NCBI RefSeq assembly: GCF_017355525.1
Contig: NZ_CP067395.1
Coordinates: forward strand, 1,736,001-1,800,000
Reading direction: 5' to 3'
Length of the DNA: 64,000 nt
From: Lysobacter enzymogenes
Lineage (GTDB): Bacteria; Pseudomonadota; Gammaproteobacteria; Xanthomonadales; Xanthomonadaceae
The translations under genes and the position numbers were made by a program. Shown here piece after piece: positions 1 through 64,000 of this stretch. The stretch's first letter is position 1. Each line of letters opens with the position of its first letter. The notes under the pieces were generated by a model. That model was not told the DNA's origin. It worked only from the letters and a program-made list of their open reading frames with translations, and did no database searches.

Positions 1-1617
<1,617 letters not shown>

Positions 1618-1689
1618 GCCGTTCGCCGCGGCGGCCGCAGCTTGCGGCGCCGCGGCGGCGGTTCGCCCCCGACTCTGCGCGACCTGTGT

Positions 1690-1718
1690 GCCCGGCGAAT
1701 ATCCGTCGGGCTTTTTTT
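1690..1718 (+). terminator. Rho-independent terminator after katG
   Basis: GCCCGGCG pairs with CGTCGGGC (8 bp including one G-U) around a 6-nt loop and is followed by seven T. It sits 73 bp after the katG stop, so it most likely ends that transcript. Confidence 0.8.
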
Positions 1719-1869
1719 ATCGCCGCACGTCGTGCGCGCCCTCGGCGCACGCTGCCGCGCTTCGCCGCGCACCTGCGTTGCACACCCGGGCTTCGGCGGC
1801 CGCCCGGCATCACTCGGCACTAACGACCCGGCGCTAGCATCTGCACTCCCCGTGCACCGGAATTTAACG

Positions 1870-2505
1870 ATGAGCGCCTCGCTGACCGACGATCTCCTCA
1901 ACCAGCTCCAGGGCCAGCCACTGGCGCAAATCGGCAGCCAGCTCGGCTTGTCCGAATCGCAGACCCAGGGCGCGGTGAGCCAGGCGCTGCCGTTGCTGCT
2001 CGGCGCGCTCGGCCGCAACGCCAGCCAGCCCGAGGGCGCGCAGGCGCTGTTCGGCGCGCTGCAGCGCGACCACGCCGATGCCGGCGGCGGCGCGGCCGGG
2101 CTCGACCTGGGCGGCGTGCTCGGCGCGGTGCTCGGCGGGGGCGGCGGCCGCCAGACCGACGGCGCCGGCATCCTCGGCCACATCTTCGGCGGCCGCGAGG
2201 ACACCGCGGCGCAGGGCCTGGGCCAGAGCACCGGCCTCGGCGGCGGCCAGGCCAACACCCTGCTGAAGATCCTCGCCCCGATCGTGCTGTCCTACCTCGC
2301 CCAGCGCATGTTCTCCGGCGGCAACCAGGCCGCAGCCAATCCGCAGCAGCTCGGCGACGCGCTCGGCCAGGAACACCAGCGCATCCAGCAGCAAGGCGGC
2401 GCCGGCGGCCTGCTCGGCGCGGTGCTCGACCAGGACGGCGACGGCCAGCTCGGCCTCGGCGACCTGCTCAAGATCGGCGGCAATCTGCTCGGCGGCAAGC
2501 GCTGA
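1870..2505 (+). CDS. DUF937 family protein, Gly/Gln-rich
   Basis: A 211-residue protein of the DUF937 type, function unknown. The N-terminal part (LTDDLLNQLQGQPL, IGSQLGLSESQ, PLLLGALGRNA) is a helical domain resembling the family. Two Gly/Ala-rich stretches follow (LGGVLGAVLGGGGG; LLGAVLDQDGDGQLG). The C-terminal pattern DQDGDGQLGLGDLLKIGGNLLGG resembles an EF-hand-like DxDGDG loop, which is seen in some DUF937 proteins. The ATG at 1870 was chosen because the upstream in-frame extension is low-complexity and runs through the katG terminator. No signal peptide is seen, so it is probably cytoplasmic. It appears to be a single-gene unit. Confidence 0.85.
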   Translation: MSASLTDDLLNQLQGQPLAQIGSQLGLSESQTQGAVSQALPLLLGALGRNASQPEGAQALFGALQRDHADAGGGAAGLDLGGVLGAVLGGGGGRQTDGAGILGHIFGGREDTAAQGLGQSTGLGGGQANTLLKILAPIVLSYLAQRMFSGGNQAAANPQQLGDALGQEHQRIQQQGGAGGLLGAVLDQDGDGQLGLGDLLKIGGNLLGGKR

Positions 2506-2540
2506 GTTGCTTGCCCGGCACGCGGTTGCCGGGATGCGTC

Positions 2541-2565
2541 GAACGGCCGCCTTGTGCGGCCGTTC
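2541..2565 (+). terminator. hairpin after the DUF937 gene
   Basis: A perfect 10-bp stem GAACGGCCGC/GCGGCCGTTC closes a 5-nt loop 36 bp after the stop at 2505. There is no clear T-run, so its efficiency as an intrinsic terminator is uncertain. Confidence 0.5.
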
Positions 2566-2660
2566 GCGTGTTGGGCGGGAAGGAATCGTGGGATCGGCGC
2601 GAATGCGGCGATGATGGATGGAGAGCGGCTGCGGGACGCTTTCGACGCAGTTGCCTTGGC

Positions 2661-2724
2661 GCGGTCGCGGCTCGCGCCGCTCCTACAGGAAGCTCATGTA
2701 GGAGCGGCGTGAGCCGCGACCGCG
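2661..2724. repeat. REP-type palindromic pair (tail-to-tail)
   Basis: Two inverted copies of a roughly 26-bp GC-rich element: GCGGTCGCGGCTCGCGCCGC plus TCCTAC at 2661-2686, and its complement beginning GTAGGAGCGG at 2698-2724. An 11-bp spacer separates them, and one base differs between arms (GGCGTGAG versus GGCGCGAG). The same element occurs at 54706-54800 and 57750-57814, and a decayed single copy lies at 10516-10540. It lies between the convergent DUF937 and hslR genes, as expected for REP/BIME sequences. The rest of 2506-2832 shows no gene. Confidence 0.85.
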
Positions 2725-2832
2725 AAACCGCATACGCCTGCGACGCTAGCATCGTGCCGGCGACTGTCACGAAATGGCTGACCCGCTCCGGCTGCCGCAG
2801 CAGCGCTTTCGCGGCCACCGCCACCGCAACCG

Positions 2833-3255
2833 CTACAACGCGTCGATATCCCCCAACGCCTTGATCAACCGCCGCGCGCGCTTGTCCGGCTTGGTTTCCG
2901 GCGCGCGGTAGCCGTTGCGCTCGGCCGCGCGCAGGGCGCGCGCCTGTTCGCGCGCGACGCGCGAGGCCTCGGTCTCTGCGTACAAGGCCTGCGCCGCGCT
3001 GGCCGGGCCGCGGGTGTCGCTGAGGCCGGTCACCGCGATCTCGAAGCTTTCCTCGCCGCGCGCGACCTTGAGCGCGTCGCCGACGCGCACCGCGCGCGAG
3101 GCCTTGGCGCGCTGGCCGGCGACTTCGACCTTGCCGGTCTCCACCGCCTGCCGGGCCAGGCTGCGGGTCTTGTAGAAGCGCGCGGCCCACAGCCACAGGT
3201 CCAACCGCACCGTCGCCTGGACGGGCGCGGCCGTCGTTTCGTCTTGCTTGCTCAT
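2833..3255 (-). CDS. hslR: ribosome-associated heat shock protein Hsp15 (S4 domain)
   Basis: A 140-residue basic RNA-binding protein. In E. coli, Hsp15 binds 50S subunits that still carry nascent-chain tRNA and helps recycle them. The S4 domain spans about residues 15-75: VRLDLWLWAARFYKTRSLA, VETGKVEVAGQRAKASRAV, VRVGDALKV. A charged Arg-rich helix follows (SRVAREQARALRAAERN) and ends with KPDKRARRLIKALGDIDAL. The length matches the family. The ATG at 3255 (MSKQDET) was chosen over longer in-frame starts because the S4 domain begins shortly after it and the upstream extension is low-complexity. It diverges from the MATE gene at 3443. Confidence 0.9.
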   Translation of the reverse strand: MSKQDETTAAPVQATVRLDLWLWAARFYKTRSLARQAVETGKVEVAGQRAKASRAVRVGDALKVARGEESFEIAVTGLSDTRGPASAAQALYAETEASRVAREQARALRAAERNGYRAPETKPDKRARRLIKALGDIDAL

Positions 3256-3442
3256 ATCGGCGCGAACGATACCACCGCGCGGCGTGCGCCGATGCGACAG
3301 CGCGGCGCCGCCCGTCGCCGCCGCACGGCCGCGGCGCGTGCAGATATCGACCGAACGCGCCACACCGCGCGCAGGCGGCGACGACGCGCTAACCCCGGCG
3401 CGGGTCATACTGCCGCCCTTGCCCGCCCCGCCCGGAACCGAC

Positions 3443-4951
3443 ATGGCCCCCAGCGCCCCCCGCGGCAGCCAGCTGCTGACCGAAGGCCCGATCGGCCGCA
3501 CCATGATTTCGTTCGCGCTGCCGATCATGGCCGGCAACGCCGCGCAATCGCTCAACGGCTCGATCAACTCGATCTGGGTCGGCCGCTACCTCGGCGAGGC
3601 CGCGCTGACCGCGACGGCGAACGCCAACAACATCATGTTCTTCCTGATCGGTTCGATGTTCGGCATCGGCATGGCCGCGACGATCCTGATCGGCCAGGCC
3701 ACCGGCGCGCGCGACACCGCGCGGGCGCGGCGGATCATGGGCACCAGCGCCAGCTTCTTCCTCGGCCTGTCGGCGGCGATCGCCGCGATCGGTTGGTTCC
3801 TCGCCGACGCGATCCTGCGCGGCATGGGCACGCCGCCCGCCGCGCAGCCGCTGGCCGAGCAGTACCTGCGGGTGATCTTCCTCTCGATCCCCTTCATCTA
3901 CGCGTTCGCGTTCCTGTCTTCGGCGCTGCGCGGCCTCGGCGATTCGCGCACGCCGTTCCGCTTCCTGCTGATGTCGGTCGCGCTCGACATCGTGCTCAAC
4001 CCGCTGCTGATCTTCGGCTGGGGCCCGCTGCCGGCGCTGGGCATCGCCGGTTCCGCGCTGTCGACCTTCGTCGCCCAGGGCGCCAGCCTGGCCGCGTTGC
4101 TGATCCATCTGCGGCGCAAGCGCCACGTGCTGTGGCTGGGCCGCGGCGATGCGCATCTGCTCAAGATCGATCCGGCGGTGCTGCGCGCGCTGATCGTCAA
4201 GGGCGTGCCGATGGGATTGCAGATGGTGCTGATCTCGCTGGCGATGATCGCGATGATCCGCCTGGTCAACGCCCACGGCACCGCCATCGCGGCGGGCTAC
4301 GGCGCCGCGCTGCAGCTGTGGACCTACGTGCAGATGCCGGCGATGGCGATCGGCGCGGCGTGTTCCTCGATCGCCGCGCAAAGCGTCGGCGCCGGGCGCT
4401 GGGACCGGGTCGGCGCGGCCGCGCGCACCGGCACCTTGTTCAATTTCCTGATGACCGGCGCGCTGATCGCGCCGCTGATCCTGTTCGACCGCTACACCCT
4501 GGCGCTGTTCCTGCCCGACGGCAGCGCCTCGTTCGAGATCGCCCGCCACCTCAACCACATCGCGATCTTCTCGTTCCTGTTCTTCGGCGTGACCTTCGTG
4601 ATCTCCGGCGTGGTCCGCGCCACCGGCGCGGTGATCCCGCCGCTGCTGATCCTCGGCTCGGCGCTGTGGGGCATCCGCGTGCCGTTCGCGACCTTCCTGC
4701 AACCGGTGCTGGGCATGGACGCGCTGTGGTGGAGCTTTCCGGTCAGCGCGCTGTGCTCGATGCTGATGTCGCTGGCGTATTACCGCTGGGGCGGCTGGCG
4801 CAAGGCCAAGATGATGGCGCCGCCCGAGCGCGTGGCCGCGCCGGTGGCGACCCAAACCATCGCCGCGCCGGCGGAAGTGCCGGCCGCGCCGCCGGCGCCG
4901 GTGGCCGATGCGGCGCCGGACGAGGATGCCGCCCCGCAGCGAACGCATTGA
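3443..4951 (+). CDS. MATE family multidrug/Na+ efflux transporter
   Basis: A 502-residue inner-membrane antiporter of the multidrug and toxic compound extrusion family. It shows about 12 hydrophobic helices in two similar halves. The first half opens with LTEGPIGRTMISFALPIMAG and continues with SINSIWVGRYLGEAALTATA, the usual MATE N-lobe. The C-terminal tail of about 35 residues is Ala/Pro-rich (VPAAPPAPVADAAPDEDAAP) and probably disordered. The ATG at 3443 gives a start 15-20 residues before the first conserved segment; a longer frame from 3248 would add an Arg-rich leader overlapping the hslR start and is less likely. The substrate cannot be told from sequence. Confidence 0.9.
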   Translation: MAPSAPRGSQLLTEGPIGRTMISFALPIMAGNAAQSLNGSINSIWVGRYLGEAALTATANANNIMFFLIGSMFGIGMAATILIGQATGARDTARARRIMGTSASFFLGLSAAIAAIGWFLADAILRGMGTPPAAQPLAEQYLRVIFLSIPFIYAFAFLSSALRGLGDSRTPFRFLLMSVALDIVLNPLLIFGWGPLPALGIAGSALSTFVAQGASLAALLIHLRRKRHVLWLGRGDAHLLKIDPAVLRALIVKGVPMGLQMVLISLAMIAMIRLVNAHGTAIAAGYGAALQLWTYVQMPAMAIGAACSSIAAQSVGAGRWDRVGAAARTGTLFNFLMTGALIAPLILFDRYTLALFLPDGSASFEIARHLNHIAIFSFLFFGVTFVISGVVRATGAVIPPLLILGSALWGIRVPFATFLQPVLGMDALWWSFPVSALCSMLMSLAYYRWGGWRKAKMMAPPERVAAPVATQTIAAPAEVPAAPPAPVADAAPDEDAAPQRTH

Positions 4952-4968
4952 TCGCGCGCCGGGCGCCT

Positions 4969-5439
4969 TCAGGCCGGCCGCACTTCCATCATGTAGTCCT
5001 TCCATTCCTGGAAGCTGCGGACGTACAGGTGGTAGCGGTCGGTGCCGTAGCTGGGATATGCGGGCATGTGGCGAGCGATCACGTACAAGGTCCGGTCGCG
5101 ATCGAAGCTGTCGCTGAAACCGACAGGGACGTTGCGTCCGTGCACGCCGCGGCCAGGGGTGCCGTTGTTGGGCTTCGCGGTGAACATCGCGTTGCGCTGG
5201 CACCAGTCGGCGATCTCGTGCGCGTGCTGGTACTGCTCGGCATAGGCCTTTTGCCGCTGGACCATCGACTCGGCGGCGTTCTCCTGCACCGCTTGCTGGA
5301 GCGGCAGGCTGCCCAACTCCACGGTCTTGAAGTGGTCCGCCAAAGCCTGGGCGACGATCTGGTTTTTCGACTGGCCGCTGGCGCGGGCCAGAAAATCGAG
5401 CTGCGTTTCCAGCTCGGAAGGAAGTCTGACGGACAACAT
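4969..5439 (-). CDS. ribbon-helix-helix protein with unknown C-terminal domain
   Basis: A 156-residue protein. Residues 1-40 (MLSVRLPSELETQLDFLARA, then SKNQIVAQALADHF) match the CopG/Arc-type ribbon-helix-helix DNA-binding fold used by antitoxins and small repressors. The remaining 110 residues are unusual for such proteins. They contain a Gln-rich helix (MVQRQKAYAEQYQHAHEIAD) and an aromatic-rich end (DRYHLYVRSFQEWKDYMMEV) that I do not recognise. The start at 5439 puts the ribbon strand at the N-terminus; an upstream Met at 5490 is possible. No toxin-like partner adjoins it. An imperfect palindrome lies just upstream and could be its operator, by analogy with autoregulated RHH proteins. 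Confidence 0.75.
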   Translation of the reverse strand: MLSVRLPSELETQLDFLARASGQSKNQIVAQALADHFKTVELGSLPLQQAVQENAAESMVQRQKAYAEQYQHAHEIADWCQRNAMFTAKPNNGTPGRGVHGRNVPVGFSDSFDRDRTLYVIARHMPAYPSYGTDRYHLYVRSFQEWKDYMMEVRPA

Positions 5440-5484
5440 AGGCGCATCTTCAAAATTGGCGCGGCACTCGCCGCAAGCCAAATG

Positions 5485-5496
5485 ATGCATATGTAT
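5485..5496. promoter_or_regulatory. candidate RHH operator
   Basis: ATGCATATGTAT is a near-palindrome (10 of 12 positions) in an AT-rich patch 46 bp upstream of the RHH start. On the minus strand a TTGACC hexamer lies just upstream of it (about 5513-5508), so the palindrome would fall within the -35/-10 region. The role is inferred only from position and gene type. Confidence 0.35.
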
Positions 5497-5527
5497 TCAT
5501 CGTGGGTCAACAGTATTCTTACTCGGG

Positions 5528-5893
5528 CTAGATCTGCTCCAGCACCAGGGTGAACACCCCGGCTTCGCCTTTGTCGAAAGCCTCGCGCCAGATCCGGTAC
5601 CCCTCCAGATCCTCCTCGCCGACCGGCATGCGCCCGATCACCCGCGGCGCGGCCTCGGCCACGCGCGTGCCGACGATGGGGAAATGGCCGAGCAGGCGCA
5701 CGGTCTTGAGTTCGGCGACGTCGGCCGCGTCCTCGCGCCGCACTTCTTCGGCGGTGTGGGTGTCGAACTTGCGCAGCGACAGCGCGTCGCGCCCGTCCGG
5801 CAAGGCGTCGATGCGCTGCACCCAGAAAAAGCCCCAGCTGCCGTCGCTGCGCGGATAGGTGCAGATGTCGCCTTCGGACAGGCCAGGATTCAT
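5528..5893 (-). CDS. conserved hypothetical protein, 121 aa
   Basis: An unrecognised soluble protein with no signal peptide or membrane segment. The N-terminus GLSEGDICTYPRSDGSWGFFWVQRI looks like a small beta barrel or sheet. Middle and end are acidic and mixed (REDAADVAELKTVRLLGHFP, EDLEGYRIWREAFDKGEAG). The ATG at 5893 was chosen because residues upstream in frame are Arg/Ala-rich with atypical composition. It is separated from the RHH gene by the AT-rich patch, and nothing in the neighbourhood suggests a function. Confidence 0.7.
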   Translation of the reverse strand: MNPGLSEGDICTYPRSDGSWGFFWVQRIDALPDGRDALSLRKFDTHTAEEVRREDAADVAELKTVRLLGHFPIVGTRVAEAAPRVIGRMPVGEEDLEGYRIWREAFDKGEAGVFTLVLEQI

Positions 5894-6389
5894 GGACGCT
5901 CCCGCCGCGGGGGCGGCGCGATTTCGGGGGATGCGGCGGGCAGCGCCGCGAGGCGAATCTAGCGCGATTCGCGCGCAGCGCACAGCGGCGACAGCGGTCA
6001 GGGCGCGGGGCGGTTGCGGCCATGAGCGGGTGGTGCGCCTGGAGGAGCGGGCGCGAGCTTGCTGTGCTGCGAGTCGCCCGGCACGAGATGGCGAGGCCAG
6101 CGAGGAGCCTGGATGGGTGAGGAGCGGGCGCGAGTCCGCTGCGCTTCGAGTCACGGCCAGCGAACCGAAGGAGTGAGGAGCGAGCGCAAACCAGCGTCGT
6201 CGTGCGACGTCCGCTGGGCGACAGCTGTCGCCGCGAAGCTGTGCGCTACGGCAGGCGCGCGCAAGCGGATTCGCGCATGGCCGGCGGCGACGCGGCATCG
6301 GCCGCGAAACGCGGGCGTGCGCAAAGCCGATGCAGCGCAGGCCTGCGGCGTTCGCTCGCCTCTGCGCGCCGCGTCGGGCCGCAAAAGCA
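5894..6389. other. intergenic region, no convincing gene
   Basis: About 500 bp between a hypothetical gene and the rplS terminator, both transcribed leftward. All open frames here are Arg/Ala-rich with no recognisable domain. The only structure seen is a short direct repeat listed separately. Confidence 0.6.
6042..6188. repeat. imperfect direct repeats, GAGGAGCGGGCGCGAG unit
   Basis: The 16-bp word GAGGAGCGGGCGCGAG occurs at 6042 and 6119, with a degraded form (GAGGAGCGAGCGCA) at 6175. Similarity continues into flanking sequence (CTGTGCTGCGAGTC versus CTGCGCTTCGAGTC). This looks like a decayed local duplication in non-coding DNA. Confidence 0.45.
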
Positions 6390-6413
6390 AACGGCCGCCT
6401 TTCGGCGGCCGTT
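6390..6413 (-). terminator. terminator of the rpsP-rplS operon
   Basis: AACGGCCGCC/GGCGGCCGTT forms a perfect 10-bp stem with a TTTC loop, 25 bp beyond the rplS stop. On the minus strand it is followed by TTGCTTTTGC, a T-rich tail. Confidence 0.75.
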
Positions 6414-6437
6414 CGCAGCGCAGCTCGGGCGAGCCGA

Positions 6438-6836
6438 TTACTCGGCGGCCGGCGCGTTCTTGGCGCGCGCGTAGGCGGCCAGGTCTTCCTTGATGCGGGC
6501 CTTCTTGCCTTCCAGGCCGCGCAGGTAGTACAGCTTGCCGGAGCGGACCTTGCCGCGGCGCTTGACTTCGACCGAGTCGATCACGGCGCTGTGGCTCTGG
6601 AACACGCGCTCGACGCCGTAGCCGTGCGAGATCTTGCGCACGGTGAAGGACGAGTTGAGGCCGGCGTTCTTCTTGCCGATGACCACGCCTTCATAGGCCT
6701 GGACGCGCTCGCGGTTGCCTTCCTTGACCTTGACGTTGACGACGACGGTGTCGCCCGGGCTGAAGTCGGGCAGCTTGCGCTGGACCTGTTCGGCTTCGAA
6801 GTTCTGCAGCAGCGTATGGATGGAGGGCTTGTTCAT
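6438..6836 (-). CDS. rplS: 50S ribosomal protein L19
   Basis: A 132-residue ribosomal protein at the 30S-50S interface. Family features are intact: [73 protein letters not shown]. The extra C-terminal residues ([11 protein letters not shown]) are slightly longer than in E. coli. It is the last gene of the rpsP-rimM-trmD-rplS unit, 78 bp downstream of trmD, and is followed by a terminator. Confidence 0.98.
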
Positions 6837-6914
6837 GGCTATGGCCTGTTGGATTAGTTGTTGCGCGAGTGCACGTGGACCCGCGTCATGGCATGGATAC
6901 AGCTAAGCGGCTAA

Positions 6915-7775
6915 TTATAACGGGGTTTTTTCGGCCGTGGCTAGGGCTGAGGCGCCCTGCCCCGGATCGGCGCCCTCGGCGCCGGCTGAATCGGGGCCGG
7001 CGCCGGGGCTGGAAGCGGTTTCCCGCGCCTTGCGCGCCTGCGCCAGCTCGACCCGGTAGGCCTCGAGCAGCTTGCGGTCGGCCTTGGACAGGGCCGCCTC
7101 GTTCAGCAAGTCCGGGCGGCGCTGCCAGGTCCGCCCCAGCGACTGCTGCCGGCGCCACTGGGCGATGCGGGCGTGGTTGCCCGACATCAGCACCTGCGGC
7201 ACCGCGCCGAGTTCGTGCTCGACCGGGCGGGTGTAGTGCGGGCAATCCAGCAGCCCGTCCTCGAAACTGTCCTGCACCGCCGACTCGGCGTCGCCGAGCG
7301 CGCCGTCCTGCAGGCGCGCGACCGCATCGACCAGCACCGCCGCGGCCAGTTCGCCGCCGGACAGCACGTAGTCGCCGATCGACAGTTCCTCGTCGATCTC
7401 GGCCTGGATCAGGCGCTCGTCGACGCCCTCGTAGCGGCCGCACAGCAGGATCAGCCGCTCGTGGCCGGCCAGTTCGCGCACCTTGGCCTGGTCCAGCCGC
7501 GGGCCCTGCGGGCTCAGGTAGATCGTCCGCGCCGGCGCCGGATCGGCCGCGCGCGCGGCGCCGATGGCGGCGCGCAGCGGATCGATCAGCATCACCATGC
7601 CCGGGCCGCCGCCGAACGGACGCTCGTCGACGCGGCGGTAATTGCCTTCGGCGTAATCGCGCGGATTCCAGCCGTGCATCGACAGCAGCCCGCGCTCGCC
7701 GGCGCGGCCGACCACGCCGAACGCCGCGCATTGCGCGACGAACTCGGGGAACAGGCTGATGACGTCGATGCGCAT
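6915..7775 (-). CDS. trmD: tRNA (guanine37-N1)-methyltransferase TrmD
   Basis: SPOUT-class enzyme that uses S-adenosylmethionine to methylate G37 of tRNAs reading CNN codons, preventing +1 frameshifts. It has 286 residues. [13 protein letters not shown] begins the knot domain. [28 protein letters not shown] and [14 protein letters not shown] are the SAM-binding trefoil-knot segments. [20 protein letters not shown] and [17 protein letters not shown] belong to the C-terminal tRNA-binding region. The C-terminus has a 40-residue low-complexity tail beyond the family's usual end. It lies downstream of a small extra gene rather than directly after rimM. Confidence 0.97.
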
Positions 7776-7822
7776 GCGGACTCGCGAAAACGGATGCCAA
7801 GCTAAACGAAAAAGCGCTGCGC

Positions 7823-8065
7823 TCAGTCGAAGCGCTGGAGGAAATCGGCGATTTCCCGATCGGTCGCCGCCCAGTCTTCGCCGCGCAACTGCACCATCGC
7901 GATCAAGCCGAGCAGTTCCACTGGATTTTCAGCCAGGAACGAATGCTCGCCTTTGCGCGCCAGCCACCAACCCGGCAGAGTCGGATGGCCTTCAAGCTCG
8001 TAGCCTTGCTGCAACAACGCCGCTGCCGCGGGCGCCAGGGTGTTGTTGGCCATCGTCACGCGCAT
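7823..8065 (-). CDS. small unknown protein inside the rpsP-trmD operon
   Basis: An 80-residue unrecognised protein. Segments [40 protein letters not shown] and [12 protein letters not shown] suggest a compact soluble alpha/beta protein; no signal peptide or membrane helix is seen. The ATG at 8065 was chosen because GAGG sits about 8 bases upstream. Later or earlier in-frame starts at 8053 and 8080 lack such a site. It lies 64 bp after rimM and 47 bp before trmD on the same strand, so it is probably co-transcribed. The classical operon has no gene here. The codon pattern looks like its neighbours, so it is likely real. Confidence 0.75.
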
Positions 8066-8129
8066 TCGGGACCTCGCCAAGCGCCCGGCTTGCGCCGGCG
8101 ATCCCTTCGGCGCGTGCGCGCGAAGGGCT

Positions 8130-8645
8130 TCAGAAATCCGGATCCCAATCGACGGTCACCCGCCGGGTTTCGAAATCCACCGACTGCACGTACTGCGGGA
8201 TCACGAACGGAATCATCCGCTCGCGTTCGTCGTCGCGCGCCACCAATACGTCGTTGGCGCCGGTCGCGAACAGATGCGTCACCCGGCCGAGGGCGACGCC
8301 TTCGGTGGTGACGACCTCCAGGCCTTCCAGGTCGACCCAGTAGAACTCGCCTTCGCGCGGCGGCGGCAGGGCCGAACGCGGGACGTAGATTTCGGTGCCG
8401 CGCAGCGCTTCGACCGCGTCGCGGTCGGTCACGCCGGGCAGGTTGGCGATCAGGAACTTGCCGCTTTCGCGGCCGCGCACGCCCGACAGTTCGCGCTCGC
8501 CGCCGTGCGGATCGCGCACGATCCACGGCTGGTAGCGGAAGATCGCGGCGCGCGGCTCGGTCCAGGACTCGAGCTTGGCTTCGCCGCGAATGCCGAACGC
8601 GCCAAGCACCCTGCCCAACAGGATGCGGCGCGAGGATTCGCTCAT
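8130..8645 (-). CDS. rimM: ribosome maturation factor RimM
   Basis: Binds ribosomal protein S19 and assists maturation of the 30S head. It has 171 residues. The N-terminal RimM barrel (residues 7-90) includes [20 protein letters not shown] and [18 protein letters not shown]. The C-terminal PRC-barrel (about 97-170) includes [37 protein letters not shown] and [10 protein letters not shown]. The ATG at 8645 gives the standard start, 42 bp after the rpsP stop. The stop at 8130 precedes the small unknown gene. Confidence 0.97.
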
Positions 8646-8686
8646 ATGCGTAAGAGGGCCGCGCGCCAGGCGCGCGGCCCGCCGGC

Positions 8687-8944
8687 TCAGGCGGCCGGAG
8701 CGGCCTTGACGGCCTGCTTGTACAGGTCGGCGACCTTGTCGGTCAGCTGGGCGCCGTTGCCGATCCAGTGCTTTACGCGCTCGAGGTCGAGCTCGACGCG
8801 CTTTTCGTTGCCGGCGGCGACCGGGTTGTAGAAACCGACGCGCTCGATGTTGCGGCCGTCGCGGGCGCTGCGGCTGTCGGTGACGATGATGTGGTAGAAC
8901 GGACGCTTCTTGGCGCCGCCACGGGTCAGGCGAATCTTGACCAT
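8687..8944 (-). CDS. rpsP: 30S ribosomal protein S16
   Basis: An 85-residue protein of the 30S platform. [40 protein letters not shown] and [20 protein letters not shown] are the family's conserved segments and the length is standard. It is the first gene of the operon, with a good promoter 54 bp upstream. In E. coli rpsP is the first gene of the same unit and lies next to ffh; here another gene separates them. Confidence 0.98.
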
Positions 8945-8997
8945 GAGGGTTGCTTTCCTGTGTTGCCCAGCCGTCGGAATGACGGGGTAAGCCGGCG

Positions 8998-9026
8998 ATT
9001 GTAGCCCATGCCGCGACCCAGGCCAA
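8998..9026 (-). promoter_or_regulatory. sigma70-type promoter of the rpsP operon
   Basis: On the minus strand TTGGCC (9026-9021), a 17-bp spacer and TACAAT (9003-8998) lie 54 bp before the rpsP start. Between this and the next gene (9027-9288) I see nothing else. Confidence 0.65.
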
Positions 9027-9288
9027 CCCGACCCGGCTCGAACCCGGCCTCTGCCCGCTCCGGCCGGCCCCGCAAACGGCATCTCCGGCCGCCCTCCCCG
9101 CCAAATCGATCCGGGCCGTCCCCGCACGGCACCGCGCCGCCTGGTTCCGGCCCGGAATCGCCGGGCCTGCCTGCCCTGCTTCGCCGCGGCCCGCTGCCTG
9201 CGGGCCGGCGGCGCGGAGCGCGCCGTCCCTGGCGCCCCCGCCGCGACCGGATCGCCCCCGACGCCGGCCGCTGTCCTCCCCCGCGAAC

Positions 9289-10191
9289 TCAGCGCTTGTA
9301 GCGGATGCTGCCGCGCAACGCGGTCGAACCGGCCTCGCAGTTCTGCACGAAGTCGGCCGACAGGCCGGCGACCATGCGCGTGACCGGATCCACGTCGACC
9401 GCGTTGATGGTCACGCTGCCCGCGACCCGGTTGCAGCCGCGGCCGCTGCCGCTGAAATCGAAACCGAAGCTGTTGGCGTCGCCGAAGCGGGTGATCGGGA
9501 ACGTGCCCGGCCGCAGCGCCTGACCGGTCGGCGGCCGCAGGATCGCCATCCAGGTGTCGCGCTGGCCCGAGGCGCTGTAGATGAAGTAGCTGTCGTTGCC
9601 GGACATCGCGAAGGTGCTGGTGTCGCCGGCGTAATCCTTGCGCAGGCCCTGGCCGATGTAGTCGCCGGCGTCGCTGTCCAGCGTCAGCGCCATCGGCTGC
9701 ACGTTGTAGCGCAGCTTCGCGGTCAGCGCCGGCGCGTTGTCGCGTTCGCAGCGCTGCTGGCCGGTGGCTTCCAGCGCGGTCACCGCGTCGTTGGCGCCGA
9801 ATTCGATCTGCTGGATGTAGACCGAACCCCAGACCCGGTTGCAGCCGCGGCCGTTGCCGCCGATGTCGATGCCCGGCGAGCGGCCGGTGCGGAACGAGGA
9901 GCGTTCGGCGAGGTAGTAACGGCCCGGCTGCAGGCGCTGGCCGCGCGCCGCGCTGAGTTCGACATACCAGTTGTCGCTGCCGCGGCGCACGCTCATGGTC
10001 AGCAGTTGCGAGTCGCCGCTGACGGAGATGGCCGAATCGGCGCCGGTGTAGCTGCGGGTCTGGCCCTGGCCGATGTAGTCGCCGGTTTCGCTGACGAAGG
10101 AGTACGAGGTCTCGGCCAGCGCCGCGGGCGCGGCGGCGAGGCCGGCGACGGCCAGCGCGAGCGCGCCGCACATCGTCGAGAATCGGGTCAT
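9289..10191 (-). CDS. secreted protein with two tandem homologous repeats
   Basis: A 300-residue exported protein of unknown function. Residues 1-26 form a Sec signal peptide ([20 protein letters not shown], cleavage after ALA). The mature part has two similar halves. Each opens with GDYIGQG (about 37 and 174), has a dip-and-rise of short beta strands, and contains GRGCNRVxGSVxI near its end (about 117 and 253). Each half ends in a cysteine segment ([17 protein letters not shown]). The cysteines probably make one disulfide per half. It lies between ffh and rpsP on the same strand. ATG at 10191 sits before a canonical leader. Confidence 0.8.
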
Positions 10192-10459
10192 TGAGCGATC
10201 TCCATGATCTGTTTGCGGCCGCGCGGATGCGCGGCCGGTCCTTGCGCTGAGGTGCGAGTGCTGTCGTGCCCGTGTGCGGGCGTGCTGCGACTGCGGTGGT
10301 GCGCCTGCGTTGCTGCGGAGGTCAGTGTGCGGCGCGGGCGTCGCGCGCGTGGAGAACGGCGCGGGCCGTCGGTCGGCGATGCGTGGGGCGGCGGCGTCGC
10401 GGTCGGGGCGACGCGTGTGGCGTTGCGGCGCGGGTCGAGCCGCGAAGACGCTGCGTTTT

Positions 10460-10540
10460 TTCGTCGCGATCGCGGCGACGAAGGAATCGATGGAGGCGTC
10501 GCGGTTGCGGCGGCACGGTCGCGGCTTGCGCCGCGCCTGC
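10460..10540. repeat. hairpin and decayed REP copy between ffh and the secreted gene
   Basis: TTCGTCGC/GCGACGAA (10460-10482) forms an 8-bp stem. At 10516-10540 lies a degraded single copy of the REP element seen at 2661, 54706 and 57750 (CGGTCGCGGCTTGCGCCGC followed by a mutated CTCCTAC). The remainder of 10192-10560 shows no gene. Confidence 0.5.
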
Positions 10541-10560
10541 AGGGGGCTACGGCGGAAACG

Positions 10561-10588
10561 ACGACGGCGGCCGTCAGGCCGCCGTCGT
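10561..10588 (-). terminator. hairpin after ffh
   Basis: A perfect 12-bp stem ACGACGGCGGCC/GGCCGCCGTCGT with a GTCA loop lies 25 bp beyond the ffh stop. The minus-strand tail (CGTTTCC) is only weakly T-rich. Confidence 0.6.
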
Positions 10589-10613
10589 GGGGAACGCAAT
10601 GCGCGCGCTGCGA

Positions 10614-11981
10614 TCAGCGGAACGGCATGCCGCCGCGGCCGCCCATCATGCCGCGCATGCCGCGCATCAGGCCCTTCATGCCGCCGCCGGACAGCTTGCT
10701 CATCATCTTTTCCATCTGCTGATACTGCTTCATCAGCTTGTTGACGTCGGCCGGGGTCAGGCCCGCGCCCTTGGCGATGCGCGCGCGGCGCGAGCCGTTG
10801 AGCAGGGCCGGGTTGCGCCGCTCCTTCTTGGTCATCGAGTTGATGATCGCGACCATGCGCGGCACTTCCTTGCCGGTGATCTGGCTCTTGACCGAATCCG
10901 GCACCTGGCCCATGCCCGGCAGCTTGTCCATGAGCCCGCTGAGGCCGCCCATGTTCTGCATCTGCTCGAGCTGGTCCTTCATGTCGTTGAGGTCGAACTT
11001 CTTGCCCTTGGCGACCTTCTCGGCGAGCTTCTGCGCCTTGTCCTTGTCGACCTGCTGCTCGACCTGCTCGACCAGCGACAGCACGTCGCCCATGTCGAGA
11101 ATTCGGCTGGCGACGCGGTCGGGATGGAACACGTCCAGGCCGTCGGGCTTTTCGCCGACGCCGATGAACTTGATCGGACGGCCGGTGATGTAGCGCACCG
11201 ACAGCGCGGCGCCGCCGCGGGCGTCGCCGTCGGTCTTGGTCAGCACCACGCCGGTCAGCGGCAGCGCTTCGCTGAAGGCCTTGGCGGTGGCGGCGGCGTC
11301 CTGGCCGGTCATCGCGTCGACCACGAACAGGGTTTCGACCGGATTGACCGCGGCGTGCAGCACCTTGATCTCGGCCATCATCGCCTCGTCGATGGCGAGG
11401 CGGCCGGCGGTGTCGACCAGCAGCACGTCGACGAAGGACTTGCGCGCATCCGCGATCGCCGCGCGCACGATCTCCTCGGGCTTCTGCGAAGCGGCCGAGG
11501 GGAAGAACAGCACGTCGACCTGTTCGGCGAGCTGCTTGAGCTGTTCGATCGCGGCCGGGCGGTAGATGTCGGCCGAGACCACCATCACCTTCTTCTTGCG
11601 CCGTTCCTTGAGGTGCTTGGCGAGCTTGCCGACCGTGGTGGTCTTGCCCGCGCCCTGCAGGCCGGCCATCAGGATCACCGCCGGCGCCGGCACGTTGAGG
11701 TTGAGGTCGGCGGCCTGCGAGCCCATCACCGCGGTCAGCTCGTCGCGCACGACCTTGATCAGCGCCTGGCCCGGGGTCAGCGACTTCAGCACTTCCTGGC
11801 CGACCGCGCGCACCTTGATCCGCTCGATCAGGGCCTGCACGACCGGCAGGGCGACGTCGGCCTCGAGCAGGGCGATGCGCACTTCGCGGGTGGCTTCGCG
11901 GATGTTTTCCTCGGTCAGGCGACCGCGGCCGCGCAGGCGCTCGATGGTGCCGGAGAGGCGTTGGGTCAGGGACTCGAACAT
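10614..11981 (-). CDS. ffh: signal recognition particle protein Ffh
   Basis: The SRP54 GTPase; with 4.5S RNA it delivers ribosomes making inner-membrane proteins to FtsY. It has 455 residues. The N domain (1-85) begins MFESLTQRLSGTIERLRGRG. The G domain has GLQGAGKTTT (P-loop), DTAGRLAID, TKTDGDARGG and FIGVGEKPD. The methionine-rich M domain occupies the last 130 residues and ends in GGGMKGLMRGMRGMMGG. ATG at 11981 is the usual start. It diverges from the YpjD-like gene, the same neighbourhood as in E. coli (ypjD-ffh). Confidence 0.98.
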   Translation of the reverse strand: MFESLTQRLSGTIERLRGRGRLTEENIREATREVRIALLEADVALPVVQALIERIKVRAVGQEVLKSLTPGQALIKVVRDELTAVMGSQAADLNLNVPAPAVILMAGLQGAGKTTTVGKLAKHLKERRKKKVMVVSADIYRPAAIEQLKQLAEQVDVLFFPSAASQKPEEIVRAAIADARKSFVDVLLVDTAGRLAIDEAMMAEIKVLHAAVNPVETLFVVDAMTGQDAAATAKAFSEALPLTGVVLTKTDGDARGGAALSVRYITGRPIKFIGVGEKPDGLDVFHPDRVASRILDMGDVLSLVEQVEQQVDKDKAQKLAEKVAKGKKFDLNDMKDQLEQMQNMGGLSGLMDKLPGMGQVPDSVKSQITGKEVPRMVAIINSMTKKERRNPALLNGSRRARIAKGAGLTPADVNKLMKQYQQMEKMMSKLSGGGMKGLMRGMRGMMGGRGGMPFR

Positions 11982-12235
11982 GGCGCTGCTTACCTGAGAT
12001 GTTGGGCCGGCGCGGCCTGGACCGGGGTCCGCGCGCCTGGCCGAATGGGGCCGCTGGAACGCACGGCCGGAACGGGAATGGGCCGCGAAGTATAGGCCAG
12101 GATGTCGGGGCCGCCCCAGCGGTGCGCAAGCGCCGCGTCCGCGGGCCGCGCCGGCCGCCTCGCTGCGGCGTTCTGCCCGGCGTCGCGCCAGCGCCGGCGC
12201 TACGGATCGCCGCGCCGCTATGCCACACTCCTTCG

Positions 12236-13036
12236 ATGACAATCGTTCTCATCGCCATCGCCCTGTACCTGAGCGCGTGCGGCCTGCTGGTGTCGGCGGT
12301 GCGCCGCGACGGCGGCCGCGGCGCGCGCGGCTGGCTGTTGCCGGCCAATCTGGCGGTGCTGCTGCACGGGCTGGCGCATCTGATGGCCTGGCGCGCGGCC
12401 GGCAGCGCCGGCGGCGCCGACCTGCATTTCTTCGCCGCGCTGTCGCTGGTCGGGCTCGGCATGTCGGTGCTGACCGCGATCGTCGGCGCGACCGGGCGCA
12501 TGGCCGCGCTCGGCGTGGTGGTGTTTCCGCTGTCGGCGCTGATGCTGCTGGCCTACCAGCTGTACGGCCACGTCCAGCACCCCGAGCCGCTGGACTGGCG
12601 CCTGCAGCTGCACGCGTGGATGGCGCTGCTGGCCTACGCGACCCTGGCGGTCGCGGCGCTGTTCGCGATGATGCTGTGGCTGCAGGAACGCGCGCTGCGC
12701 CGGCGCGAATTCCACGGCTGGCTGCGCGCGCTGCCGCCGCTGGTGGAACTGGAGAGCCTGCTGTTCCGCACCATCGCGGTCGGCTTCGCCCTGCTGACCG
12801 CGACCCTGCTGACCGGCGTGCTGTTCGTGGAGAACCTGCTGGCCCAGCACCTGGTGCACAAGACCGTGCTCAGCGTGCTGTCGTGGCTGGCGTTCGGCGG
12901 CCTGCTGCTGGGACGCTGGCGCTACGGCTGGCGCGGCGTGGTCGCGGTGCGCTGGACCCTGGCGGCGATGGCGCTGCTGGTGCTGGCGTTCTTCGGCAGC
13001 AAGTTCGTGCTGGAACTGGTGCTGCGGCGGGTTTGA
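12236..13036 (+). CDS. YpjD/CcsA-like cytochrome c assembly family membrane protein
   Basis: A 266-residue integral membrane protein with about eight hydrophobic helices (residues 2-19, 35-50, 64-85, 90-107, 124-147, 180-205, 214-230 and 241-262). Conserved family features include the histidines in LLHGLAHL, QLYGHVQH, LHAWMALLAYA and LAQHLVHKTVLSVLSWLAF, typical of CcsA/YpjD proteins linked to haem or cytochrome c assembly. YpjD itself has no settled function. ATG at 12236 precedes the first helix directly. The position opposite ffh supports the YpjD assignment over a true CcsA. The next gene follows after 43 bp. Confidence 0.88.
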   Translation: MTIVLIAIALYLSACGLLVSAVRRDGGRGARGWLLPANLAVLLHGLAHLMAWRAAGSAGGADLHFFAALSLVGLGMSVLTAIVGATGRMAALGVVVFPLSALMLLAYQLYGHVQHPEPLDWRLQLHAWMALLAYATLAVAALFAMMLWLQERALRRREFHGWLRALPPLVELESLLFRTIAVGFALLTATLLTGVLFVENLLAQHLVHKTVLSVLSWLAFGGLLLGRWRYGWRGVVAVRWTLAAMALLVLAFFGSKFVLELVLRRV

Positions 13037-13079
13037 GCGCAACGCCTCCAGACCTCACCGCCGGCGCAAGGAAAGCCTG

Positions 13080-13766
13080 ATGGGCCACTGGATCAAATCG
13101 CTGTCGGACCGCAGCGAATTCATCGGCGTGCTGACCCTGGCGTTCGGCTGGACGATCGCCTCCAGCGTGAGCATGGCGCTGTCGAACCTCGGCGTGGCGC
13201 CGCCGCAGCCGGCCGACGCGCAGACGGTCGACCCGAACTGGCTGGCCGGCGTGCTGTGCATGGAACTCCCGATCCTGGCGATGATCGGCCTGTTCCTGCG
13301 CGAGCGCGGCTGGACCTGGAGCCGGCTCGGATCGCCGCCGTCCTGGCGCGACGTGCTGCCGGGCCTGTCGCTGGCGCTGGGCACGGCGCTGCTGTTCTGG
13401 CTGGCGCAGATGATCGCCGCGAGCGTCGGCCTGGAAACCCGCGCGCCCGACGAGGCGGTGCCGGTGCAGGCCGGGATGGACTGGCCCCTGATCCTGGCGG
13501 TGTCGGCGGTCAACGGTTTCTACGAGGAAGCCCTGGTCTGCGGCTACCTGATCGCGGCGATGCGCGACAAGCGCTCGATGTGGACCGCGATCCATCTCAG
13601 CACCGCGATCCGGGTCGCCTATCACCTCTATCAGGGCGACGTCGGCGTCATCAGCATCGTGCCGATGGGCCTGGCCTACGCCTGGCTGTACGCGGTCACC
13701 GGCCGGCTGTGGCCGCTGGTGCTGGCCCATATCGTGCTCGACGCCTGGGCGCTCGGCGCGGCCTGA
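13080..13766 (+). CDS. CPBP (CAAX/Abi) family intramembrane protease-like protein
   Basis: A 228-residue membrane protein of the CPBP superfamily, relatives of which are glutamate-type intramembrane proteases. The first signature motif is EEALVCG at 149-155. The two glutamates are present, but the usual Arg (EExxxR) is Cys154. The second motif has His182 (RVAYH), and the third is HIVLD (His217, Asp221). Helices occur at about 13-33, 55-73, 93-116, 135-147, 190-208 and 211-226. AAGGA lies just before the ATG at 13080. It may be co-transcribed with the YpjD-like gene. The altered motif makes activity uncertain. Confidence 0.82.
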   Translation: MGHWIKSLSDRSEFIGVLTLAFGWTIASSVSMALSNLGVAPPQPADAQTVDPNWLAGVLCMELPILAMIGLFLRERGWTWSRLGSPPSWRDVLPGLSLALGTALLFWLAQMIAASVGLETRAPDEAVPVQAGMDWPLILAVSAVNGFYEEALVCGYLIAAMRDKRSMWTAIHLSTAIRVAYHLYQGDVGVISIVPMGLAYAWLYAVTGRLWPLVLAHIVLDAWALGAA

Positions 13767-13974
13767 GCGCCGTTCGGGCGCTGCGCCCGGTCGGCCGCAG
13801 GCGCCCGTTCGTCGGCCTGCCTTAGCCGGATTTGGCCTGTTGCGGCGCAACAAATCGTAGCGCTGGCGAAACGGTCAGTATTCGACCGCTTTGGTCACAA
13901 CTTTGCGCCCACGAAAAATATCCATTTCGATCAATATCTTGGGCGATAAACACGGCCCGAGCCGGCATCCGCAC

Positions 13975-14005
13975 GCCCGTTCTATACTTGCTGAACGGGC
14001 CTTTT
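13975..14005 (+). terminator. hairpin upstream of marR
   Basis: GCCCGTT (13975-13981) pairs with AACGGGC (13994-14000) around a 12-nt loop, followed by CTTTT. It could terminate read-through from the CPBP gene. The loop also contains TATACT, so it may instead be part of the marR promoter region. The surrounding 13850-14040 is clearly AT-richer than the flanking genes. Confidence 0.4.
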
Positions 14006-14011
14006 GCTAGC

Positions 14012-14027
14012 TCAATATTTGCATTGA
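14012..14027. promoter_or_regulatory. candidate MarR operator
   Basis: TCAAT-N6-ATTGA is an inverted repeat 34 bp upstream of marR, overlapping a TTGACA hexamer at 14024-14029. MarR-family regulators usually bind such AT-rich dyads at their own promoter. Assignment by position only. Confidence 0.45.
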
Positions 14028-14060
14028 CAACTATTGCGCGGGCGAGCAACATGCCGCGCC

Positions 14061-14519
14061 ATGACGACCCCGACCCCCACCCAGCCCTGCTCCACCTCCA
14101 ACCTCGGCCTGCTGTTCCGCCAAGTGCGCGACGCGATGTGGGCGCAGATGGAGCGCGAGCTGGCCCAGGCAGGCCACGATCTGACCTTCAGCCAGTTCAT
14201 CACCCTCAAGGAGTTGGCCATCGGCACCGCCGGGGTCACCGAACTGGCGCGAGCGGCCCAGCTCAATCCGGGCGCCATGACCCGCCTGCTCGACAAGCTC
14301 GAAAGCCGCGGCCTGGTCGCGCGCGTCGCCGATCCGGACGACCGCCGGGCGCTGAACATTCACCTGACCGAAGCCGGCACCGCGATCTGGGCCGACATCG
14401 ACCAGTGCGGCCGCCGCGTGCGCGAACGCGCGATGGCCGGGCTCAGCGACTCCGACCGCGAACAGCTGTACCGCTTGCTCGAACAGGTCCGCGACAACCT
14501 CTCTCTTTCCGGTTCCTGA
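14061..14519 (+). CDS. MarR family transcriptional regulator
   Basis: A 152-residue winged-helix dimeric regulator. DLTFSQFITLKELAIG starts the DNA-binding domain. VTELARAAQLNPGAMTRLLD is the helix-turn-helix with recognition helix. The wing is LVARVADPDDRRALNIHLTE, with the family's conserved DxRxxxxxLT. The flanking helices (residues 9-40 and 105-150) form the dimer interface. ATG at 14061 was chosen; another frame would start at 14034 with an Arg-rich leader. It is the first gene of a drug-pump operon (stop at 14519, next ATG at 14523), so it most likely represses that operon and is released by phenolic or drug ligands. Confidence 0.92.
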   Translation: MTTPTPTQPCSTSNLGLLFRQVRDAMWAQMERELAQAGHDLTFSQFITLKELAIGTAGVTELARAAQLNPGAMTRLLDKLESRGLVARVADPDDRRALNIHLTEAGTAIWADIDQCGRRVRERAMAGLSDSDREQLYRLLEQVRDNLSLSGS

Positions 14520-14522
14520 GCC

Positions 14523-16043
14523 ATGTCCGCCAACGACACTCGCCCGCGCCGCGGGCTGCTTTACGTGCTCACGCCGCTGGCCGCGGCGCTGATACTCGCC
14601 GGTTGCGCCAGCACCCGCGGCTTGCAGCCGTCGGGCCGCTCGCTCGACGCCGACACGCTTGAGGCCAAGCGCAGCCTCGCCGTCGCCGACTTGTCCGCCG
14701 CCGCGTTCCCGCAGCGCGACTGGTGGACCGCGTTCGGCGACGCGCAACTCAACGGCTTGATCGACGAAGCCCTGGCCGGCTCGCCGAGCCTGGACGCGGC
14801 CGACGCGCGCGTGCGCCAGGCGGTGGCCCAGGCCGGCCTCGCCGACGCGGCGCGCAAGCCGACCCTCGGCGGCAGCGCGCAGTACTCCGGCGCGCATCTG
14901 CCCGAGACCCTGGCGCCGGACCCGATCGGCGGCAAGTACCTCGGCGCCGACGTGCTGATGCTGAGCTTCAAGTACTCGCCCGACCTGTGGGGCGGCAAGC
15001 GCGCGCGCTGGCAGGCCGCGCTGGGCCAGTCGCGCGCGGCCGAAGTCGAAGCCCAGGCCGCGCGCCTGACCCTGTCGTCGAACATCGCCCGCAGCTACGT
15101 CTCGCTGGCCCAGGCGTTCGAAGCGCAGGACGTGGCCAAGGCCGAGAAGCAGCGCTCCGACCGACTGCTCGGCCTCGGCCAGCAGCGGGTCAAGGCCGGC
15201 CTCGACAACCAATTGCAGATCCGCAACGCGCAAAGCGCCAGCGCCAGCGCCGACCAGCAGATCCAGGCCGCGCAGCAGCAGATCGACGCCGCCCGCAACG
15301 CGCTCGCCGCGCTGCTCGGCAAGGGCCCGGACCGCGGTCTGGACATCGCCCGCCCGACCCTGCTCGCCAACAACGCCGCCGGCGTGCCGGACGTGCTGCC
15401 GAGCGAACTGCTCGGCCACCGCCCGGACGTGGTCGCCGCGCGCTGGCGCGTGGAGGCTTCTTCGCACGGGATCAAGGCGGCCAAGGCCGACTTCTACCCG
15501 ACCGTGAACCTCAACGCGATCGTCGGCCTGGCCACCGCGCATCTGTCCGACCTGTTCACCAGCCAGGCGCGCCTGTACCAGGGCGGCCCGGCGATCAGCA
15601 TGCCGATCTTCGACGGCGGCCGGCTGCGCAACGAACTGGCCGGCAGCGACGCCGACTACGACCTGGCCGTGGCCAACTACAACCAGAGCCTGATCGGCGC
15701 GCTGCGCGAAGTCGCCGACGCGGTCCAGTCCTCGCGCTCGCTGCAGGGCCAGTTGGCTTCGGCGCAGCAGGCGCGCGACGCCGCGCAGCAGGCCTGGCAG
15801 ATCGCCACCACCCGCTACCGCGCCGGCCTGGGCACCCAGATCGACGTGCTGACCGCGCAGCGCCCGCTGCTGCAACTCGACCAGCAACTGACCTCGCTGC
15901 GCGCGCAGCGGCTCGGCGCGCAGATCGATCTGGATCGCGCCCTCGGCGGCGGCTTGCAACTGAGCCCGCCCGACCCGGTCGCCGCGACCGTTCCCGACGC
16001 TACTTCCGCTAACAACGCTATTGCCAAGGCCCCCACGCCATGA
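14523..16043 (+). CDS. NodT/TolC-type outer-membrane efflux lipoprotein
   Basis: A 506-residue outer-membrane channel of tripartite pumps. A lipoprotein signal (LTPLAAALILAGC) puts the lipidated Cys at about residue 28. Two outer-membrane-efflux repeats follow (about 55-270 and 275-485), with the typical DWWTAFGDAQLNGLIDEALA start, GKRARWQAALGQSRAAEVEA coiled-coil helices, LLGHRPDVVAARWRVEA and GLGTQIDVLTAQRPLLQLDQ. Three bases separate it from marR and its stop overlaps the emrA start by 4 bp (ATGA), indicating translational coupling. The last 35 residues are Pro/Ala-rich. Confidence 0.94.
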   Translation: MSANDTRPRRGLLYVLTPLAAALILAGCASTRGLQPSGRSLDADTLEAKRSLAVADLSAAAFPQRDWWTAFGDAQLNGLIDEALAGSPSLDAADARVRQAVAQAGLADAARKPTLGGSAQYSGAHLPETLAPDPIGGKYLGADVLMLSFKYSPDLWGGKRARWQAALGQSRAAEVEAQAARLTLSSNIARSYVSLAQAFEAQDVAKAEKQRSDRLLGLGQQRVKAGLDNQLQIRNAQSASASADQQIQAAQQQIDAARNALAALLGKGPDRGLDIARPTLLANNAAGVPDVLPSELLGHRPDVVAARWRVEASSHGIKAAKADFYPTVNLNAIVGLATAHLSDLFTSQARLYQGGPAISMPIFDGGRLRNELAGSDADYDLAVANYNQSLIGALREVADAVQSSRSLQGQLASAQQARDAAQQAWQIATTRYRAGLGTQIDVLTAQRPLLQLDQQLTSLRAQRLGAQIDLDRALGGGLQLSPPDPVAATVPDATSANNAIAKAPTP

Positions 16044-17236
16044 CGACCGAAGTCAATCCCAATGCCGCCGCGGCCGCACCGGCCGCGCCGCCGAAGAACG
16101 GCAAGCGCCGCAAGGCGCTGCTGATCCTGCTCACCGTCGTGGTGATCGCCGCGGTGGCCTGGACGCTGTACTACATGCTGGTGCTGCGCTGGCATCAGGA
16201 CACCGACGATGCCTACGTGCAGGGCAACGTCGTCAACATCACCCCGCAGGTGCAGGGCACCGTGGTCAGCATCGGCGCCGACGACGGCATGAAGGTCGTC
16301 GCCGGCCAGGTGCTGGTGCAGCTGGATCCGAACGACGCGCAAGTCGCCTACGACCAGTCGGTGGCGAACCTCGCCAACACCGTGCGCCAGGTGCGCGGCT
16401 TGTTCAGCGCGGTCGACGCCGGCCAGGCCGATCTGTCGGCGCGCGAAGTCGCGGTGCAGAAGGCCCGCGCCGACGTCAAGCGCCGCGAGGGCCTGGTCGC
16501 CGGCGGCGCGGTCTCGGCCGAGGAGCTGGCCCACGCCCGCGACGATCTGGCCGCGGCCGAAGCGGCGCTGTCGTCTTCGCGCGGCAGCCTGGCGCGCAAC
16601 CGCGCCCTGGTCGACGCGACCACCGTCGCGCGCCAGCCGCAGGTCGCCGCCGCGGCCGCGCAGCTGCGTCAGTCGTATCTGAACCTGCAGCGCTCGGCCA
16701 TCGTCGCGCCGGTCGACGGCTACGTCGGCAAGCGCAACGTGCAGCTGGGCCAGCGGGTCGCGCCGGGCACGGCGCTGATGACGATCATCCCGCTCAACGA
16801 AGTGTGGGTCGACGCGAACTTCAAGGAGACCCAGCTGGCCAAGATGCGCATCGGCCAACCGGTCGAGCTGCATTCGGATCTGTACGGCTCGCAGGTGCGT
16901 TACGACGGCAAGGTGATGAGCCTGGGCCTGGGCACCGGCAGCGCGTTCTCGCTGTTGCCGGCGCAGAACGCCAGCGGCAACTGGATCAAGATCATCCAGC
17001 GCGTGCCGGTGCGGATCGAGATCGAGCCCAAGCAACTGGCCGAACACCCGCTGCGCCTGGGCCTGAGCATGCACGTCGACGTCGCCATCCGCGACCAGAA
17101 CGGCGCGGTGCTGGCCAGCGCGCCGCCGGCCAAGCCGGTGCTGAGCACCCAGGCCTACGCCAAGCAGCTGCACGACGCCGATGCGATGATCGACAAGATC
17201 GTGCGCGAGAACCTGCCGGGCGTGCAGCACGGTTGA
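16040..17236 (+). CDS. emrA: EmrA-type membrane fusion protein (HlyD family)
   Basis: A 398-residue periplasmic adaptor that joins an inner-membrane MFS pump to the outer-membrane channel. One N-terminal membrane helix (about 27-47, LLILLTVVVIAAVAWTLYYM) is preceded by KNGKRRK. The biotinyl-lipoyl-like half-motifs are TDDAYVQGNVVNITPQVQG and IVAPVDGYVGKRNVQLGQRV. Between them lies a helical hairpin of about 100 residues (VRQVRGLFSAVDAGQADLSA). The beta-barrel segment has LNEVWVDANFKETQLAKMRI. Coupled to the upstream channel gene by overlap. Symbol by family and context. Confidence 0.93.
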   Translation: MTTEVNPNAAAAAPAAPPKNGKRRKALLILLTVVVIAAVAWTLYYMLVLRWHQDTDDAYVQGNVVNITPQVQGTVVSIGADDGMKVVAGQVLVQLDPNDAQVAYDQSVANLANTVRQVRGLFSAVDAGQADLSAREVAVQKARADVKRREGLVAGGAVSAEELAHARDDLAAAEAALSSSRGSLARNRALVDATTVARQPQVAAAAAQLRQSYLNLQRSAIVAPVDGYVGKRNVQLGQRVAPGTALMTIIPLNEVWVDANFKETQLAKMRIGQPVELHSDLYGSQVRYDGKVMSLGLGTGSAFSLLPAQNASGNWIKIIQRVPVRIEIEPKQLAEHPLRLGLSMHVDVAIRDQNGAVLASAPPAKPVLSTQAYAKQLHDADAMIDKIVRENLPGVQHG

Positions 17237-17244
17237 GGATGGAA

Positions 17245-17277
17245 GCGGACGCGCGCGCATGAGGCGCGTGCGTCCGC
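17245..17277 (+). other. strong stem-loop between emrA and emrB
   Basis: GCGGACGCGCGCGC pairs with GCGCGTGCGTCCGC over 14 bp (one G-U) around an ATGAG loop, 8 bp after the emrA stop. There is no T-run, so it may attenuate read-through or protect the upstream mRNA 3' end rather than stop transcription. Confidence 0.6.
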
Positions 17278-17425
17278 GTTGTGGCGCGGGCTGCGTCCGC
17301 ATCGGCCGATGTCCCCTCCCCCGCATCGGGATCGAAGCGAAACGTTGCATCGCCGCAAGGCGCAGGCGGGCACCTCCCCCACGTCGTCCCCGCCTGCGCT
17401 TCCGCTGTACCTGCGAAGTTGCGCC

Positions 17426-17454
17426 GCGCCGTTGCGGCTCTCCCGCAACGGCGC
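17426..17454 (+). other. second stem-loop between emrA and emrB
   Basis: GCGCCGTTGCGG/CCGCAACGGCGC forms a 12-bp stem with a CTCTC loop. Together with the first hairpin it occupies the 340-bp emrA-emrB gap (17237-17576), in which I find no gene. Confidence 0.55.
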
Positions 17455-17576
17455 CGCAGCGAAGTCCGGCAGCGCCGGTCCGAGCCTGCGCCGCCGCAAC
17501 GACACGATCCGCGGCCCCGCGCGTTCCGCGCGGCCCGTCCTGAGCGATCAGGCCCCCGACTCAACAGGCACGTTCC

Positions 17577-19169
17577 ATGTCCGCCACCACCGCTAACGCC
17601 GGCCCCTCCGGCCCCGCCGCGCCCCCCGCGCAGCCGCAAGCCGCCTTCAAGCCGCCGAACATGGCGCTGACCACGCTGGGCCTGGCCCTGGCGTCGTTCA
17701 TGCAGGTGCTCGACACCACCATCGCCAACGTGTCGCTGCCGACCATCTCCGGCAACCTCGGCGGCAGCGCCAATCAGGCCACCTGGGTCATCACCTCGTT
17801 CGCCGTCAGCAACGCCATCGCGCTGCCGCTGACCGGTTTCTTCACGCGCAAGTTCGGCGAACGCAAGCTGTTCATGTGGGCCACGCTGCTGTTCGTGATC
17901 GCCTCGTTCCTGTGCGGCCTGGCCAACAGCATGGGCCTGCTGGTCGCCGCGCGCGCGCTGCAGGGCTTCGTCGCCGGGCCGATGTATCCGGTGACCCAGG
18001 CGCTGCTGATCTCGATCTATCCACCGCACAAACGCGGACAGGCCATCGCCCTGCTGGCGATGGTGACCGTGGTCGCGCCGATCGCCGGCCCGATCCTCGG
18101 CGGCTGGATCACCGACAACTACAGTTGGGAGTGGATCTTCTTCATCAACATCCCGATCGGCATCTTCGCCAGCGTCGTCGTCGGCAACCAGTTGCGCGGC
18201 CGCCCGGAGCGGCTGGACAACCCGAAGATGGACTACATGGGCCTGGCGATGCTGGTGATCGGCGTGGCCGCGCTGCAGATCATGCTCGACCTGGGCAACG
18301 ACGAGGACTGGTTCAACTCCACCACCATCGTCGTGCTGACCATCGTCGCGGTGATCGCGCTGGCGGTGTTCGTGATCTGGGAACTGACCGAGCGCGACCC
18401 GATCGTCAACCTGCGCCTGTTCCGCCACCGCAACTTCGCCAGCGGCACCGCCGCGATGGTGCTGGCCTATTCGGCGTTCTTCGCGATCGGCCTGCTGGTG
18501 CCGCTGTGGCTGCAACGGAATCTGGGCTACACCTCGATCTGGGCGGGCCTGGCGACCGCGCCGATCGGCATCCTGCCGGTGCTGCTGACGCCGTTCGTGG
18601 GCCTGTACGCGGCGCGCTTCGACCTGCGCTGGGTCGCCACCGGCGCGTTCATGGTCATGGCCGCGACCAGCTTCGTGCGTTCGGGCTTCAACCTCGACGT
18701 CGACTTCCACCACGTCGCGCTGGTGCAGTTGTGGCAAGGCCTCGGCGTGGCGTTGTTCTTCATGCCGGTGCTGACGATCCTGCTGTCGGATCTGGAACCG
18801 CACGAGATCGCCGCGGGCTCGGGTCTGGCGACGTTCGTGCGAACGCTCGGCGGCAGCTTCGCCGCCTCGCTGACCACCTGGGCCTGGAACCAGCGCAGCA
18901 CCATCCACCACGCCCAGCTGACCGAGCACATCGGCGCCTACGATCCGCAGATCCAGCAGACCGTCGACCAGCTCGGCCGCGGCGACCCGACCCGCGGCGC
19001 GCTGGCGCTGAACCAGATGATCTCGCAGCAGGCCGCGCAGATCGGCTTCAACGAGATGCTGTACCTGATCGGCATCCTGTTCGTGGTGGTGACCGCGTTC
19101 GTGTGGCTGGCCAAGCCGCCGTTCACGGCCAAGGTCGGCGGCGGCGCTGCGGCGGCCGGCGGGCACTGA
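17577..19169 (+). CDS. emrB: DHA2-type MFS multidrug exporter EmrB
   Basis: A 530-residue inner-membrane drug:H+ antiporter with 14 predicted helices. Family motifs include LASFMQVLDTTIANVSLPTI (motif D1), TWVITSFAVSNAIALPLTGF, FTRKFGERKLFMWATLLFVI (motif A), ARALQGFVAGPMYPVTQALL and VTVVAPIAGPILGGWITDNY (motif C). About 35 residues before the first helix are Ala/Pro-rich. It works with the EmrA and NodT-type proteins encoded upstream. An unusually long 340-bp gap with two hairpins separates it from emrA; it may have reduced read-through or its own promoter. A strong terminator follows. Confidence 0.95.
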   Translation: MSATTANAGPSGPAAPPAQPQAAFKPPNMALTTLGLALASFMQVLDTTIANVSLPTISGNLGGSANQATWVITSFAVSNAIALPLTGFFTRKFGERKLFMWATLLFVIASFLCGLANSMGLLVAARALQGFVAGPMYPVTQALLISIYPPHKRGQAIALLAMVTVVAPIAGPILGGWITDNYSWEWIFFINIPIGIFASVVVGNQLRGRPERLDNPKMDYMGLAMLVIGVAALQIMLDLGNDEDWFNSTTIVVLTIVAVIALAVFVIWELTERDPIVNLRLFRHRNFASGTAAMVLAYSAFFAIGLLVPLWLQRNLGYTSIWAGLATAPIGILPVLLTPFVGLYAARFDLRWVATGAFMVMAATSFVRSGFNLDVDFHHVALVQLWQGLGVALFFMPVLTILLSDLEPHEIAAGSGLATFVRTLGGSFAASLTTWAWNQRSTIHHAQLTEHIGAYDPQIQQTVDQLGRGDPTRGALALNQMISQQAAQIGFNEMLYLIGILFVVVTAFVWLAKPPFTAKVGGGAAAAGGH

Positions 19170-19192
19170 GCCGCGCGAAAAACCCAAAGCAT

Positions 19193-19227
19193 GCGAACGG
19201 GCCGGTCATCCGGCCCGTTCGCTTTTT
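19193..19227 (+). terminator. terminator of the emr operon
   Basis: A perfect 13-bp stem GCGAACGGGCCGG/CCGGCCCGTTCGC with a TCAT loop is followed directly by TTTTT, 23 bp after the emrB stop. Confidence 0.92.
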
Positions 19228-19448
19228 GCGGAGCCGCAACGCGCGCAGCCGCGCCGCCTGCGAATGGCCGTGGGCGTGATCCGTTTTCTCCGCGCATTGC
19301 GAGTCTTGAAACGGCGCCCCGAAGGATTGCCTTCGGTCACCAGCCGCGACCGCGAACCTGTCCCCACGGTGTCGCCCGGGTCTCGCGGCTTCGCCGGCGC
19401 CGCGCGCTCCACTTCCGGAGCGCGCGAACGCATCCAGGAGAGAGTTTC

Positions 19449-19664
19449 ATGAAGACCCGCTCGCGCAAGCTCGGACTGCCCGCACTCGCCGCCCTGGCCT
19501 TCGGTTTCGCGTTCTCGATGAGCGCGATGGCCGGCGTGTGCAACACCTGCTGGAACCGCTGCATCGCCCAGTACGAGGACTGCAAGCAGCAATACGGCGA
19601 CGGCTGGGCCTGCTCCTCGCAGTTCACCCAGTGCGGCAAGGGCTGTGGCTGCGAGATGCCCTGA
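19449..19664 (+). CDS. secreted eight-cysteine peptide 1
   Basis: A 71-residue precursor not matched to a family I know. AGGAGAGA precedes the ATG at 19449. Residues 1-28 are a Sec signal peptide (ALAFGFAFSMSAMA, cleavage after AMA). The mature part of about 43 residues has eight cysteines with inter-cysteine gaps of 2, 3, 6, 9, 6, 3 and 1 (VCNTCWNRC, YEDC, WACSSQFTQC, GKGCGCEMP). The same gaps recur in the products at 21768, 22011 and 22506, with only the fourth gap changing. Four disulfides or a metal site are both possible. It lies convergent to the HoxX-like gene. Confidence 0.82.
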   Translation: MKTRSRKLGLPALAALAFGFAFSMSAMAGVCNTCWNRCIAQYEDCKQQYGDGWACSSQFTQCGKGCGCEMP

Positions 19665-19682
19665 ACCGTCGCGGCAAGGCCC

Positions 19683-19711
19683 GCGGCAGGCCGGCGCTTC
19701 CGGCCTGCCGC
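19683..19711. terminator. hairpin between convergent peptide 1 and hoxX
   Basis: A 12-bp stem GCGGCAGGCCGG/CCGGCCTGCCGC with a 5-nt loop lies in the 73-bp gap between the two convergent stops. No T-run is seen on either strand, so termination is only plausible. Confidence 0.5.
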
Positions 19712-19737
19712 ATCCGCGCGCGCGCGGCGCGCAGCGA

Positions 19738-21483
19738 TCAGGCGCCGGCGCGCACCGCCAGCGTCGCGCCCGCGGCGCCCGCGCGTTCGCCGGCGAAGCT
19801 CTCGCCGGCCTCGCACGGCGCCGCCGCCTGCTTGCGCACGAAGCGCCGGCGCGCCTCGTGGTAGCTGCGGTCGGGGCCGAAGAAGTTGCGGTACATGTGC
19901 GCCAGTTCTTCGGCGCCGTAGCTTTCCAGCGGCTTGCGCCGCTCGTCGTCGGCGCGGCGCTTGCGCTTGGCCGCCAGCGCCTTGCGGCAGGCGCCGGGCT
20001 CGATCAAACGTTCGGCGCGCTGTTCGACGTGGGCGAGGAAATCGGCGCCGCCGGCGCCGAAGGCGGCATCGATCAGGCCGATGCGCTCGGCCGCGGGCGC
20101 ACCGATCGGACGCAGGCCCTGGGTCAGTTCCTGGGCGACGGCGTCGCCGACCCGGCGCGGCAGCAGATAGGTCCAGTACTCCGAGCCGTACAGGCCGCCC
20201 ATGCCCTGGTAGTGCGGGTTCAACACCACGCCGCGGCGCGCCCACACCTCGTCGGCGGCCAGCGCCAGGATCACCCCGCCGGCGCCGGCGTTGCCCTGCA
20301 TCGCCGCGACCACCCGGTGCGAATCGGTCAGCACGATCTCGCGCACCAGCGCGTTCATCGCCAGGATGTTGCGCCACGATTCCAGCGCCGGGTCGGCGGC
20401 CGCCTCGATGGTGTTGAGGTGGATGCCGTTGGACCACAGGTCGCCGCCGCCGAGCAGCACGATCGCCCGGGTCGGGCGCTGGCGCGCGTGCAGGAACGCG
20501 GTGCGCAGGCGGTCGCACTGCAGAGTCGACATCGCGCCGTTGTAGAAATCGAAATGCAGGTAGCCGACCGCGCCGGTTTCGCGGTAGCGGATCTGGCGGT
20601 AGCCGTGGTCGCGGCGGCCGGCCACCGAGGTCGCCGGCTTGAGCGCGCGCGCGGCCACGCCGCGCAGGCGCGCCTCGCCGAGCACCTGGGTCGCCGGCAG
20701 CTTGATCCCGTCCTTGTCGCGCAGATGGCTCAGCCACAGCGCGCCGTCGCCGCTGGCCACGCACACCGCGCCTTCGCGGCGGCCGAGCAGTTCGCCGGGA
20801 CGGCCGCGCAACGCCGGTTCGACGTGGGCGCCGAACACCTGGCAGCGCAGGCCGGCGATTTCGCCGCGCGCGCCCGGGGCGCTGTCGCCGCAGCGGATCC
20901 GCGCCAGCAGCGCGGCGTTGTCCATCTCCCAGTCCAGCGCGCGGTCGCCCGGGCGCATGCTCGGGCGCAGCCGCCCGCGCACCTCGGGGTCGGCGTAATC
21001 CAGCGGCTGCGGCGCGTAGCCGCCGGCTTCGAAACGCTCCACCGCCTGCAGCAGCGCGCGCACCGCCGCGTCGGTGACTTCGTGGCGGTACAGCTCGCTC
21101 TTGGATGCGCCGCGCACGGCGAAACCGGCGCTGGCCCAGATGTCGCCGGCGTCCATTTCCGCCGCCGCCTGCAGCACGGTGACGCCCCACTGGGTTTCGC
21201 CTTCCAGGATCGCCCAGTCCAGCGACGACGGGCCGCGGTCGCCGACGATGCCGGGATGCACGATCAGGCAGGTGTGGCGGCTCCAGATGTCTTCGGGAAT
21301 CGCCGACTTCAGCATCGGCGCGACGATCAGCTGCGGGCGCTCGCGCGCGACCGCGGCGCGCATGGTGTCGGCGTCGGAAGTCGCGTGCACCGCGACCTCG
21401 TGGCCCAGCTCGGTGAGTTCGGCCCAGGCGCGCTGGGCCAGTCCATTGAACGCAGTGCACAAGAACACGATGCGCAGCGACAT
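19738..21483 (-). CDS. hoxX: HoxX-like protein: formyltransferase + crotonase domains
   Basis: A 581-residue two-domain protein. Residues 1-280 resemble the formyl-transfer domain of methionyl-tRNA formyltransferase, with His76 in HPGIVGDRGPSSLDWAI and Asp111 in EMDAGDIWA. Residues 300-520 resemble enoyl-CoA hydratase (GGGDLWSNGIHLNTIE at 345-360; NAGAGGVILALAADEVWAR at 398-416; GSEYWTYLLPRRVG near 433-446). This order is that of HoxX. In hydrogen-oxidising bacteria, HoxX makes CO from formyl-THF through formyl-CoA for the [NiFe]-hydrogenase active site. No hydrogenase gene is in the window. The ATG at 21483 has AGGGGGAT before it; an alternative GTG lies at 21501. Confidence 0.88.
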   Translation of the reverse strand: MSLRIVFLCTAFNGLAQRAWAELTELGHEVAVHATSDADTMRAAVARERPQLIVAPMLKSAIPEDIWSRHTCLIVHPGIVGDRGPSSLDWAILEGETQWGVTVLQAAAEMDAGDIWASAGFAVRGASKSELYRHEVTDAAVRALLQAVERFEAGGYAPQPLDYADPEVRGRLRPSMRPGDRALDWEMDNAALLARIRCGDSAPGARGEIAGLRCQVFGAHVEPALRGRPGELLGRREGAVCVASGDGALWLSHLRDKDGIKLPATQVLGEARLRGVAARALKPATSVAGRRDHGYRQIRYRETGAVGYLHFDFYNGAMSTLQCDRLRTAFLHARQRPTRAIVLLGGGDLWSNGIHLNTIEAAADPALESWRNILAMNALVREIVLTDSHRVVAAMQGNAGAGGVILALAADEVWARRGVVLNPHYQGMGGLYGSEYWTYLLPRRVGDAVAQELTQGLRPIGAPAAERIGLIDAAFGAGGADFLAHVEQRAERLIEPGACRKALAAKRKRRADDERRKPLESYGAEELAHMYRNFFGPDRSYHEARRRFVRKQAAAPCEAGESFAGERAGAAGATLAVRAGA

Positions 21484-21767
21484 GGTCCATCCCCCTGTCA
21501 CCTACGAAGTCTCGAATGTGTGCCAATGAGTGTTCATAAACATGAGTCGAGATCACAGATTTCTGCTGCATCGCAGCGAGCTTGCGGATTTACGACGCGC
21601 ATCGCCGTTCCACAAGAAAGTCGTCTCGAAAGTGCCGTGCGGTGGCCGACCGTCTCGCCATAGCGCGTTCGCCCCAGCGGTCGCGCCGCATCCGCGACCG
21701 CTGCGGCCGCGCGCCGGCCGCCACCCGCTCATGAGGAGCGTTCCTCCCATCGCACAAGGAGAGATCG

Positions 21768-21977
21768 ATGTTCGCCAGCACCCGCCGTACCCTCGCCGTC
21801 GCCGCGTTCTGTTGCGGCGTGGCGTTTTCGCTGAGCGCGTTCGCCAGCGCCTGCGAAGACTGCTACCGCAATTGTCTGGTCGAGCGTTCGCAATGCCGCG
21901 CTGCCGGCACGCCGCAGGAACAGTGCCTCGCGGCTTATGTCGAATGCCGCAAGCGTTGCAACTGCCAGTTGCCCTGA
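21768..21977 (+). CDS. secreted eight-cysteine peptide 2
   Basis: A 69-residue precursor. AAGGAGAG precedes the ATG at 21768. The leader RTLAVAAFCCGVAFSLSAFA ends in a Sec-type AFA cleavage site. The mature peptide has eight cysteines with gaps 2, 3, 6, 9, 6, 3, 1 (ACEDCYRNC, VERSQC, QEQCLAAYVECRKRCNC), identical spacing to the 19449 product although residues between differ. It starts 284 bp upstream of, and divergent from, the HoxX-like gene; nothing else is seen in that 284 bp. It heads a rightward run of two more peptides and a glutaredoxin. Confidence 0.82.
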   Translation: MFASTRRTLAVAAFCCGVAFSLSAFASACEDCYRNCLVERSQCRAAGTPQEQCLAAYVECRKRCNCQLP

Positions 21978-22010
21978 TCGCCACCGCCACCGTCACCCAA
22001 GGACACGACC

Positions 22011-22211
22011 ATGTTCAAGCACAACCGTTTCGCCGTCGCCGCCGCGTTCTGTTTCGGTATGGCCTTCTCGCTCGGCGCGTTCGCCCAGCAGGATTGCCAG
22101 GCTTGCACGGACGCCTGCTACGAGCAGTACGAGCAATGCAACTTCGACGGTTATCCGTTCTGCAAGGCCAACCTGCGCGCCTGCACCCGGGCCTGCGGCT
22201 GTCAGGTCTGA
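22011..22211 (+). CDS. secreted eight-cysteine peptide 3
   Basis: A 66-residue precursor, 33 bp after peptide 2 and probably co-transcribed. The leader RFAVAAAFCFGMAFSLGAFA is nearly the same as that of peptides 2 and 4. The mature peptide has eight cysteines with gaps 2, 3, 6, 7, 6, 3, 1 (DCQACTDAC, YEQYEQC, GYPFCKANLRACTRACGC). AAGGA precedes the ATG at 22011. It is acidic toward the N-terminus (QQDCQACTDACYEQYEQ) and lacks any feature of a known bacteriocin beyond size and cysteines. Confidence 0.82.
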   Translation: MFKHNRFAVAAAFCFGMAFSLGAFAQQDCQACTDACYEQYEQCNFDGYPFCKANLRACTRACGCQV

Positions 22212-22231
22212 AGCCGCCGTCGTTGAGCGCT

Positions 22232-22265
22232 CGGCCCGGGCGGACGCGCGCGTCCGCCCGGGCCG
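22232..22265. other. 34-bp perfect palindrome after peptide 3
   Basis: The sequence from CGGCCCGGGCGGACG to its complement CGTCCGCCCGGGCCG is a perfect palindrome (15-bp stem, 4-nt loop) starting 21 bp after the peptide 3 stop. It may end the peptide 2-3 transcript or act as an mRNA-stabilising hairpin; no T-run follows. The rest of 22266-22505 shows only a TATAAC box at 22462-22467. Confidence 0.55.
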
Positions 22266-22505
22266 TACGCGGCGGCGCGCGCCGTCGCCGCGCGTTCGCG
22301 CAAACCCGTGCCGCAGCGCAGCGCAAAGCGCGCACGCGCCGCCGCGGCGCAGCGCGCGCGCAGCGGCGCGCACTGTCGGAAACGACAGGATTCGCCGGCG
22401 TTCCGCAACCGGCATCACATCTGCCGTGCCGACGGGACATGGAACGCGCGCGGCGCGGTGCTATAACGCCCAGGCGCCCACAGACGGGCACAGGGAGGAA
22501 CAGTG

Positions 22506-22739
22506 ATGTTGACCGCCGCTTTCCGCCGCGCACGCGCGGCCCGTCGCCTCGCCGGCCTGGCCTTCTGCTTCGGCCTGGCGTTCTCGCTCAGCGCGTTCGC
22601 CGGGCTCACCCCGGAACAGTGCGCGTTGTGCTGGCAGGACTGCATCGCCCGTTACGACCAGTGCCGCGCCGAAGGCGGCGGCAGCGACTGCTTCCGCGAA
22701 CGCCAGCGCTGCGTCAACGCCTGCGGCTGCCGCGGCTGA
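22506..22739 (+). CDS. secreted eight-cysteine peptide 4
   Basis: A 77-residue precursor. GGAGG lies 7 bases before the ATG at 22506; a GTG three bases earlier is too close to it. The leader is longer and Arg-rich at its start (RRARAARRLAGLAFCFGLAF) and ends SLSAFA. The mature peptide has eight cysteines with gaps 2, 3, 6, 8, 6, 3, 1 (QCALCWQDC, ARYDQC, SDCFRERQRCVNACGC). A possible -10 box TATAAC (22462-22467) suggests a separate promoter. The membrane-anchored glutaredoxin gene follows after 85 bp on the same strand. Confidence 0.82.
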   Translation: MLTAAFRRARAARRLAGLAFCFGLAFSLSAFAGLTPEQCALCWQDCIARYDQCRAEGGGSDCFRERQRCVNACGCRG

Positions 22740-22824
22740 GCGCCGCGCCGCGGCCGCTTCGATCCCTCGCCCACGCCGCCAGCGGCGCGGGCTCCATTTC
22801 GCCACGATCCACCGAGGACAAGGA

Positions 22825-23229
22825 ATGAATTTCAAGTCGATCCTGACCACCATCGCCGTCGTCGCCCTGGCCCTGGCCCTCGGCGTCGGCGCCGGTTATC
22901 TGGTGCGCAACACCGGCCTGCTCGGCGGCGGCAAGGGCGTCGAGCTCGAGCAGGGCGACTACTCCGCCGTCTACGCCAAGGCCGGCGGCGACATCGTGCT
23001 GTACTCGCTGTCGACCTGCCCGTTCTGCCACAAGGCCAAGGAACTGCTGGACAAGCGCAACGTGCGCTACGTCGAGCGGGTCATCGACAAGGACGAAGTC
23101 GCGCGCAAGGAAGCCGACGGGCTCAAGATCAAGAGCGTGCCGGTGATCTACATCGGCGACCAGAGCATGCGCGGCTTCGACGAGGCCAAGCTGGTCGAGC
23201 TGCTGGACAAGCACGGCAAGAAGGCCTGA
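22825..23229 (+). CDS. membrane-anchored glutaredoxin-like protein
   Basis: A 134-residue protein with one N-terminal membrane helix (about residues 6-26, LTTIAVVALALALGVGAGYL), a linker, and a glutaredoxin fold from about 55. The active site is CPFC (Cys65, Cys68) in YSLSTCPFCHKAKELL. The cis-proline is in SVPVIYIGD (Pro106), followed by the usual GF turn (RGFDEAKLVELLD). AAGGA precedes the ATG at 22825. Topology is not certain: with few N-terminal charges it could face the periplasm or the cytoplasm. Its place after four cysteine-rich exported peptides suggests, but does not prove, a role in their disulfide state. Confidence 0.88.
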   Translation: MNFKSILTTIAVVALALALGVGAGYLVRNTGLLGGGKGVELEQGDYSAVYAKAGGDIVLYSLSTCPFCHKAKELLDKRNVRYVERVIDKDEVARKEADGLKIKSVPVIYIGDQSMRGFDEAKLVELLDKHGKKA

Positions 23230-23317
23230 TCCGAAGTCGCGGCGGCGCCGCGCCGGAAAGCGCGGGCCGCAGGAGCGCGCGGACGCCGCATCGCGGCGCC
23301 CGCGCGCGCGGCGGGCT

Positions 23318-24838
23318 TCAGGTTTCCGCCTGCCAGGCCCACTTGGTCTCGCCGCCGGCCGCGTTCTTGCACTGCACGCGGATGAAGCTTTCGTCCGCCT
23401 CCACATAACGGATTTCGGCATCGCCGGCCGCGGCGTTCGCGGGCGTCACGCTGAAGCGCGCGGGCCGGCCGAGCAGGCCGTGGGCGATCGCGAACGAATT
23501 GCCGCCGCCGAAAGCGGCCACCCCGCCGCCGCGGGTCTGCTGGTTGTTGGTGTTGAGCACCATGACCTTGTTGGCGTCCTGCGGCTGGCAGTTCACCGGC
23601 GTGGCGCTGACTCCGAGCGTGCCGCCGCTGACGTGGATCCGCGAGATCTGGCCGACCGCGGCGTTGCCCAGCTCCAGGAAGCGCTGACCGCCGTCGTAGT
23701 TCGGCGCGACGATGTCCAGCCCGTGCACCGACGAACCCGGCAGGGTCCGCACCACCGGCACGTTGCCGGCGATCTGGAACTCGCAGTTGGCCAGATTGAT
23801 GCGCTTGGCCCGGCCGCGGAAGGTCAGCCCGGCGTTGGTGCCGGAGATGTAGCAATTGGCGAAGTACAGATGTTCGGCGTCGTACAGCTCGATCGCGTCG
23901 GCATCGATGCCGGCCTGATTGAAGTAGCTGTTGGAGCAGAACACGAAACGGCAGGCCCCGCCCTGCCCGTCGATGCGCAACGCCGCCTTGACCGAAGCTT
24001 CGAACACAGTGTTGTCGATCTGATGGATGCCCGACAGAGCCGCGTTGGACACCAGGCGGAAGCAGTTTTCGCTGAGCTTGGCCGGCGACATCATGCAGTC
24101 GGACAGGATCACCGAACCGGCGTTCTCCAGATAGAAGCCGTACTTGCCCTGACCCGAGGTCATCTGGCACTGGAAGAACTGCAGCGCGTAGCCGGCCTTG
24201 TCCGTGGCTGCGACGCCCGCGCCGTTGACGTGGGCGTTGACGCAGGCGAACCAGCGGATGTTCTCGAAGTAGGAATAGAACACCACGCCGAACACGTGGA
24301 TGCTGTTCTGGCAGCCGTCGAACACGATGTTGCGCAGGTAGACGTTGCCGATGCCCGGGTTGCGGCCCTGCGCGTCGACCGGCTTGACCCCGTACAGCAA
24401 CACGCCATCCTGCTGTTCGCGTCCGGCGCCGAGCGCGACGGCATCGCCGAGGATGCCGAAGTTCTCCAGCGTGCACTGGGCCTTGATCGTCAGCGCCGGC
24501 GCGTTGGCGCGGATCAGCAGGCGGCTGCCCTGGGTGCCGGCATCGGTGCCGCGGATCTTGATGCCTTCGCTGCCGTCGACGGCGTCGATGGTCAGGCCGC
24601 CGAACAGCGCGATGTCGCCGCTGGGCAGCACCAGTTCCAGCTCGCGGCGGGTGCAATAGTCGATGGCCTGGGCCATCGCCGCGGCGTTGTCGGTGCTGCC
24701 GTCGGCGACGACGCCGAAATCGGTGGCGTTGACGGACCCCTTGTAGACCGGTTCGGCCGGCGGATTGGCCAGCGCGGCAGGCGCGGCGGCGGCGGCCAGC
24801 CCTACCGGGAGGGCGCCCAGGAAATGACGACGTTGCAT
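23318..24838 (-). CDS. Tat-exported right-handed beta-helix protein
   Basis: A 506-residue protein of the pectate-lyase-3/tailspike-like type. Residues 1-24 carry a twin-arginine leader (MQRRHFLGALPVGLAAAAAP), so it is probably exported folded. The mature part begins NATDFGVVADGSTDNAAAMA, the segment that opens many parallel beta-helix proteins. About twelve short coils with repeated Asn/Phe/Gly follow (YLRNIVFDGCQNSIHVFGVV, AEHLYFANCYISGTNAGL). The last 80 residues (QQTRGGGVAAFGGGNSFAIA and onwards) form a separate C-terminal domain. Catalytic residues cannot be assigned. The start at 24838 places the Tat motif correctly. It is convergent with the glutaredoxin gene. Confidence 0.8.
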   Translation of the reverse strand: MQRRHFLGALPVGLAAAAAPAALANPPAEPVYKGSVNATDFGVVADGSTDNAAAMAQAIDYCTRRELELVLPSGDIALFGGLTIDAVDGSEGIKIRGTDAGTQGSRLLIRANAPALTIKAQCTLENFGILGDAVALGAGREQQDGVLLYGVKPVDAQGRNPGIGNVYLRNIVFDGCQNSIHVFGVVFYSYFENIRWFACVNAHVNGAGVAATDKAGYALQFFQCQMTSGQGKYGFYLENAGSVILSDCMMSPAKLSENCFRLVSNAALSGIHQIDNTVFEASVKAALRIDGQGGACRFVFCSNSYFNQAGIDADAIELYDAEHLYFANCYISGTNAGLTFRGRAKRINLANCEFQIAGNVPVVRTLPGSSVHGLDIVAPNYDGGQRFLELGNAAVGQISRIHVSGGTLGVSATPVNCQPQDANKVMVLNTNNQQTRGGGVAAFGGGNSFAIAHGLLGRPARFSVTPANAAAGDAEIRYVEADESFIRVQCKNAAGGETKWAWQAET

Positions 24839-24950
24839 GTCGGTACGACTCCTTGTCGCAATGAGGAGCCTGCGCAGGATCGCCGGCTCGGGAACTTGGA
24901 ACGGGCGGGGGCAGGCGCGGACCGGTCCGGTCCGCCGCAGCACGACGCGG

Positions 24951-25007
24951 CCCGAATCGGCTTGGCCCGAATCGGCCTGGCTTGAATCGGCTTGGCCCGA
25001 ATCGGCG
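24951..25007. repeat. 15-bp tandem repeat (about 3.8 copies)
   Basis: Units CCCGAATCGGCTTGG, CCCGAATCGGCCTGG, CTTGAATCGGCTTGG and a partial fourth (CCCGAATCGGCG) follow head to tail in the gap between radA and the beta-helix gene. Confidence 0.85.
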
Positions 25008-25040
25008 CAGCGGTGTTCGGCGCCAGCCGGGCCGCTGCGC

Positions 25041-26453
25041 TCAGATCGCCTCCAGCGCCTCGGCCAACCGCTCCACCGCGATGACCTCCATTTCCCCCAC
25101 CCGGCCGCCGCGCGGCACGTTGCTCTTGGGCACGATCGCGCGCTTGAAGCCATGAGTGGCGGCTTCCTTCAACCGGTCCTCGCCGTTGGGCACCGGGCGG
25201 ATCTCGCCGGACAGGCCGACCTCGCCGAAGGCGATGGTCTGCTCGGCCAGCGGCTGGTCGCGCAGCGACGACAGCACCGCCAGCAGCAGCGGCAGGTCGA
25301 CCGCGGTTTCCTGCACGCGGATGCCGCCGACGACGTTGACGAACACGTCCTGGTCGCCGACCGCGATGCCGCCGTGGCGATGCAGCACCGCCAGCAGCAT
25401 CGCCAGCCGGTTCTGCTCCATGCCGACCGCGACCCGGCGCGGGTTCGACAGCGGCGAGGAGTCCACCAGCGCCTGCACTTCCACCAGCAGCGGGCGGGTG
25501 CCTTCGCGGGTCACCATCACGCAGCTGCCCGGCTGCGGCGCGCGGCTGCCGGACAGGAAGATCGCCGAGGGGTTCGGCACTTCGCGCAGGCCCTTGTCGC
25601 TCATCGCGAACACGCCGAGTTCGTTGACCGCGCCGAAGCGGTTCTTGAACGCGCGCAGCACGCGGAAACGGCTGCCGCTCTCGCCTTCGAAGTACAGCAC
25701 CGCGTCGACCATGTGCTCGAGCACGCGCGGGCCGGCGATGCCGCCTTCCTTGGTGACGTGGCCGACCAGGAACACCGCGGTGCCGGTTTCCTTGGCGTAG
25801 CGCACCAGCCGCGCCGCGCTCTCGCGCACCTGGCTGACCGAGCCCGGCGCGGCGCCGAGCTGTTCGGTCCACAAGGTCTGCACCGAGTCGGCGACGATCA
25901 GCGCCGGCTTCATCTTGGAGGCGTGTTCGAGGATGCGTTCGACGCAGGTCTCGGCCAGCGCATGCACGCCGTCCAGCGGCAGGCCCAGGCGCGCGCCGCG
26001 GCCGGCGACCTGCGACAGCGATTCCTCGCCGGTGACGTACAGGCCCGGCAGGGTCTGGGCCATGCGGGTGATCGCCTGCAGCAGCAGGGTCGACTTGCCG
26101 ATGCCGGGATCGCCGCCGACCAGCACCACCGCGCCGTGGACCAGGCCGCCGCCGAGCACCCGGTCGAATTCGCCGATGCCGGTGGTGACGCGGGTTTCTT
26201 CCTGATGGGTGACGTCCTTCAGCGCGGTCACCGCCGGCGCGTCGGCGCGCCCGGCCCAGCTGGTGCGGCGGCTGGCGGCGAGGTTCGGCGCGCCGCCCTT
26301 GGCCGCCGGCTCGACCACGAATTCGCTGAGCGTGTTCCAGGCCCCGCATTCGCCGCACTGGCCCTGCCATTTGCTGTAGTCGGCGCCGCATTCGGAACAC
26401 ACGTAAGCGGTGCGCGCCTTCGACGCGGCGGTTTTGGCGGGGGGCTTGGACAT
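25041..26453 (-). CDS. radA: DNA repair protein RadA
   Basis: A 470-residue RecA-like ATPase that promotes branch migration of recombination intermediates. A four-cysteine zinc finger lies near residues 19-37 (VCSECGADYSKWQGQCGECG). Walker A is GGDPGIGKSTLLLQ; the Walker B region is PALIVADSVQTLW. The RadA-specific KNRFG motif is present (FKNRFGAVNELGVF). The C-terminal Lon-like domain (about 290-465) contains GGIRVQETAVDLPLLLAVLS and GEVGLSGEIRPV. All motifs look intact. The ATG at 26453 precedes a Lys/Ala-rich start (MSKPPAKTAASKARTA). Short-repeat arrays lie on both sides of the gene. Confidence 0.97.
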   Translation of the reverse strand: MSKPPAKTAASKARTAYVCSECGADYSKWQGQCGECGAWNTLSEFVVEPAAKGGAPNLAASRRTSWAGRADAPAVTALKDVTHQEETRVTTGIGEFDRVLGGGLVHGAVVLVGGDPGIGKSTLLLQAITRMAQTLPGLYVTGEESLSQVAGRGARLGLPLDGVHALAETCVERILEHASKMKPALIVADSVQTLWTEQLGAAPGSVSQVRESAARLVRYAKETGTAVFLVGHVTKEGGIAGPRVLEHMVDAVLYFEGESGSRFRVLRAFKNRFGAVNELGVFAMSDKGLREVPNPSAIFLSGSRAPQPGSCVMVTREGTRPLLVEVQALVDSSPLSNPRRVAVGMEQNRLAMLLAVLHRHGGIAVGDQDVFVNVVGGIRVQETAVDLPLLLAVLSSLRDQPLAEQTIAFGEVGLSGEIRPVPNGEDRLKEAATHGFKRAIVPKSNVPRGGRVGEMEVIAVERLAEALEAI

Positions 26454-26517
26454 GGCGGACGGCGACTGCGCGGGTAAAGCCGCACTTTAGCCGCTGCCGG
26501 TCGCAGCGCGCGAGACG

Positions 26518-26542
26518 GCCGGCGCCCGCGCGGGGCGCCGGC
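26518..26542 (-). terminator. hairpin upstream of radA
   Basis: A 10-bp stem GCCGGCGCCC/GGGCGCCGGC with a 5-nt loop lies between the 98-aa gene's stop (26652) and the radA start. No T-run is evident. It may separate the two leftward transcripts. Confidence 0.4.
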
Positions 26543-26610
26543 GTCGGGCGGTTCGATGACAGGCTGGGCCCTTAGTCGGGCCGGGCTGGCTGGGCCGGGC
26601 GGATCAGGCC

Positions 26611-26665
26611 AAGTCGGAATCAGGCCCGATCGAAATCGGGCGCGGCCGGAATCAGGCCGCGATCG
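26611..26665. repeat. degenerate 16-bp direct repeats
   Basis: Successive units GGATCAGGCCAAGTC, GGAATCAGGCCCGATC, GAAATCGGGCGCGGCC and GGAATCAGGCCGCGATC form an imperfect array that runs into the last codons of the gene ending at 26652. The units share the words GAATC and GGCC with the array at 24951-25007. Confidence 0.5.
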
Positions 26666-26948
26666 GCCGGTGCTGCTCGGGATAGATCGCGCGCAGGTGC
26701 TGTTGCGGCATCGCCAGCAGGCCGCTGACGTCGCTGGTCGCGACGATGCTGTAGCCGCGCGCGTCGATGTCGTTGCCGATCGCGCGCCAGTCGAGCATCG
26801 GCCGGGCCAGCGCGGTGTCGATGGTCCAGCCGAAGCGCAGCGCGCCGAGCGCTTTCATTTCGTCCAGCGGCAGCCAACTGTCGGACGGAGCGACCACATA
26901 CCCCTCGTTGTCGCCTACCACGAATACGTCTATGCGCATTTTCGTCAT
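26652..26948 (-). CDS. hypothetical protein, 98 aa
   Basis: An unrecognised small soluble protein. It begins MTKMRIDVFVVGDNEGYVV, then PSDSWLPLDEMKALGALRFG and ATSDVSGLLAMPQQHLRAIY, consistent with a small alpha/beta fold. There is no signal peptide. The ATG at 26948 follows AAGG by only 2 bases; a second Met at 26939 is a possible start. It lies downstream of the HlyD gene on the same strand with a 311-bp gap, so co-transcription is uncertain. Its last codons lie in a degenerate repeat array. Confidence 0.6.
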   Translation of the reverse strand: MTKMRIDVFVVGDNEGYVVAPSDSWLPLDEMKALGALRFGWTIDTALARPMLDWRAIGNDIDARGYSIVATSDVSGLLAMPQQHLRAIYPEQHRPIAA

Positions 26949-27259
26949 TGCCTTGTTGCCTGAGGCGCCTGTGTTGCGGGCCGGCGCATGGTGTCGAGAC
27001 GGCCGATAAAAACGGGTGAAGACGGGATTGCGAATCGGTAAAGCTGAATCGTTTTCGAATTTGAGTTCACCTTCTATGCAAGACGATGACAGTCCCGGCC
27101 GGCCCGCCGCCTTCGCTGCGGTCGTCCGGCGCCGCCCGCGACAAACCGCATCGGCGTGCGACACCGCGGCTAGGTCGGACCGCGACCATGGCCTCGCCCG
27201 GATCGCAACGGTCGTCATGAACCTTCGGCGGCCCGCCCGATCAAGGCCGCTCCCCGGCC
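26949..27259. other. intergenic, no gene seen
   Basis: About 310 bp with an AT-richer core (27000-27080, e.g. GATAAAAACGGG and TCGTTTTCGAATTTGAG). This may hold the promoter of the leftward 98-aa gene. Open frames across it have no recognisable content. Confidence 0.5.
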
Positions 27260-28681
27260 TCAGCGCTCGCGCAAGGCCTCGCCCGCGTGCTGGCGCAGCG
27301 GACCGAGCAGGTAATCGATCACCCGCCGCTTGCCGGTGGCGATCTCCACGCTCAGGGCCATGCCCGGGCTCAGGCGGACCTCGACGCCGTCGATGCTCAG
27401 GCTGGCTTTCGACAGCCGCACCCGCGCCGGGAACACCAGGCCGAGCTTTTCGTCCTGGGCCGCATCGTGCGACACGCTTTCGACCGTGCCGGTGAGGTAG
27501 CCGTAACGGGTGTACGGAAAGCTTTCGATCTTGATCGTCGCGGTCTGTCCGGGGCGGACGAAGCCGATGTCCTTGTTGAGCACGCTCGCCTCGACTTCGA
27601 GCGCGTCTTCCGCCGGCACCACCGCCAGCAACGCCTGCGCCGGCGCGACGACGCCGCCGACGGTGTGCACGGCCAGTTGCTGCACGGTGCCGGAGACCGG
27701 CGCGCGCAGCCGCATTAGCCGGTCGCGCTGTCCGGTCTTGGCCACTTCGGGCGCGAACTGGCGGACCCGTTCGCGCGCCTCGCGCAAGGCGTCGAGGGTC
27801 TGCCGGCGGGTGTCGGCGATCAACGCGGCGAGCTGTTCGCGCGCGCCGGCCAGCGCCGACCGGGTCTCGTGCAGGCGGCTGCGCTGCGTCGCCAGGTCGC
27901 GCTCGGCGGCGATGCGCTCCTGTTCGCGCAGCAGGTACTCGTGGCGGCCGACGTATCGGCCTTCGATCAACCCGGCGTAGTCCTCGGCGCGGCCCTTGGC
28001 GATCGCCGCGTTGCGCTGCAGCGGAACGATCGCCGCGCCCACGGTCCGCAGCTCGGCCTGGCGCTGGCCGATCGCCGCTTCCAGGCTGCCGAGCTTGGCG
28101 CGGTAGGCCTGGAACTCGCTGCTCGCCAACTGTTGTTCGGCGCGCAGGCGCGCCGGCGGCAGCGCCGGATCGGGCGCCAGCCGCGGCTCGCCGCGGCCGT
28201 CCAGCGCGGCGGCCAGCGCGCTCAGCCGCAGTTCGGCCAGACGCGCGCTGGTCAGGGCTTCATCGGCTTTTTCGCGATCGGCCGCGGCCGCGGTGGCGTC
28301 CAGCTCGATCAGCAGCTGGCCGTGCTTCACCGCCTGGCCGTCGCGCACCAGGATCCGGCGCACCACCGCGGTCTCGGCCGGCTGCAACACCTTGGTGCGC
28401 GAACCGGCCACGGTCTTGCCCTGCGCCACCGCGACGATGTCGAGCTGGCCGATGCAGGCCCACGCCAGCGCGATCGCGAACAAGGCGACGATCGCGCGCA
28501 TGGTCCAGCCCGGCAGCGGCGACAGCGGAGTTTCGATCAGTTCCAGGTGCGCCGGAAGGAACGCCAGTTCGTCGGCGCTGCGGCGCGGCGGATCGAGGCT
28601 GCGGCGCGCCGACCAGGCCGCCTTGAACACCCGGGCGTAGTGCGCGGCGAAATCGCCGACGCCTTGAACGACATGCTTCAT
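27260..28681 (-). CDS. type I secretion membrane fusion protein (HlyD family)
   Basis: A 473-residue periplasmic adaptor of a type I secretion system. The cytoplasmic N-terminal segment (1-60, with FLPAHLELIETPLSPLPGW) is typical of HlyD. A single helix lies at about 62-80. Then come the first lipoyl half (VAVAQGKTVAGSRTKVLQPA), a long coiled-coil region (about 130-320), the second half (LRAPVSGTVQQLAVHTVGGV), and the conserved C-terminal stretch ASVLNKDIGFVRPGQTATIK through FPYTRYGYLTGTVESVS. Its start lies 6 bp after the ABC transporter stop, so the two are one operon. No TolC gene or RTX substrate lies alongside. Confidence 0.93.
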   Translation of the reverse strand: MKHVVQGVGDFAAHYARVFKAAWSARRSLDPPRRSADELAFLPAHLELIETPLSPLPGWTMRAIVALFAIALAWACIGQLDIVAVAQGKTVAGSRTKVLQPAETAVVRRILVRDGQAVKHGQLLIELDATAAAADREKADEALTSARLAELRLSALAAALDGRGEPRLAPDPALPPARLRAEQQLASSEFQAYRAKLGSLEAAIGQRQAELRTVGAAIVPLQRNAAIAKGRAEDYAGLIEGRYVGRHEYLLREQERIAAERDLATQRSRLHETRSALAGAREQLAALIADTRRQTLDALREARERVRQFAPEVAKTGQRDRLMRLRAPVSGTVQQLAVHTVGGVVAPAQALLAVVPAEDALEVEASVLNKDIGFVRPGQTATIKIESFPYTRYGYLTGTVESVSHDAAQDEKLGLVFPARVRLSKASLSIDGVEVRLSPGMALSVEIATGKRRVIDYLLGPLRQHAGEALRER

Positions 28682-28687
28682 GACGGC

Positions 28688-30844
28688 TCAGCCCTGTTGC
28701 AGGCGGTGCAGGTACGCGTAATAGCCGTCGGCGCGGCCGAGCAGCTCGGCATGGCTGCCGCTTTCGGCGATGCGGCCTTTCTCGACCACGACGATGCGGT
28801 CGGCGCGACGCACGGTCGACAGGCGGTGGGCGATGATCAGCACCGTGCGGCCCTTGCAGATCGCCTGCATATTGGCCATCACCGCGTGTTCGGACTCGTA
28901 GTCCAGCGCGCTGGTCGCCTCGTCGAGGATCAGGATGCGCGGGTCGGTCACCAGCGCGCGGGCGATCGCGACGCGCTGGCGCTGGCCCCCGGACAGGCCG
29001 GTGCCGTATTCGCCGACCGCGGTGTCGTAGCCTTCGGGCAGCTCGACGATGAACTCGTGCGCGCCGGCCAGCTTGGCCGCGTGGATCACCCGCTCGATCG
29101 GCATGCCGGGATCGCTGAGCGCGATGTTCTCGCGCACCGAGCGGTTGAACAGGAAGTTCTCCTGCAACACCACGCCGAGTTGCCGGCGCAGCCAGGCCGG
29201 ATCGGCCAAGGCGAGGTCGTGGCCGTCGATCAGCACCCGGCCGCGCCCGGGCACGTACAGGCGCTGGACCAGCTTGGTCAGCGTGCTCTTGCCCGAGCCG
29301 GAGCGGCCGACGATGCCGACGACCTCGCCCGCAGCGATGTCCAGGTCGAGGCCCTGCAAGGCCTCGGGCGCGTCCGCGCGATAGCGGAAGCCGACCTGCT
29401 CGAAGCGGATGCGTCCGCGGATCGGCGGCAGCGCCATGCGGCTGCCGGTCAGTTCGGTGCGGGTGTTGAGGATGTCGCCGAGGCGCTCGACCGAAATGCC
29501 GACCTGCTGGAAATCCTGCCACAGCTGCGCCAGGCGCACGATCGGCGCGGCCACCTGGCCGGCCAGCATGTTGAAGGCGATCAGCTGGCCGATCGACAGC
29601 TCGCCGCGGATCACCAGCTGCGCGCCCCAGAACAGGATCGCCACGCTGGCCAGTTTCTGCACCAGTTGCACGCCCTGCTGCCCGATCGTCGCCAGCCGGG
29701 TCACCCGGAACGCCGCGCCGACATAGCCGGCGAGCTGGTTGTCCCAGGTGCGGGTCACGCGCGGGTCGACGGCGCCGGCCTTGATCGTGCCGATGCCGGC
29801 CACCGTTTCGACCAGGAACGACTGGTTTTCGGCGCCGCGCGCGAACTTCTCCTCCAGCCGCTTGCGCAGCGTCGGCGTGATCGCCGCCGACCACAGCGCG
29901 TACAGCGGCAACGAGACCAGCACGATCAAAGTCAGCCAGCCGCTGTAATAAGCCATCACCGCCAGGAACGACGCGGTGAACAGCAGGTCGAGCGCGCTGG
30001 TCAAGGCGTGGCCGGTCAGAAAGGCGCGGATGTTCTCCAGCTCGCGCACCCGGGCGATGGTGTCGCCGACCCGCCGCGACTCGAAATACGCCAGCGGCAG
30101 CGCCAGGATGTGGCGGAACAGGCGCGCGCCGAGCTCGACATCGATCTTGCTGGTGGTGTGGGCGAACACGTAGGTGCGCATGCCCGACAGCAGGACTTCG
30201 AACAACGCCGTCGCCGCCAGGCCGACCGCGACGACGTGCAGGGTGGTCAGGCCGTTGTGCACCAGCACCTTGTCCATGACCACTTGATAGAACAGCGGCG
30301 TGACCAGCGCGAACAACTGGATGAAGAAGGACACGACCAGCACTTCGCCGAGCAGGCGCCGGTATTTGACCACCGCCGGCACGAACCAGCTGAAGTCGAA
30401 CCGGGCCAGCTCGCCGAGCACCGACGCGCGCGAAGCGACCTGCAGCAAGCGGCCGCGGTAGCGCTCGGCGAACTCGGCGCGGCTCAACTTGAGCGGCCGT
30501 TTCTGCGCCAGATCGTGGATCAGCACCGCATCGGCGCCGGCCTTGGCGACGACGAAGGCGTCGCCGTCCGGGTGCAGCGCCAGCGCCGGCAGATTGGCCC
30601 GGTCGATGCGCTCGGCCGGTTGCTCGCCGACCCGCGCCTTCAACCCCAGATGCCGGGCGGCGAGCAGCAGCCGGGTCTCGTCGAAGCCTTCGGCGCCGAC
30701 CCCGAACCGGTGCCTGAGTTGCGCCGCGTCGGCGGCGATGCCGTGGAATTGCGCCAGCAGGACCAACCCTGCGAGCGCGCGGTCTTCCTGCTCGGACGCC
30801 TTGCCCGTCCCGACGGCGGCAAGCGCCGCACTTCCCTGCGACAT
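28688..30844 (-). CDS. type I secretion ABC transporter (HlyB-like)
   Basis: A 718-residue inner-membrane exporter. Residues 20-140 are a C39-peptidase-like domain lacking the catalytic Cys ([20 protein letters not shown]), as in HlyB where the domain binds substrate instead of cutting it. Membrane helices occupy about 150-440. The nucleotide-binding domain has Walker [10 protein letters not shown], signature LSGGQ, Walker [13 protein letters not shown] and the H-loop IAHRLST. The ATG at 30844 was chosen; an in-frame ATG at 30892 directly abuts AAGGA, too close for good initiation. It is paired with the HlyD gene downstream. The substrate is unknown. Confidence 0.93.
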
Positions 30845-31159
30845 TCTTGAGCTACCTGCTGTTGACGATCGAGCGACGCCGCAGGATGTCATTCCTTGAC
30901 CGCGAGCAGCGGCTTATCCAGCGCGCGAGGCTGTCAATTCAGACGAGTATCAATACGCAGGGGCTTGGACGATCGGAAGGCCGAAGCGGTTTTTTGCCTG
31001 CCGATGCGATCGATCTTTTCGTCGTCAGGCATGTTCTTTAAGACTGTGCGACGACTTCCGGCACCACCGCCGCACATGCCTAGCGCATCCTCGCGACTGC
31101 GAATCTGCAATACTGCGGCGGCGCACCGCATCGCTCTTTTCGCACAGCAAGCCTCGCTC
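30845..31159. other. divergent intergenic region
   Basis: About 315 bp between the secretion operon (leftward) and an exported protein gene (rightward). It is AT-richer than its flanks (GTATCAATACGC, GCGGTTTTTTGCC, TTCTTTAAGACTG) and probably carries promoters for both sides. I cannot assign a definite -35/-10 pair. No coding potential is evident. Confidence 0.5.
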
Positions 31160-31642
31160 ATGGACGATCTCGCCGTTTACCGCCGTCGCCACGCCTGGCG
31201 CCGCCACGCCGCGGCCGCCGTGCTCGGCGCTGCCGCGCTCGTCGCCGCGCACGCCGTTCGCGCCAGCGGGCACCTGCCCGGGTTCCCGATCCCGCCGCGC
31301 AGCTTCCCCGATTACGCCGCCTGCAAGGCCTTCCTCGAGCAGACCGCGCGCGACGACCGCGCCCAGGCCGAGCCGCAGCCGCGCGAAACCGAACCGGGCA
31401 CGACCCGGCAGATGCTGGTCGTCGGCGACGGCGTGGTCGAACGCGGCCGCGAGCAGGCCGAGTACCGCGTCCAGATCGGCGCGCAGTTCCGCCGCCGCGA
31501 TCCCGAGCGCCAGGCGATCGTCACCACGTTCTCCTACGACGAGCGCAGCTATCGCTGCGACGGCGGCGCGCTGAGCGGCGAAGCCGGAGCGCGCGGCTAC
31601 TACCTGCCGGGTTACGAACCGCTGCCCGCGGCCTCGCCCTGA
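31160..31642 (+). CDS. exported hypothetical protein, 160 aa
   Basis: An unrecognised protein. Residues 15-37 form a hydrophobic segment (AAAAVLGAAALVAAHAVRAS) that could be a signal peptide or an anchor. The rest is charged: a region rich in Glu/Arg (RDDRAQAEPQPRETEPGT), then beta-type sequence EYRVQIGAQFRRRDPERQAI and VTTFSYDERSYRCDGGALSG. The ATG at 31160 has no clear ribosome-binding site; upstream in-frame starts exist but give an atypical N-terminus. A clear terminator follows 55 bp later. It is divergent from the type I secretion operon; there are no RTX repeats. Confidence 0.6.
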   Translation: MDDLAVYRRRHAWRRHAAAAVLGAAALVAAHAVRASGHLPGFPIPPRSFPDYAACKAFLEQTARDDRAQAEPQPRETEPGTTRQMLVVGDGVVERGREQAEYRVQIGAQFRRRDPERQAIVTTFSYDERSYRCDGGALSGEAGARGYYLPGYEPLPAASP

Positions 31643-31696
31643 GGCCGGGTACGCGAACGTTGTCGGCGCGTTCCAGCGCCGAGCCCGGCCGCTCCC

Positions 31697-31720
31697 AAGC
31701 CCACAACGACGGGCTTTTTT
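31697..31720 (+). terminator. terminator after the 160-aa gene
   Basis: AAGCCC/GGGCTT stem with an 8-nt loop, followed by TTTT; T-rich sequence continues beyond (TGTGTTTTTGGGTGTTTTTG). Confidence 0.8.
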
Positions 31721-31764
31721 TGTGTTTTTGGGTGTTTTTGCCCGAACCCCGCGGCGGCCCGATT

Positions 31765-31778
31765 TGACAACGTTGTCA
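31765..31778. promoter_or_regulatory. LacI-family-type operator
   Basis: TGACAACGTTGTCA is a perfect 14-bp palindrome with the central CG typical of LacI-family regulators of sugar-use genes. It lies 59 bp before the GH16-like gene and overlaps a TTGACA hexamer (31764-31769), so a bound repressor would block a promoter there. No LacI-type gene is in the window; the regulator would act in trans. Confidence 0.6.
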
Positions 31779-31836
31779 TGAACGAGAGAAGTTCACCGGC
31801 TGCGACCCACCACCGGCCACGAGGACCCATCCCGCC

Positions 31837-32847
31837 ATGCGGCAGCATCGACTCTTTCGCGCCAGCGCGCTCGCCCTGACCCTGCTCGCCGCCGGCTGCA
31901 ATTCGGCGACCGGCCCGGCCGCCGACCCGGCGTCCAAGCCCGCCCAATCCGCCGACTCCGCCGCAGCGCCCGCGCCGGCCGCGGCGAAGGCCGCGTTCTT
32001 CTTCGACGACTTCACCTACGCCGACATAGCCGGCTTCAACGACCACGGCTGGAAAGCCCGCACCGAAACCGGCCACCCCGGCATCAAGGGCGCGGCCTGG
32101 TCCGCGCAGGGCCTGTCCTTCCATTCCGACATCGCCGACACCCAGGGCGGCGCGGTGCGGATGAGCTCGGTCACCGACGGCAGCGCCGCGAAGACTCGCC
32201 AGACCCAGTTCTGCCACGCGCGCAAATACCGCGAAGGCACCTACGCCGCGCGCATTTTCTTCCGCGACGCGCCGAGCTACGGCCCGGACGGCGACGAAGT
32301 CATCCAGACCTTCTACGCCATCAGCCCGCTGAAGGCGCCGATGGACAAGAACTACAGCGAGACCGACTTCGAATACCTGCCCAACGGCGGCTGGGGCGAA
32401 AACGCCAAGCCGGCGATGTGGACCACCACCTGGGACACGTTCCAGCTGGAGCCGTGGACCAAGGTCAACGAATTCACCCGCCAGGAAGGCAGCTACGCCG
32501 GCTGGCATACCCTGCTGCTGACCGTCGCCGACCAGAAGGTCAGCTACTACGTCGACGGCAAGCTGTTCTCGGTGCACTCCAGCAAGGTGTATCCGGAGGA
32601 CTTCATGTCGATCAACTTCAACCTGTGGTTCATGCCCAAGGGCGCGGACGGCTCGCAGGGCCCCGTGGCCTCGCCGGAGCTGCGCGAGTACCAGCAGGAC
32701 ATCGACTGGGTGTTCTTCCAGGAAGGCGCGGCGCTGTCGATCGCCGACGTGGAAGCGCAGATCGCGCAGCTGCGCGGCGCCAAGGTGGCCTATGTCGACA
32801 ACGTGAAGGAACAGAATCCGGTGCTGCCGTCGCCCTGCGGGCTGTGA
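31837..32847 (+). CDS. GH16-like (jelly-roll) lipoprotein
   Basis: A 336-residue exported lipoprotein. The signal (RASALALTLLAAGC) places the lipidated Cys at 21, then an Ala/Pro linker to about 52. The rest fits a concanavalin-like beta-jelly-roll. SETDFEYL at 174-181 carries Glu175-Asp177-Glu179, matching the ExDxE catalytic strand of glycoside hydrolase family 16. YAGWHTLLLTVADQKVSYYV, with a Trp-rich sheet, fits the second sheet. The likely substrate is a beta-glucan or other glycan, but this cannot be set from sequence. GAGGA lies 12-16 bases before the ATG at 31837. The LacI-type palindrome upstream suggests sugar-dependent control. Confidence 0.78.
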   Translation: MRQHRLFRASALALTLLAAGCNSATGPAADPASKPAQSADSAAAPAPAAAKAAFFFDDFTYADIAGFNDHGWKARTETGHPGIKGAAWSAQGLSFHSDIADTQGGAVRMSSVTDGSAAKTRQTQFCHARKYREGTYAARIFFRDAPSYGPDGDEVIQTFYAISPLKAPMDKNYSETDFEYLPNGGWGENAKPAMWTTTWDTFQLEPWTKVNEFTRQEGSYAGWHTLLLTVADQKVSYYVDGKLFSVHSSKVYPEDFMSINFNLWFMPKGADGSQGPVASPELREYQQDIDWVFFQEGAALSIADVEAQIAQLRGAKVAYVDNVKEQNPVLPSPCGL

Positions 32848-33203
32848 TCGCGGCGCGCTGCGGGGACATCGGTCCCCGCGGCGCGCGTCTTGCGGCAGGC
32901 AGAGCCTGAAGCGTCGACCGGATCGCCGTCGCCCGGGAAACACGCGATGGCCTGTCCGCCCGGCCGACACCGGGCTTGAGCGCGGCGTCGGGCACGCCAC
33001 AGGGCAAGCCGCAACGCGCGCGCGGCAGCGGCCAGGCAAGGCAAGCCGGCAAGACTGAAACCGCCGAATGCCCGCGCGGACAAGACGAAGGACGCGATTC
33101 GTCCCCGGCAGGCCGCTGCGGCCGCCGGGCACGGTTCGGCCGCCCCCCGCCGGGGCCGCGCCGGGCGCGACCGCGCCAACATACCGATGGCGTCCCGGCA
33201 GAA
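32848..33203. other. intergenic, no gene seen
   Basis: About 355 bp between the GH16-like gene and the tRNA-Thr promoter. It is very GC-rich, and no open frame with recognisable content was found on either strand. Confidence 0.55.
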
Positions 33204-33232
33204 TTGACCGTCCCTGCCCCAGCCCCTAGAAT
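33204..33232 (+). promoter_or_regulatory. promoter of tRNA-Thr
   Basis: TTGACC (33204-33209), a 17-bp spacer and TAGAAT (33227-33232) end 11 bp before the mature tRNA. This is one of the best sigma70-type matches in the window. Confidence 0.8.
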
Positions 33233-33243
33233 TGCCCTCCTTC

Positions 33244-33319
33244 GCCGGAATAGCTCAGTTGGTAGAGCGGCGCATTCGTAATGCGTAGGTCGTAGGTTCG
33301 ATTCCTATTTCCGGCACCA
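33244..33319 (+). tRNA. tRNA-Thr (anticodon CGT)
   Basis: A 76-nt gene with encoded CCA. The acceptor stem is GCCGGAA/TTCCGGC with discriminator A. The D arm is GCTC-AGTTGGTA-GAGC. The anticodon stem-loop is GCGCA-TTCGTAA-TGCGT with CGT at the centre, reading ACG codons. The T arm is GTAGG-TTCGATT-CCTAT. All cloverleaf positions are in place. Confidence 0.97.
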
Positions 33320-33391
33320 CGTAACTCCGAGAAAGAAACACCCGCCCGGCCCCCGCATCCAACGGCCGCGCCCCTTCCCGGAAAAACCCCG

Positions 33392-33425
33392 AAAGGCCCT
33401 GCCACCCAGCAGGGCCTTTTTCTTT
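33392..33425 (+). terminator. terminator of tRNA-Thr
   Basis: AAAGGCCCTGC/GCAGGGCCTTT (8 GC-rich pairs plus 3 A-T) with a CACCCA loop, then TTTTCTTTTCC. Confidence 0.85.
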
Positions 33426-34035
33426 TCCATCCCGCCCTCCAAAAAACCTCCAACCGCGCCGCCGCCCAGCGCCACAGCCCGCCCGGCATCCCACGCCAAA
33501 CAAACCCGCCGCGTCCATCGTCGAACCGGCGCACCACCGCATCCGCCTCCGGCGTACAAACCTCATCGCATGCGAACCGAATACCTCGCGACACATCGCT
33601 GAAAGCAAACGCAGCCTGCGCGCGTCCGCCATCGCACTGCGCATCCGCCGCCGCAAACAATCGCCGCGTCCGGTCGGCCAGACACTCGATCGCCGCGACG
33701 ACTCGCGCGCGCTCGCGAACAACCGCAGCGTCGATTCCCAGCGCACTCGAGCGAACGCCGCACCGCCTCGCGCCACCGCGCAGCCGCACCCAAGCGCCCC
33801 GCCACAGCGCTAATCGCATCACACCCAATCGCACCCGCCGTTGCGCGAACGCCCGCGCACAACCCCCGCAATCCGCGACCGCGTTGCCGCTTTGGACCAT
33901 CGCGCCCGCGCCCATGTCGCGTTTTGTGCGCTCGCGCCGCAGCGCAGGCGCGCGCGATGGCCGAGTCTCGCCGCGCGGTCGCGGGTGCAGGGGGCCGCCG
34001 CCGTTGCCTACTCTCGACGAAGCAGGAGCCCCCTC
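33426..34035. other. intergenic, no convincing gene
   Basis: About 610 bp downstream of tRNA-Thr. Frames on the minus strand are Arg/Cys-rich and match no family. Composition is shifted toward C on the plus strand (runs such as CCACAGCCCGCCCGGCATCC). Positions downstream of tRNA genes can be integration sites, but no duplicated tRNA 3' end, integrase or phage gene was found here. Confidence 0.5.
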
Positions 34036-35649
34036 ATGACCCGTTCTGTGTTGCAAAGCCGCCGGCTGCGAAGCCGCGTGTTGCCGCTCGCGTTCGCCAT
34101 CGGCGCCACCCTCGCCGCCGCCTCGGCGCAAGCCAAGCTGCCCGACGGCGTGCTCGATCCCGCGTTCGGCCGCCGCGGCCTGGCGATCAGCGATTTCGCC
34201 GTCAACGACGACTTCGTCCGCGCCGTGGCGATCCAGGCCGACGGCAAGATCCTCACCATCGGCGAAGGCGGCAGCGACAGCGCCCAGCCCGACGGCCGCC
34301 TGCATTGCCGGCTGGTGCGTTTCGGCGCCGACGGCAAGCTCGACCCTGCGTTCGGCACCGACGGCGAAGTGCGCATCTCGCTGGAATCCAGCGCGCAACC
34401 GGCCGCCTGCCGCGCGCTCGCGGTGCAGGCCGACGGCCGCATCCTCGTCGCCGGCGGCAACCAGGGCAACGCGCTGGTGCTGCGCTTCCTCGCCAACGGC
34501 AAGCCCGACCGCGGCTTCTCGCGCGACGGCGTGCAGACGCTCGACGCCGGCGGCATCGAGGATTTCTACGCCATCGCGCAACAGGCCGACGGCCGCATCG
34601 TCCTCGCCGGCAAGCGCGTGGACGAGGACACCGGCCGCGACGCGGTGCTGCTCGCGCGCTACCGCAGCGACGGCCAGGCCGACCGCTGGTTCGGCCGCAA
34701 CGGCGTGGTGGTGACGCCGCACGACGACCAGCCCAACGGCGCCGGCGCGCAGCATGTGGTGCTGCAGCCCGACAGCAAGATCGTCGTCGCCGGCGGCGGC
34801 GGGCGCTGGAACCTGATCGCGCGTTACCTCGGCGACGGCCGCGCCGACGCGAAGTTCGGCAAGGACGGCACCACCATCGACCGCATCACCGGCCTCAACG
34901 CCGGCGCGCAAGGCCTGGTGTTGCAGACCGACGGCAAGTTCCTCAGCAGCCATCCGATCGTCGCCGGCAGCGGTGTGCGCGGCACCTTGCTGCGCCACAA
35001 CGCCGACGGCAGCCTCGACACCACCTATCACCGGCCGGACCTGGAAATCTCCGGGCGTCTGGCGCGCCAGGCCGACGGCCGCGTGCTCGTGGTCGGCAAC
35101 GCCACCGGCGCCGCGCCGAAGCCGGGCCGCTTGCAGCGCGTGAATCCCGATGGCTCAGTCGATACGACCTTCACCGTCGCGCCGATCGAATTCGGCGGCA
35201 ACGAGGATTACTTCATCGACCTCGCCATCCCCGGCAGCGGCCGCATGATCGTCGCGGCGTGGCTCAGCGACGAGAACCGCATCGGTCTGGCGAAGGTGGC
35301 GGCGACCACTTACTGCCTCGCCGACCCGGTCAATCCGGGCCGCTGGATCGGCTTCAGCGAAAGCGGCTGGTTCTCGACCATCGACAGCGGCTTCGGCGGC
35401 AGCGGCCAGGGCCTGGTCGCGAAGGGCCGACTGCGCTCGGTGCAACCGCAAGGCCAGCCGGCCGGACGCGCGCTCAGCGCCGGCGGCCCGTCGCCGGCGG
35501 CGTACCGCGTCGATGCGTTCGCCGTCACCGGCGACGTGCGCGGCTTCGGCTTCGCCAACGTGGCCAAGCGCGGCAGCGCGCCGGCGACGTACGGCTTGGT
35601 GGATGCGCAGATGAACGATCCGGCCTGCAAGATCCTGCCGGGGCGCTGA
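34036..35649 (+). CDS. secreted delta-60 repeat protein
   Basis: A 537-residue exported protein. The signal peptide is residues 1-34 (PLAFAIGATLAAASAQA). From about 35 to 430 it contains about seven repeats of some 55 residues of the delta-60 type. Each has a core like RAVAIQADGKILTIGEGG, a segment such as VRFGADGKLDPAFG, and an RYxxDGxxDxxFG turn (RYRSDGQADRWFG; RYLGDGRADAKFG). These repeats probably form a beta-propeller. The C-terminal 110 residues (CLADPVNPGRWIGFSESGWF) are a different domain found in other Lysobacter-type exported proteins (from memory). AGGAG precedes the ATG at 34036. No function is known. Confidence 0.85.
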   Translation: MTRSVLQSRRLRSRVLPLAFAIGATLAAASAQAKLPDGVLDPAFGRRGLAISDFAVNDDFVRAVAIQADGKILTIGEGGSDSAQPDGRLHCRLVRFGADGKLDPAFGTDGEVRISLESSAQPAACRALAVQADGRILVAGGNQGNALVLRFLANGKPDRGFSRDGVQTLDAGGIEDFYAIAQQADGRIVLAGKRVDEDTGRDAVLLARYRSDGQADRWFGRNGVVVTPHDDQPNGAGAQHVVLQPDSKIVVAGGGGRWNLIARYLGDGRADAKFGKDGTTIDRITGLNAGAQGLVLQTDGKFLSSHPIVAGSGVRGTLLRHNADGSLDTTYHRPDLEISGRLARQADGRVLVVGNATGAAPKPGRLQRVNPDGSVDTTFTVAPIEFGGNEDYFIDLAIPGSGRMIVAAWLSDENRIGLAKVAATTYCLADPVNPGRWIGFSESGWFSTIDSGFGGSGQGLVAKGRLRSVQPQGQPAGRALSAGGPSPAAYRVDAFAVTGDVRGFGFANVAKRGSAPATYGLVDAQMNDPACKILPGR

Positions 35650-35742
35650 TCGCGTCGTAACGACGGTTCGGGGCAGCGGCGCGGCGGGCGGGCCTTCGGG
35701 GCCGTCCGCCGCGCCGCAGTTGCGCTTGCACGAGGCGCGAAC

Positions 35743-35779
35743 GGAAAAAACAACGGCCGGTTCCGCAAGGACCGGCCGT
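35743..35779 (-). terminator. terminator of ispH
   Basis: A 9-bp stem ACGGCCGGT/ACCGGCCGT (extendable by two pairs) lies 49 bp after the ispH stop. On the minus strand it is followed by TGTTTTTTCCG, an intrinsic terminator tail. Confidence 0.85.
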
Positions 35780-35827
35780 GTATGCGTTCGTATCGCGGAT
35801 CGCTGCGCGCGCCGATGCGCGCGAAGC

Positions 35828-36778
35828 TCAGTTGATCAATTGCAGGCGCAGTTCCTTCGGCAGCGCGAACACCATGCTTTCCTGCTCGCCGTCGAGCTCG
35901 GTCACATGCAGCGCGCCGAGTTCGCGCAGGCGGTCGATCACGCCGCGCACCAGCACTTCCGGCGCCGAGGCGCCGGCGGTGATGCCGATGCGCTGGCGGC
36001 CTTCGACCCAGCGCGGATCGATCTCGATCGCGCCGTCGATCAGGTAGGCGGCCACGCCTTCGCGTTCGGCCAGCTCGCGCAGGCGGTTGGAGTTGGAGCT
36101 GTTCGGCGAGCCCACCACCAGCACCAGATCGCAGCGCGCGGCGAGTTCGCGCACCGAGTCCTGGCGGTTCTGGGTGGCGTAGCAGATGTCGTCGTTCTTA
36201 GGCCCCTGGATCGCCGGGTACTTGGCGCGCAGGGCTTCGATCACGCTGCGGGTGTCGTCGACCGACAAGGTGGTCTGGGTGGTGTAGGCGAGGTTTTCCG
36301 GCTGGTCGACCTGCATCGCGGCGACGTCGTCGACGTCCTCGACCAGATAGATCTGGCCGGAACCGGCTTCGCGCTTCCACTGCCCCATCGTGCCTTCGAC
36401 TTCGGGATGGCCTTCGTGGCCGATCAGCACCACGTCGCGCCCGGCGCGGCAATGGCGCGAGACTTCCAGGTGGACCTTGGTCACCAGCGGGCAGGTCGCG
36501 TCGAACACTTTCAGCGCGCGCCGTTCGGCTTCCGCGCGCACCGCCTTGGACACGCCATGGGCGCTGAAGATCACGGTGGCGCCATCGGGCACCTCGTCGA
36601 GCTCCTCGACGAAGATCGCGCCGCGGTGCTTGAGGTCGTCGACGACGAAACGGTTGTGCACGACTTCGTGGCGCACGTAGATCGGCGCGCCGAGGGTTTC
36701 GATCGCGCGCTTGACGATTTCGATGGCGCGGTCGACGCCGGCGCAGAAGCCGCGGGGATTGGCGAGCAGGACGTCCAT
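35828..36778 (-). CDS. ispH: 4-hydroxy-3-methylbut-2-enyl diphosphate reductase IspH
   Basis: The last enzyme of the MEP isoprenoid pathway: an iron-sulfur protein that reduces HMBPP to IPP and DMAPP. It has 316 residues. The three conserved Cys that hold the cluster are in [14 protein letters not shown] (Cys12), [12 protein letters not shown] and [14 protein letters not shown]. The substrate-binding motif is [13 protein letters not shown]. Family regions [15 protein letters not shown] and [10 protein letters not shown] are present. It starts 79 bp after the lspA stop and ends the leftward murJ-ribF-ileS-lspA-ispH cluster. Confidence 0.98.
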
Positions 36779-36857
36779 GGGCGCGATTGTACTCCGGTCG
36801 CGGCGGGCGGGCTGGAACGAGGGCTGGGCTGAGCCGGGACTGCGCGAAACGCCGCGG

Positions 36858-37385
36858 TCAGCCCTTGTTGCCCAAGCCCGGTTCGCGCCGCTCCGCCTCG
36901 GGCTTGCTGAACAGCCCGAACGCGGCGATGCCGATGGCGCCGCCGACGATGGCTGCGTCGGCGATGTTGAACGAGGGCCAGTACCAGGTGCGCCAGTACC
37001 ACTGGATGAAGTCGACCACGTGGCCGTGCATCAGCCGGTCGATGACGTTGCCGATCGCGCCGCCGATGACCAGCGAATACGGCAGCGCGGTCTTCCAGTC
37101 GCCGCGCGGCGTGCGCGCCAGCCAGCGCGCCAGCAGGCCGCTGATGCCGACCGCCAGGACCAGGAAGAAATACTTCTGCCAGCCGCCGGCGTCGCTGAGG
37201 AAGCTGAAGGCCGCACCGGTGTTGTAGCTGCGGTACCAGTTCCAGAAGCCTTCGATCACCACCACCGGGGTGTACTCCGGCAGCGAGGCCAGCACCCAGT
37301 TCTTGCTCCACTGGTCGAGCGCGATCACCACGATCGAGACGATCAGCCAGGGCAACGCGTTCTTGGCGGGGGTGCTTGCGGTCAT
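36858..37385 (-). CDS. lspA: lipoprotein signal peptidase LspA
   Basis: The inner-membrane aspartyl protease that removes the signal peptide from diacylglyceryl-modified prolipoproteins. It has 175 residues and four membrane helices (about 11-28, 70-88, 97-115, 138-160). Conserved motifs: [29 protein letters not shown] (catalytic Asp) and FNIADAAI (second Asp). [10 protein letters not shown] is also conserved. The last 20 residues are a charged tail. It is located directly after ileS, the usual neighbour. It would process the several lipoproteins of this window. Confidence 0.98.
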
Positions 37386-37467
37386 CGGCTCGGCAGTCGG
37401 TAGAGGAATCGGATAGGGATCGGAAGCGGAGAAGCGGCGCGCGCTTTGCGGCGCGCGCCGCGGTGGC

Positions 37468-40404
37468 TCAGAACCAGCGGCGCTGTTCGCCCGGGCCTTC
37501 GACGTTGCTGACGCAGCGTCCGCACAGCTCCGGGTGCTTCGGGTCGGAACCGACGTCGGCGCGGTAGTGCCAGCAGCGCACGCACTTGGTCTTGCCGGTC
37601 TTGGCCGCGAGCACGGCGATGTCCTGGATGCCGTCGTCGGCCACCACTTCGACGTCGCCGCTGATGAACAAGAAGCGCAGCTCGTCGGTCAGCGGCGCCA
37701 GCCAGTTCTGGTCGGCGACGCCGCAACGCAGGGTGATCTCCGCTTCCAGCGCCGCGCCGATCTCGCCGGCCGCACGCATCGGCTCGAGCGCGCGGGTCAC
37801 GCTCTCACGCAGCTCCAGCAGACGCTTGAAGTCCTCGTCCGACAGCGCCGCATCCGCCGGCAACGGCGCCAGGCCGTCGTACCAGGTAGCGAACAGCACG
37901 TTGCCTTCGCGCGCGCCGCTTTCGGTGTTGGCCGGCAGGTGCCGCCACATTTCGTCGGCGGTGAACGCCAGCACCGGTGCGATCCAGCGCACGAACGCTT
38001 CGGCGATGCGGTACATCGCGCTCTGCGCCGAACGGCGGCCGCGCGAATCCTCGCGCATGGTGTACAGGCGGTCCTTGGTCACGTCCAGGTACAGCGAACC
38101 CAGGTCGACGCTGCAGAAGTTCGACAGCACCTGCACGATCTCGGCGAAGTCGTAACGCTCGTACGCGCCGGCGATGCGGTCCTGCACTTCGCTGGCGCGG
38201 TGCACGATCCAGCGGTCGAGCGCGACCATGTCCTCCAGCGCCGTCAGATCGCGCGCCGGATCGAAGCCGCTGAGGTTGCCGAGCAGGAAGCGCGCGGTGT
38301 TGCGGATGCGGCGGTAGACGTCGGCGTTCTGCTTGAGGATCTTGTCCGACACCGACATCTCGGCGCTGAAGTCGGTCGAGGCGACCCACAGGCGCAGCAC
38401 GTCCGCGCCCATCGCATCGATGACCTTCTGCGGCACCACCACGTTGCCGAGCGACTTGGACTGCTTCTTGCCCTGCTCGTCGACGGTGAAGCCGTGCGTC
38501 AGCACTTGCCGGTACGGCGCCACGCCGTCCATCGCCACGCCGGTCAGCAGCGCGCTGTGGAACCAGCCGCGGTGCTGGTCGGAGCCTTCCAGGTACAGGT
38601 CGGCCGGCTTGCGCAGGCCGTCCTGCGGCCGCTGCGCGAGCACGCATTCGTGGCTGGCGCCGGAATCGAACCAGACGTCGAGGATGTCGGTGACCTTCTC
38701 GTAATCGCCGGCCTCCTCGCCGAGCAACTGCTCGGCGGTCATCGCGTACCACGCGTCCACGCCCTCGCGTTCCACCGCGTCGGCGACCTGGCGCATGATC
38801 TCGACCGTGCGCGCATGCGGCTGGCCGGTCTCGCGATGGAAGAACAGCGCGATCGGCACGCCCCAGTAACGCTGGCGCGAGATGGTCCAGTCCGGACGGC
38901 TCTCGATCATGTTGTAGATGCGCGACTCGCCCCAGCCCGGGATCCAGGTCACGCCCGGGATCGCCTTCAGCGCATCGCGGCGCAGGCCGGCCTGCTCCAT
39001 CGAGATGAACCACTGCGGCGTGGCGCGGAACACCACCGGCGTCTTGTGCCGCCAGCAATGCGGATAGCTGTGCTTGATCCGGCCGCGCGCGAGCAAAGCG
39101 CCCTGCTCGCGCAGGATCTGCAGCAGCAAGTCGTCGCTCTTGAAGATGTGCTTGCCGGCGAGCACATGCTCGCCGACCGGCGGCGTCGACGGCAGATACA
39201 GCCCGCGGCCGTCGACCGGATTGATCTGCGCCGCGTTGTAGCGCGCGATCAGGCCGTACTTCAGCGACACCGCGTAGTCCTCCTGGCCGTGGCCGGGCGC
39301 GGTGTGGACCGCGCCGGTGCCGGCGTCGGTGGTGACGTGGTCGCCCAGCAGCACCGGGATTTCGCGCTCGGCGTAGAACGGATGGCGCAGGCGCAGGCCC
39401 TCGAAGGCCTCGCCCGGATGCGAGGACCAATCGCGGGTCTCGACGCTGTGGCCCTGCTTGAGCGCCTCGGCGTCGGTGATCGCGGCCAGCACCGCACTGA
39501 CCAGCTCGTTGGCGATCAGCAGATATTCCGGACGCGCGCCCGGCTCCTTGAACAAGGCCTCCTCGCTAGGCTCGATCCGAACCAGCGAATACTCGACCTG
39601 CGGGCCCATCGACACCGCCAGGCTCGCCGGCAGCGTCCACGGCGTGGTCGTCCAGATCGGCACCGACAGCGGGCTGCCGTCGTCCTCGATCCCGAACACG
39701 TCGAACACGCGCTTGCGGTCGAGCACCGGATAGCGGACGTAGATCTGGGTCGATTCCTTGTCGTGGTACTCGATCTCGGCCTCGGCCAACGCCGAGCCGC
39801 AATCGAAGCACCAATGCACCGGCTTGGAGCCGCGCACCAGATGGCCGCGTTCTACGATCTTGGCCAGCGACCGCATGATGTCCGCCTCGTAGCGGAAATC
39901 CATGGTCAGGTAAGGATTCTCCCAATCGCCGATCACGCCCAGGCGCTTGAAGTCGCGGCGCTGCAGGTCGACCTGGGTCGCGGCGTACTCGCGGCACTTG
40001 GCGCGAAACTGGGCGGCGTCGAGCTTCTCGCCGACCTTGCCGTAGGTCTTCTCGACCTTGGTCTCGATCGGCAGGCCGTGGCAGTCCCAGCCCGGCACAT
40101 ACGGCGCGTCGAAGCCGGACAGCAGCTTGGAGCGCACCACGATGTCCTTGAGCACCTTGTTGAGCGCGTGGCCGATGTGGATCTCGCCGTTGGCGTACGG
40201 CGGGCCGTCGTGAAGCACGAAGCTGCGCTCGCGGTCCTTCACCTTCTCGCGAATTCGCTGATACAGGCCTTCGCTTTCCCAGCGCGCCAGGATTTCCGGC
40301 TCGCGCTTGGGCAGGTCGCCTCGCATCGGGAATTCGGTCGCCGGCAGCAGCAAGCTGGCCTTGTACGGGTTGCCGGCGGCGGGTTGGCTCGGGTCGTTGG
40401 TCAC
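37468..40404 (-). CDS. ileS: isoleucyl-tRNA synthetase
   Basis: A class I aminoacyl-tRNA synthetase of 978 residues. The HIGH motif is in [20 protein letters not shown]; the KMSKS motif appears as KKQSKSLGN. The editing (CP1) domain spans about 190-410, including [18 protein letters not shown] and [19 protein letters not shown]-terminal zinc site is CVRCWHY...CGRCVSN. The GTG at 40404 ([20 protein letters not shown]) was chosen because a Met at 40503 would overlap ribF and add a Pro/Arg-rich leader. It follows ribF with a 70-bp gap and precedes lspA. Confidence 0.97.
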
Positions 40405-40474
40405 AGCGGGTCTCGGACGGGTCTTCGGCGGATTGGTCGGGTTGGCGTTCGTTGCTAAGGGTTCGCGCTGCGGA

Positions 40475-41488
40475 TCACGCGGTTCTTTCGGCCGCGCCGG
40501 CATCGGCCGCGCGCAGCGGATCGGGCGGCGAAGCCGGAATCAGGCGGCGGCGCTGCGCATCCAGCGCCAGCGACTCGCGCGCTTGCGCGGCGTCGCGGTG
40601 CATCTGCTCGGTCAGCGTCGCCAGGTCGGGGAACTTGAGCTCGGCGCGCAGGTGGGCGACGAATTCGACCTCGATCCTGCGACCGTACAGGTCGCCGTCG
40701 AAATCGAACAGATGCGCCTCCAGCAGCGGCTCGACGCCGGCCACGGTCGGACGCGTGCCCAGGCTCGACACCGACGGCCGCGGCCGCTCGCCGATGCCGT
40801 GCACCCAGGTCGCGTAGATGCCCGACAAGGCCGGGGTCTTGCCGCCGAAACGCAGGTTGGCGGTCGGAAAGCCGAGGGTGCGGCCGAGCTGCTGTCCGCG
40901 CACCACATGGCCGCCGATCGCGTACGGCCGGCCGAGCAGGCGCGCGGCCGCGGCGAAGTCGCCGGCGAGCAGGGTTTCGCGGATGCGCGTGCTGGACACG
41001 CGTTCGCCGTCCAGGTGCACCGGCTCGATCTCGTGCGCGCCGAAGCCGGCGGCTTCGCCCATGCGCCGCAGCAGCGCGATGTCGCCGCCGCGCGCCTTGC
41101 CGAAGCGGAACTCCGGGCCGACCCAGACTTCGCGCGCGGCCAGTTGCCGCACCAGCACGCGTTCGACGAATTCCTCGCCGCTCCAGCTGCTGAGTTCGCG
41201 GTTGAAGCGCAGCAGGCCGACCTGATCGGCGTCCAGCGCCAGCAGGCCGGCGGCCTTGGCCCGCGGCGACAACAGCCGCGGCGGCGGCGCGGCCGGGGCG
41301 AAGAACTCGCGCGGCAGCGGCTCGAAGCTCAGCGCTACCGCCGGCACGCCCAGGGCGCGGGCGCGCGCGACCGTGTGGCGCACCAGCGCGCGGTGGCCCA
41401 GGTGCAGGCCATCGAAGGCGCCGATGCAGACCACACTGCCGTGCGGGCATCGCGTCCCGCGGTCGACGTCTCGAAACAGCCTGCTCAT
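40475..41488 (-). CDS. ribF: bifunctional riboflavin kinase/FAD synthetase RibF
   Basis: Makes FMN from riboflavin and then FAD. It has 337 residues. The N-terminal FMN adenylyltransferase domain (1-185) has [33 protein letters not shown] and [20 protein letters not shown]. The C-terminal riboflavin kinase domain (about 190-315) has [13 protein letters not shown] and [17 protein letters not shown]. The last 20 residues are Ala/Pro-rich. The position between murJ and ileS is standard for gammaproteobacteria. The ATG at 41488 is the usual start. Confidence 0.97.
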
Positions 41489-41637
41489 TCGGATTCTGGC
41501 GTGGCGACCCGGTCGCCCGGGATACGGCTTGAAGGATGAATCAAGAAGTATAGCCGGCGGCCGGCGCTCTCAATGGCACCGGACGCCGCGGTTGGGCGCC
41601 GTTCGCCCGCCGGCAGCGGTCGAAGGCGCGCCAGGAC

Positions 41638-43266
41638 TCAATGCCCGCGCAAATCGCGCGGCCGGATGCCCTGCAGCCACAGCAGCGCCGCATACGCCGC
41701 GCCGCCGGCGCCGACCACGACCGCGAGCTTCCACGCCCGCTCCCACCACGGCCAGCCGGTCCAGCCCGGCCACAGCCACAGCAGGAACAGCACCACCGCG
41801 CTGAGGCCGACGCTGGCCACGCCGATCTGGCGCAGGAACCGGCCCCAGCCGGGCTGACGCTGGTAGACCCGCGCCCGGCGCAGGTACCAGGCCAGTTGCA
41901 GCGCGTTGGTCCAGCCGGCGATGGCGATCGCCAGGGCCAGGCAGGCATGCGCGCCGGGCACCTCGCCGAGCGCCTGGGTCAGGCTCGCTCCGCGCGCCAA
42001 CGCGGCGCGGCCGGCGTCGCTGAAATGCACCGCCAGCAACAGCAGGCCGACCGTCGACAGCAGGTTCACCGCGACCGACACCACCGCCGACTTGACCGGC
42101 GTCTTGGTGTCCTGGCGCGAATAGAACGCCGGCGCCAGCACCTTCACCAGCAGGAACGCCGGCACCGCGGTCGACTGCGCCATCAGGCTCAGGCGGATCA
42201 TCTGGGTGTCCTGCGGGGTCAGCCGGCCGTACTGGAACAGCGCCGCGATCAGCGCCTCGGCGCACAGCACCAGGCCCAGGCAGGCCGGCACGCCGATCAG
42301 CAGGCACAGGCGGAAGCCCCAGTCCAAAGCGCGCGAATAGCCGTCGCTGTCGGTCGCCGCGTGGCGCTTGGACAGATGCGGCAGGATCACCGTGCCGATC
42401 GCGACGCCGAACATGCCGAGCGGGAATTCCAGCAGCCGGTCGGTCAGATACAGCCAGCTGACGCTGCCGACGATCAGGAACGAGGCCAGCGCGGTGTTCA
42501 GCAGCAGATTGAGCTGGGCCACCGACGAGCCGAACAGGGTCGGCACCATCAGCCGCAGGATCTTGCGCACGCCCGAGTGCTGCCAGCCCCAGCGCGGCCG
42601 CGGCAGCAGGCCGAGCTTCGCCAGCGCCGGCAGCTGGAACACCAGTTGCAGCACGCCGGCGAAAAACACGCCCCAGGCCAGCGCCAGCACCGGTTCGGCG
42701 CCGAACGGCCGCATCAGCGGCGCGGCCGCGGCGGCCGCGGCGATCATCGAGATGTTCAGCAGCACCGGCGACAACGCCGGCACCGCGAATTTCTCGTAGC
42801 TGTTGAGCACGCCGCCGGCCAGCGAGGCCAGCGAAATGAACAAGGCGTACGGGAAGGTGATCTGCAGCATCTGCGTGGCCAGCAGGTACTGCTCGCTGCC
42901 GGGCGCGAAGCCGGGCGCGAACACGCCCATGACCCAGGGCGCGGCCAGCACCACCACCGCGGTCAGCGCCAGCAGCGCCGCCGCCAGGGTGCCGGTGACC
43001 CGGTCGACCAGCTCCTTGACCGCAGCGTGGTCGTGCTTTTCCTTGTACTCGGCCAGGACCGGCACGAAGGCCATCGAGAACGAGCCCTCGGCCGACAGCC
43101 GGCGCATGAAGTTCGGGATCCTGAACGCGATGAAGAACGCGTCCATCGCCGGGCTGGCGCCGAACTGCCAGGCGTAGACCTGGTCGCGGATCAGGCCGGT
43201 GATCCGCGAGATGAAGGTCATCGCGCTGAACACCACCGAGGAACGCAGCAGGCCGCCCTTACTCAT
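41638..43266 (-). CDS. murJ: lipid II flippase MurJ
   Basis: The inner-membrane transporter that flips lipid II for peptidoglycan synthesis. It has 542 residues and 14 helices. [20 protein letters not shown] is the conserved start. The central-cavity residues lie in [20 protein letters not shown] and [20 protein letters not shown]. The pattern [20 protein letters not shown] and [12 protein letters not shown] is typical. Two ATGs are not in competition: 43266 precedes [10 protein letters not shown] directly. It is divergent from rpsT across a 197-bp region holding the rpsT promoter, as in other gammaproteobacteria. Confidence 0.97.
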
Positions 43267-43322
43267 GCCCGCCCTCCCCGGCCCGGCCGCACCGGGCCCC
43301 GACTTGTCCCAAACCCGCCGGG

Positions 43323-43351
43323 TTGACGCAAGCCCCTGAATCGCCCATACT
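43323..43351 (+). promoter_or_regulatory. promoter of rpsT
   Basis: TTGACG (43323-43328), a 17-bp spacer and CATACT (43346-43351) lie 112 bp before the rpsT start. The resulting leader of about 100 nt could carry S20 autoregulation, as known in E. coli, but no binding motif was identified. Confidence 0.7.
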
Positions 43352-43463
43352 TTTGGGTCTGATTTTCCGCGATTGCGCTACAGGCGGTTTCGGCCAGCCC
43401 GCAGCGCCTCGTCTTTCGTCCAGCTTCATTCACGTTTTCAACCCAAATTTTCAGGAATTCACC

Positions 43464-43736
43464 GTGGCAAACATCAAGTCCGCCAAGAAGCGCGCCAAGC
43501 AGACCCTCGTGCGCAACGCCCGTAACGGCAGCCAGCGTTCGATGCTGCGCACCGCGGTCAAGAAGGTGCTCAAGGCCCTCGGCGAGAACGACGCCGCCGG
43601 TGCCAAGTCCGCCTTCGACGTCGCTCAGCCGATCCTCGACCGTTTCAGCGCCCGTGGCCTGATCCACAAGAACAAGGCCGCCCGCCACAAGAGCCGTCTG
43701 GCCGCGCGCATCAAGGCGCTGGCTACCGCCGCTTGA
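43464..43736 (+). CDS. rpsT: 30S ribosomal protein S20
   Basis: A 90-residue, very basic 16S rRNA-binding protein that folds as a three-helix bundle. It begins [20 protein letters not shown] and ends [20 protein letters not shown]. The start codon is GTG, at 43464; the family as a whole often uses non-ATG starts, and no in-frame ATG lies close by. The length is typical. A leader of about 110 nt follows the promoter. Confidence 0.97.
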
Positions 43737-43770
43737 TTCGTCGCGGCCCGCACGGGCCGCAGCGAAACGC

Positions 43771-43800
43771 AAAAACCCGGCCTCGGCCGGGTTTTTGTTT
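43771..43800 (+). terminator. terminator of rpsT
   Basis: AAAAACCCGGCC/GGCCGGGTTTTT, stem almost to the tip, followed by GTTT; 35 bp after the rpsT stop. The A-run on the other side makes it potentially bidirectional. Confidence 0.9.
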
Positions 43801-44028
43801 GCCTGCGTTTTTGCGTCCGCTTCAGCGCGCGCAGCGAGCACTGCGCCCTGCCCGCGTGCGCGCAGCGGTGCGGGAACGAACGTGGCCGCGGACGCGAACA
43901 TGCCGCGCATCTTCGGCGCGGCCGGTGAAGCGAAATTGAAGTCGCCCGCGCGACGCGCGCGCAACGCGCAGCCGCGGCGCCTCAAGCGCCGCGACGGGTT
44001 CACGTTTTGACGATGCCGAGCCCGAGGC

Positions 44029-45153
<1,125 letters not shown>

Positions 45154-45253
45154 CTACTCGACCCCGGCGCCCTGCCGGCTCGGCAGGCGGGGAAGAGCGG
45201 AGCGCGCGGGAATCGATGCTCCCTGCCCCGCCTTCGTTCCCTGCCCTGAAACG

Positions 45254-45276
45254 AAAAACCCCGCCGAAGCGGGGCT
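45254..45276 (-). terminator. terminator after rpmA
   Basis: On the minus strand a GC-rich stem CCCCGC/GCGGGG with loop TTCG is followed by TTTTTCG. It lies 25 bp after the rpmA stop and before obgE, so it would separate or attenuate expression between ribosomal genes and the GTPase. Confidence 0.8.
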
Positions 45277-45300
45277 CCTCGCGGCAACGTCGCGGCGCGA

Positions 45301-45561
45301 TTACTCGGCGGCGACGACGCTGACGGTGCGGCGGCTCTTCGGGCCCTTGGTCGAGAACTCGACCTTGCCGTCGACCAGCGCGAACAGGGTGTGGTCGCGG
45401 CCGAGGCCGACGTTGGCGCCCGGGTGGAACTGGGTGCCGCGCTGACGCACGATGATGTTGCCGGCTTCGATGGCCTGGCCGCCGTAGATCTTCACGCCGA
45501 GGTACTTCGGGTTGGAGTCGCGGCCGTTGCGGGTGGAACCTACGCCCTTTTTGTGTGCCAT
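45301..45561 (-). CDS. rpmA: 50S ribosomal protein L27
   Basis: An 86-residue protein near the peptidyl-transferase centre. It begins [20 protein letters not shown], the unprocessed N-terminus whose tail reaches the tRNA CCA end. [20 protein letters not shown] and [20 protein letters not shown] are conserved. It lies 12 bp after rplU. Confidence 0.98.
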
Positions 45562-45573
45562 GGCTGCTGCTCC

Positions 45574-45894
45574 TTACTTGTTGTCGCCACCGGCGATGCC
45601 GGTGATCTGGATTTCGGTGTAGTGCTGACGGTGGCCCATCTGCTTGCGATGGTGCTTGCGGCGGCGGAACTTGACGATGCGCACCTTGTCGGCGCGGCCG
45701 TGGCCGACGACCGTGGCGGTGACGCTGGCGCCCTTGAGCGCGTCGCCGATCTTGATGCCTTCGCCGTCGCCGAGCATCAGGACGGTGTCGAACTTGATTT
45801 CGCTGCCGGCTTCGACGTCCAGCAGCTCGACGCGGAGCGTCTCGCCTTGCATCACGCGGTATTGCTTACCGCCGGTGACCAGAACTGCGTACAT
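45574..45894 (-). CDS. rplU: 50S ribosomal protein L21
   Basis: A 106-residue large-subunit protein. [20 protein letters not shown] is the conserved start, followed by [20 protein letters not shown] and [20 protein letters not shown]. The ATG at 45894 is preferred over the in-frame ATG at 45900, because GAGGAAG lies well placed for the former and too close for the latter. First gene of rplU-rpmA, with a good promoter 64 bp upstream. Confidence 0.98.
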
Positions 45895-45957
45895 GACCAT
45901 CTTCCTCTGTAGTTATTTTGGTCCTGCGCCGCCCAGGAACGGACGGACAGAAGCGGA

Positions 45958-45986
45958 ATTGTAGGCACTTCAGCGAGTTACGGCAA
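45958..45986 (-). promoter_or_regulatory. promoter of rplU-rpmA
   Basis: On the minus strand TTGCCG (45986-45981), a 17-bp spacer and TACAAT (45963-45958), similar in quality to the rpsP promoter. Confidence 0.7.
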
Positions 45987-47028
45987 CCATGCGGGTCCGG
46001 CGGACCGGGCGGGCATGCCCTCGCAGGGTGTTTTTCACGGAAAATCAATCAGTTACGAATAAGTTGCCAGGCCAGCCACGGACCGAGTTCTCAGTCCACG
46101 TCCTTCGCCGCCCCCTGAATGCGCCTGCGGAGCGGTCCCGGCCGCTCGCCGCCCCGCCCCGCCCGGCCCGGCGCGCATCGGTCCGGAAATCCGCACCGGC
46201 CGCTCGCGCCCGCATCGCCTTCGGGCTCGCCGCGGCTTCGCCGCTTTCGCCAACGCAGCGCCGCGATTCCGCAACAGAAACAAATTCGCACCGGATCGCG
46301 CATCGCGCTCGCACTCAGTCGCATGCGCGCACAAGAACAGTGGCGGCGCTCAAAAAAATGGCCCGCAGCGCATCAGAAAGCGCGCCGACGAAGTTCACAC
46401 TTCCGAAAGAAACTTTTTCCGCGAAAAAATCCGCGCGCATCGTCGCGGCGAAATCCGCGCCGACGAAAACGCCTGCAATTCCAGGGCCGCGCGAACCTCG
46501 CCGCGACGGCACCGCGAATGCGCGCTGCGTACGTATGTGAGCTCAGTCGCATTCATCCGGCTAGCACGGCTTCGATGACACTTGCATGCCACGTGCGCGC
46601 TCAATTAGCTTCGAACGCGAGCGACTTGCAGGGGGTCGCGCGACATGGATCGGCACCGTCCTTGCGCAGCGCGTGCGACGCACGCGGGCCAGCATGGTGC
46701 TGTCGCGTCATCGGGGACGTCCTGCATGGGCTTGCAGTCTTCAGCTTGCTGTCTCGTCAACACACCGCCAACCGGCGCAGCGTCCCTGCGCTCAAGCACG
46801 CACTCATCGAACGCTTTCCACGCCGCCCGGCTTCGCGCCGCGCGCCGCGCATGGATGCGGACGAGTGCGCGCCCGACATACGGCTGACGCGCCGGCCATG
46901 CGCCGCGCGCGTCGCGCCAAGCAAGTCCCGCTCCGGCGTCCCGCACGACGCCTGCGCGGACCAAGGCCCGACGCTCGACAGGGGATGCGAAGGGGATCAT
47001 GCGCAACGAAGGATCAAGGAAGTTTGTC
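45987..47028. other. long intergenic region before the protease gene
   Basis: About 1.04 kb without a convincing gene between the rplU promoter and the protease start. Frames on both strands are Arg/Ala/Ser-rich with no recognisable domain. A patch at 46350-46470 is A-rich (CTCAAAAAAATGG, GAAACTTTTTCCGCGAAAAAATC) and contains repeated CGCGCCGACGAA-type words. A frame from 46358 (MARSASESAPTKFTLPKET) is the only one of mixed composition, and I cannot support it as a gene. Confidence 0.5.
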
Positions 47029-49122
47029 ATGACTCGCAAAGCACGTTCGATGAAATGGACCGCTCTGGCGCTGGCGACTGCCGTGGTGATCGCACCGGTC
47101 GCCTATTCCGGCGGTAAGCTGCCGGCGCTCAACAAGGTGCCGTCGGCCAAGGCCGCGGCTTCGCCGAAGGCGGCCAAGCTGGCCGCCGCCAAGCAGAACC
47201 AGGCCACCACCTCCAGCCGCTTCATCATCACCCGCGCGCCGGGCGCCAACGCCAAGGTCAGCGCGGCCGCGATGAACCAGCAGTACGCCAAGGCCGCGGC
47301 CGCGCTCGGCGTCGGCATCAAGCCGATGCGCACGCTGGCGACCGGCTCGCAGTTGATCAAGACCGACACCCCGCTCGACGTCGCCGCCACCAAGGAGCTG
47401 GCGATCGAGCTGATGAAGAACGACCCGAGCATCGTCGAGGTCGTGCAGGATCAGCTGAAGTTCCCGGCGATGATCCCCAACGATCCGGGCTACGCCCAGC
47501 AGTGGCATTACAAGAACGGCCCGGGCGGCCTCAACCTCGAACCGGCCTGGGACATCGCCAAGGGGGACGGCATCGTGGTCGCGGTGCTCGACACCGGCAT
47601 CACCCCGCACAGCGATCTCAACGCCAACATCCTGCCGGGCTACGACTTCATCGCAGATCCCGAAGTCAGCGTCGACGGCGACGGCCGCGATGCGGATCCG
47701 AACGATCCGGGCGACTGGCACGACGGCGAGTGCAACATCTTCGGCATTCCCGAGGACAGCAGCTGGCACGGCACCCACGTCGCCGGCACCATCGCCGCGG
47801 TGACCAACAACGGCGTCGGCGTGGCCGGCGTCGCGCCGAACGCCAAGGTCCAGCCGGTGCGCGTGCTCGGCAAGTGCGGCGGCTACACCTCCGACATCAT
47901 CGATGCGGTGACCTGGGCCTCCGGCGGCAGCGTCACCGGCGTGCCCGACAACGCCACTCCGGCCGAGGTCATCAACCTCAGCCTCGGCGGCTCCGGCGCG
48001 TGCAGCGCGGCCGAGCAGACCGCGTTCGCCGCGGCCCGCGCGCGCGGCACCACGGTGGTCATCGCGGCCGGCAACTCCGGCGGCGACGTGGCCAACTTCT
48101 CGCCGGCCAACTGCGACAACGTGATCGCGATTTCGGCGGTCGGCCCGACCGGCGCGCTGGCGAGCTACTCCAACTTCGGCAACAAGATCGACGTCGCCGC
48201 GCCGGGCGGCTCGGGCGCGAACCCCGCGGCCGACAACATCCTGTCGACCTTGAACCTGGGCCTGCAGGGCCAGGAAGGCGAAGGCTATGCGTGGATGGCC
48301 GGCACCTCGATGGCCGCTCCGCACGTGGCCGGCGTGGTCGCGCTGATGCAGTCGGCGGCTTCGACCCCGAAGACCCCGGCCGAGATCGAGAAGATCCTGG
48401 TCAACACCGCGCACGTCGGCGGCCAGCCGGGCGGCTGCAGCTGGAGCAACTGGTGCGGCTCGGGCATCGTCGACGCGCGTTACGCGGTCGCGGTGGCCAA
48501 GGGCACCGAAGCGCTGCCGCCGGATCCGCAGGCGCCGGAACCCGAGCCGGCGACCGAGTTGGAGAACGGCATCACCGTGACCAACATCGAAGTCGGCGCC
48601 AACGGCATCCTGCGTTACCAGCTGCTGGTGCCGAACGGCGCGTCGAACCTGCTGTTCGCGATGTACGGCGGCACCGGCGACTCGGACATCTACGTCAAGT
48701 ACGGTTCCGAGCCGACCAGCACCTCGTACGACTGCCGTCCGTTCACCTCGTCCAACAACGAGACCTGCTTCTTCCCGACCCCGAAGGGCGGCGTGTGGTA
48801 CGTGCAGATCAAGGGCTACCGCGCTTCGGCCGGTATGTCGCTGTACCCGAGCTTCGTCGACGCGAACTATCCGCGCCGTCTCGACGCCAAGGCCAGCGCG
48901 CTGCCGAACCACCGCACCTCGGTCAACCTGTCGTGGGAGAAGGGCAAGAAGAACATCGACATCTGGCGCAACGGCGCGATCCTGAAGACGGTTCGCAACA
49001 CCGGCGCCAATACCGATACCTTCCGCATCATCGGCAGCGGCACCATGAGCTACAAGGTGTGCAACAACGGTACGCAGGAATGCGACGATCCGGTCGAGAT
49101 CACCTACAACTCGAGCCGCTGA
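47029..49122 (+). CDS. secreted S8 subtilisin-like serine protease
   Basis: A 697-residue exported protease. A signal peptide covers residues 1-27 or so (MKWTALALATAVVIAPVAYS), then a propeptide with an inhibitor-like segment (SSRFIITRAPGA to VEVVQDQLKFPA). The S8 catalytic domain follows, with Asp188 (VAVLDTGI), His247 (WHGTHVAGTIAA), oxyanion Asn350 (AAGNSGGD) and Ser428 (AGTSMAAPHVAG). A pre-peptidase C-terminal domain (about 515-615, with GDSDIYVKYG) and a fibronectin-like end (VNLSWEKGKKNIDIWRNG) are probably cleaved later. AGGAAG precedes the ATG at 47029. This is a typical secreted protease of predatory Lysobacter. Confidence 0.95.
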   Translation: MTRKARSMKWTALALATAVVIAPVAYSGGKLPALNKVPSAKAAASPKAAKLAAAKQNQATTSSRFIITRAPGANAKVSAAAMNQQYAKAAAALGVGIKPMRTLATGSQLIKTDTPLDVAATKELAIELMKNDPSIVEVVQDQLKFPAMIPNDPGYAQQWHYKNGPGGLNLEPAWDIAKGDGIVVAVLDTGITPHSDLNANILPGYDFIADPEVSVDGDGRDADPNDPGDWHDGECNIFGIPEDSSWHGTHVAGTIAAVTNNGVGVAGVAPNAKVQPVRVLGKCGGYTSDIIDAVTWASGGSVTGVPDNATPAEVINLSLGGSGACSAAEQTAFAAARARGTTVVIAAGNSGGDVANFSPANCDNVIAISAVGPTGALASYSNFGNKIDVAAPGGSGANPAADNILSTLNLGLQGQEGEGYAWMAGTSMAAPHVAGVVALMQSAASTPKTPAEIEKILVNTAHVGGQPGGCSWSNWCGSGIVDARYAVAVAKGTEALPPDPQAPEPEPATELENGITVTNIEVGANGILRYQLLVPNGASNLLFAMYGGTGDSDIYVKYGSEPTSTSYDCRPFTSSNNETCFFPTPKGGVWYVQIKGYRASAGMSLYPSFVDANYPRRLDAKASALPNHRTSVNLSWEKGKKNIDIWRNGAILKTVRNTGANTDTFRIIGSGTMSYKVCNNGTQECDDPVEITYNSSR

Positions 49123-49140
49123 TCCCAGCGCAGCGTTAAG

Positions 49141-49168
49141 CGAAGGGCCCGGTGCGCCGGGCCCTTCG
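49141..49168 (+). terminator. terminator of the protease gene
   Basis: A perfect 12-bp stem CGAAGGGCCCGG/CCGGGCCCTTCG with a TGCG loop, followed by TGTTTGC. It lies 18 bp after the protease stop. Confidence 0.75.
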
Positions 49169-49300
49169 TGTTTGCGGGCGCGCGTGTCGCGATGGGTTGC
49201 CGGGTTTGCGGCCGGGCGCATTGCGGCGTTGTTCGGCTCGGATGCTTGCGCACTGTCGGCCGACGCTCGTTGCGCCGCCCTCCGGTCTTCGTACGAACTT

Positions 49301-49449
49301 ACCTACCGTCATTCCCGCGAACGCGGGAATCCAGGGTTTCATCGCGACGATGCCGCCCGACCGGGATCCGATGCGTCGCAACGCGAGGTCCACCAGCGTT
49401 CTCGCTCGAGAAGCCCTGGATTCCCGCGTTCGCGGGAATGACGGCAGGT
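49301..49449. repeat. 149-bp inverted-repeat element (MITE-like)
   Basis: Terminal arms of 39 bp at 49301-49339 and 49411-49449 are inverted copies with two mismatches. Each arm contains the small palindrome ATTCCCGCGAACGCGGGAAT next to CCAGGG. The 71-bp centre has no coding potential. Similarity fades outward (CGAAC is still shared). The same arm sequence recurs in the tandem array at 59372-59800. Confidence 0.8.
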
Positions 49450-49529
49450 TGGTTCGCAGGACATAGGAGGGAAGCACGCGACGCGCACTGCAACGAACGG
49501 GAACTTGTCCGGCAGCGCAGACTCCATCC

Positions 49530-49598
49530 ATTCGCAGCACCCCATTCGCAGCACCCCATTCGCAGCACCCCATTCGCAGCACCCCATCCGCAGCAACG
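49530..49598. repeat. 14-bp tandem repeat, five units
   Basis: ATTCGCAGCACCCC repeats exactly four times (49530, 49544, 49558, 49572) with a degenerate fifth unit (ATCCGCAGCAACG). It lies 103 bp before the OmpA-type lipoprotein gene. The remainder of 49450-49700 shows no gene. Confidence 0.9.
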
Positions 49599-49700
49599 AT
49601 GAGCGCCGCACTGCCGGCTCGCGCATCGCTCGTTTCTCCAGCCCCGCATCGACCGCCGGCACCACCCGCGTTCCTCCAAGCCACAACCCGCGGAGACTCC

Positions 49701-50672
49701 ATGCGCACTACCCGCTCCAACGCCATCGGCCACCTCATCCGCAACGCCCGCGACACCGACACCGACACCGGCCGCAGCGTCCCGCGCGCCGCAAGCCCGG
49801 CCCACGGCCTGCTCGCCGGCGCCGCGCTTCTCATGGCGCTCGCCGGCCTGAGCGCCTGCAACCGCGACGCCGCCCCGGCCGGCGACGCCGCGCCCGCCGC
49901 CAACGCCGCGCCGGCCGTCGCGCCGGCGCCGGTGACCCCGGTCGAAGCCCGGCTCGGCCTGGCCAACAACAACGGCGCGATCCGCTACGACGGCCGGGTC
50001 GACAGCGAAGCCACCCGCAAGGCGCTCAGCGTCGCCCTCGCCCAGGCCTACGCCGGGCAGATTTCCGGCGACCTGGAGGTCGCCAAGGCGGTCAAGCCGG
50101 CGCCGTGGCAGGACAAGCTGCCGCAGTTCGTCGCCGCGCTCGGCATGCCCGGCGTCGCGGTCACCTTCGAAGGCCAGAGCATCGAACTCAGCGGCCAGGT
50201 CAACGACGCCGACCGCGCGCTGCTGCTGGACAAGGCCAAGACCCTGTTCCCCGGCTTCCGCTACGGCGGCCTGTTCGAGGGCGTCGGCGGCGCCGCCGCG
50301 TCCAGCGACGCCGCGGCGCAGGCGCTGGCGGCGCTGGTGCCGGGCAAGTCCGGCGCCGGCGAGATCGCGCAGGCGCTGAACAAGATCGAGGTGCGCTTCG
50401 AGGAAGGCGGCGCGCGCATCGCGCCGGCCAGCCTCGACATCCTCAGCCGCGCGGCCAAGGCCATCAACGCCGGGCCGAAGGACGCGCGCTACGAGATCGT
50501 CGGCCCGGGCGGCGGCGCCGGCCAGCCGGCCGACAACGAGATCCTGTCGCGTCAGCGCGCCGAGGCGGTCAAGGTCCAGCTGATCGTCGCCGGCGCCAAC
50601 CCCGGCGCGCTCGACACCCGCGGCGAAACCGGCACGGCGGCGACGCCGGCGCGGTTCAATGCGGTCAAGTAG
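49701..50672 (+). CDS. OmpA-family lipoprotein with BON-like domain
   Basis: A 323-residue envelope protein. The signal region (about 34-54, GLLAGAALLMALAGLSAC) ends in a lipobox with the Cys at about 54. An Ala/Pro linker follows, then a BON-like segment (VAVTFEGQSIELSGQVNDAD). The C-terminal OmpA-type peptidoglycan-binding domain starts IEVRFEEGGARIAPASLDIL and continues LSRQRAEAVKVQLIVAGANP, but the usual NxxLSxxRAxxV core is slightly altered. GGAG lies upstream of the ATG at 49701. The N-terminal 30 residues before the signal are unusually long. It may tie outer membrane to cell wall. Confidence 0.75.
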   Translation: MRTTRSNAIGHLIRNARDTDTDTGRSVPRAASPAHGLLAGAALLMALAGLSACNRDAAPAGDAAPAANAAPAVAPAPVTPVEARLGLANNNGAIRYDGRVDSEATRKALSVALAQAYAGQISGDLEVAKAVKPAPWQDKLPQFVAALGMPGVAVTFEGQSIELSGQVNDADRALLLDKAKTLFPGFRYGGLFEGVGGAAASSDAAAQALAALVPGKSGAGEIAQALNKIEVRFEEGGARIAPASLDILSRAAKAINAGPKDARYEIVGPGGGAGQPADNEILSRQRAEAVKVQLIVAGANPGALDTRGETGTAATPARFNAVK

Positions 50673-51072
50673 CGCCCTGAATCGAACGGGCCCGCGGACG
50701 CTCGAACCGGCCGCGGCCGCCCGAATCTGAACGAAGAAGACAGACGCGGCCAAGGCCGCGTCCGTTGGCAGGGTCCTCGGGCCCGACGTTTTCGTCTCAA
50801 CTCGCCGCGATCTGGGACGCGAGCGCCGGGCCCGCAGGCCCTCCCAACGCCTTGCGGGCCGCGCATTTGCGCGATGTCCGCCGCGCCGCCGCGGACCCGG
50901 CCACGCGCCCGTCCCAGCGCGCGAGCCACGCCCCACGGGCCTGCGCCGACATCGCCCGCGGCGCCCGCCGCGTCTTCCGTTGCGCGGATTTGCCCCCATC
51001 TCCCCCACTCGATACGCTCCCCTGTTCGCCGTCGCCTTCCGCGCCGGCGACCCTCCCCCTTGCAGGCACCCG
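50673..51072. other. intergenic before uvrA
   Basis: About 400 bp. It holds a 9-bp hairpin GACGCGGCC/GGCCGCGTC (50743-50762), possibly ending the lipoprotein transcript. The remainder is Arg/Pro-coding GC-rich sequence on the plus strand with no recognised gene. No LexA-type (SOS) box was recognised before uvrA. Confidence 0.5.
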
Positions 51073-54017
<2,945 letters not shown>

Positions 54018-54021
<4 letters not shown>

Positions 54022-54695
54022 CCGACAGCAACAACGAAGCCAAGCCCAAGGCCAAGGCCGGCAAGCGAACCGAGCAGAAAACGGCGCCGCGCAAGCGCGC
54101 GCCGCGCAAGCGCAAGACCGACACCGCCGCGCCGGCGCAACCGCCGGCCGCAGCCGTCGCCGAAGCGGCGGCCGTCGAAGCCGTCGCTGCGACGCCGTCC
54201 GCCGAGGCGCGGCCTGCGCAGCCAGAGCGCGCCGTCGCGCCGGCGCAGCCGCAGCCCGCGCCGCCGCAGTTGCTCGAATCCGTCGCCGTCGCCCCGGCCG
54301 CGCTGATCCGGGTGCCGCTGTCGGTGCGCTGGCGCGACCTCGACGCGTTCAACCACGTCAACAACTCCAAGTTCCTCAGCTACCTCGAGGAAGCGCGCCT
54401 GCGCTGGATGGTGACCCTGCCCGGCCACGGCATGGACGAACACGTCGCACCGGTGGTCGCGGCCGCGCACCTGAACTATCGCCGGCCGATCGAGTGGCCG
54501 AACGAGATCGACATCGAGCTGTTCGTCGAACGCCTCGGCAACACCAGCCTCAGCATCGGCCACCGCATCGTCGGCGCCAGCGATCCCGGCGCGGTGTATT
54601 GCGACGGCAACGTGGTGATGGTGTGGATCCATCGCGAAACCGGGCAACCGGCGGCGTTGCCCGAGCCCGTGCGCCGGGCCTGCACGGCCGCCTGA
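54018..54695 (+). CDS. hotdog-fold acyl-CoA thioesterase with Lys/Ala/Pro leader
   Basis: A 225-residue protein. Residues 95-220 match the 4-hydroxybenzoyl-CoA thioesterase/YbgC-like hotdog fold. [20 protein letters not shown] carries the Asp-x-Asn/His pattern of the active site, followed by [20 protein letters not shown] and [13 protein letters not shown]. The first 95 residues are low-complexity: Lys/Arg-rich ([20 protein letters not shown]) then Ala/Pro/Glu-rich, resembling the C-terminal tail of the upstream uvrA product. It starts inside the uvrA stop (ATGA overlap), suggesting coupling. The substrate is unknown. Confidence 0.85.
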
Positions 54696-54705
54696 TAGCT
54701 TTTTT

Positions 54706-54800
54706 GTAGGAGCGGCGCGAGCCGCGACCGCGACAACGCAATTACGACGCTAGTTTCGGCGTAGTTGCGTTGTCGCGGTCGCGGCTCGCGCCGCTCCTAC
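54706..54800. repeat. REP-type inverted pair with 36-bp arms
   Basis: Arms at 54706-54741 and 54765-54800 are perfect inverted copies. Each holds the GTAGGAGCGGCGCGAGCCGC element followed by GACCGCGACAACGCAA. The inner 23 bp continue the symmetry imperfectly. Orientation (GTAGGAG first) is opposite to the pairs at 2661 and 57750. It separates the convergent thioesterase and PCuAC genes. A TTTTTT run (54700-54705) directly before it means it could also act as a terminator on the minus strand. Confidence 0.9.
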
Positions 54801-54822
54801 AGTCTGGAATCGAAGCTCCGTA

Positions 54823-55317
54823 TCAAGGCGCGGCCTTGCGCACCTCGAACTCGCCGAGCAGCGAGCCGCCGCCCTTCAATTCGAACTCGATCGCGACCCG
54901 GCTGCCTTCCTTCAGCGGCGCATGCGGCTGCATCAGCATCAGGTGCATGCCGCCGGGCTTCAGCACGGCCGCGCCGTCCGGCGCGATGCGCAGTTCCGGC
55001 AAGGCGCGCATCTTGCTGACGCCGTCGACGATGCGGGTCTCGTGCAGCGACACGTCGGCGAAGGCCGCGCTCCTCGCGCCGACGATGGTCACCGGCCCCG
55101 CGCAGCGGTTCTCGATCCGGCCGAAGCCGGCCATCATCGGCATCTGCATCGGCGGCATGCGCACCCAGCCTTCGCGCACCTGCGCCACGCAGCCCTTGTC
55201 CGCAGTCCGATCGGACGCGCGTTGCGGCGCCGGCGATTTCGCCGTCGCGCCGTTCATCGAAGCCGCGGCCAACAGCGCCGCCAGCGCCAACCCTGTTCGG
55301 ATGCGAGATACGTTCAT
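54823..55317 (-). CDS. periplasmic copper chaperone PCuAC
   Basis: A 164-residue exported copper-binding protein that supplies Cu(I) to cytochrome oxidase in related proteins. The signal peptide is about residues 1-26 (TGLALAALLAAASMNGATA). The family motif H-x10-M-x21-H-x-M is complete: His in VSLHETRIVDGVSKM, Met 11 later, then GGMHLMLMQ. Additional Met-rich sequence (RMPPMQMPMMAG) precedes it. The ATG at 55317 directly begins the leader. Divergent from the DUF4139 gene, 64 bp apart. No copper-responsive site was recognised. Confidence 0.92.
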   Translation of the reverse strand: MNVSRIRTGLALAALLAAASMNGATAKSPAPQRASDRTADKGCVAQVREGWVRMPPMQMPMMAGFGRIENRCAGPVTIVGARSAAFADVSLHETRIVDGVSKMRALPELRIAPDGAAVLKPGGMHLMLMQPHAPLKEGSRVAIEFELKGGGSLLGEFEVRKAAP

Positions 55318-55381
55318 CGGCCTATGATAACCCTCGGCCGACGATAGGCCGAACGGGTATGGAGCCCTCAAGGAGCTGACG

Positions 55382-56968
55382 ATGAACCAGCCGTTGCGCC
55401 CGCATTTCCCTTCGCTCGCGTTCGCCGCGCTCGCCGCCGGCCTGTTGGCCGCCTGCGGCGGCGCTCCGTCCGGCGACCGCCCCGCCGCCGCGTCCGAACC
55501 GTACGCCGCCGCCAAGCCGGCCAAGCCCGACCACGCCCGCGACGGCGCGCTGCGCCTGACCGTCTACAGCGGCGACTACGAAGCCTTGGCCAACGTCCGC
55601 GCGCCCGCCGCCGGCATGCCCGGCTATGCGCTGGTCGAGCGGCCGCTGCGCGAATCGCTCAAGCGCGGCGCCAACGCCCTGCAGGAAGCGCCGCTGCCGC
55701 CGTCGATCGACGTCGAAGCGGCGACGCTGACGCCGCGCACGCCGGGCGTGGGCGTGATCGCGCAACGCTACGTCGCCGCGGTGTCCGGCGCGCAGAACAT
55801 CATGAGCGGCGCGATCGGACGCAAGGTCGCGGTCGAACACACCTCCGGCGGCGCCAAGCAGACCGACAACGGCGTGCTGCTCGCCGCCGGCGACGGCCTG
55901 ACCCTCGCGCTCGACGACGGCCGGGTCAAGGTCATCCGCAACTACGACAGCTTCAGCCTGATCGACAACGAAGGCGCGCTGCCGCGCCAGTCGTCGCTGC
56001 AGTGGACGGTCGAGGCCGCGCAGGCCGGCGACGCCGAATTCGCGCTGAGCTACCCGATGGGCGGCCTGGCCTGGCGCGCCGAATACCAGGCCACGATCGC
56101 GCCCGGCGACGGCTGCACGCTCGCGCTCGACGGCGCGGCGCTGGTCGCCAACCGCTCCGGCCGCGGCTTCGAAAACGCGCGCCTGAGCCTGGTCGCGGGC
56201 GAGCCGAACCGGCAACGCGACTACGGCCCCGCGCCGCCGCTGCCGCCCGCGCCGATGGAAGCCTACGCCGCCGATGCCGTCGCCGCGCCGGCGCCGCCGA
56301 TGCCGGTCGAACGCAGCGCCGGCGAGCAGCACGCTTACGACCTGCCGCAGCCGGTCAACCTGCGCAACGGCGGCAGCGAACGCATCGCCCTGTTTCCGCG
56401 CAACGGCGCGGTCAAGTGCGAGCGCATCTACGCGGTCGAAACCGGCGGCGTGAACTGGCAGACCGGCACGCCGCTGGTGCTGCGCGACCTGCAAAGCGAA
56501 ACCGGCGAGGTGCCGGTGCTGAACAAGGTCGAGTTCGTCAACGACCGCGCCGCGGGCCTGGGCCTGCCGCTGCCGGCCGGGCGCATCCGGGTCTTCCTCG
56601 GCGGCGATTTCCTCGGCGAATCCTCGCTCCGGCACTTGCCGGCCGGCGCCGACATCAAGCTCGAACTCGGCAAGGTCTTCGACCTGACCGCCAAACGCGA
56701 GCCCACCGATTTCCGTCTCGACCGTACCGGACGCACGATGACCGAATCGTTCGCGATCACCCTCAAGAACGCCAAGAAGACGCCGGCCACGGTCCGCGTC
56801 AGCGAACCCTTGCCGCGCTGGACCGATTGGGAGATCGTGGCGTCCAGCCTGCCGGCGAAGAAGAAGGATGCGCGCCGCGTCGAGTTCGAAGCGGCGGTGC
56901 CGGCCGAAGGCGAAACCCAGCTCACCTACACCGTGCGCTACCGCTGGCCCCAGGACGTCAAACCATGA
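55382..56968 (+). CDS. DUF4139-domain lipoprotein
   Basis: A 528-residue exported lipoprotein. The signal ends in LLAACGG (Cys about 25). DUF4139 begins around residue 210 (SLQWTVEAAQAGDAEFALSY, MGGLAWRAEYQATIA), ends VRYRW, and contains SFAITLKNAKKTPATVRVSE and RKVAVEHTSGG in the preceding part. An internal Pro/Ala-rich insert lies near residues 285-320 (PPLPPAPMEAYAADAVAAPA). No function is known for the domain. GGAG precedes the ATG at 55382. Its stop overlaps the next gene's start (ATGA), so the two are coupled. Confidence 0.88.
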   Translation: MNQPLRPHFPSLAFAALAAGLLAACGGAPSGDRPAAASEPYAAAKPAKPDHARDGALRLTVYSGDYEALANVRAPAAGMPGYALVERPLRESLKRGANALQEAPLPPSIDVEAATLTPRTPGVGVIAQRYVAAVSGAQNIMSGAIGRKVAVEHTSGGAKQTDNGVLLAAGDGLTLALDDGRVKVIRNYDSFSLIDNEGALPRQSSLQWTVEAAQAGDAEFALSYPMGGLAWRAEYQATIAPGDGCTLALDGAALVANRSGRGFENARLSLVAGEPNRQRDYGPAPPLPPAPMEAYAADAVAAPAPPMPVERSAGEQHAYDLPQPVNLRNGGSERIALFPRNGAVKCERIYAVETGGVNWQTGTPLVLRDLQSETGEVPVLNKVEFVNDRAAGLGLPLPAGRIRVFLGGDFLGESSLRHLPAGADIKLELGKVFDLTAKREPTDFRLDRTGRTMTESFAITLKNAKKTPATVRVSEPLPRWTDWEIVASSLPAKKKDARRVEFEAAVPAEGETQLTYTVRYRWPQDVKP

Positions 56969-57723
56969 ATTGCGTAGAGACCCAGACCCACGGCGACATC
57001 GTCGAAATCAAGCTGGCGCGCGCGCCGGTCAACGCGCTGAACCCGGCGCTGTGCAACGCCGCGCGCGAGGCGATCGAACACGCGATCGGCCACGGCGCCC
57101 AAGGCATCGTGCTCAGCGGCGGGCCGAAGGTGTTCTCCGCCGGCCTCGACGTGCCCTATCTGCTCTCGCTCGGCGATCAGCGCGATCACCTGCTGCTGGC
57201 CTGGCAGTCGTTCTTCGGACTGGCGCGCACATTGGCGTCGGCGCAGGTGCCGGTGGTCGCGGCGATCGCCGGGCACGCACCGGCCGGCGGTTGCGTGCTG
57301 ACGCTGTGCTGCGACTACCGGGTCATGGCCGCGGGCGATTACCGCATCGGCCTCAACGAAACCCAGGTCGGCCTGGTCGCGCCGGAAGGCATCCAGCGGC
57401 TGATGCGGCGCGTGGTCGGCACCTATCGCGCCGAGCGCCTGCTGGTGGCCGGCGCGATGGTCGACGCGGAAACCGCGCTGCGCATCGGTCTGGTCGACGA
57501 GCTGGTGGAGATCGATCAGGTCGCCGCGCACGCGCGCGAGTGGCTGCAACAGCTGCTGACCCTGCCGCGCAGCGCGATGCTGCAGACCCGCGCGCTGGCC
57601 CGCGCCGATCTGATCGAAGCGCTGCGGCCGGAGCATATCGAGCTCGACCGGTTCGTCGATTCCTGGTATTCGGCCGATACCCAGACGGCATTGAAGGCGT
57701 TGGTCGCGAAGCTCGGCAAGTAA
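56965..57723 (+). CDS. crotonase-family enoyl-CoA hydratase/isomerase
   Basis: A 252-residue cytoplasmic protein. Oxyanion-hole regions are FSAGLDVPYL and GHAPAGGCVLTLCCDYRVMA. The IGLNETQVGLVAPEGIQRLM stretch retains the position of a single catalytic Glu and resembles the delta3-delta2-enoyl-CoA isomerases (LNETQxG), rather than two-Glu hydratases. The C-terminal helices include RAERLLVAGAMVDAETALRI. It is translationally coupled to a DUF4139 lipoprotein gene, which gives no obvious metabolic hint. Confidence 0.9.
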   Translation: MNCVETQTHGDIVEIKLARAPVNALNPALCNAAREAIEHAIGHGAQGIVLSGGPKVFSAGLDVPYLLSLGDQRDHLLLAWQSFFGLARTLASAQVPVVAAIAGHAPAGGCVLTLCCDYRVMAAGDYRIGLNETQVGLVAPEGIQRLMRRVVGTYRAERLLVAGAMVDAETALRIGLVDELVEIDQVAAHAREWLQQLLTLPRSAMLQTRALARADLIEALRPEHIELDRFVDSWYSADTQTALKALVAKLGK

Positions 57724-57749
57724 GCCGGTCGCGCCGGCGTTCGTAGTGT

Positions 57750-57814
57750 CGCGGTCGCGGCTCGCGCCGCTCCTACATGGGCTACCTGTAGGAGCGGCGC
57801 GAGCCGCGACCGCG
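57750..57814. repeat. REP-type inverted pair
   Basis: Perfect 27-bp arms at 57750-57776 (CGCGGTCGCGGCTCGCGCCG and on) and 57788-57814, with an 11-bp spacer ATGGGCTACCT. Same orientation and arrangement as 2661-2724. It lies between the convergent crotonase and PstS-OmpA genes. Confidence 0.92.
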
Positions 57815-57848
57815 TCGTTTCGACTACGACGCAAGCCCCGACACCGGC

Positions 57849-59189
57849 TTACAACAACCAAACCTCGACCCGCTCGTTGCGATAGCGCGCCAACGGATCG
57901 CGCGCCCCCGCCACCGCCAGCGCGCTGCCCATGCCGCGCGCCACCTGCACCTTGATCCCGCGCGACACCAGTTCCTGCGCGACCAGATCGGCGCGGTCGT
58001 TGCTCATCATCATCGAGGCCATCGGCGAACCCGCGCTGGTGTCGGCGAAACCGATCACCAGCACGCTGCGGCCGCGGTTCGGCGGCAGGCGCATGAAGCT
58101 GCGCAGGCGCTCGAGGTCGCGCACCGCGCGGCTGTCGTAGACGCTGGCGGCGACCGCGCTCTCGCCGGAGCCGGCGAAGTTGAAACGCAGGCTCAGCGGC
58201 AGGCGCACCGCATGTTCGACCATCTGCCGGTACTCCGGCGGGCCCAGCGTCAGCGGCCGCGGCCGGCCCGGCACCAGGGTCACCGCGACGTGGCCGGCCT
58301 GCGCCACCGCGCGCTGGCCGCCGCGGCCCATCGCGTACAGCGCGAAGCTGCGGCTCAACGCGCCCATCATCTGGCCGCCGTACAGATACAGGCGCCGGCT
58401 CAGCGGATAGTCCTCGCTGAGCACGTCGGTGCGGGTCGGCGCGATCGCGCGGCCGCCGTCGGCGATCGCCACCGGGCGGGTGCCGGCGCCGTAGCTCTCG
58501 CCGATCGGAATCAGCCCGACCCCGAGCGGATCGGCGGCGACCGCGGCGACCAGCGCGCGCGCGTCGGCGTGGGTCTGCGCTTCGCCGAACGCGCTGCCGC
58601 GCATGATCTTGTCGTTCATCAGGTCGCGCACCGCGCCGGCGTTCGCGGCCAGGTGCAGGCGCACTTCGCCGGCGCGGCCGCCGAGTTCGCGCCAGTCGCG
58701 CGAACGGCCGGAAAACAGCGCGCGCAGTTGTTCCATATCCAGCCGCGCGATCGGATTGGCGCGGTTGACCACCACCGCCACGCCGTCGAGCGCGACCACG
58801 AATTCCTGGTCCTGCGAGGCCAGATCGCCGAGCTGCCAGCCGGCGTCGAGCTCGGCCGCGTTCGGCCGCCGCGACATCATCGCGATCTGCGCGTCGCCTT
58901 CGACCAGATCGGCGAAGCCGTGGGCCGAATCGCTGCCGGCGATCTCCACGATCAGCGGCTGGCCGTCGCGGCTGGCGTGGATTTCGGTCAGCGCCGCGCG
59001 CGGCTTGCGCACCCGGATGTCGCTGTAGCCGATATCGCGCAACCAGGCCTGCGCCACTGTAGGCACCAGCGCCTGCGCCAAGGTGTTGGAGCCGGCGATG
59101 CGCACCCGCTCGGCCTCCTGCGCGGGCGCCGCGGCGGCGAACAGCAGCGAAGCGGACAACAACAACGACGACACCGCGGCACGCAACAT
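57849..59189 (-). CDS. PstS-like binding protein fused to an OmpA domain
   Basis: A 446-residue exported protein. The signal peptide is residues 1-24 (SLLLSASLLFAAAAPAQ). Residues 28-290 look like a phosphate-type periplasmic binding protein: RIAGSNTLAQALVPTVAQAW, VEIAGSDSAHGFADLVEGDA, IAMMSRRPNAAELDAG, VALDGVAVVVNRANPI. After a beta region (about 295-340), the C-terminus is OmpA-like (RGRSVLVIGFADTSAGSPMA, NDRADLVAQELVSRGI, YRNERVEVWLL). It could hold a ligand-binding module at the cell wall. Ligand unknown. The start at 59189 opens the signal peptide. Confidence 0.85.
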   Translation of the reverse strand: MLRAAVSSLLLSASLLFAAAAPAQEAERVRIAGSNTLAQALVPTVAQAWLRDIGYSDIRVRKPRAALTEIHASRDGQPLIVEIAGSDSAHGFADLVEGDAQIAMMSRRPNAAELDAGWQLGDLASQDQEFVVALDGVAVVVNRANPIARLDMEQLRALFSGRSRDWRELGGRAGEVRLHLAANAGAVRDLMNDKIMRGSAFGEAQTHADARALVAAVAADPLGVGLIPIGESYGAGTRPVAIADGGRAIAPTRTDVLSEDYPLSRRLYLYGGQMMGALSRSFALYAMGRGGQRAVAQAGHVAVTLVPGRPRPLTLGPPEYRQMVEHAVRLPLSLRFNFAGSGESAVAASVYDSRAVRDLERLRSFMRLPPNRGRSVLVIGFADTSAGSPMASMMMSNDRADLVAQELVSRGIKVQVARGMGSALAVAGARDPLARYRNERVEVWLL

Positions 59190-59371
59190 GGCGCGCTCCC
59201 CCTGTAGAGCGAATTGCGCGCAAGGATGGGAAGCGGATGTGACGCAACGGTTACGCGATGGACGTCACTCAGCAATTGTTATGCAATGCACCGATTCCGC
59301 ATGGAACGGCGATGGTTTTCGCGTGATCCGGATGAGACGCGGGCGCGGTCGAAGCGTGCCGGCGCATGGCG
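59190..59371. other. upstream region of the PstS-OmpA gene
   Basis: About 180 bp with AT-richer sequence (CAGCAATTGTTATGCAATGC around 59270-59290) that may hold the leftward promoter. No gene is seen. Confidence 0.4.
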
Positions 59372-59800
59372 CTGAAGGCTCTGGATCCCCGCGTTCGCGG
59401 GGATGACGGCGTGCGCCGACGCGGTGCAAACCGTCTATGACGCCACCCACCTACCGTCGTTCCCGCGAAAGCGGGAACCCAGGGCTTCACCGCGGCATGA
59501 CTCTGAAGGCTCTGGATCCCCGCGTTCGCGGGGATGACAACGTGCGCCGACGCGGCGCAAACCGTCTATGACGCCACCCACCTACCGTCGTTCCCGCGAA
59601 AGCGGGAACCCAGGGCTTCACCGCGGCATGACTCTGAAGGCTCTGGATCCCCGCGTTCGCGAGGATGACGGCGTGCGCCGACGCGGTGCAAACCGTCTAT
59701 GACGCCACCCACCTACCGTCGTTCCCGCGAAAGCGGGAACCCAGGGCTTCACCGCAGCATGATTCTGAAGCCTTCGAATCCCCGCGCTCGCAAGGACGAC
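59372..59800. repeat. 131-bp tandem repeat array, three full units plus a decayed fourth
   Basis: CTGAAGGCTCTGGATCCCCG begins units at 59372, 59503 and 59634, and a diverged copy begins at 59765; each step is exactly 131 bp. Every unit carries two palindromes in opposite orientation: CCCCGCGTTCGCGGGG and GTTCCCGCGAAAGCGGGAAC. Units differ by few bases (for example GATGACGGCG versus GATGACAACG). The palindromic arms match those of the element at 49301-49449. No open reading frame of note spans it; the region 59190-59834 has no gene. Confidence 0.92.
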
Positions 59801-59834
59801 CGCGGGCCCAACGCAGCAAAGCCCCGGCCGGCGC

Positions 59835-60686
59835 TTACTCCGCCCCGGTCGCCACCGGCCGCTGCGGATCTTCGATCCAGCCGCTCCACGAGCCGGTGTA
59901 CAAGCCGGCGCCGTCGAAACCGGCATGCGCCATCGCCAGCAGGTGATGGCAGGCGGTCACGCCGGAGCCGCACATCGCCGCGACCTGCTGCGGCTCGCGG
60001 CCCTGCAGCAGCGGCGCGAATTCCTGCGCCAGCGCCTGCGGCGACTTGAAGCGGCCGTCGTCCAGGTTCAGCGAGTACGCGCGGTTGCTGGCGCCGGGCA
60101 CGTGGCCGGCGACCTTGTCCAAGGGTTCGACTTCGCCGCGGAAACGCTCGGCCGCGCGCGCGTCGATCAGCAGGCCGCCGGAGTCGAGCAGCGAACGCAC
60201 CTGCTGCGCGTCGAGCAGGCGGCGCGCGTCGTAGCCGGCTTCGTACGCGGTCGGCTTAGGTTGCGGCACCTGCGCATCGGTCGGCAGCCCAAGCGCGCTC
60301 CAGCGCTGCCAGCCGCCGTCGAGCACGGCCACGCGGCGGTGGCCGAGCACGCGCAGCAGGAACCACAGGCGCGACGCGGCCAGGGCGCCGTCGGCGGCGT
60401 CGTAGACCACGACCTGATCGCGCGGGCTCACGCCCCAGCGGCCGAGGGTGGCGACGAAATCGGCCGCGTCCGGCCACGGGTGGCGGCCGCCGCCGGGCTT
60501 GCGGTGGTCGGACAGGTCGCGGTCCAGGTCGGCGTAGCGCGCGCCGGGAATATGCGCCTGCCGGTACGCCTGCTCGCTGGCGGCGCGGTCGCTCAGCGAG
60601 GTGCGCGTGTCGATCACGACCAGATCGTCGCGGCCCAGCGCCGCGGCCAGATCTTCGGCCGATACCAGGGTGGTCCAGTCGCTCAT
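59835..60686 (-). CDS. sseA: 3-mercaptopyruvate sulfurtransferase (rhodanese-like)
   Basis: A 283-residue enzyme with two rhodanese domains (about 8-125 and 150-275). The first is the inactive one (LVVIDTRTSLSDRAASEQAY, HIPGARYADLDRDLS, VVVYDAADGALAASRLWF). The second carries the active-site loop CGSGVTACHHLLA with the nucleophile Cys; CGSGVT favours mercaptopyruvate over thiosulfate. LYTGSWSGWIEDP ends the fold. It transfers sulfur to cyanide or thiols. Its start overlaps the Nudix stop by 4 bp; the three genes 61548-59835 form one leftward operon. Confidence 0.93.
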   Translation of the reverse strand: MSDWTTLVSAEDLAAALGRDDLVVIDTRTSLSDRAASEQAYRQAHIPGARYADLDRDLSDHRKPGGGRHPWPDAADFVATLGRWGVSPRDQVVVYDAADGALAASRLWFLLRVLGHRRVAVLDGGWQRWSALGLPTDAQVPQPKPTAYEAGYDARRLLDAQQVRSLLDSGGLLIDARAAERFRGEVEPLDKVAGHVPGASNRAYSLNLDDGRFKSPQALAQEFAPLLQGREPQQVAAMCGSGVTACHHLLAMAHAGFDGAGLYTGSWSGWIEDPQRPVATGAE

Positions 60687-61351
60687 CGCACGGCCTCCAG
60701 GCGTTGTCGCAGGTTGAGCAGCATCGACGCGGTCGCGCCCCAGATGCGCTGGTCGGGCCAGCGGTATTCCAGCACGTGGCGCGCGCGTCCCTTGTATTCC
60801 AGGGTGCGGGTGGTGAGGTTGTGCGGATCCAGCAGGAACGCCAGCGGCACTTCGAACACGTCGGCCACTTCGGCCGGATCGGGCGCGGCGACATAGGCCG
60901 GATCGATCGTCGCCACCAGCGGCAGCACCCGGAAGCCGGTGATGGTCACCAGCGGGTCGAGGAAGCCCAGCGGCGCGATCAGCGCCGGCGCCACGCCGAT
61001 CTCCTCGAAGGTTTCGCGCAGCGCCGCGGCGACCGCGTCCTCATCGTCGGGCTCGATCCGCCCGCCGGGAAAGCTGACCTGGCCGCCGTGCTGGCGCAGG
61101 CCGTCGGTGCGCCGGGTCAGCAGCACCTGCACGCCGTGCGCCCGCGGCACCAGCCCGACCAGCACCGCCGCCTGCGCGCGCGAAGCGTTGTCCGGCAGCA
61201 GGCCGTGCAGGTCGTCGAGATTCCAGCCGTCGTCTTCCGGAGCGGCGTCGAGCGGATGCAGCGCCGCCAGCAGGCGGGTGCGCGCGCGCGAATCGCCGGC
61301 GAGGAAGTCCGCGTCGAAGTCGCCCGCCGCCGAAGTCGCCGGCCCGCTCAT
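60683..61351 (-). CDS. CoA pyrophosphatase, Nudix hydrolase
   Basis: A 222-residue protein of the NudL/CoA-diphosphatase type, hydrolysing CoA to phosphopantetheine and adenosine bisphosphate. The Nudix box is GGRIEPDDEDAVAAALRETF followed by EEIG (Glu residues REtxEE present). The neighbouring CoA-type motif is LTRRTDGLRQHGGQVSFPGG. About 40 residues precede the domain. The ATG at 61351 (MSGPATSAAG) was chosen; the upstream frame is Arg-rich. The stop overlaps sseA and the start overlaps the DUF1289 stop by 4 bp. Confidence 0.9.
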   Translation of the reverse strand: MSGPATSAAGDFDADFLAGDSRARTRLLAALHPLDAAPEDDGWNLDDLHGLLPDNASRAQAAVLVGLVPRAHGVQVLLTRRTDGLRQHGGQVSFPGGRIEPDDEDAVAAALRETFEEIGVAPALIAPLGFLDPLVTITGFRVLPLVATIDPAYVAAPDPAEVADVFEVPLAFLLDPHNLTTRTLEYKGRARHVLEYRWPDQRIWGATASMLLNLRQRLEAVR

Positions 61352-61548
61352 TTGCGGATCGATTCGCGCTGCGGCAGCACGTGTTCCATCAAGCGCAGGC
61401 GCTCGTCGTCGTTCATCTGCGACCAGCGCGCGATCTCGGCGGTGGTGCGCAGGCAGCCCTGGCACAGGCCGTCGTCGCCGAGCTGGCAGATGCCGATGCA
61501 CGGGCTCAACACCGCGCGGAAAGTCGTCATATCGTCCACCGGGGCCAT
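61348..61548 (-). CDS. DUF1289 small zinc-finger-like protein
   Basis: A 66-residue protein, DUF1289 family. SPCIGICQLGDDGLCQGCLR holds four cysteines (C-x3-C and C-x2-C) suited to a metal site; TTAEIARWSQMNDDERLRLM is the conserved helix. Function unknown. Start at 61548 (MAPVDD) or 61530 (MTTFRAV); the second has GGTGGA nearby. First gene of the operon, which continues into the Nudix gene by a 4-bp overlap. Confidence 0.85.
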   Translation of the reverse strand: MAPVDDMTTFRAVLSPCIGICQLGDDGLCQGCLRTTAEIARWSQMNDDERLRLMEHVLPQRESIRK

Positions 61549-61665
61549 GCCGCCATTTTGCCTGGCGGCGCGGCCGGGTAAAGCCTGGCCGCGAAAACGC
61601 GCGCGGCGGCATTCGAAAACCGGCGCGGGCCGCGCGCGGCGGCCGCAACGCCCGCGCCACAAACG

Positions 61666-61692
61666 ACTTGCGCCGGACGGGCCGGCGCAAGT
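61666..61692 (-). terminator. hairpin after the FKBP-like gene
   Basis: An 11-bp stem ACTTGCGCCGG/CCGGCGCAAGT with a 5-nt loop lies 44 bp past the stop at 61736; the minus-strand tail CGTTTGTGG is only partly T-rich. Confidence 0.6.
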
Positions 61693-61735
61693 GCGTTGCA
61701 ACGCAAACTCAAGATCGCGGATCGGATCGTCGGTC

Positions 61736-62422
61736 TTACTTGACGCTGACCAGCTTGATCTCGAACTGCACGGCGACGTTCGGCGGGAACGGAGTGCGCG
61801 GGTCGGCGCCGTAGGCCTGGGCGGCCGGCAGCGTCACTTCCCACTTCGAACCGGCCGGCATCTGCAGCAGCACGTCGCGCATCGCGGCCATTTCGATCTC
61901 GCTGACCTTGATCGACGGGATGTTGTTGGCCGGACGCGCCTGCGCCGGACGCTCGCCCCACGGGAACGGACCGGCCACTTCCAGGGCCACGGTGCTGGCC
62001 TGGGTCGGCTTGGCGCCGGTGCCGGTTTCGATCACGCGGTACTGGGCGCCGTTCGGCAGCGCCTTGACGCCGGCCTTGGCCTTGTTGGCGTTGACGAAGG
62101 CGTCGCTCTTGGTCTTGTTCTCGGAAGCGGCCTTGTCCCACTCGGCCTTGGCCTTCTCGGCCTGGCGCTTCTGCATGTTCTGCACGGCGGTGCGCAGCTG
62201 GTCGACCGGCACCGAGGGCTGCTTCTTGGCGTAGCCGTCCTGCAGGCCCTTGATGATGGTGTTCACATCGACCTGCTCGCCGCTCTCGGTGGCATTGCGG
62301 CCGAGGTCGTAGCCGAGCGCATAGCTAAGCTTGCCCTTCTCGGACGAAGTGTCCTGCGCGACGGCGTTGCCGGCGGTCAGAGCCAGGGCCGCGACGGCGG
62401 CAGCAATCAGACGCAACTTCAT
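61736..62422 (-). CDS. FKBP-type peptidyl-prolyl isomerase-like protein
   Basis: A 228-residue exported protein. The signal peptide is residues 1-22 (LIAAAVAALALTAGNAVAQ). A Mip-type N-terminal helical domain (about 27-110) contains KLSYALGYDLGRNATESGEQ and DVNTIIKGLQDGYAKKQPSV. The FKBP region (about 125-228) keeps LPNGAQYRVIETGTGAKPT and MPAGSKWEVTLPAAQAYGAD, with FPPNVAVQFEIKLVSV. The VHYTGxLxDGxxFDSS segment, however, is replaced by VALEVAGPFPWGERPAQARP. Isomerase activity is therefore doubtful; a chaperone role is likelier. GGAGG precedes the ATG at 62422. Confidence 0.85.
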   Translation of the reverse strand: MKLRLIAAAVAALALTAGNAVAQDTSSEKGKLSYALGYDLGRNATESGEQVDVNTIIKGLQDGYAKKQPSVPVDQLRTAVQNMQKRQAEKAKAEWDKAASENKTKSDAFVNANKAKAGVKALPNGAQYRVIETGTGAKPTQASTVALEVAGPFPWGERPAQARPANNIPSIKVSEIEMAAMRDVLLQMPAGSKWEVTLPAAQAYGADPRTPFPPNVAVQFEIKLVSVK

Positions 62423-62660
62423 TCGGTGAAACCTCCGGTAATGGCACGGGGCGACCTGCGCCGCCCCGATCAGCTTTGGGGACACCTTCCAATGCCCCGT
62501 ATGTAGTGTCACGCGGATCGTAAGGGCCCGAGTGGACGGGTTAGGATACCGGCGGCAGCGCTTAACCGCCACTGACGCCAGCCCGCTCTGACCGCGCTGC
62601 GGGCGCGGAGTTCAACGGCGGTCGCATTCCCCCTAAGTCCCTGAATTCTACGGCCATCAC

Positions 62661-63443
62661 ATGACCGAATCGCCCTTGCTGATCGCCGATCGCGGCGCCG
62701 TGCGCCAGATCACCGTCAACCGCCCCGACAAGCTGAATGCGCTCAATGCGGCCACCCTGGACGCCTTGCTGGCCGCGTTCGAGGCCGCCGCCGCCGATCC
62801 GGCGGTGCGCGCCGTGGTCCTCACCGGCGCCGGCCCCAAGGCCTTCGTCGCCGGCGCCGACATTTCCGAAATGAATGCCTTGACCCCGGTCCAGGGCCGC
62901 GATTTCTCGCTGCGCGGGCAGAAGCTCATGCGCCGGATCGAGAAAATGCCCAAGCCCGTGGTCGCGATGATCAACGGCTTCGCCCTCGGCGGCGGCCTGG
63001 AGCTGGCGATGGGCTGCCACCTGCGCATCGCCGCCGACAGCGCCAAGCTCGGCCAGCCGGAAATCAATCTCGGCCTGATCCCGGGCTTCGGCGGCACCCA
63101 GCGCCTGCTGCGCCTGGCCGGGCGCGCGGCGACCCTGGAGCTGTGCCTGCTCGGCGCGCCGGTCGACGCGGCGCGCGCGCAGCAGTTGGGCATCGTCAAC
63201 CGCGTGGTCGCGGCGGCCGAACTCGAGGCGGAGACCTTCAAGATCGCCGAGCAACTGGCCGCATCCGCGCCGCTGGCGCTGCGCGGCGTGCTCGACTGCA
63301 TCGCCGTGGGCGGCGAATGCGGCATCGAGGAAGGCCTGGAATACGAAACCGCGCAGTTCGGCCTGATGTTCTCGACCGACGACATGCGCGAAGGCACCGG
63401 CGCGTTCCTGGAACGGCGCAAGCCGGCGTTCCGCGGCAGCTGA
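62661..63443 (+). CDS. enoyl-CoA hydratase
   Basis: A 260-residue crotonase-family enzyme of beta-oxidation. Substrate-CoA and oxyanion-hole segments are AFVAGADISEM and NGFALGGGLELAMGCHLRIA. Both catalytic glutamates are in place: GGGLELAMGC and GQPEINLGLIPGFGGTQRLL. This is the full hydratase pattern, in contrast to the crotonase at 56965. The last helices end with GTGAFLERRKPAFRGS, the usual C-terminus. The ATG at 62661 begins MTESPLLIADRGAVRQITVN. A cysteine-bearing unknown follows 7 bp later. Confidence 0.95.
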   Translation: MTESPLLIADRGAVRQITVNRPDKLNALNAATLDALLAAFEAAAADPAVRAVVLTGAGPKAFVAGADISEMNALTPVQGRDFSLRGQKLMRRIEKMPKPVVAMINGFALGGGLELAMGCHLRIAADSAKLGQPEINLGLIPGFGGTQRLLRLAGRAATLELCLLGAPVDAARAQQLGIVNRVVAAAELEAETFKIAEQLAASAPLALRGVLDCIAVGGECGIEEGLEYETAQFGLMFSTDDMREGTGAFLERRKPAFRGS

Positions 63444-63450
63444 GCGCGCG

Positions 63451-63888
63451 ATGAGCGCGAGCGCGTCCGAACCCTGCGCCTGCGGCTGCATCGCTGGCGT
63501 CGGCGCGCGCGCGCATGCGATCGCGCGTGCGCTCGCCGGCGACGATGTGGATGGCGCGATCGCGCTCGGCCTGCTCGACCCGGCGTTCGCCGAAGACTGC
63601 GTCTGCGCCGCGTGCGCGCCCGAGTGCGCGCAGCGCAGCCGCGACGCGCGCCAGGCGCGGCTGCGCGCGCTGGCCGCGCGCGAGCGCTACCGCGAGCGCG
63701 AGCGCCGCCTGCAGCGCCGCGCCGAAGAACGCGCGGCGCAGCGCGCGGCGCCGGCGGCCGTCGCGCAGGCGATGCCGGCAGAAACCGCCACCACCGCCGC
63801 GCCGCCGCCCCGCCCCGCGCTGCCGAGCGCCGCCGCCGCCGCGTTGGCGCGGGCCAAGGCCAAGGCCGCGCAGCGCGGAAACGACTAA
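63451..63888 (+). CDS. hypothetical protein with cysteine clusters
   Basis: A 145-residue unrecognised protein. The N-terminal 60 residues hold cysteines in two groups (EPCACGCIAG; EDCVCAACAPECAQ), which could bind a metal. A very charged helix follows (RLRALAARERYRERERRLQR), then an Ala/Pro-rich end with KAKAAQRGND. No signal peptide. It starts 7 bp after the enoyl-CoA hydratase stop and is probably co-transcribed. Confidence 0.65.
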   Translation: MSASASEPCACGCIAGVGARAHAIARALAGDDVDGAIALGLLDPAFAEDCVCAACAPECAQRSRDARQARLRALAARERYRERERRLQRRAEERAAQRAAPAAVAQAMPAETATTAAPPPRPALPSAAAAALARAKAKAAQRGND

Positions 63889-63970
63889 TTACGTCCCAAC
63901 GCATCGGCGTCCGCTCGAGCGGAACCGCAGCGCACGATTTCGTACCGCACGACTCCAGCGACCCCACCGC

Positions 63971-64000
63971 ATGCCCAAGAAGACCGCGCCCGCCGTCCGG
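63971..64000 (+). CDS. start of a further gene, cut by window edge
   Basis: ATG at 63971 opens MPKKTAPAVR and runs off the window. Ten codons are too few to name a product. It is 82 bp after the previous stop on the same strand. Confidence 0.4.
   Translation, partial: MPKKTAPAVR

Follow-up and report, generated by a model that had tools for sequence, protein, structure and literature searches.

The four small precursors W1-W4, found in a 64,000-nucleotide stretch of Lysobacter enzymogenes DNA (the window), look by their sequences as if they belong to a large family, apparently not yet described, of cysteine-stapled mini-proteins that Lysobacter and its relatives export. On balance, and with modest confidence, we favour the view that they are exported hairpins held by nested disulfides, matured by an anchored glutaredoxin (Grx) encoded beside them, and that they act outside the cytoplasm, most likely against other organisms.

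All four precursors lie on the forward strand: W1 at 19449..19664 (71 aa, leader about 19449-19532, mature part about 19533-19661), W2 at 21768..21977 (69 aa, mature part about 21846-21974), W3 at 22011..22211 (66 aa, mature part about 22086-22208), and W4 at 22506..22739 (77 aa, mature part about 22602-22736). Each begins with ATG, has a ribosome-binding-site-like sequence and carries a predicted Sec-type leader, judged by eye and by hydropathy; the mature parts each contain eight cysteines with gaps of 2-3-6-n-6-3-1, n being 9, 9, 7, and 8, respectively. The open reading frames, leaders and eight-cysteine framework described by an earlier sequence-only reading are thus confirmed in coordinates and gaps, and the strict gap pattern, present four times in the window, was found in none of 300 shuffled windows (200 codon shuffles and 100 base shuffles). 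W3 starts 33 bases after the W2 stop, and 85 bases separate W4 from the start of the Grx gene (22825..23229, forward strand), whose product of 134 aa has a CPFC motif and an N-terminal hydrophobic anchor preceded by a lysine. W1 orthologues occupy the matching position in three of the five named Lysobacter loci.

Between W1 and W2, on the reverse strand, lies the gene for a HoxX-like protein (19738..21483) with formyl-transferase and enoyl-CoA-hydratase domains according to Pfam. The association with HoxX to which the same reading drew attention did not hold: HoxX is present in 20/20 genomes of the genus, five of which lack the cluster and have no peptide or cluster-type Grx within about 1.5 kb of it, and because it is kept where the cluster is absent we rejected it as a functional partner and judge it a bystander. 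The conserved neighbours of the locus are MarR-OprM-EmrAB, HoxX and RadA, none of them recognisable as an immunity gene, although one of an unfamiliar type may be present; neither an exporter nor a target was identified. Modification of the kind seen in RiPPs was also discarded as a candidate, a YcaO gene being near one paralogue but absent within 1.5 kb of its closest matches in three other genomes. A common hairpin in the 5′ leaders as a regulatory element of the family looked striking at first but fared no better, since stems of at least five pairs are about equally common before other genes (43/81 non-redundant family leaders and 23/52 intergenic controls, p 0.38); an earlier control, of 17 genes only, had suggested a difference. 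Only a sequence motif, found post hoc, is enriched in these leaders. A scan of 29 upstream regions from the own genome listed no Clp-like site, its top 8-mer (17/29 regions, slightly above the shuffle maxima of 15) is plain CG-rich sequence, and Rfam gave no match over 19100-23400.

Judged from their substitution patterns, W1-W4 are coding genes under selection. Over 33 orthologue pairs, dN/dS is 0.24 for the mature part and 0.29 for the leader, while five neighbouring genes range from 0.045 to 0.12, and residues other than cysteine are conserved among orthologues. Paralogues are divergent: in 378 pairs from 28 own-genome precursors, median identity is 47% in the leader vs 21% in mature columns other than C-C, and in 71 tandem-paralogue pairs pN is 0.53 in the mature part vs 0.25 in the leader. 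Diversifying selection was considered and not upheld, the apparent dN/dS of 1.48 among tandem paralogues falling to about 0.9 once saturation is allowed for by scaling pS and pN to their random-pairing values. That the four share a framework and not a recent duplication is half right: they are old paralogues with invariant leader positions in common.

The family is far larger than four, as a profile search of the kind that had been proposed makes clear. In the own genome, a profile of the four sequences gave 27 matches at E ≤ 10 (the last few probably chance) and 22 at E ≤ 0.01, and a profile of 20 sequences, built from members of this genome, gave 30 at E ≤ 0.001. Members occur in 20/20 genomes of the genus, with up to 36 matches per genome, and in 41 of the 299 genomes sampled from the bacterial order. 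None of W1-W4 had a match near the cutoff in Pfam-A or NCBIfam, and for 26 family members searched against Pfam and NCBIfam the best E was 0.03, each family being matched by one member only, in keeping with the initial impression that no described family has this pattern. The parts consulted of the literature on small secreted or cysteine-rich peptides of Lysobacter and Stenotrophomonas yielded no paper on such a family; it was also absent among the matches listed for the Lysobacter secretome, L. enzymogenes outer membrane vesicles, and nematode or disulfide peptides of Lysobacter, and extracts of the main text of L. capsici proteomics (PMC12219114) contain nothing on these peptides. W1-W4 appear, on sequence grounds, to be the eight-cysteine branch of a superfamily so far found only in this bacterial order.

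The structure prediction that the sequence-only reading had called for gives the mature part of W2 as a two-helix hairpin (helices 2-19 and 24-38, mean pLDDT 92.2), and AlphaFold2 places helices at 30-49 and 53-66 in W1. A Foldseek search with the precursor model returned no match at E ≤ 0.001, and structural matches are weak. Both helix gaps are 6 in 154 of the 166 members that have six or eight cysteines, in a count that did not impose this gap. A fixed scaffold with a variable surface would suit secreted inhibitors, for example of proteases, that shield Lysobacter from hydrolases made by itself or by its rivals, and several observations lean that way: excerpts of PMC12219114 describe lytic enzymes that Lysobacter provides, a title cited in PMC7191063 names a plant trypsin inhibitor with a helical hairpin structure, and neprosin-type and M20 peptidase genes lie near two paralogues. 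However, such neighbours are not general among the loci scanned, and there is no conserved reactive loop, the loop varying from 5 to 14 residues, so that we regard inhibition as an unlikely function.

The cysteines themselves are matched in number. In the sequences collected with family profiles, as many cysteines precede the four-cysteine core as follow it in 159/163 cases and in 72/73 non-redundant ones (54 with 1 + 1 flanking cysteines and 18 with 2 + 2), and in a count that makes no use of the core, 166 of 172 precursors carry six or eight cysteines beyond residue 24. The offsets are coupled as well, 4 before going with 4 or 5 after, and 3 before mostly with 6. In W2 the position sums C4+C5, C3+C6, and C2+C7 are 44 each and C1+C8 is 43, which is the register of an antiparallel hairpin. 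The equal numbers together with the predicted helical hairpin suggest that the mature peptides are held by a ladder of nested disulfides. Periplasmic metal-binding or storage peptides, their thiols kept reduced by the anchored Grx, would account for the CxxC and CxC motifs and the regular spacing of cysteines along the helices; Grx can serve as a reductase, and Csp1 is an exported, thiol-rich helical metal store. Yet matched, even cysteine numbers are expected of disulfides and not of metal sites, the offset coupling follows hairpin geometry, and near the 20 paralogues scanned there is no obvious metal gene except a FecR-type regulator at one locus, all of which makes metal binding, one of the functions initially proposed, quite unlikely.

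Clustering with a thiol-active protein, in contrast to that with HoxX, proved meaningful. The open reading frame at 22825-23229 matches the Pfam Glutaredoxin family (PF00462) with 62.6 bits against a cutoff of 22.9 (E 3.9e-17), and both the CxxC and the (cis-)proline motif are present, C65, C68, V105, and P106 being invariant in 12 aligned relatives. Among 60 anchored Grx proteins, the anchor was found in 60, CxxC in 59, and a basic and non-acidic N-terminus in 52; we infer that the Grx domain faces the periplasm. Outside the genus, a profile-detected family-type peptide lies within 1 kb of 39 of the 46 anchored Grx genes examined vs 0/24 anchorless ones (Fisher p 7e-13, uncorrected for relatedness), on the same strand in every case printed. 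Within the genus, a W-type Grx occurs in 15/15 genomes with the cluster and 0/5 without it, a pattern that may reflect one clade. The pairing is looser when viewed from the peptides, with a Grx within 1.5 kb of only 6/30 out-of-genus peptide loci, about 30 peptides to one W-type Grx in the own genome, and no Grx match in several peptide-bearing Stenotrophomonas-like genomes (G112, G163, G215); anchored Grx without a peptide accounts for 7/46, plus 3/3 belonging to another subtype within the genus. From this linkage, the anchored Grx may help to make the peptide disulfides, or it could instead reduce the peptides. The linkage would also fit periplasmic redox or stress peptides, serving as thiol buffer or sensor and as substrates of the anchored Grx, as would the paralogue flanked by a catalase gene and one of the peroxidase family and another (L028) near a pyridine-nucleotide-disulphide oxidoreductase gene. 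A buffer, however, needs neither some 30 divergent paralogues nor conserved residues besides its cysteines, and the neighbours of the 20 paralogues scanned are mostly unrelated to redox stress; a redox role is in our judgement improbable. Classical cationic membrane-active antimicrobials, suggested by small, leader-bearing, cysteine-rich, multicopy peptides with a weak likeness to the plant alpha-hairpinin hairpin, are very hard to reconcile with a mean net charge of -1.8 (range -6 to +3) over 73 non-redundant mature parts. The antimicrobial, toxin-like or inhibitor roles named in the sequence-only reading may still apply in some other form than that of classical cationic peptides.

In the reading that we prefer, the precursors would be exported by Sec, releasing mature parts of about 40-45 aa that fold as antiparallel two-helix hairpins with disulfides C1-C8, C2-C7, C3-C6, and C4-C5. 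The Grx, anchored in the inner membrane and facing the periplasm, would form or shuffle these bonds, periplasmic glutathione being its probable partner. The hairpins, stable and variable at their surface, would then act beyond the cytoplasm, in the envelope or the milieu, where they would most likely bind molecules of other organisms in competition or predation. A bolder version, which we offer tentatively as a possibility, is a natural counterpart of venom-type peptide families in the Lysobacterales: a conserved Sec-type leader, hairpins that diverge fast after tandem duplication within an unchanging cysteine framework, maturation by a natural, membrane-anchored periplasmic Grx and exported glutathione, and use against other organisms. 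To our knowledge, ribosomally made helical mini-proteins stapled by disulfides form large families mainly in eukaryotes (defence peptides, venoms); here such a family appears to span a bacterial order, with a strong expansion in Lysobacter, itself a genus investigated for its antimicrobials. The recurrent peptide/Grx pairing offers a direct genetic test of disulfide-making by glutaredoxin and glutathione in a natural periplasm, and the Grx gene a genomic handle for finding peptides unrecognised by the family libraries searched.

Helical hairpins with nested disulfides are known from CHCH/twin CX9C proteins such as COA6 and COX17. The top PDB match was COA6, with a non-significant E of 0.49, and Pfam COX6B matched 1/26 members (E 0.073); unlike the CHCH proteins, the helix gaps in all four W peptides, as in most of the family, are 6 and not 9. 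Plant alpha-hairpinins have four cysteines (PMC11591084, in part), compared with six or eight here and eight in W1-W4, and their precursors come from plants. The W peptides have no significant sequence similarity to them, and the likeness consists of a confidently predicted hairpin, disulfides deduced from cysteine matching and a weak structural match. As for the enzyme, Eser and colleagues reportedly exported a glutaredoxin to the E. coli periplasm by engineering in 2009; the anchor seen here seems to be a natural one, and peptide genes are linked to the Grx gene. Passages of PMC12453122 describe a periplasmic glutaredoxin that contributes, together with glutathione, to a DsbB-independent formation of disulfides, and the consulted portions of the literature on periplasmic glutaredoxin and on Lysobacter glutaredoxin with cysteine-rich peptides gave no precedent for a natural, anchored periplasmic Grx partner. 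Closer in genetic arrangement are the bacteriocin operons with a thiol-disulfide oxidoreductase, pediocin PA-1/PedC, sublancin/BdbA, and BlpGst, covered in sections of PMC4919988, where co-production of PedC raises potency. Unlike those pairs, as far as these sections describe them, the present ones have predicted Sec-type leaders, a glutaredoxin instead of a thioredoxin-like partner, six or eight cysteines in a predicted hairpin, no recognised immunity gene or exporter, many unlinked paralogues, and another bacterial order as host. What they have in common is the gene of a small exported cysteine peptide near that of an exported CxxC thioredoxin-fold protein, the arrangement of the 39/46 anchored Grx loci if export is read from leader and anchor, and by analogy the peptide/Grx pairing seems somewhat like that of a bacteriocin with PedC.

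The four eight-cysteine precursors beginning at window positions 19449, 21768, 22011 and 22506 (W1 to W4; 66–77 residues each) lie where the sequence-only reading placed them, and each comes with a sequence resembling a ribosome-binding site and with a leader judged by eye and hydropathy to be of Sec type. Their cysteine gaps are exactly the claimed 2-3-6-n-6-3-1 (n of 9, 9, 7 and 8), a strict pattern found four times in the six frames of the window and never in 200 codon-shuffled and 100 base-shuffled windows. In line with the remark that no described family has this pattern, they are unrecognised by both Pfam and NCBIfam profiles. In 33 orthologue pairs that are reciprocal best matches with at least 60% identity (11 genome pairs within Lysobacter), dN/dS was 0.24 for mature sequence, or 0.27 with C-C columns left out, and 0.29 for the leader, against 0.045–0.12 for five neighbour genes; peptides of this type are therefore coding sequences under selection, with a faster rate of evolution than the genes around them. 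The gene order MarR-OprM-EmrA-EmrB-HoxX-[peptides]-Grx-RadA, where Grx is a glutaredoxin, is kept at all five named Lysobacter loci (L. enzymogenes ATCC 29487, sp. yr284, sp. Root690, sp. ISL-50 and L. antibioticus 13-6), three of which also carry a peptide resembling W1 between EmrB and HoxX; over the 15 clusters of the genus the number of peptides ranges from one to five. A long inverted repeat lacking a T run, between W3 and W4 (22232–22265), is perhaps a transcript end after W3.

These four belong to a much larger peptide family. The profile search proposed in the sequence-only reading found further members across Lysobacter and its relatives: in this 5.95 Mb genome the four-sequence profile marked 27 places at E ≤ 10 and a 20-sequence profile gave at least 30 matches at E ≤ 0.001 (150 of 227 candidates scored), while 400 kb of other DNA from the genome gave none at E ≤ 0.05. 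Each of the 20 genomes examined from the genus, among them this one, has matches (1 to 36 per genome). The taxonomic family sample of 297 genomes has matches at E ≤ 1e-4 in 53, spread over 12 of its 54 genera (20 candidates scored per genome), and the order sample of 299 has them in 41, spread over 22 of its 85 genera (19 scored per genome). Class-wide, 4 of 369 genomes match (16 scored), three of them from the same taxonomic family; the fourth, in genome G329, is a frame without the cysteine framework and probably a chance match. Named database matches fall in Lysobacter, Stenotrophomonas, Pseudomarimonas and Chiayiivirga. Putative lipoproteins whose CxxxC-x6-C type segments are of a longer kind (loci L148 and L154, genomes G071 and G112) are perhaps distant relatives.

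The architecture was examined in 172 distinct precursors (317 profile matches among 10,680 ORF fragments; at least two truncated by start choice), so that the cysteine counts are subject to selection by family-built profiles. A pattern-free count gave six (115) or eight (51) cysteines past residue 24 in 166 precursors, with both helix gaps equal to 6 in 154 of these. The core C-x6/7-C-n-C-x6/7/8-C fits 163 of the 172 (nine misfits), and cysteine numbers up to 9 residues before and up to 14 residues after it are equal in 159 of the 163 (111 with 1+1, 48 with 2+2); in a non-redundant set clustered below 60% identity they match in 72 of 73 (54 and 18; one exception), so the outermost cysteines come and go as a pair, as expected for C1–C8. 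Offsets are likewise coupled, 4 before the core pairing with 4 or 5 after and 3 mostly with 6, and for W2 adding the positions of C4 and C5, of C3 and C6, or of C2 and C7 gives the same total, the signature of an antiparallel register. Structure prediction of the mature part, another proposed check, yielded two helices in W2 (AlphaFold2, residues 2–19 and 24–38; mean pLDDT 92.2); the W1 precursor has predicted helices at 30–49 and 53–66 (mean 65.7, with blocks of 72–82 in the helices). A tyrosine stands three residues ahead of the second core cysteine in 40 of 73 and of the fourth in 42 of 73. Another short mature type, RPCCSxC...C..IC, has a leader of the same kind (L035, G000:C1:1359141-1359599, minus strand) and adjoins anchored glutaredoxins outside the genus (L246, L250, L252, L256).

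Among 28 paralogues of this genome (378 pairs), median identity is 47% in the leader and 21% in the mature part outside C-C columns. Tandem paralogues (71 pairs with leader pS < 0.45, not independent of one another) have pN of 0.25 in the leader and 0.53 in the mature part. With saturation set by random pairing of mature codons at pS 0.555 and pN 0.729, the mature part stands at about three quarters of saturation in both classes and so, cysteines aside, is close to unconstrained; we do not claim positive selection. A short stem, GCCC-N5/6-GGGC (window 22476–22489 and paralogue upstream regions), precedes the ribosome-binding site of several family genes, other genera included, with variants GCCAG-N5-CTGGC and CGCTC-N5-GAGCG; picked after being seen, it occurs before 10 of 28 own-genome family genes versus 3 of 141 control genes, and there is no general excess of hairpins there.

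The glutaredoxin after W4 (22825–23229, plus strand) has its domain (3.9e-17) behind an N-terminal hydrophobic anchor. Glutaredoxins of this type lie less than 500 bases from a peptide in each of the 15 of 20 genus genomes carrying an eight-cysteine cluster, and none was found at E ≤ 1e-20 in the other five; this co-occurrence is weak alone because the 15 genomes may be one clade. An independent test came from outside the genus. There, a first set comprised all 28 glutaredoxin matches, chosen by glutaredoxin similarity and not by peptides: two lack the anchor (L261, L262), and for 23 of the 26 anchored the profile found a peptide within 1 kb (weakly at L260, E 0.008), the others being a gene with an internal stop (L257), one with peptides about 5 kb off (L270) and one at a contig end (L271). 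A second set, 20 other order-wide matches among those listed that start at or before position 9 (two starting at 16 and 19 left out), has a peptide beside 16; L336 has nearby a leader-bearing ORF, rich in cysteine, which the profile did not detect, and L340, L343 and L344 have no peptide. Together, 39 of 46 anchored glutaredoxins have a peptide within 1 kb, on the same strand in all cases listed, versus 0 of 24 whose match stops short of the anchor (20 among the matches listed plus L303, L304, L261 and L262; Fisher p 7e-13, ignoring relatedness); L274 and L275, picked for their peptides, were not counted. A looser rule (leader and at least five cysteines) gave 22/26 and 16/20 against 2/24. The suspected tie to a thiol-active neighbour is thus borne out, in one direction: main-type anchored glutaredoxins mostly accompany peptides, yet only 6 of 30 out-of-genus peptide loci have a glutaredoxin within 1.5 kb. 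A second anchored glutaredoxin-like Lysobacter subtype (CGYC; L346:2750-3110, L347:2687-3044, L348:2889-3246) has no peptide nearby at its three loci.

HoxX (19738..21483, minus strand), which the sequence-only reading had noted in the cluster, is a bystander: it is found in 20 of 20 genus genomes, and in the five without the cluster (G011–G015) it follows EmrB with no peptide or cluster-type glutaredoxin within about 1.5 kb. A scan of twenty genes neighbouring paralogues in other parts of this genome gave no common partner (catalase, peroxidase, a disulphide-oxidoreductase-type flavoprotein, M20 and neprosin peptidases, YcaO, sigma factor and FecR, a response regulator, MurB, DHO dehydrogenase, Clp and others). 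A six-cysteine member about 1 kb before the window (L021:4697-5059, minus strand; G000:C1:1734697-1735059) is flanked by catalase and peroxidase-family genes; another paralogue (L028:1788-2016, minus strand, with L028:2626-3543) has a pyridine-nucleotide-disulphide oxidoreductase gene nearby and a sigma-factor/FecR pair downstream. A YcaO gene (L188:7951-9195, minus strand) lies near one paralogue and is absent within 1.5 kb of that paralogue's closest matches in other genomes.

The results point towards a stable scaffold that is exported, varies at its surface and exists in multiple copies subject to turnover; its role would be competition, predation or inhibition. Cationic lysis is not favoured, the mean net charge of the mature parts (−1.8) speaking against it. 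Metal storage, the earlier metal-binding option, is likewise disfavoured by the matched cysteine numbers.

Among 60 anchored glutaredoxins (61 loci, L257 excluded), the hydrophobic stretch is present in all, a CxxC in 59 (mostly CPYC or CPFC) and an N-terminus that is basic and not acidic in 52; the positive-inside rule would place the domain on the periplasmic side. A glycine-rich GxGxG stretch is frequent in both glutaredoxin anchors (window 22825–22910) and peptide leaders, and contact between anchor and leader would be a guess. Given this topology and two precedents, we propose that the anchored glutaredoxin would form or shuffle the disulfides of the peptides. We hold the whole mechanism to be slightly better than an even bet, with much greater confidence in the peptide family, the hairpin and the glutaredoxin linkage, and much less in any target. 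In E. coli, a periplasmic glutaredoxin is described as contributing to disulfide formation independent of DsbB (PMC12453122). PedC, an exported CxxC protein, raises potency in pediocin production and probably sets the disulfides (PMC4919988).
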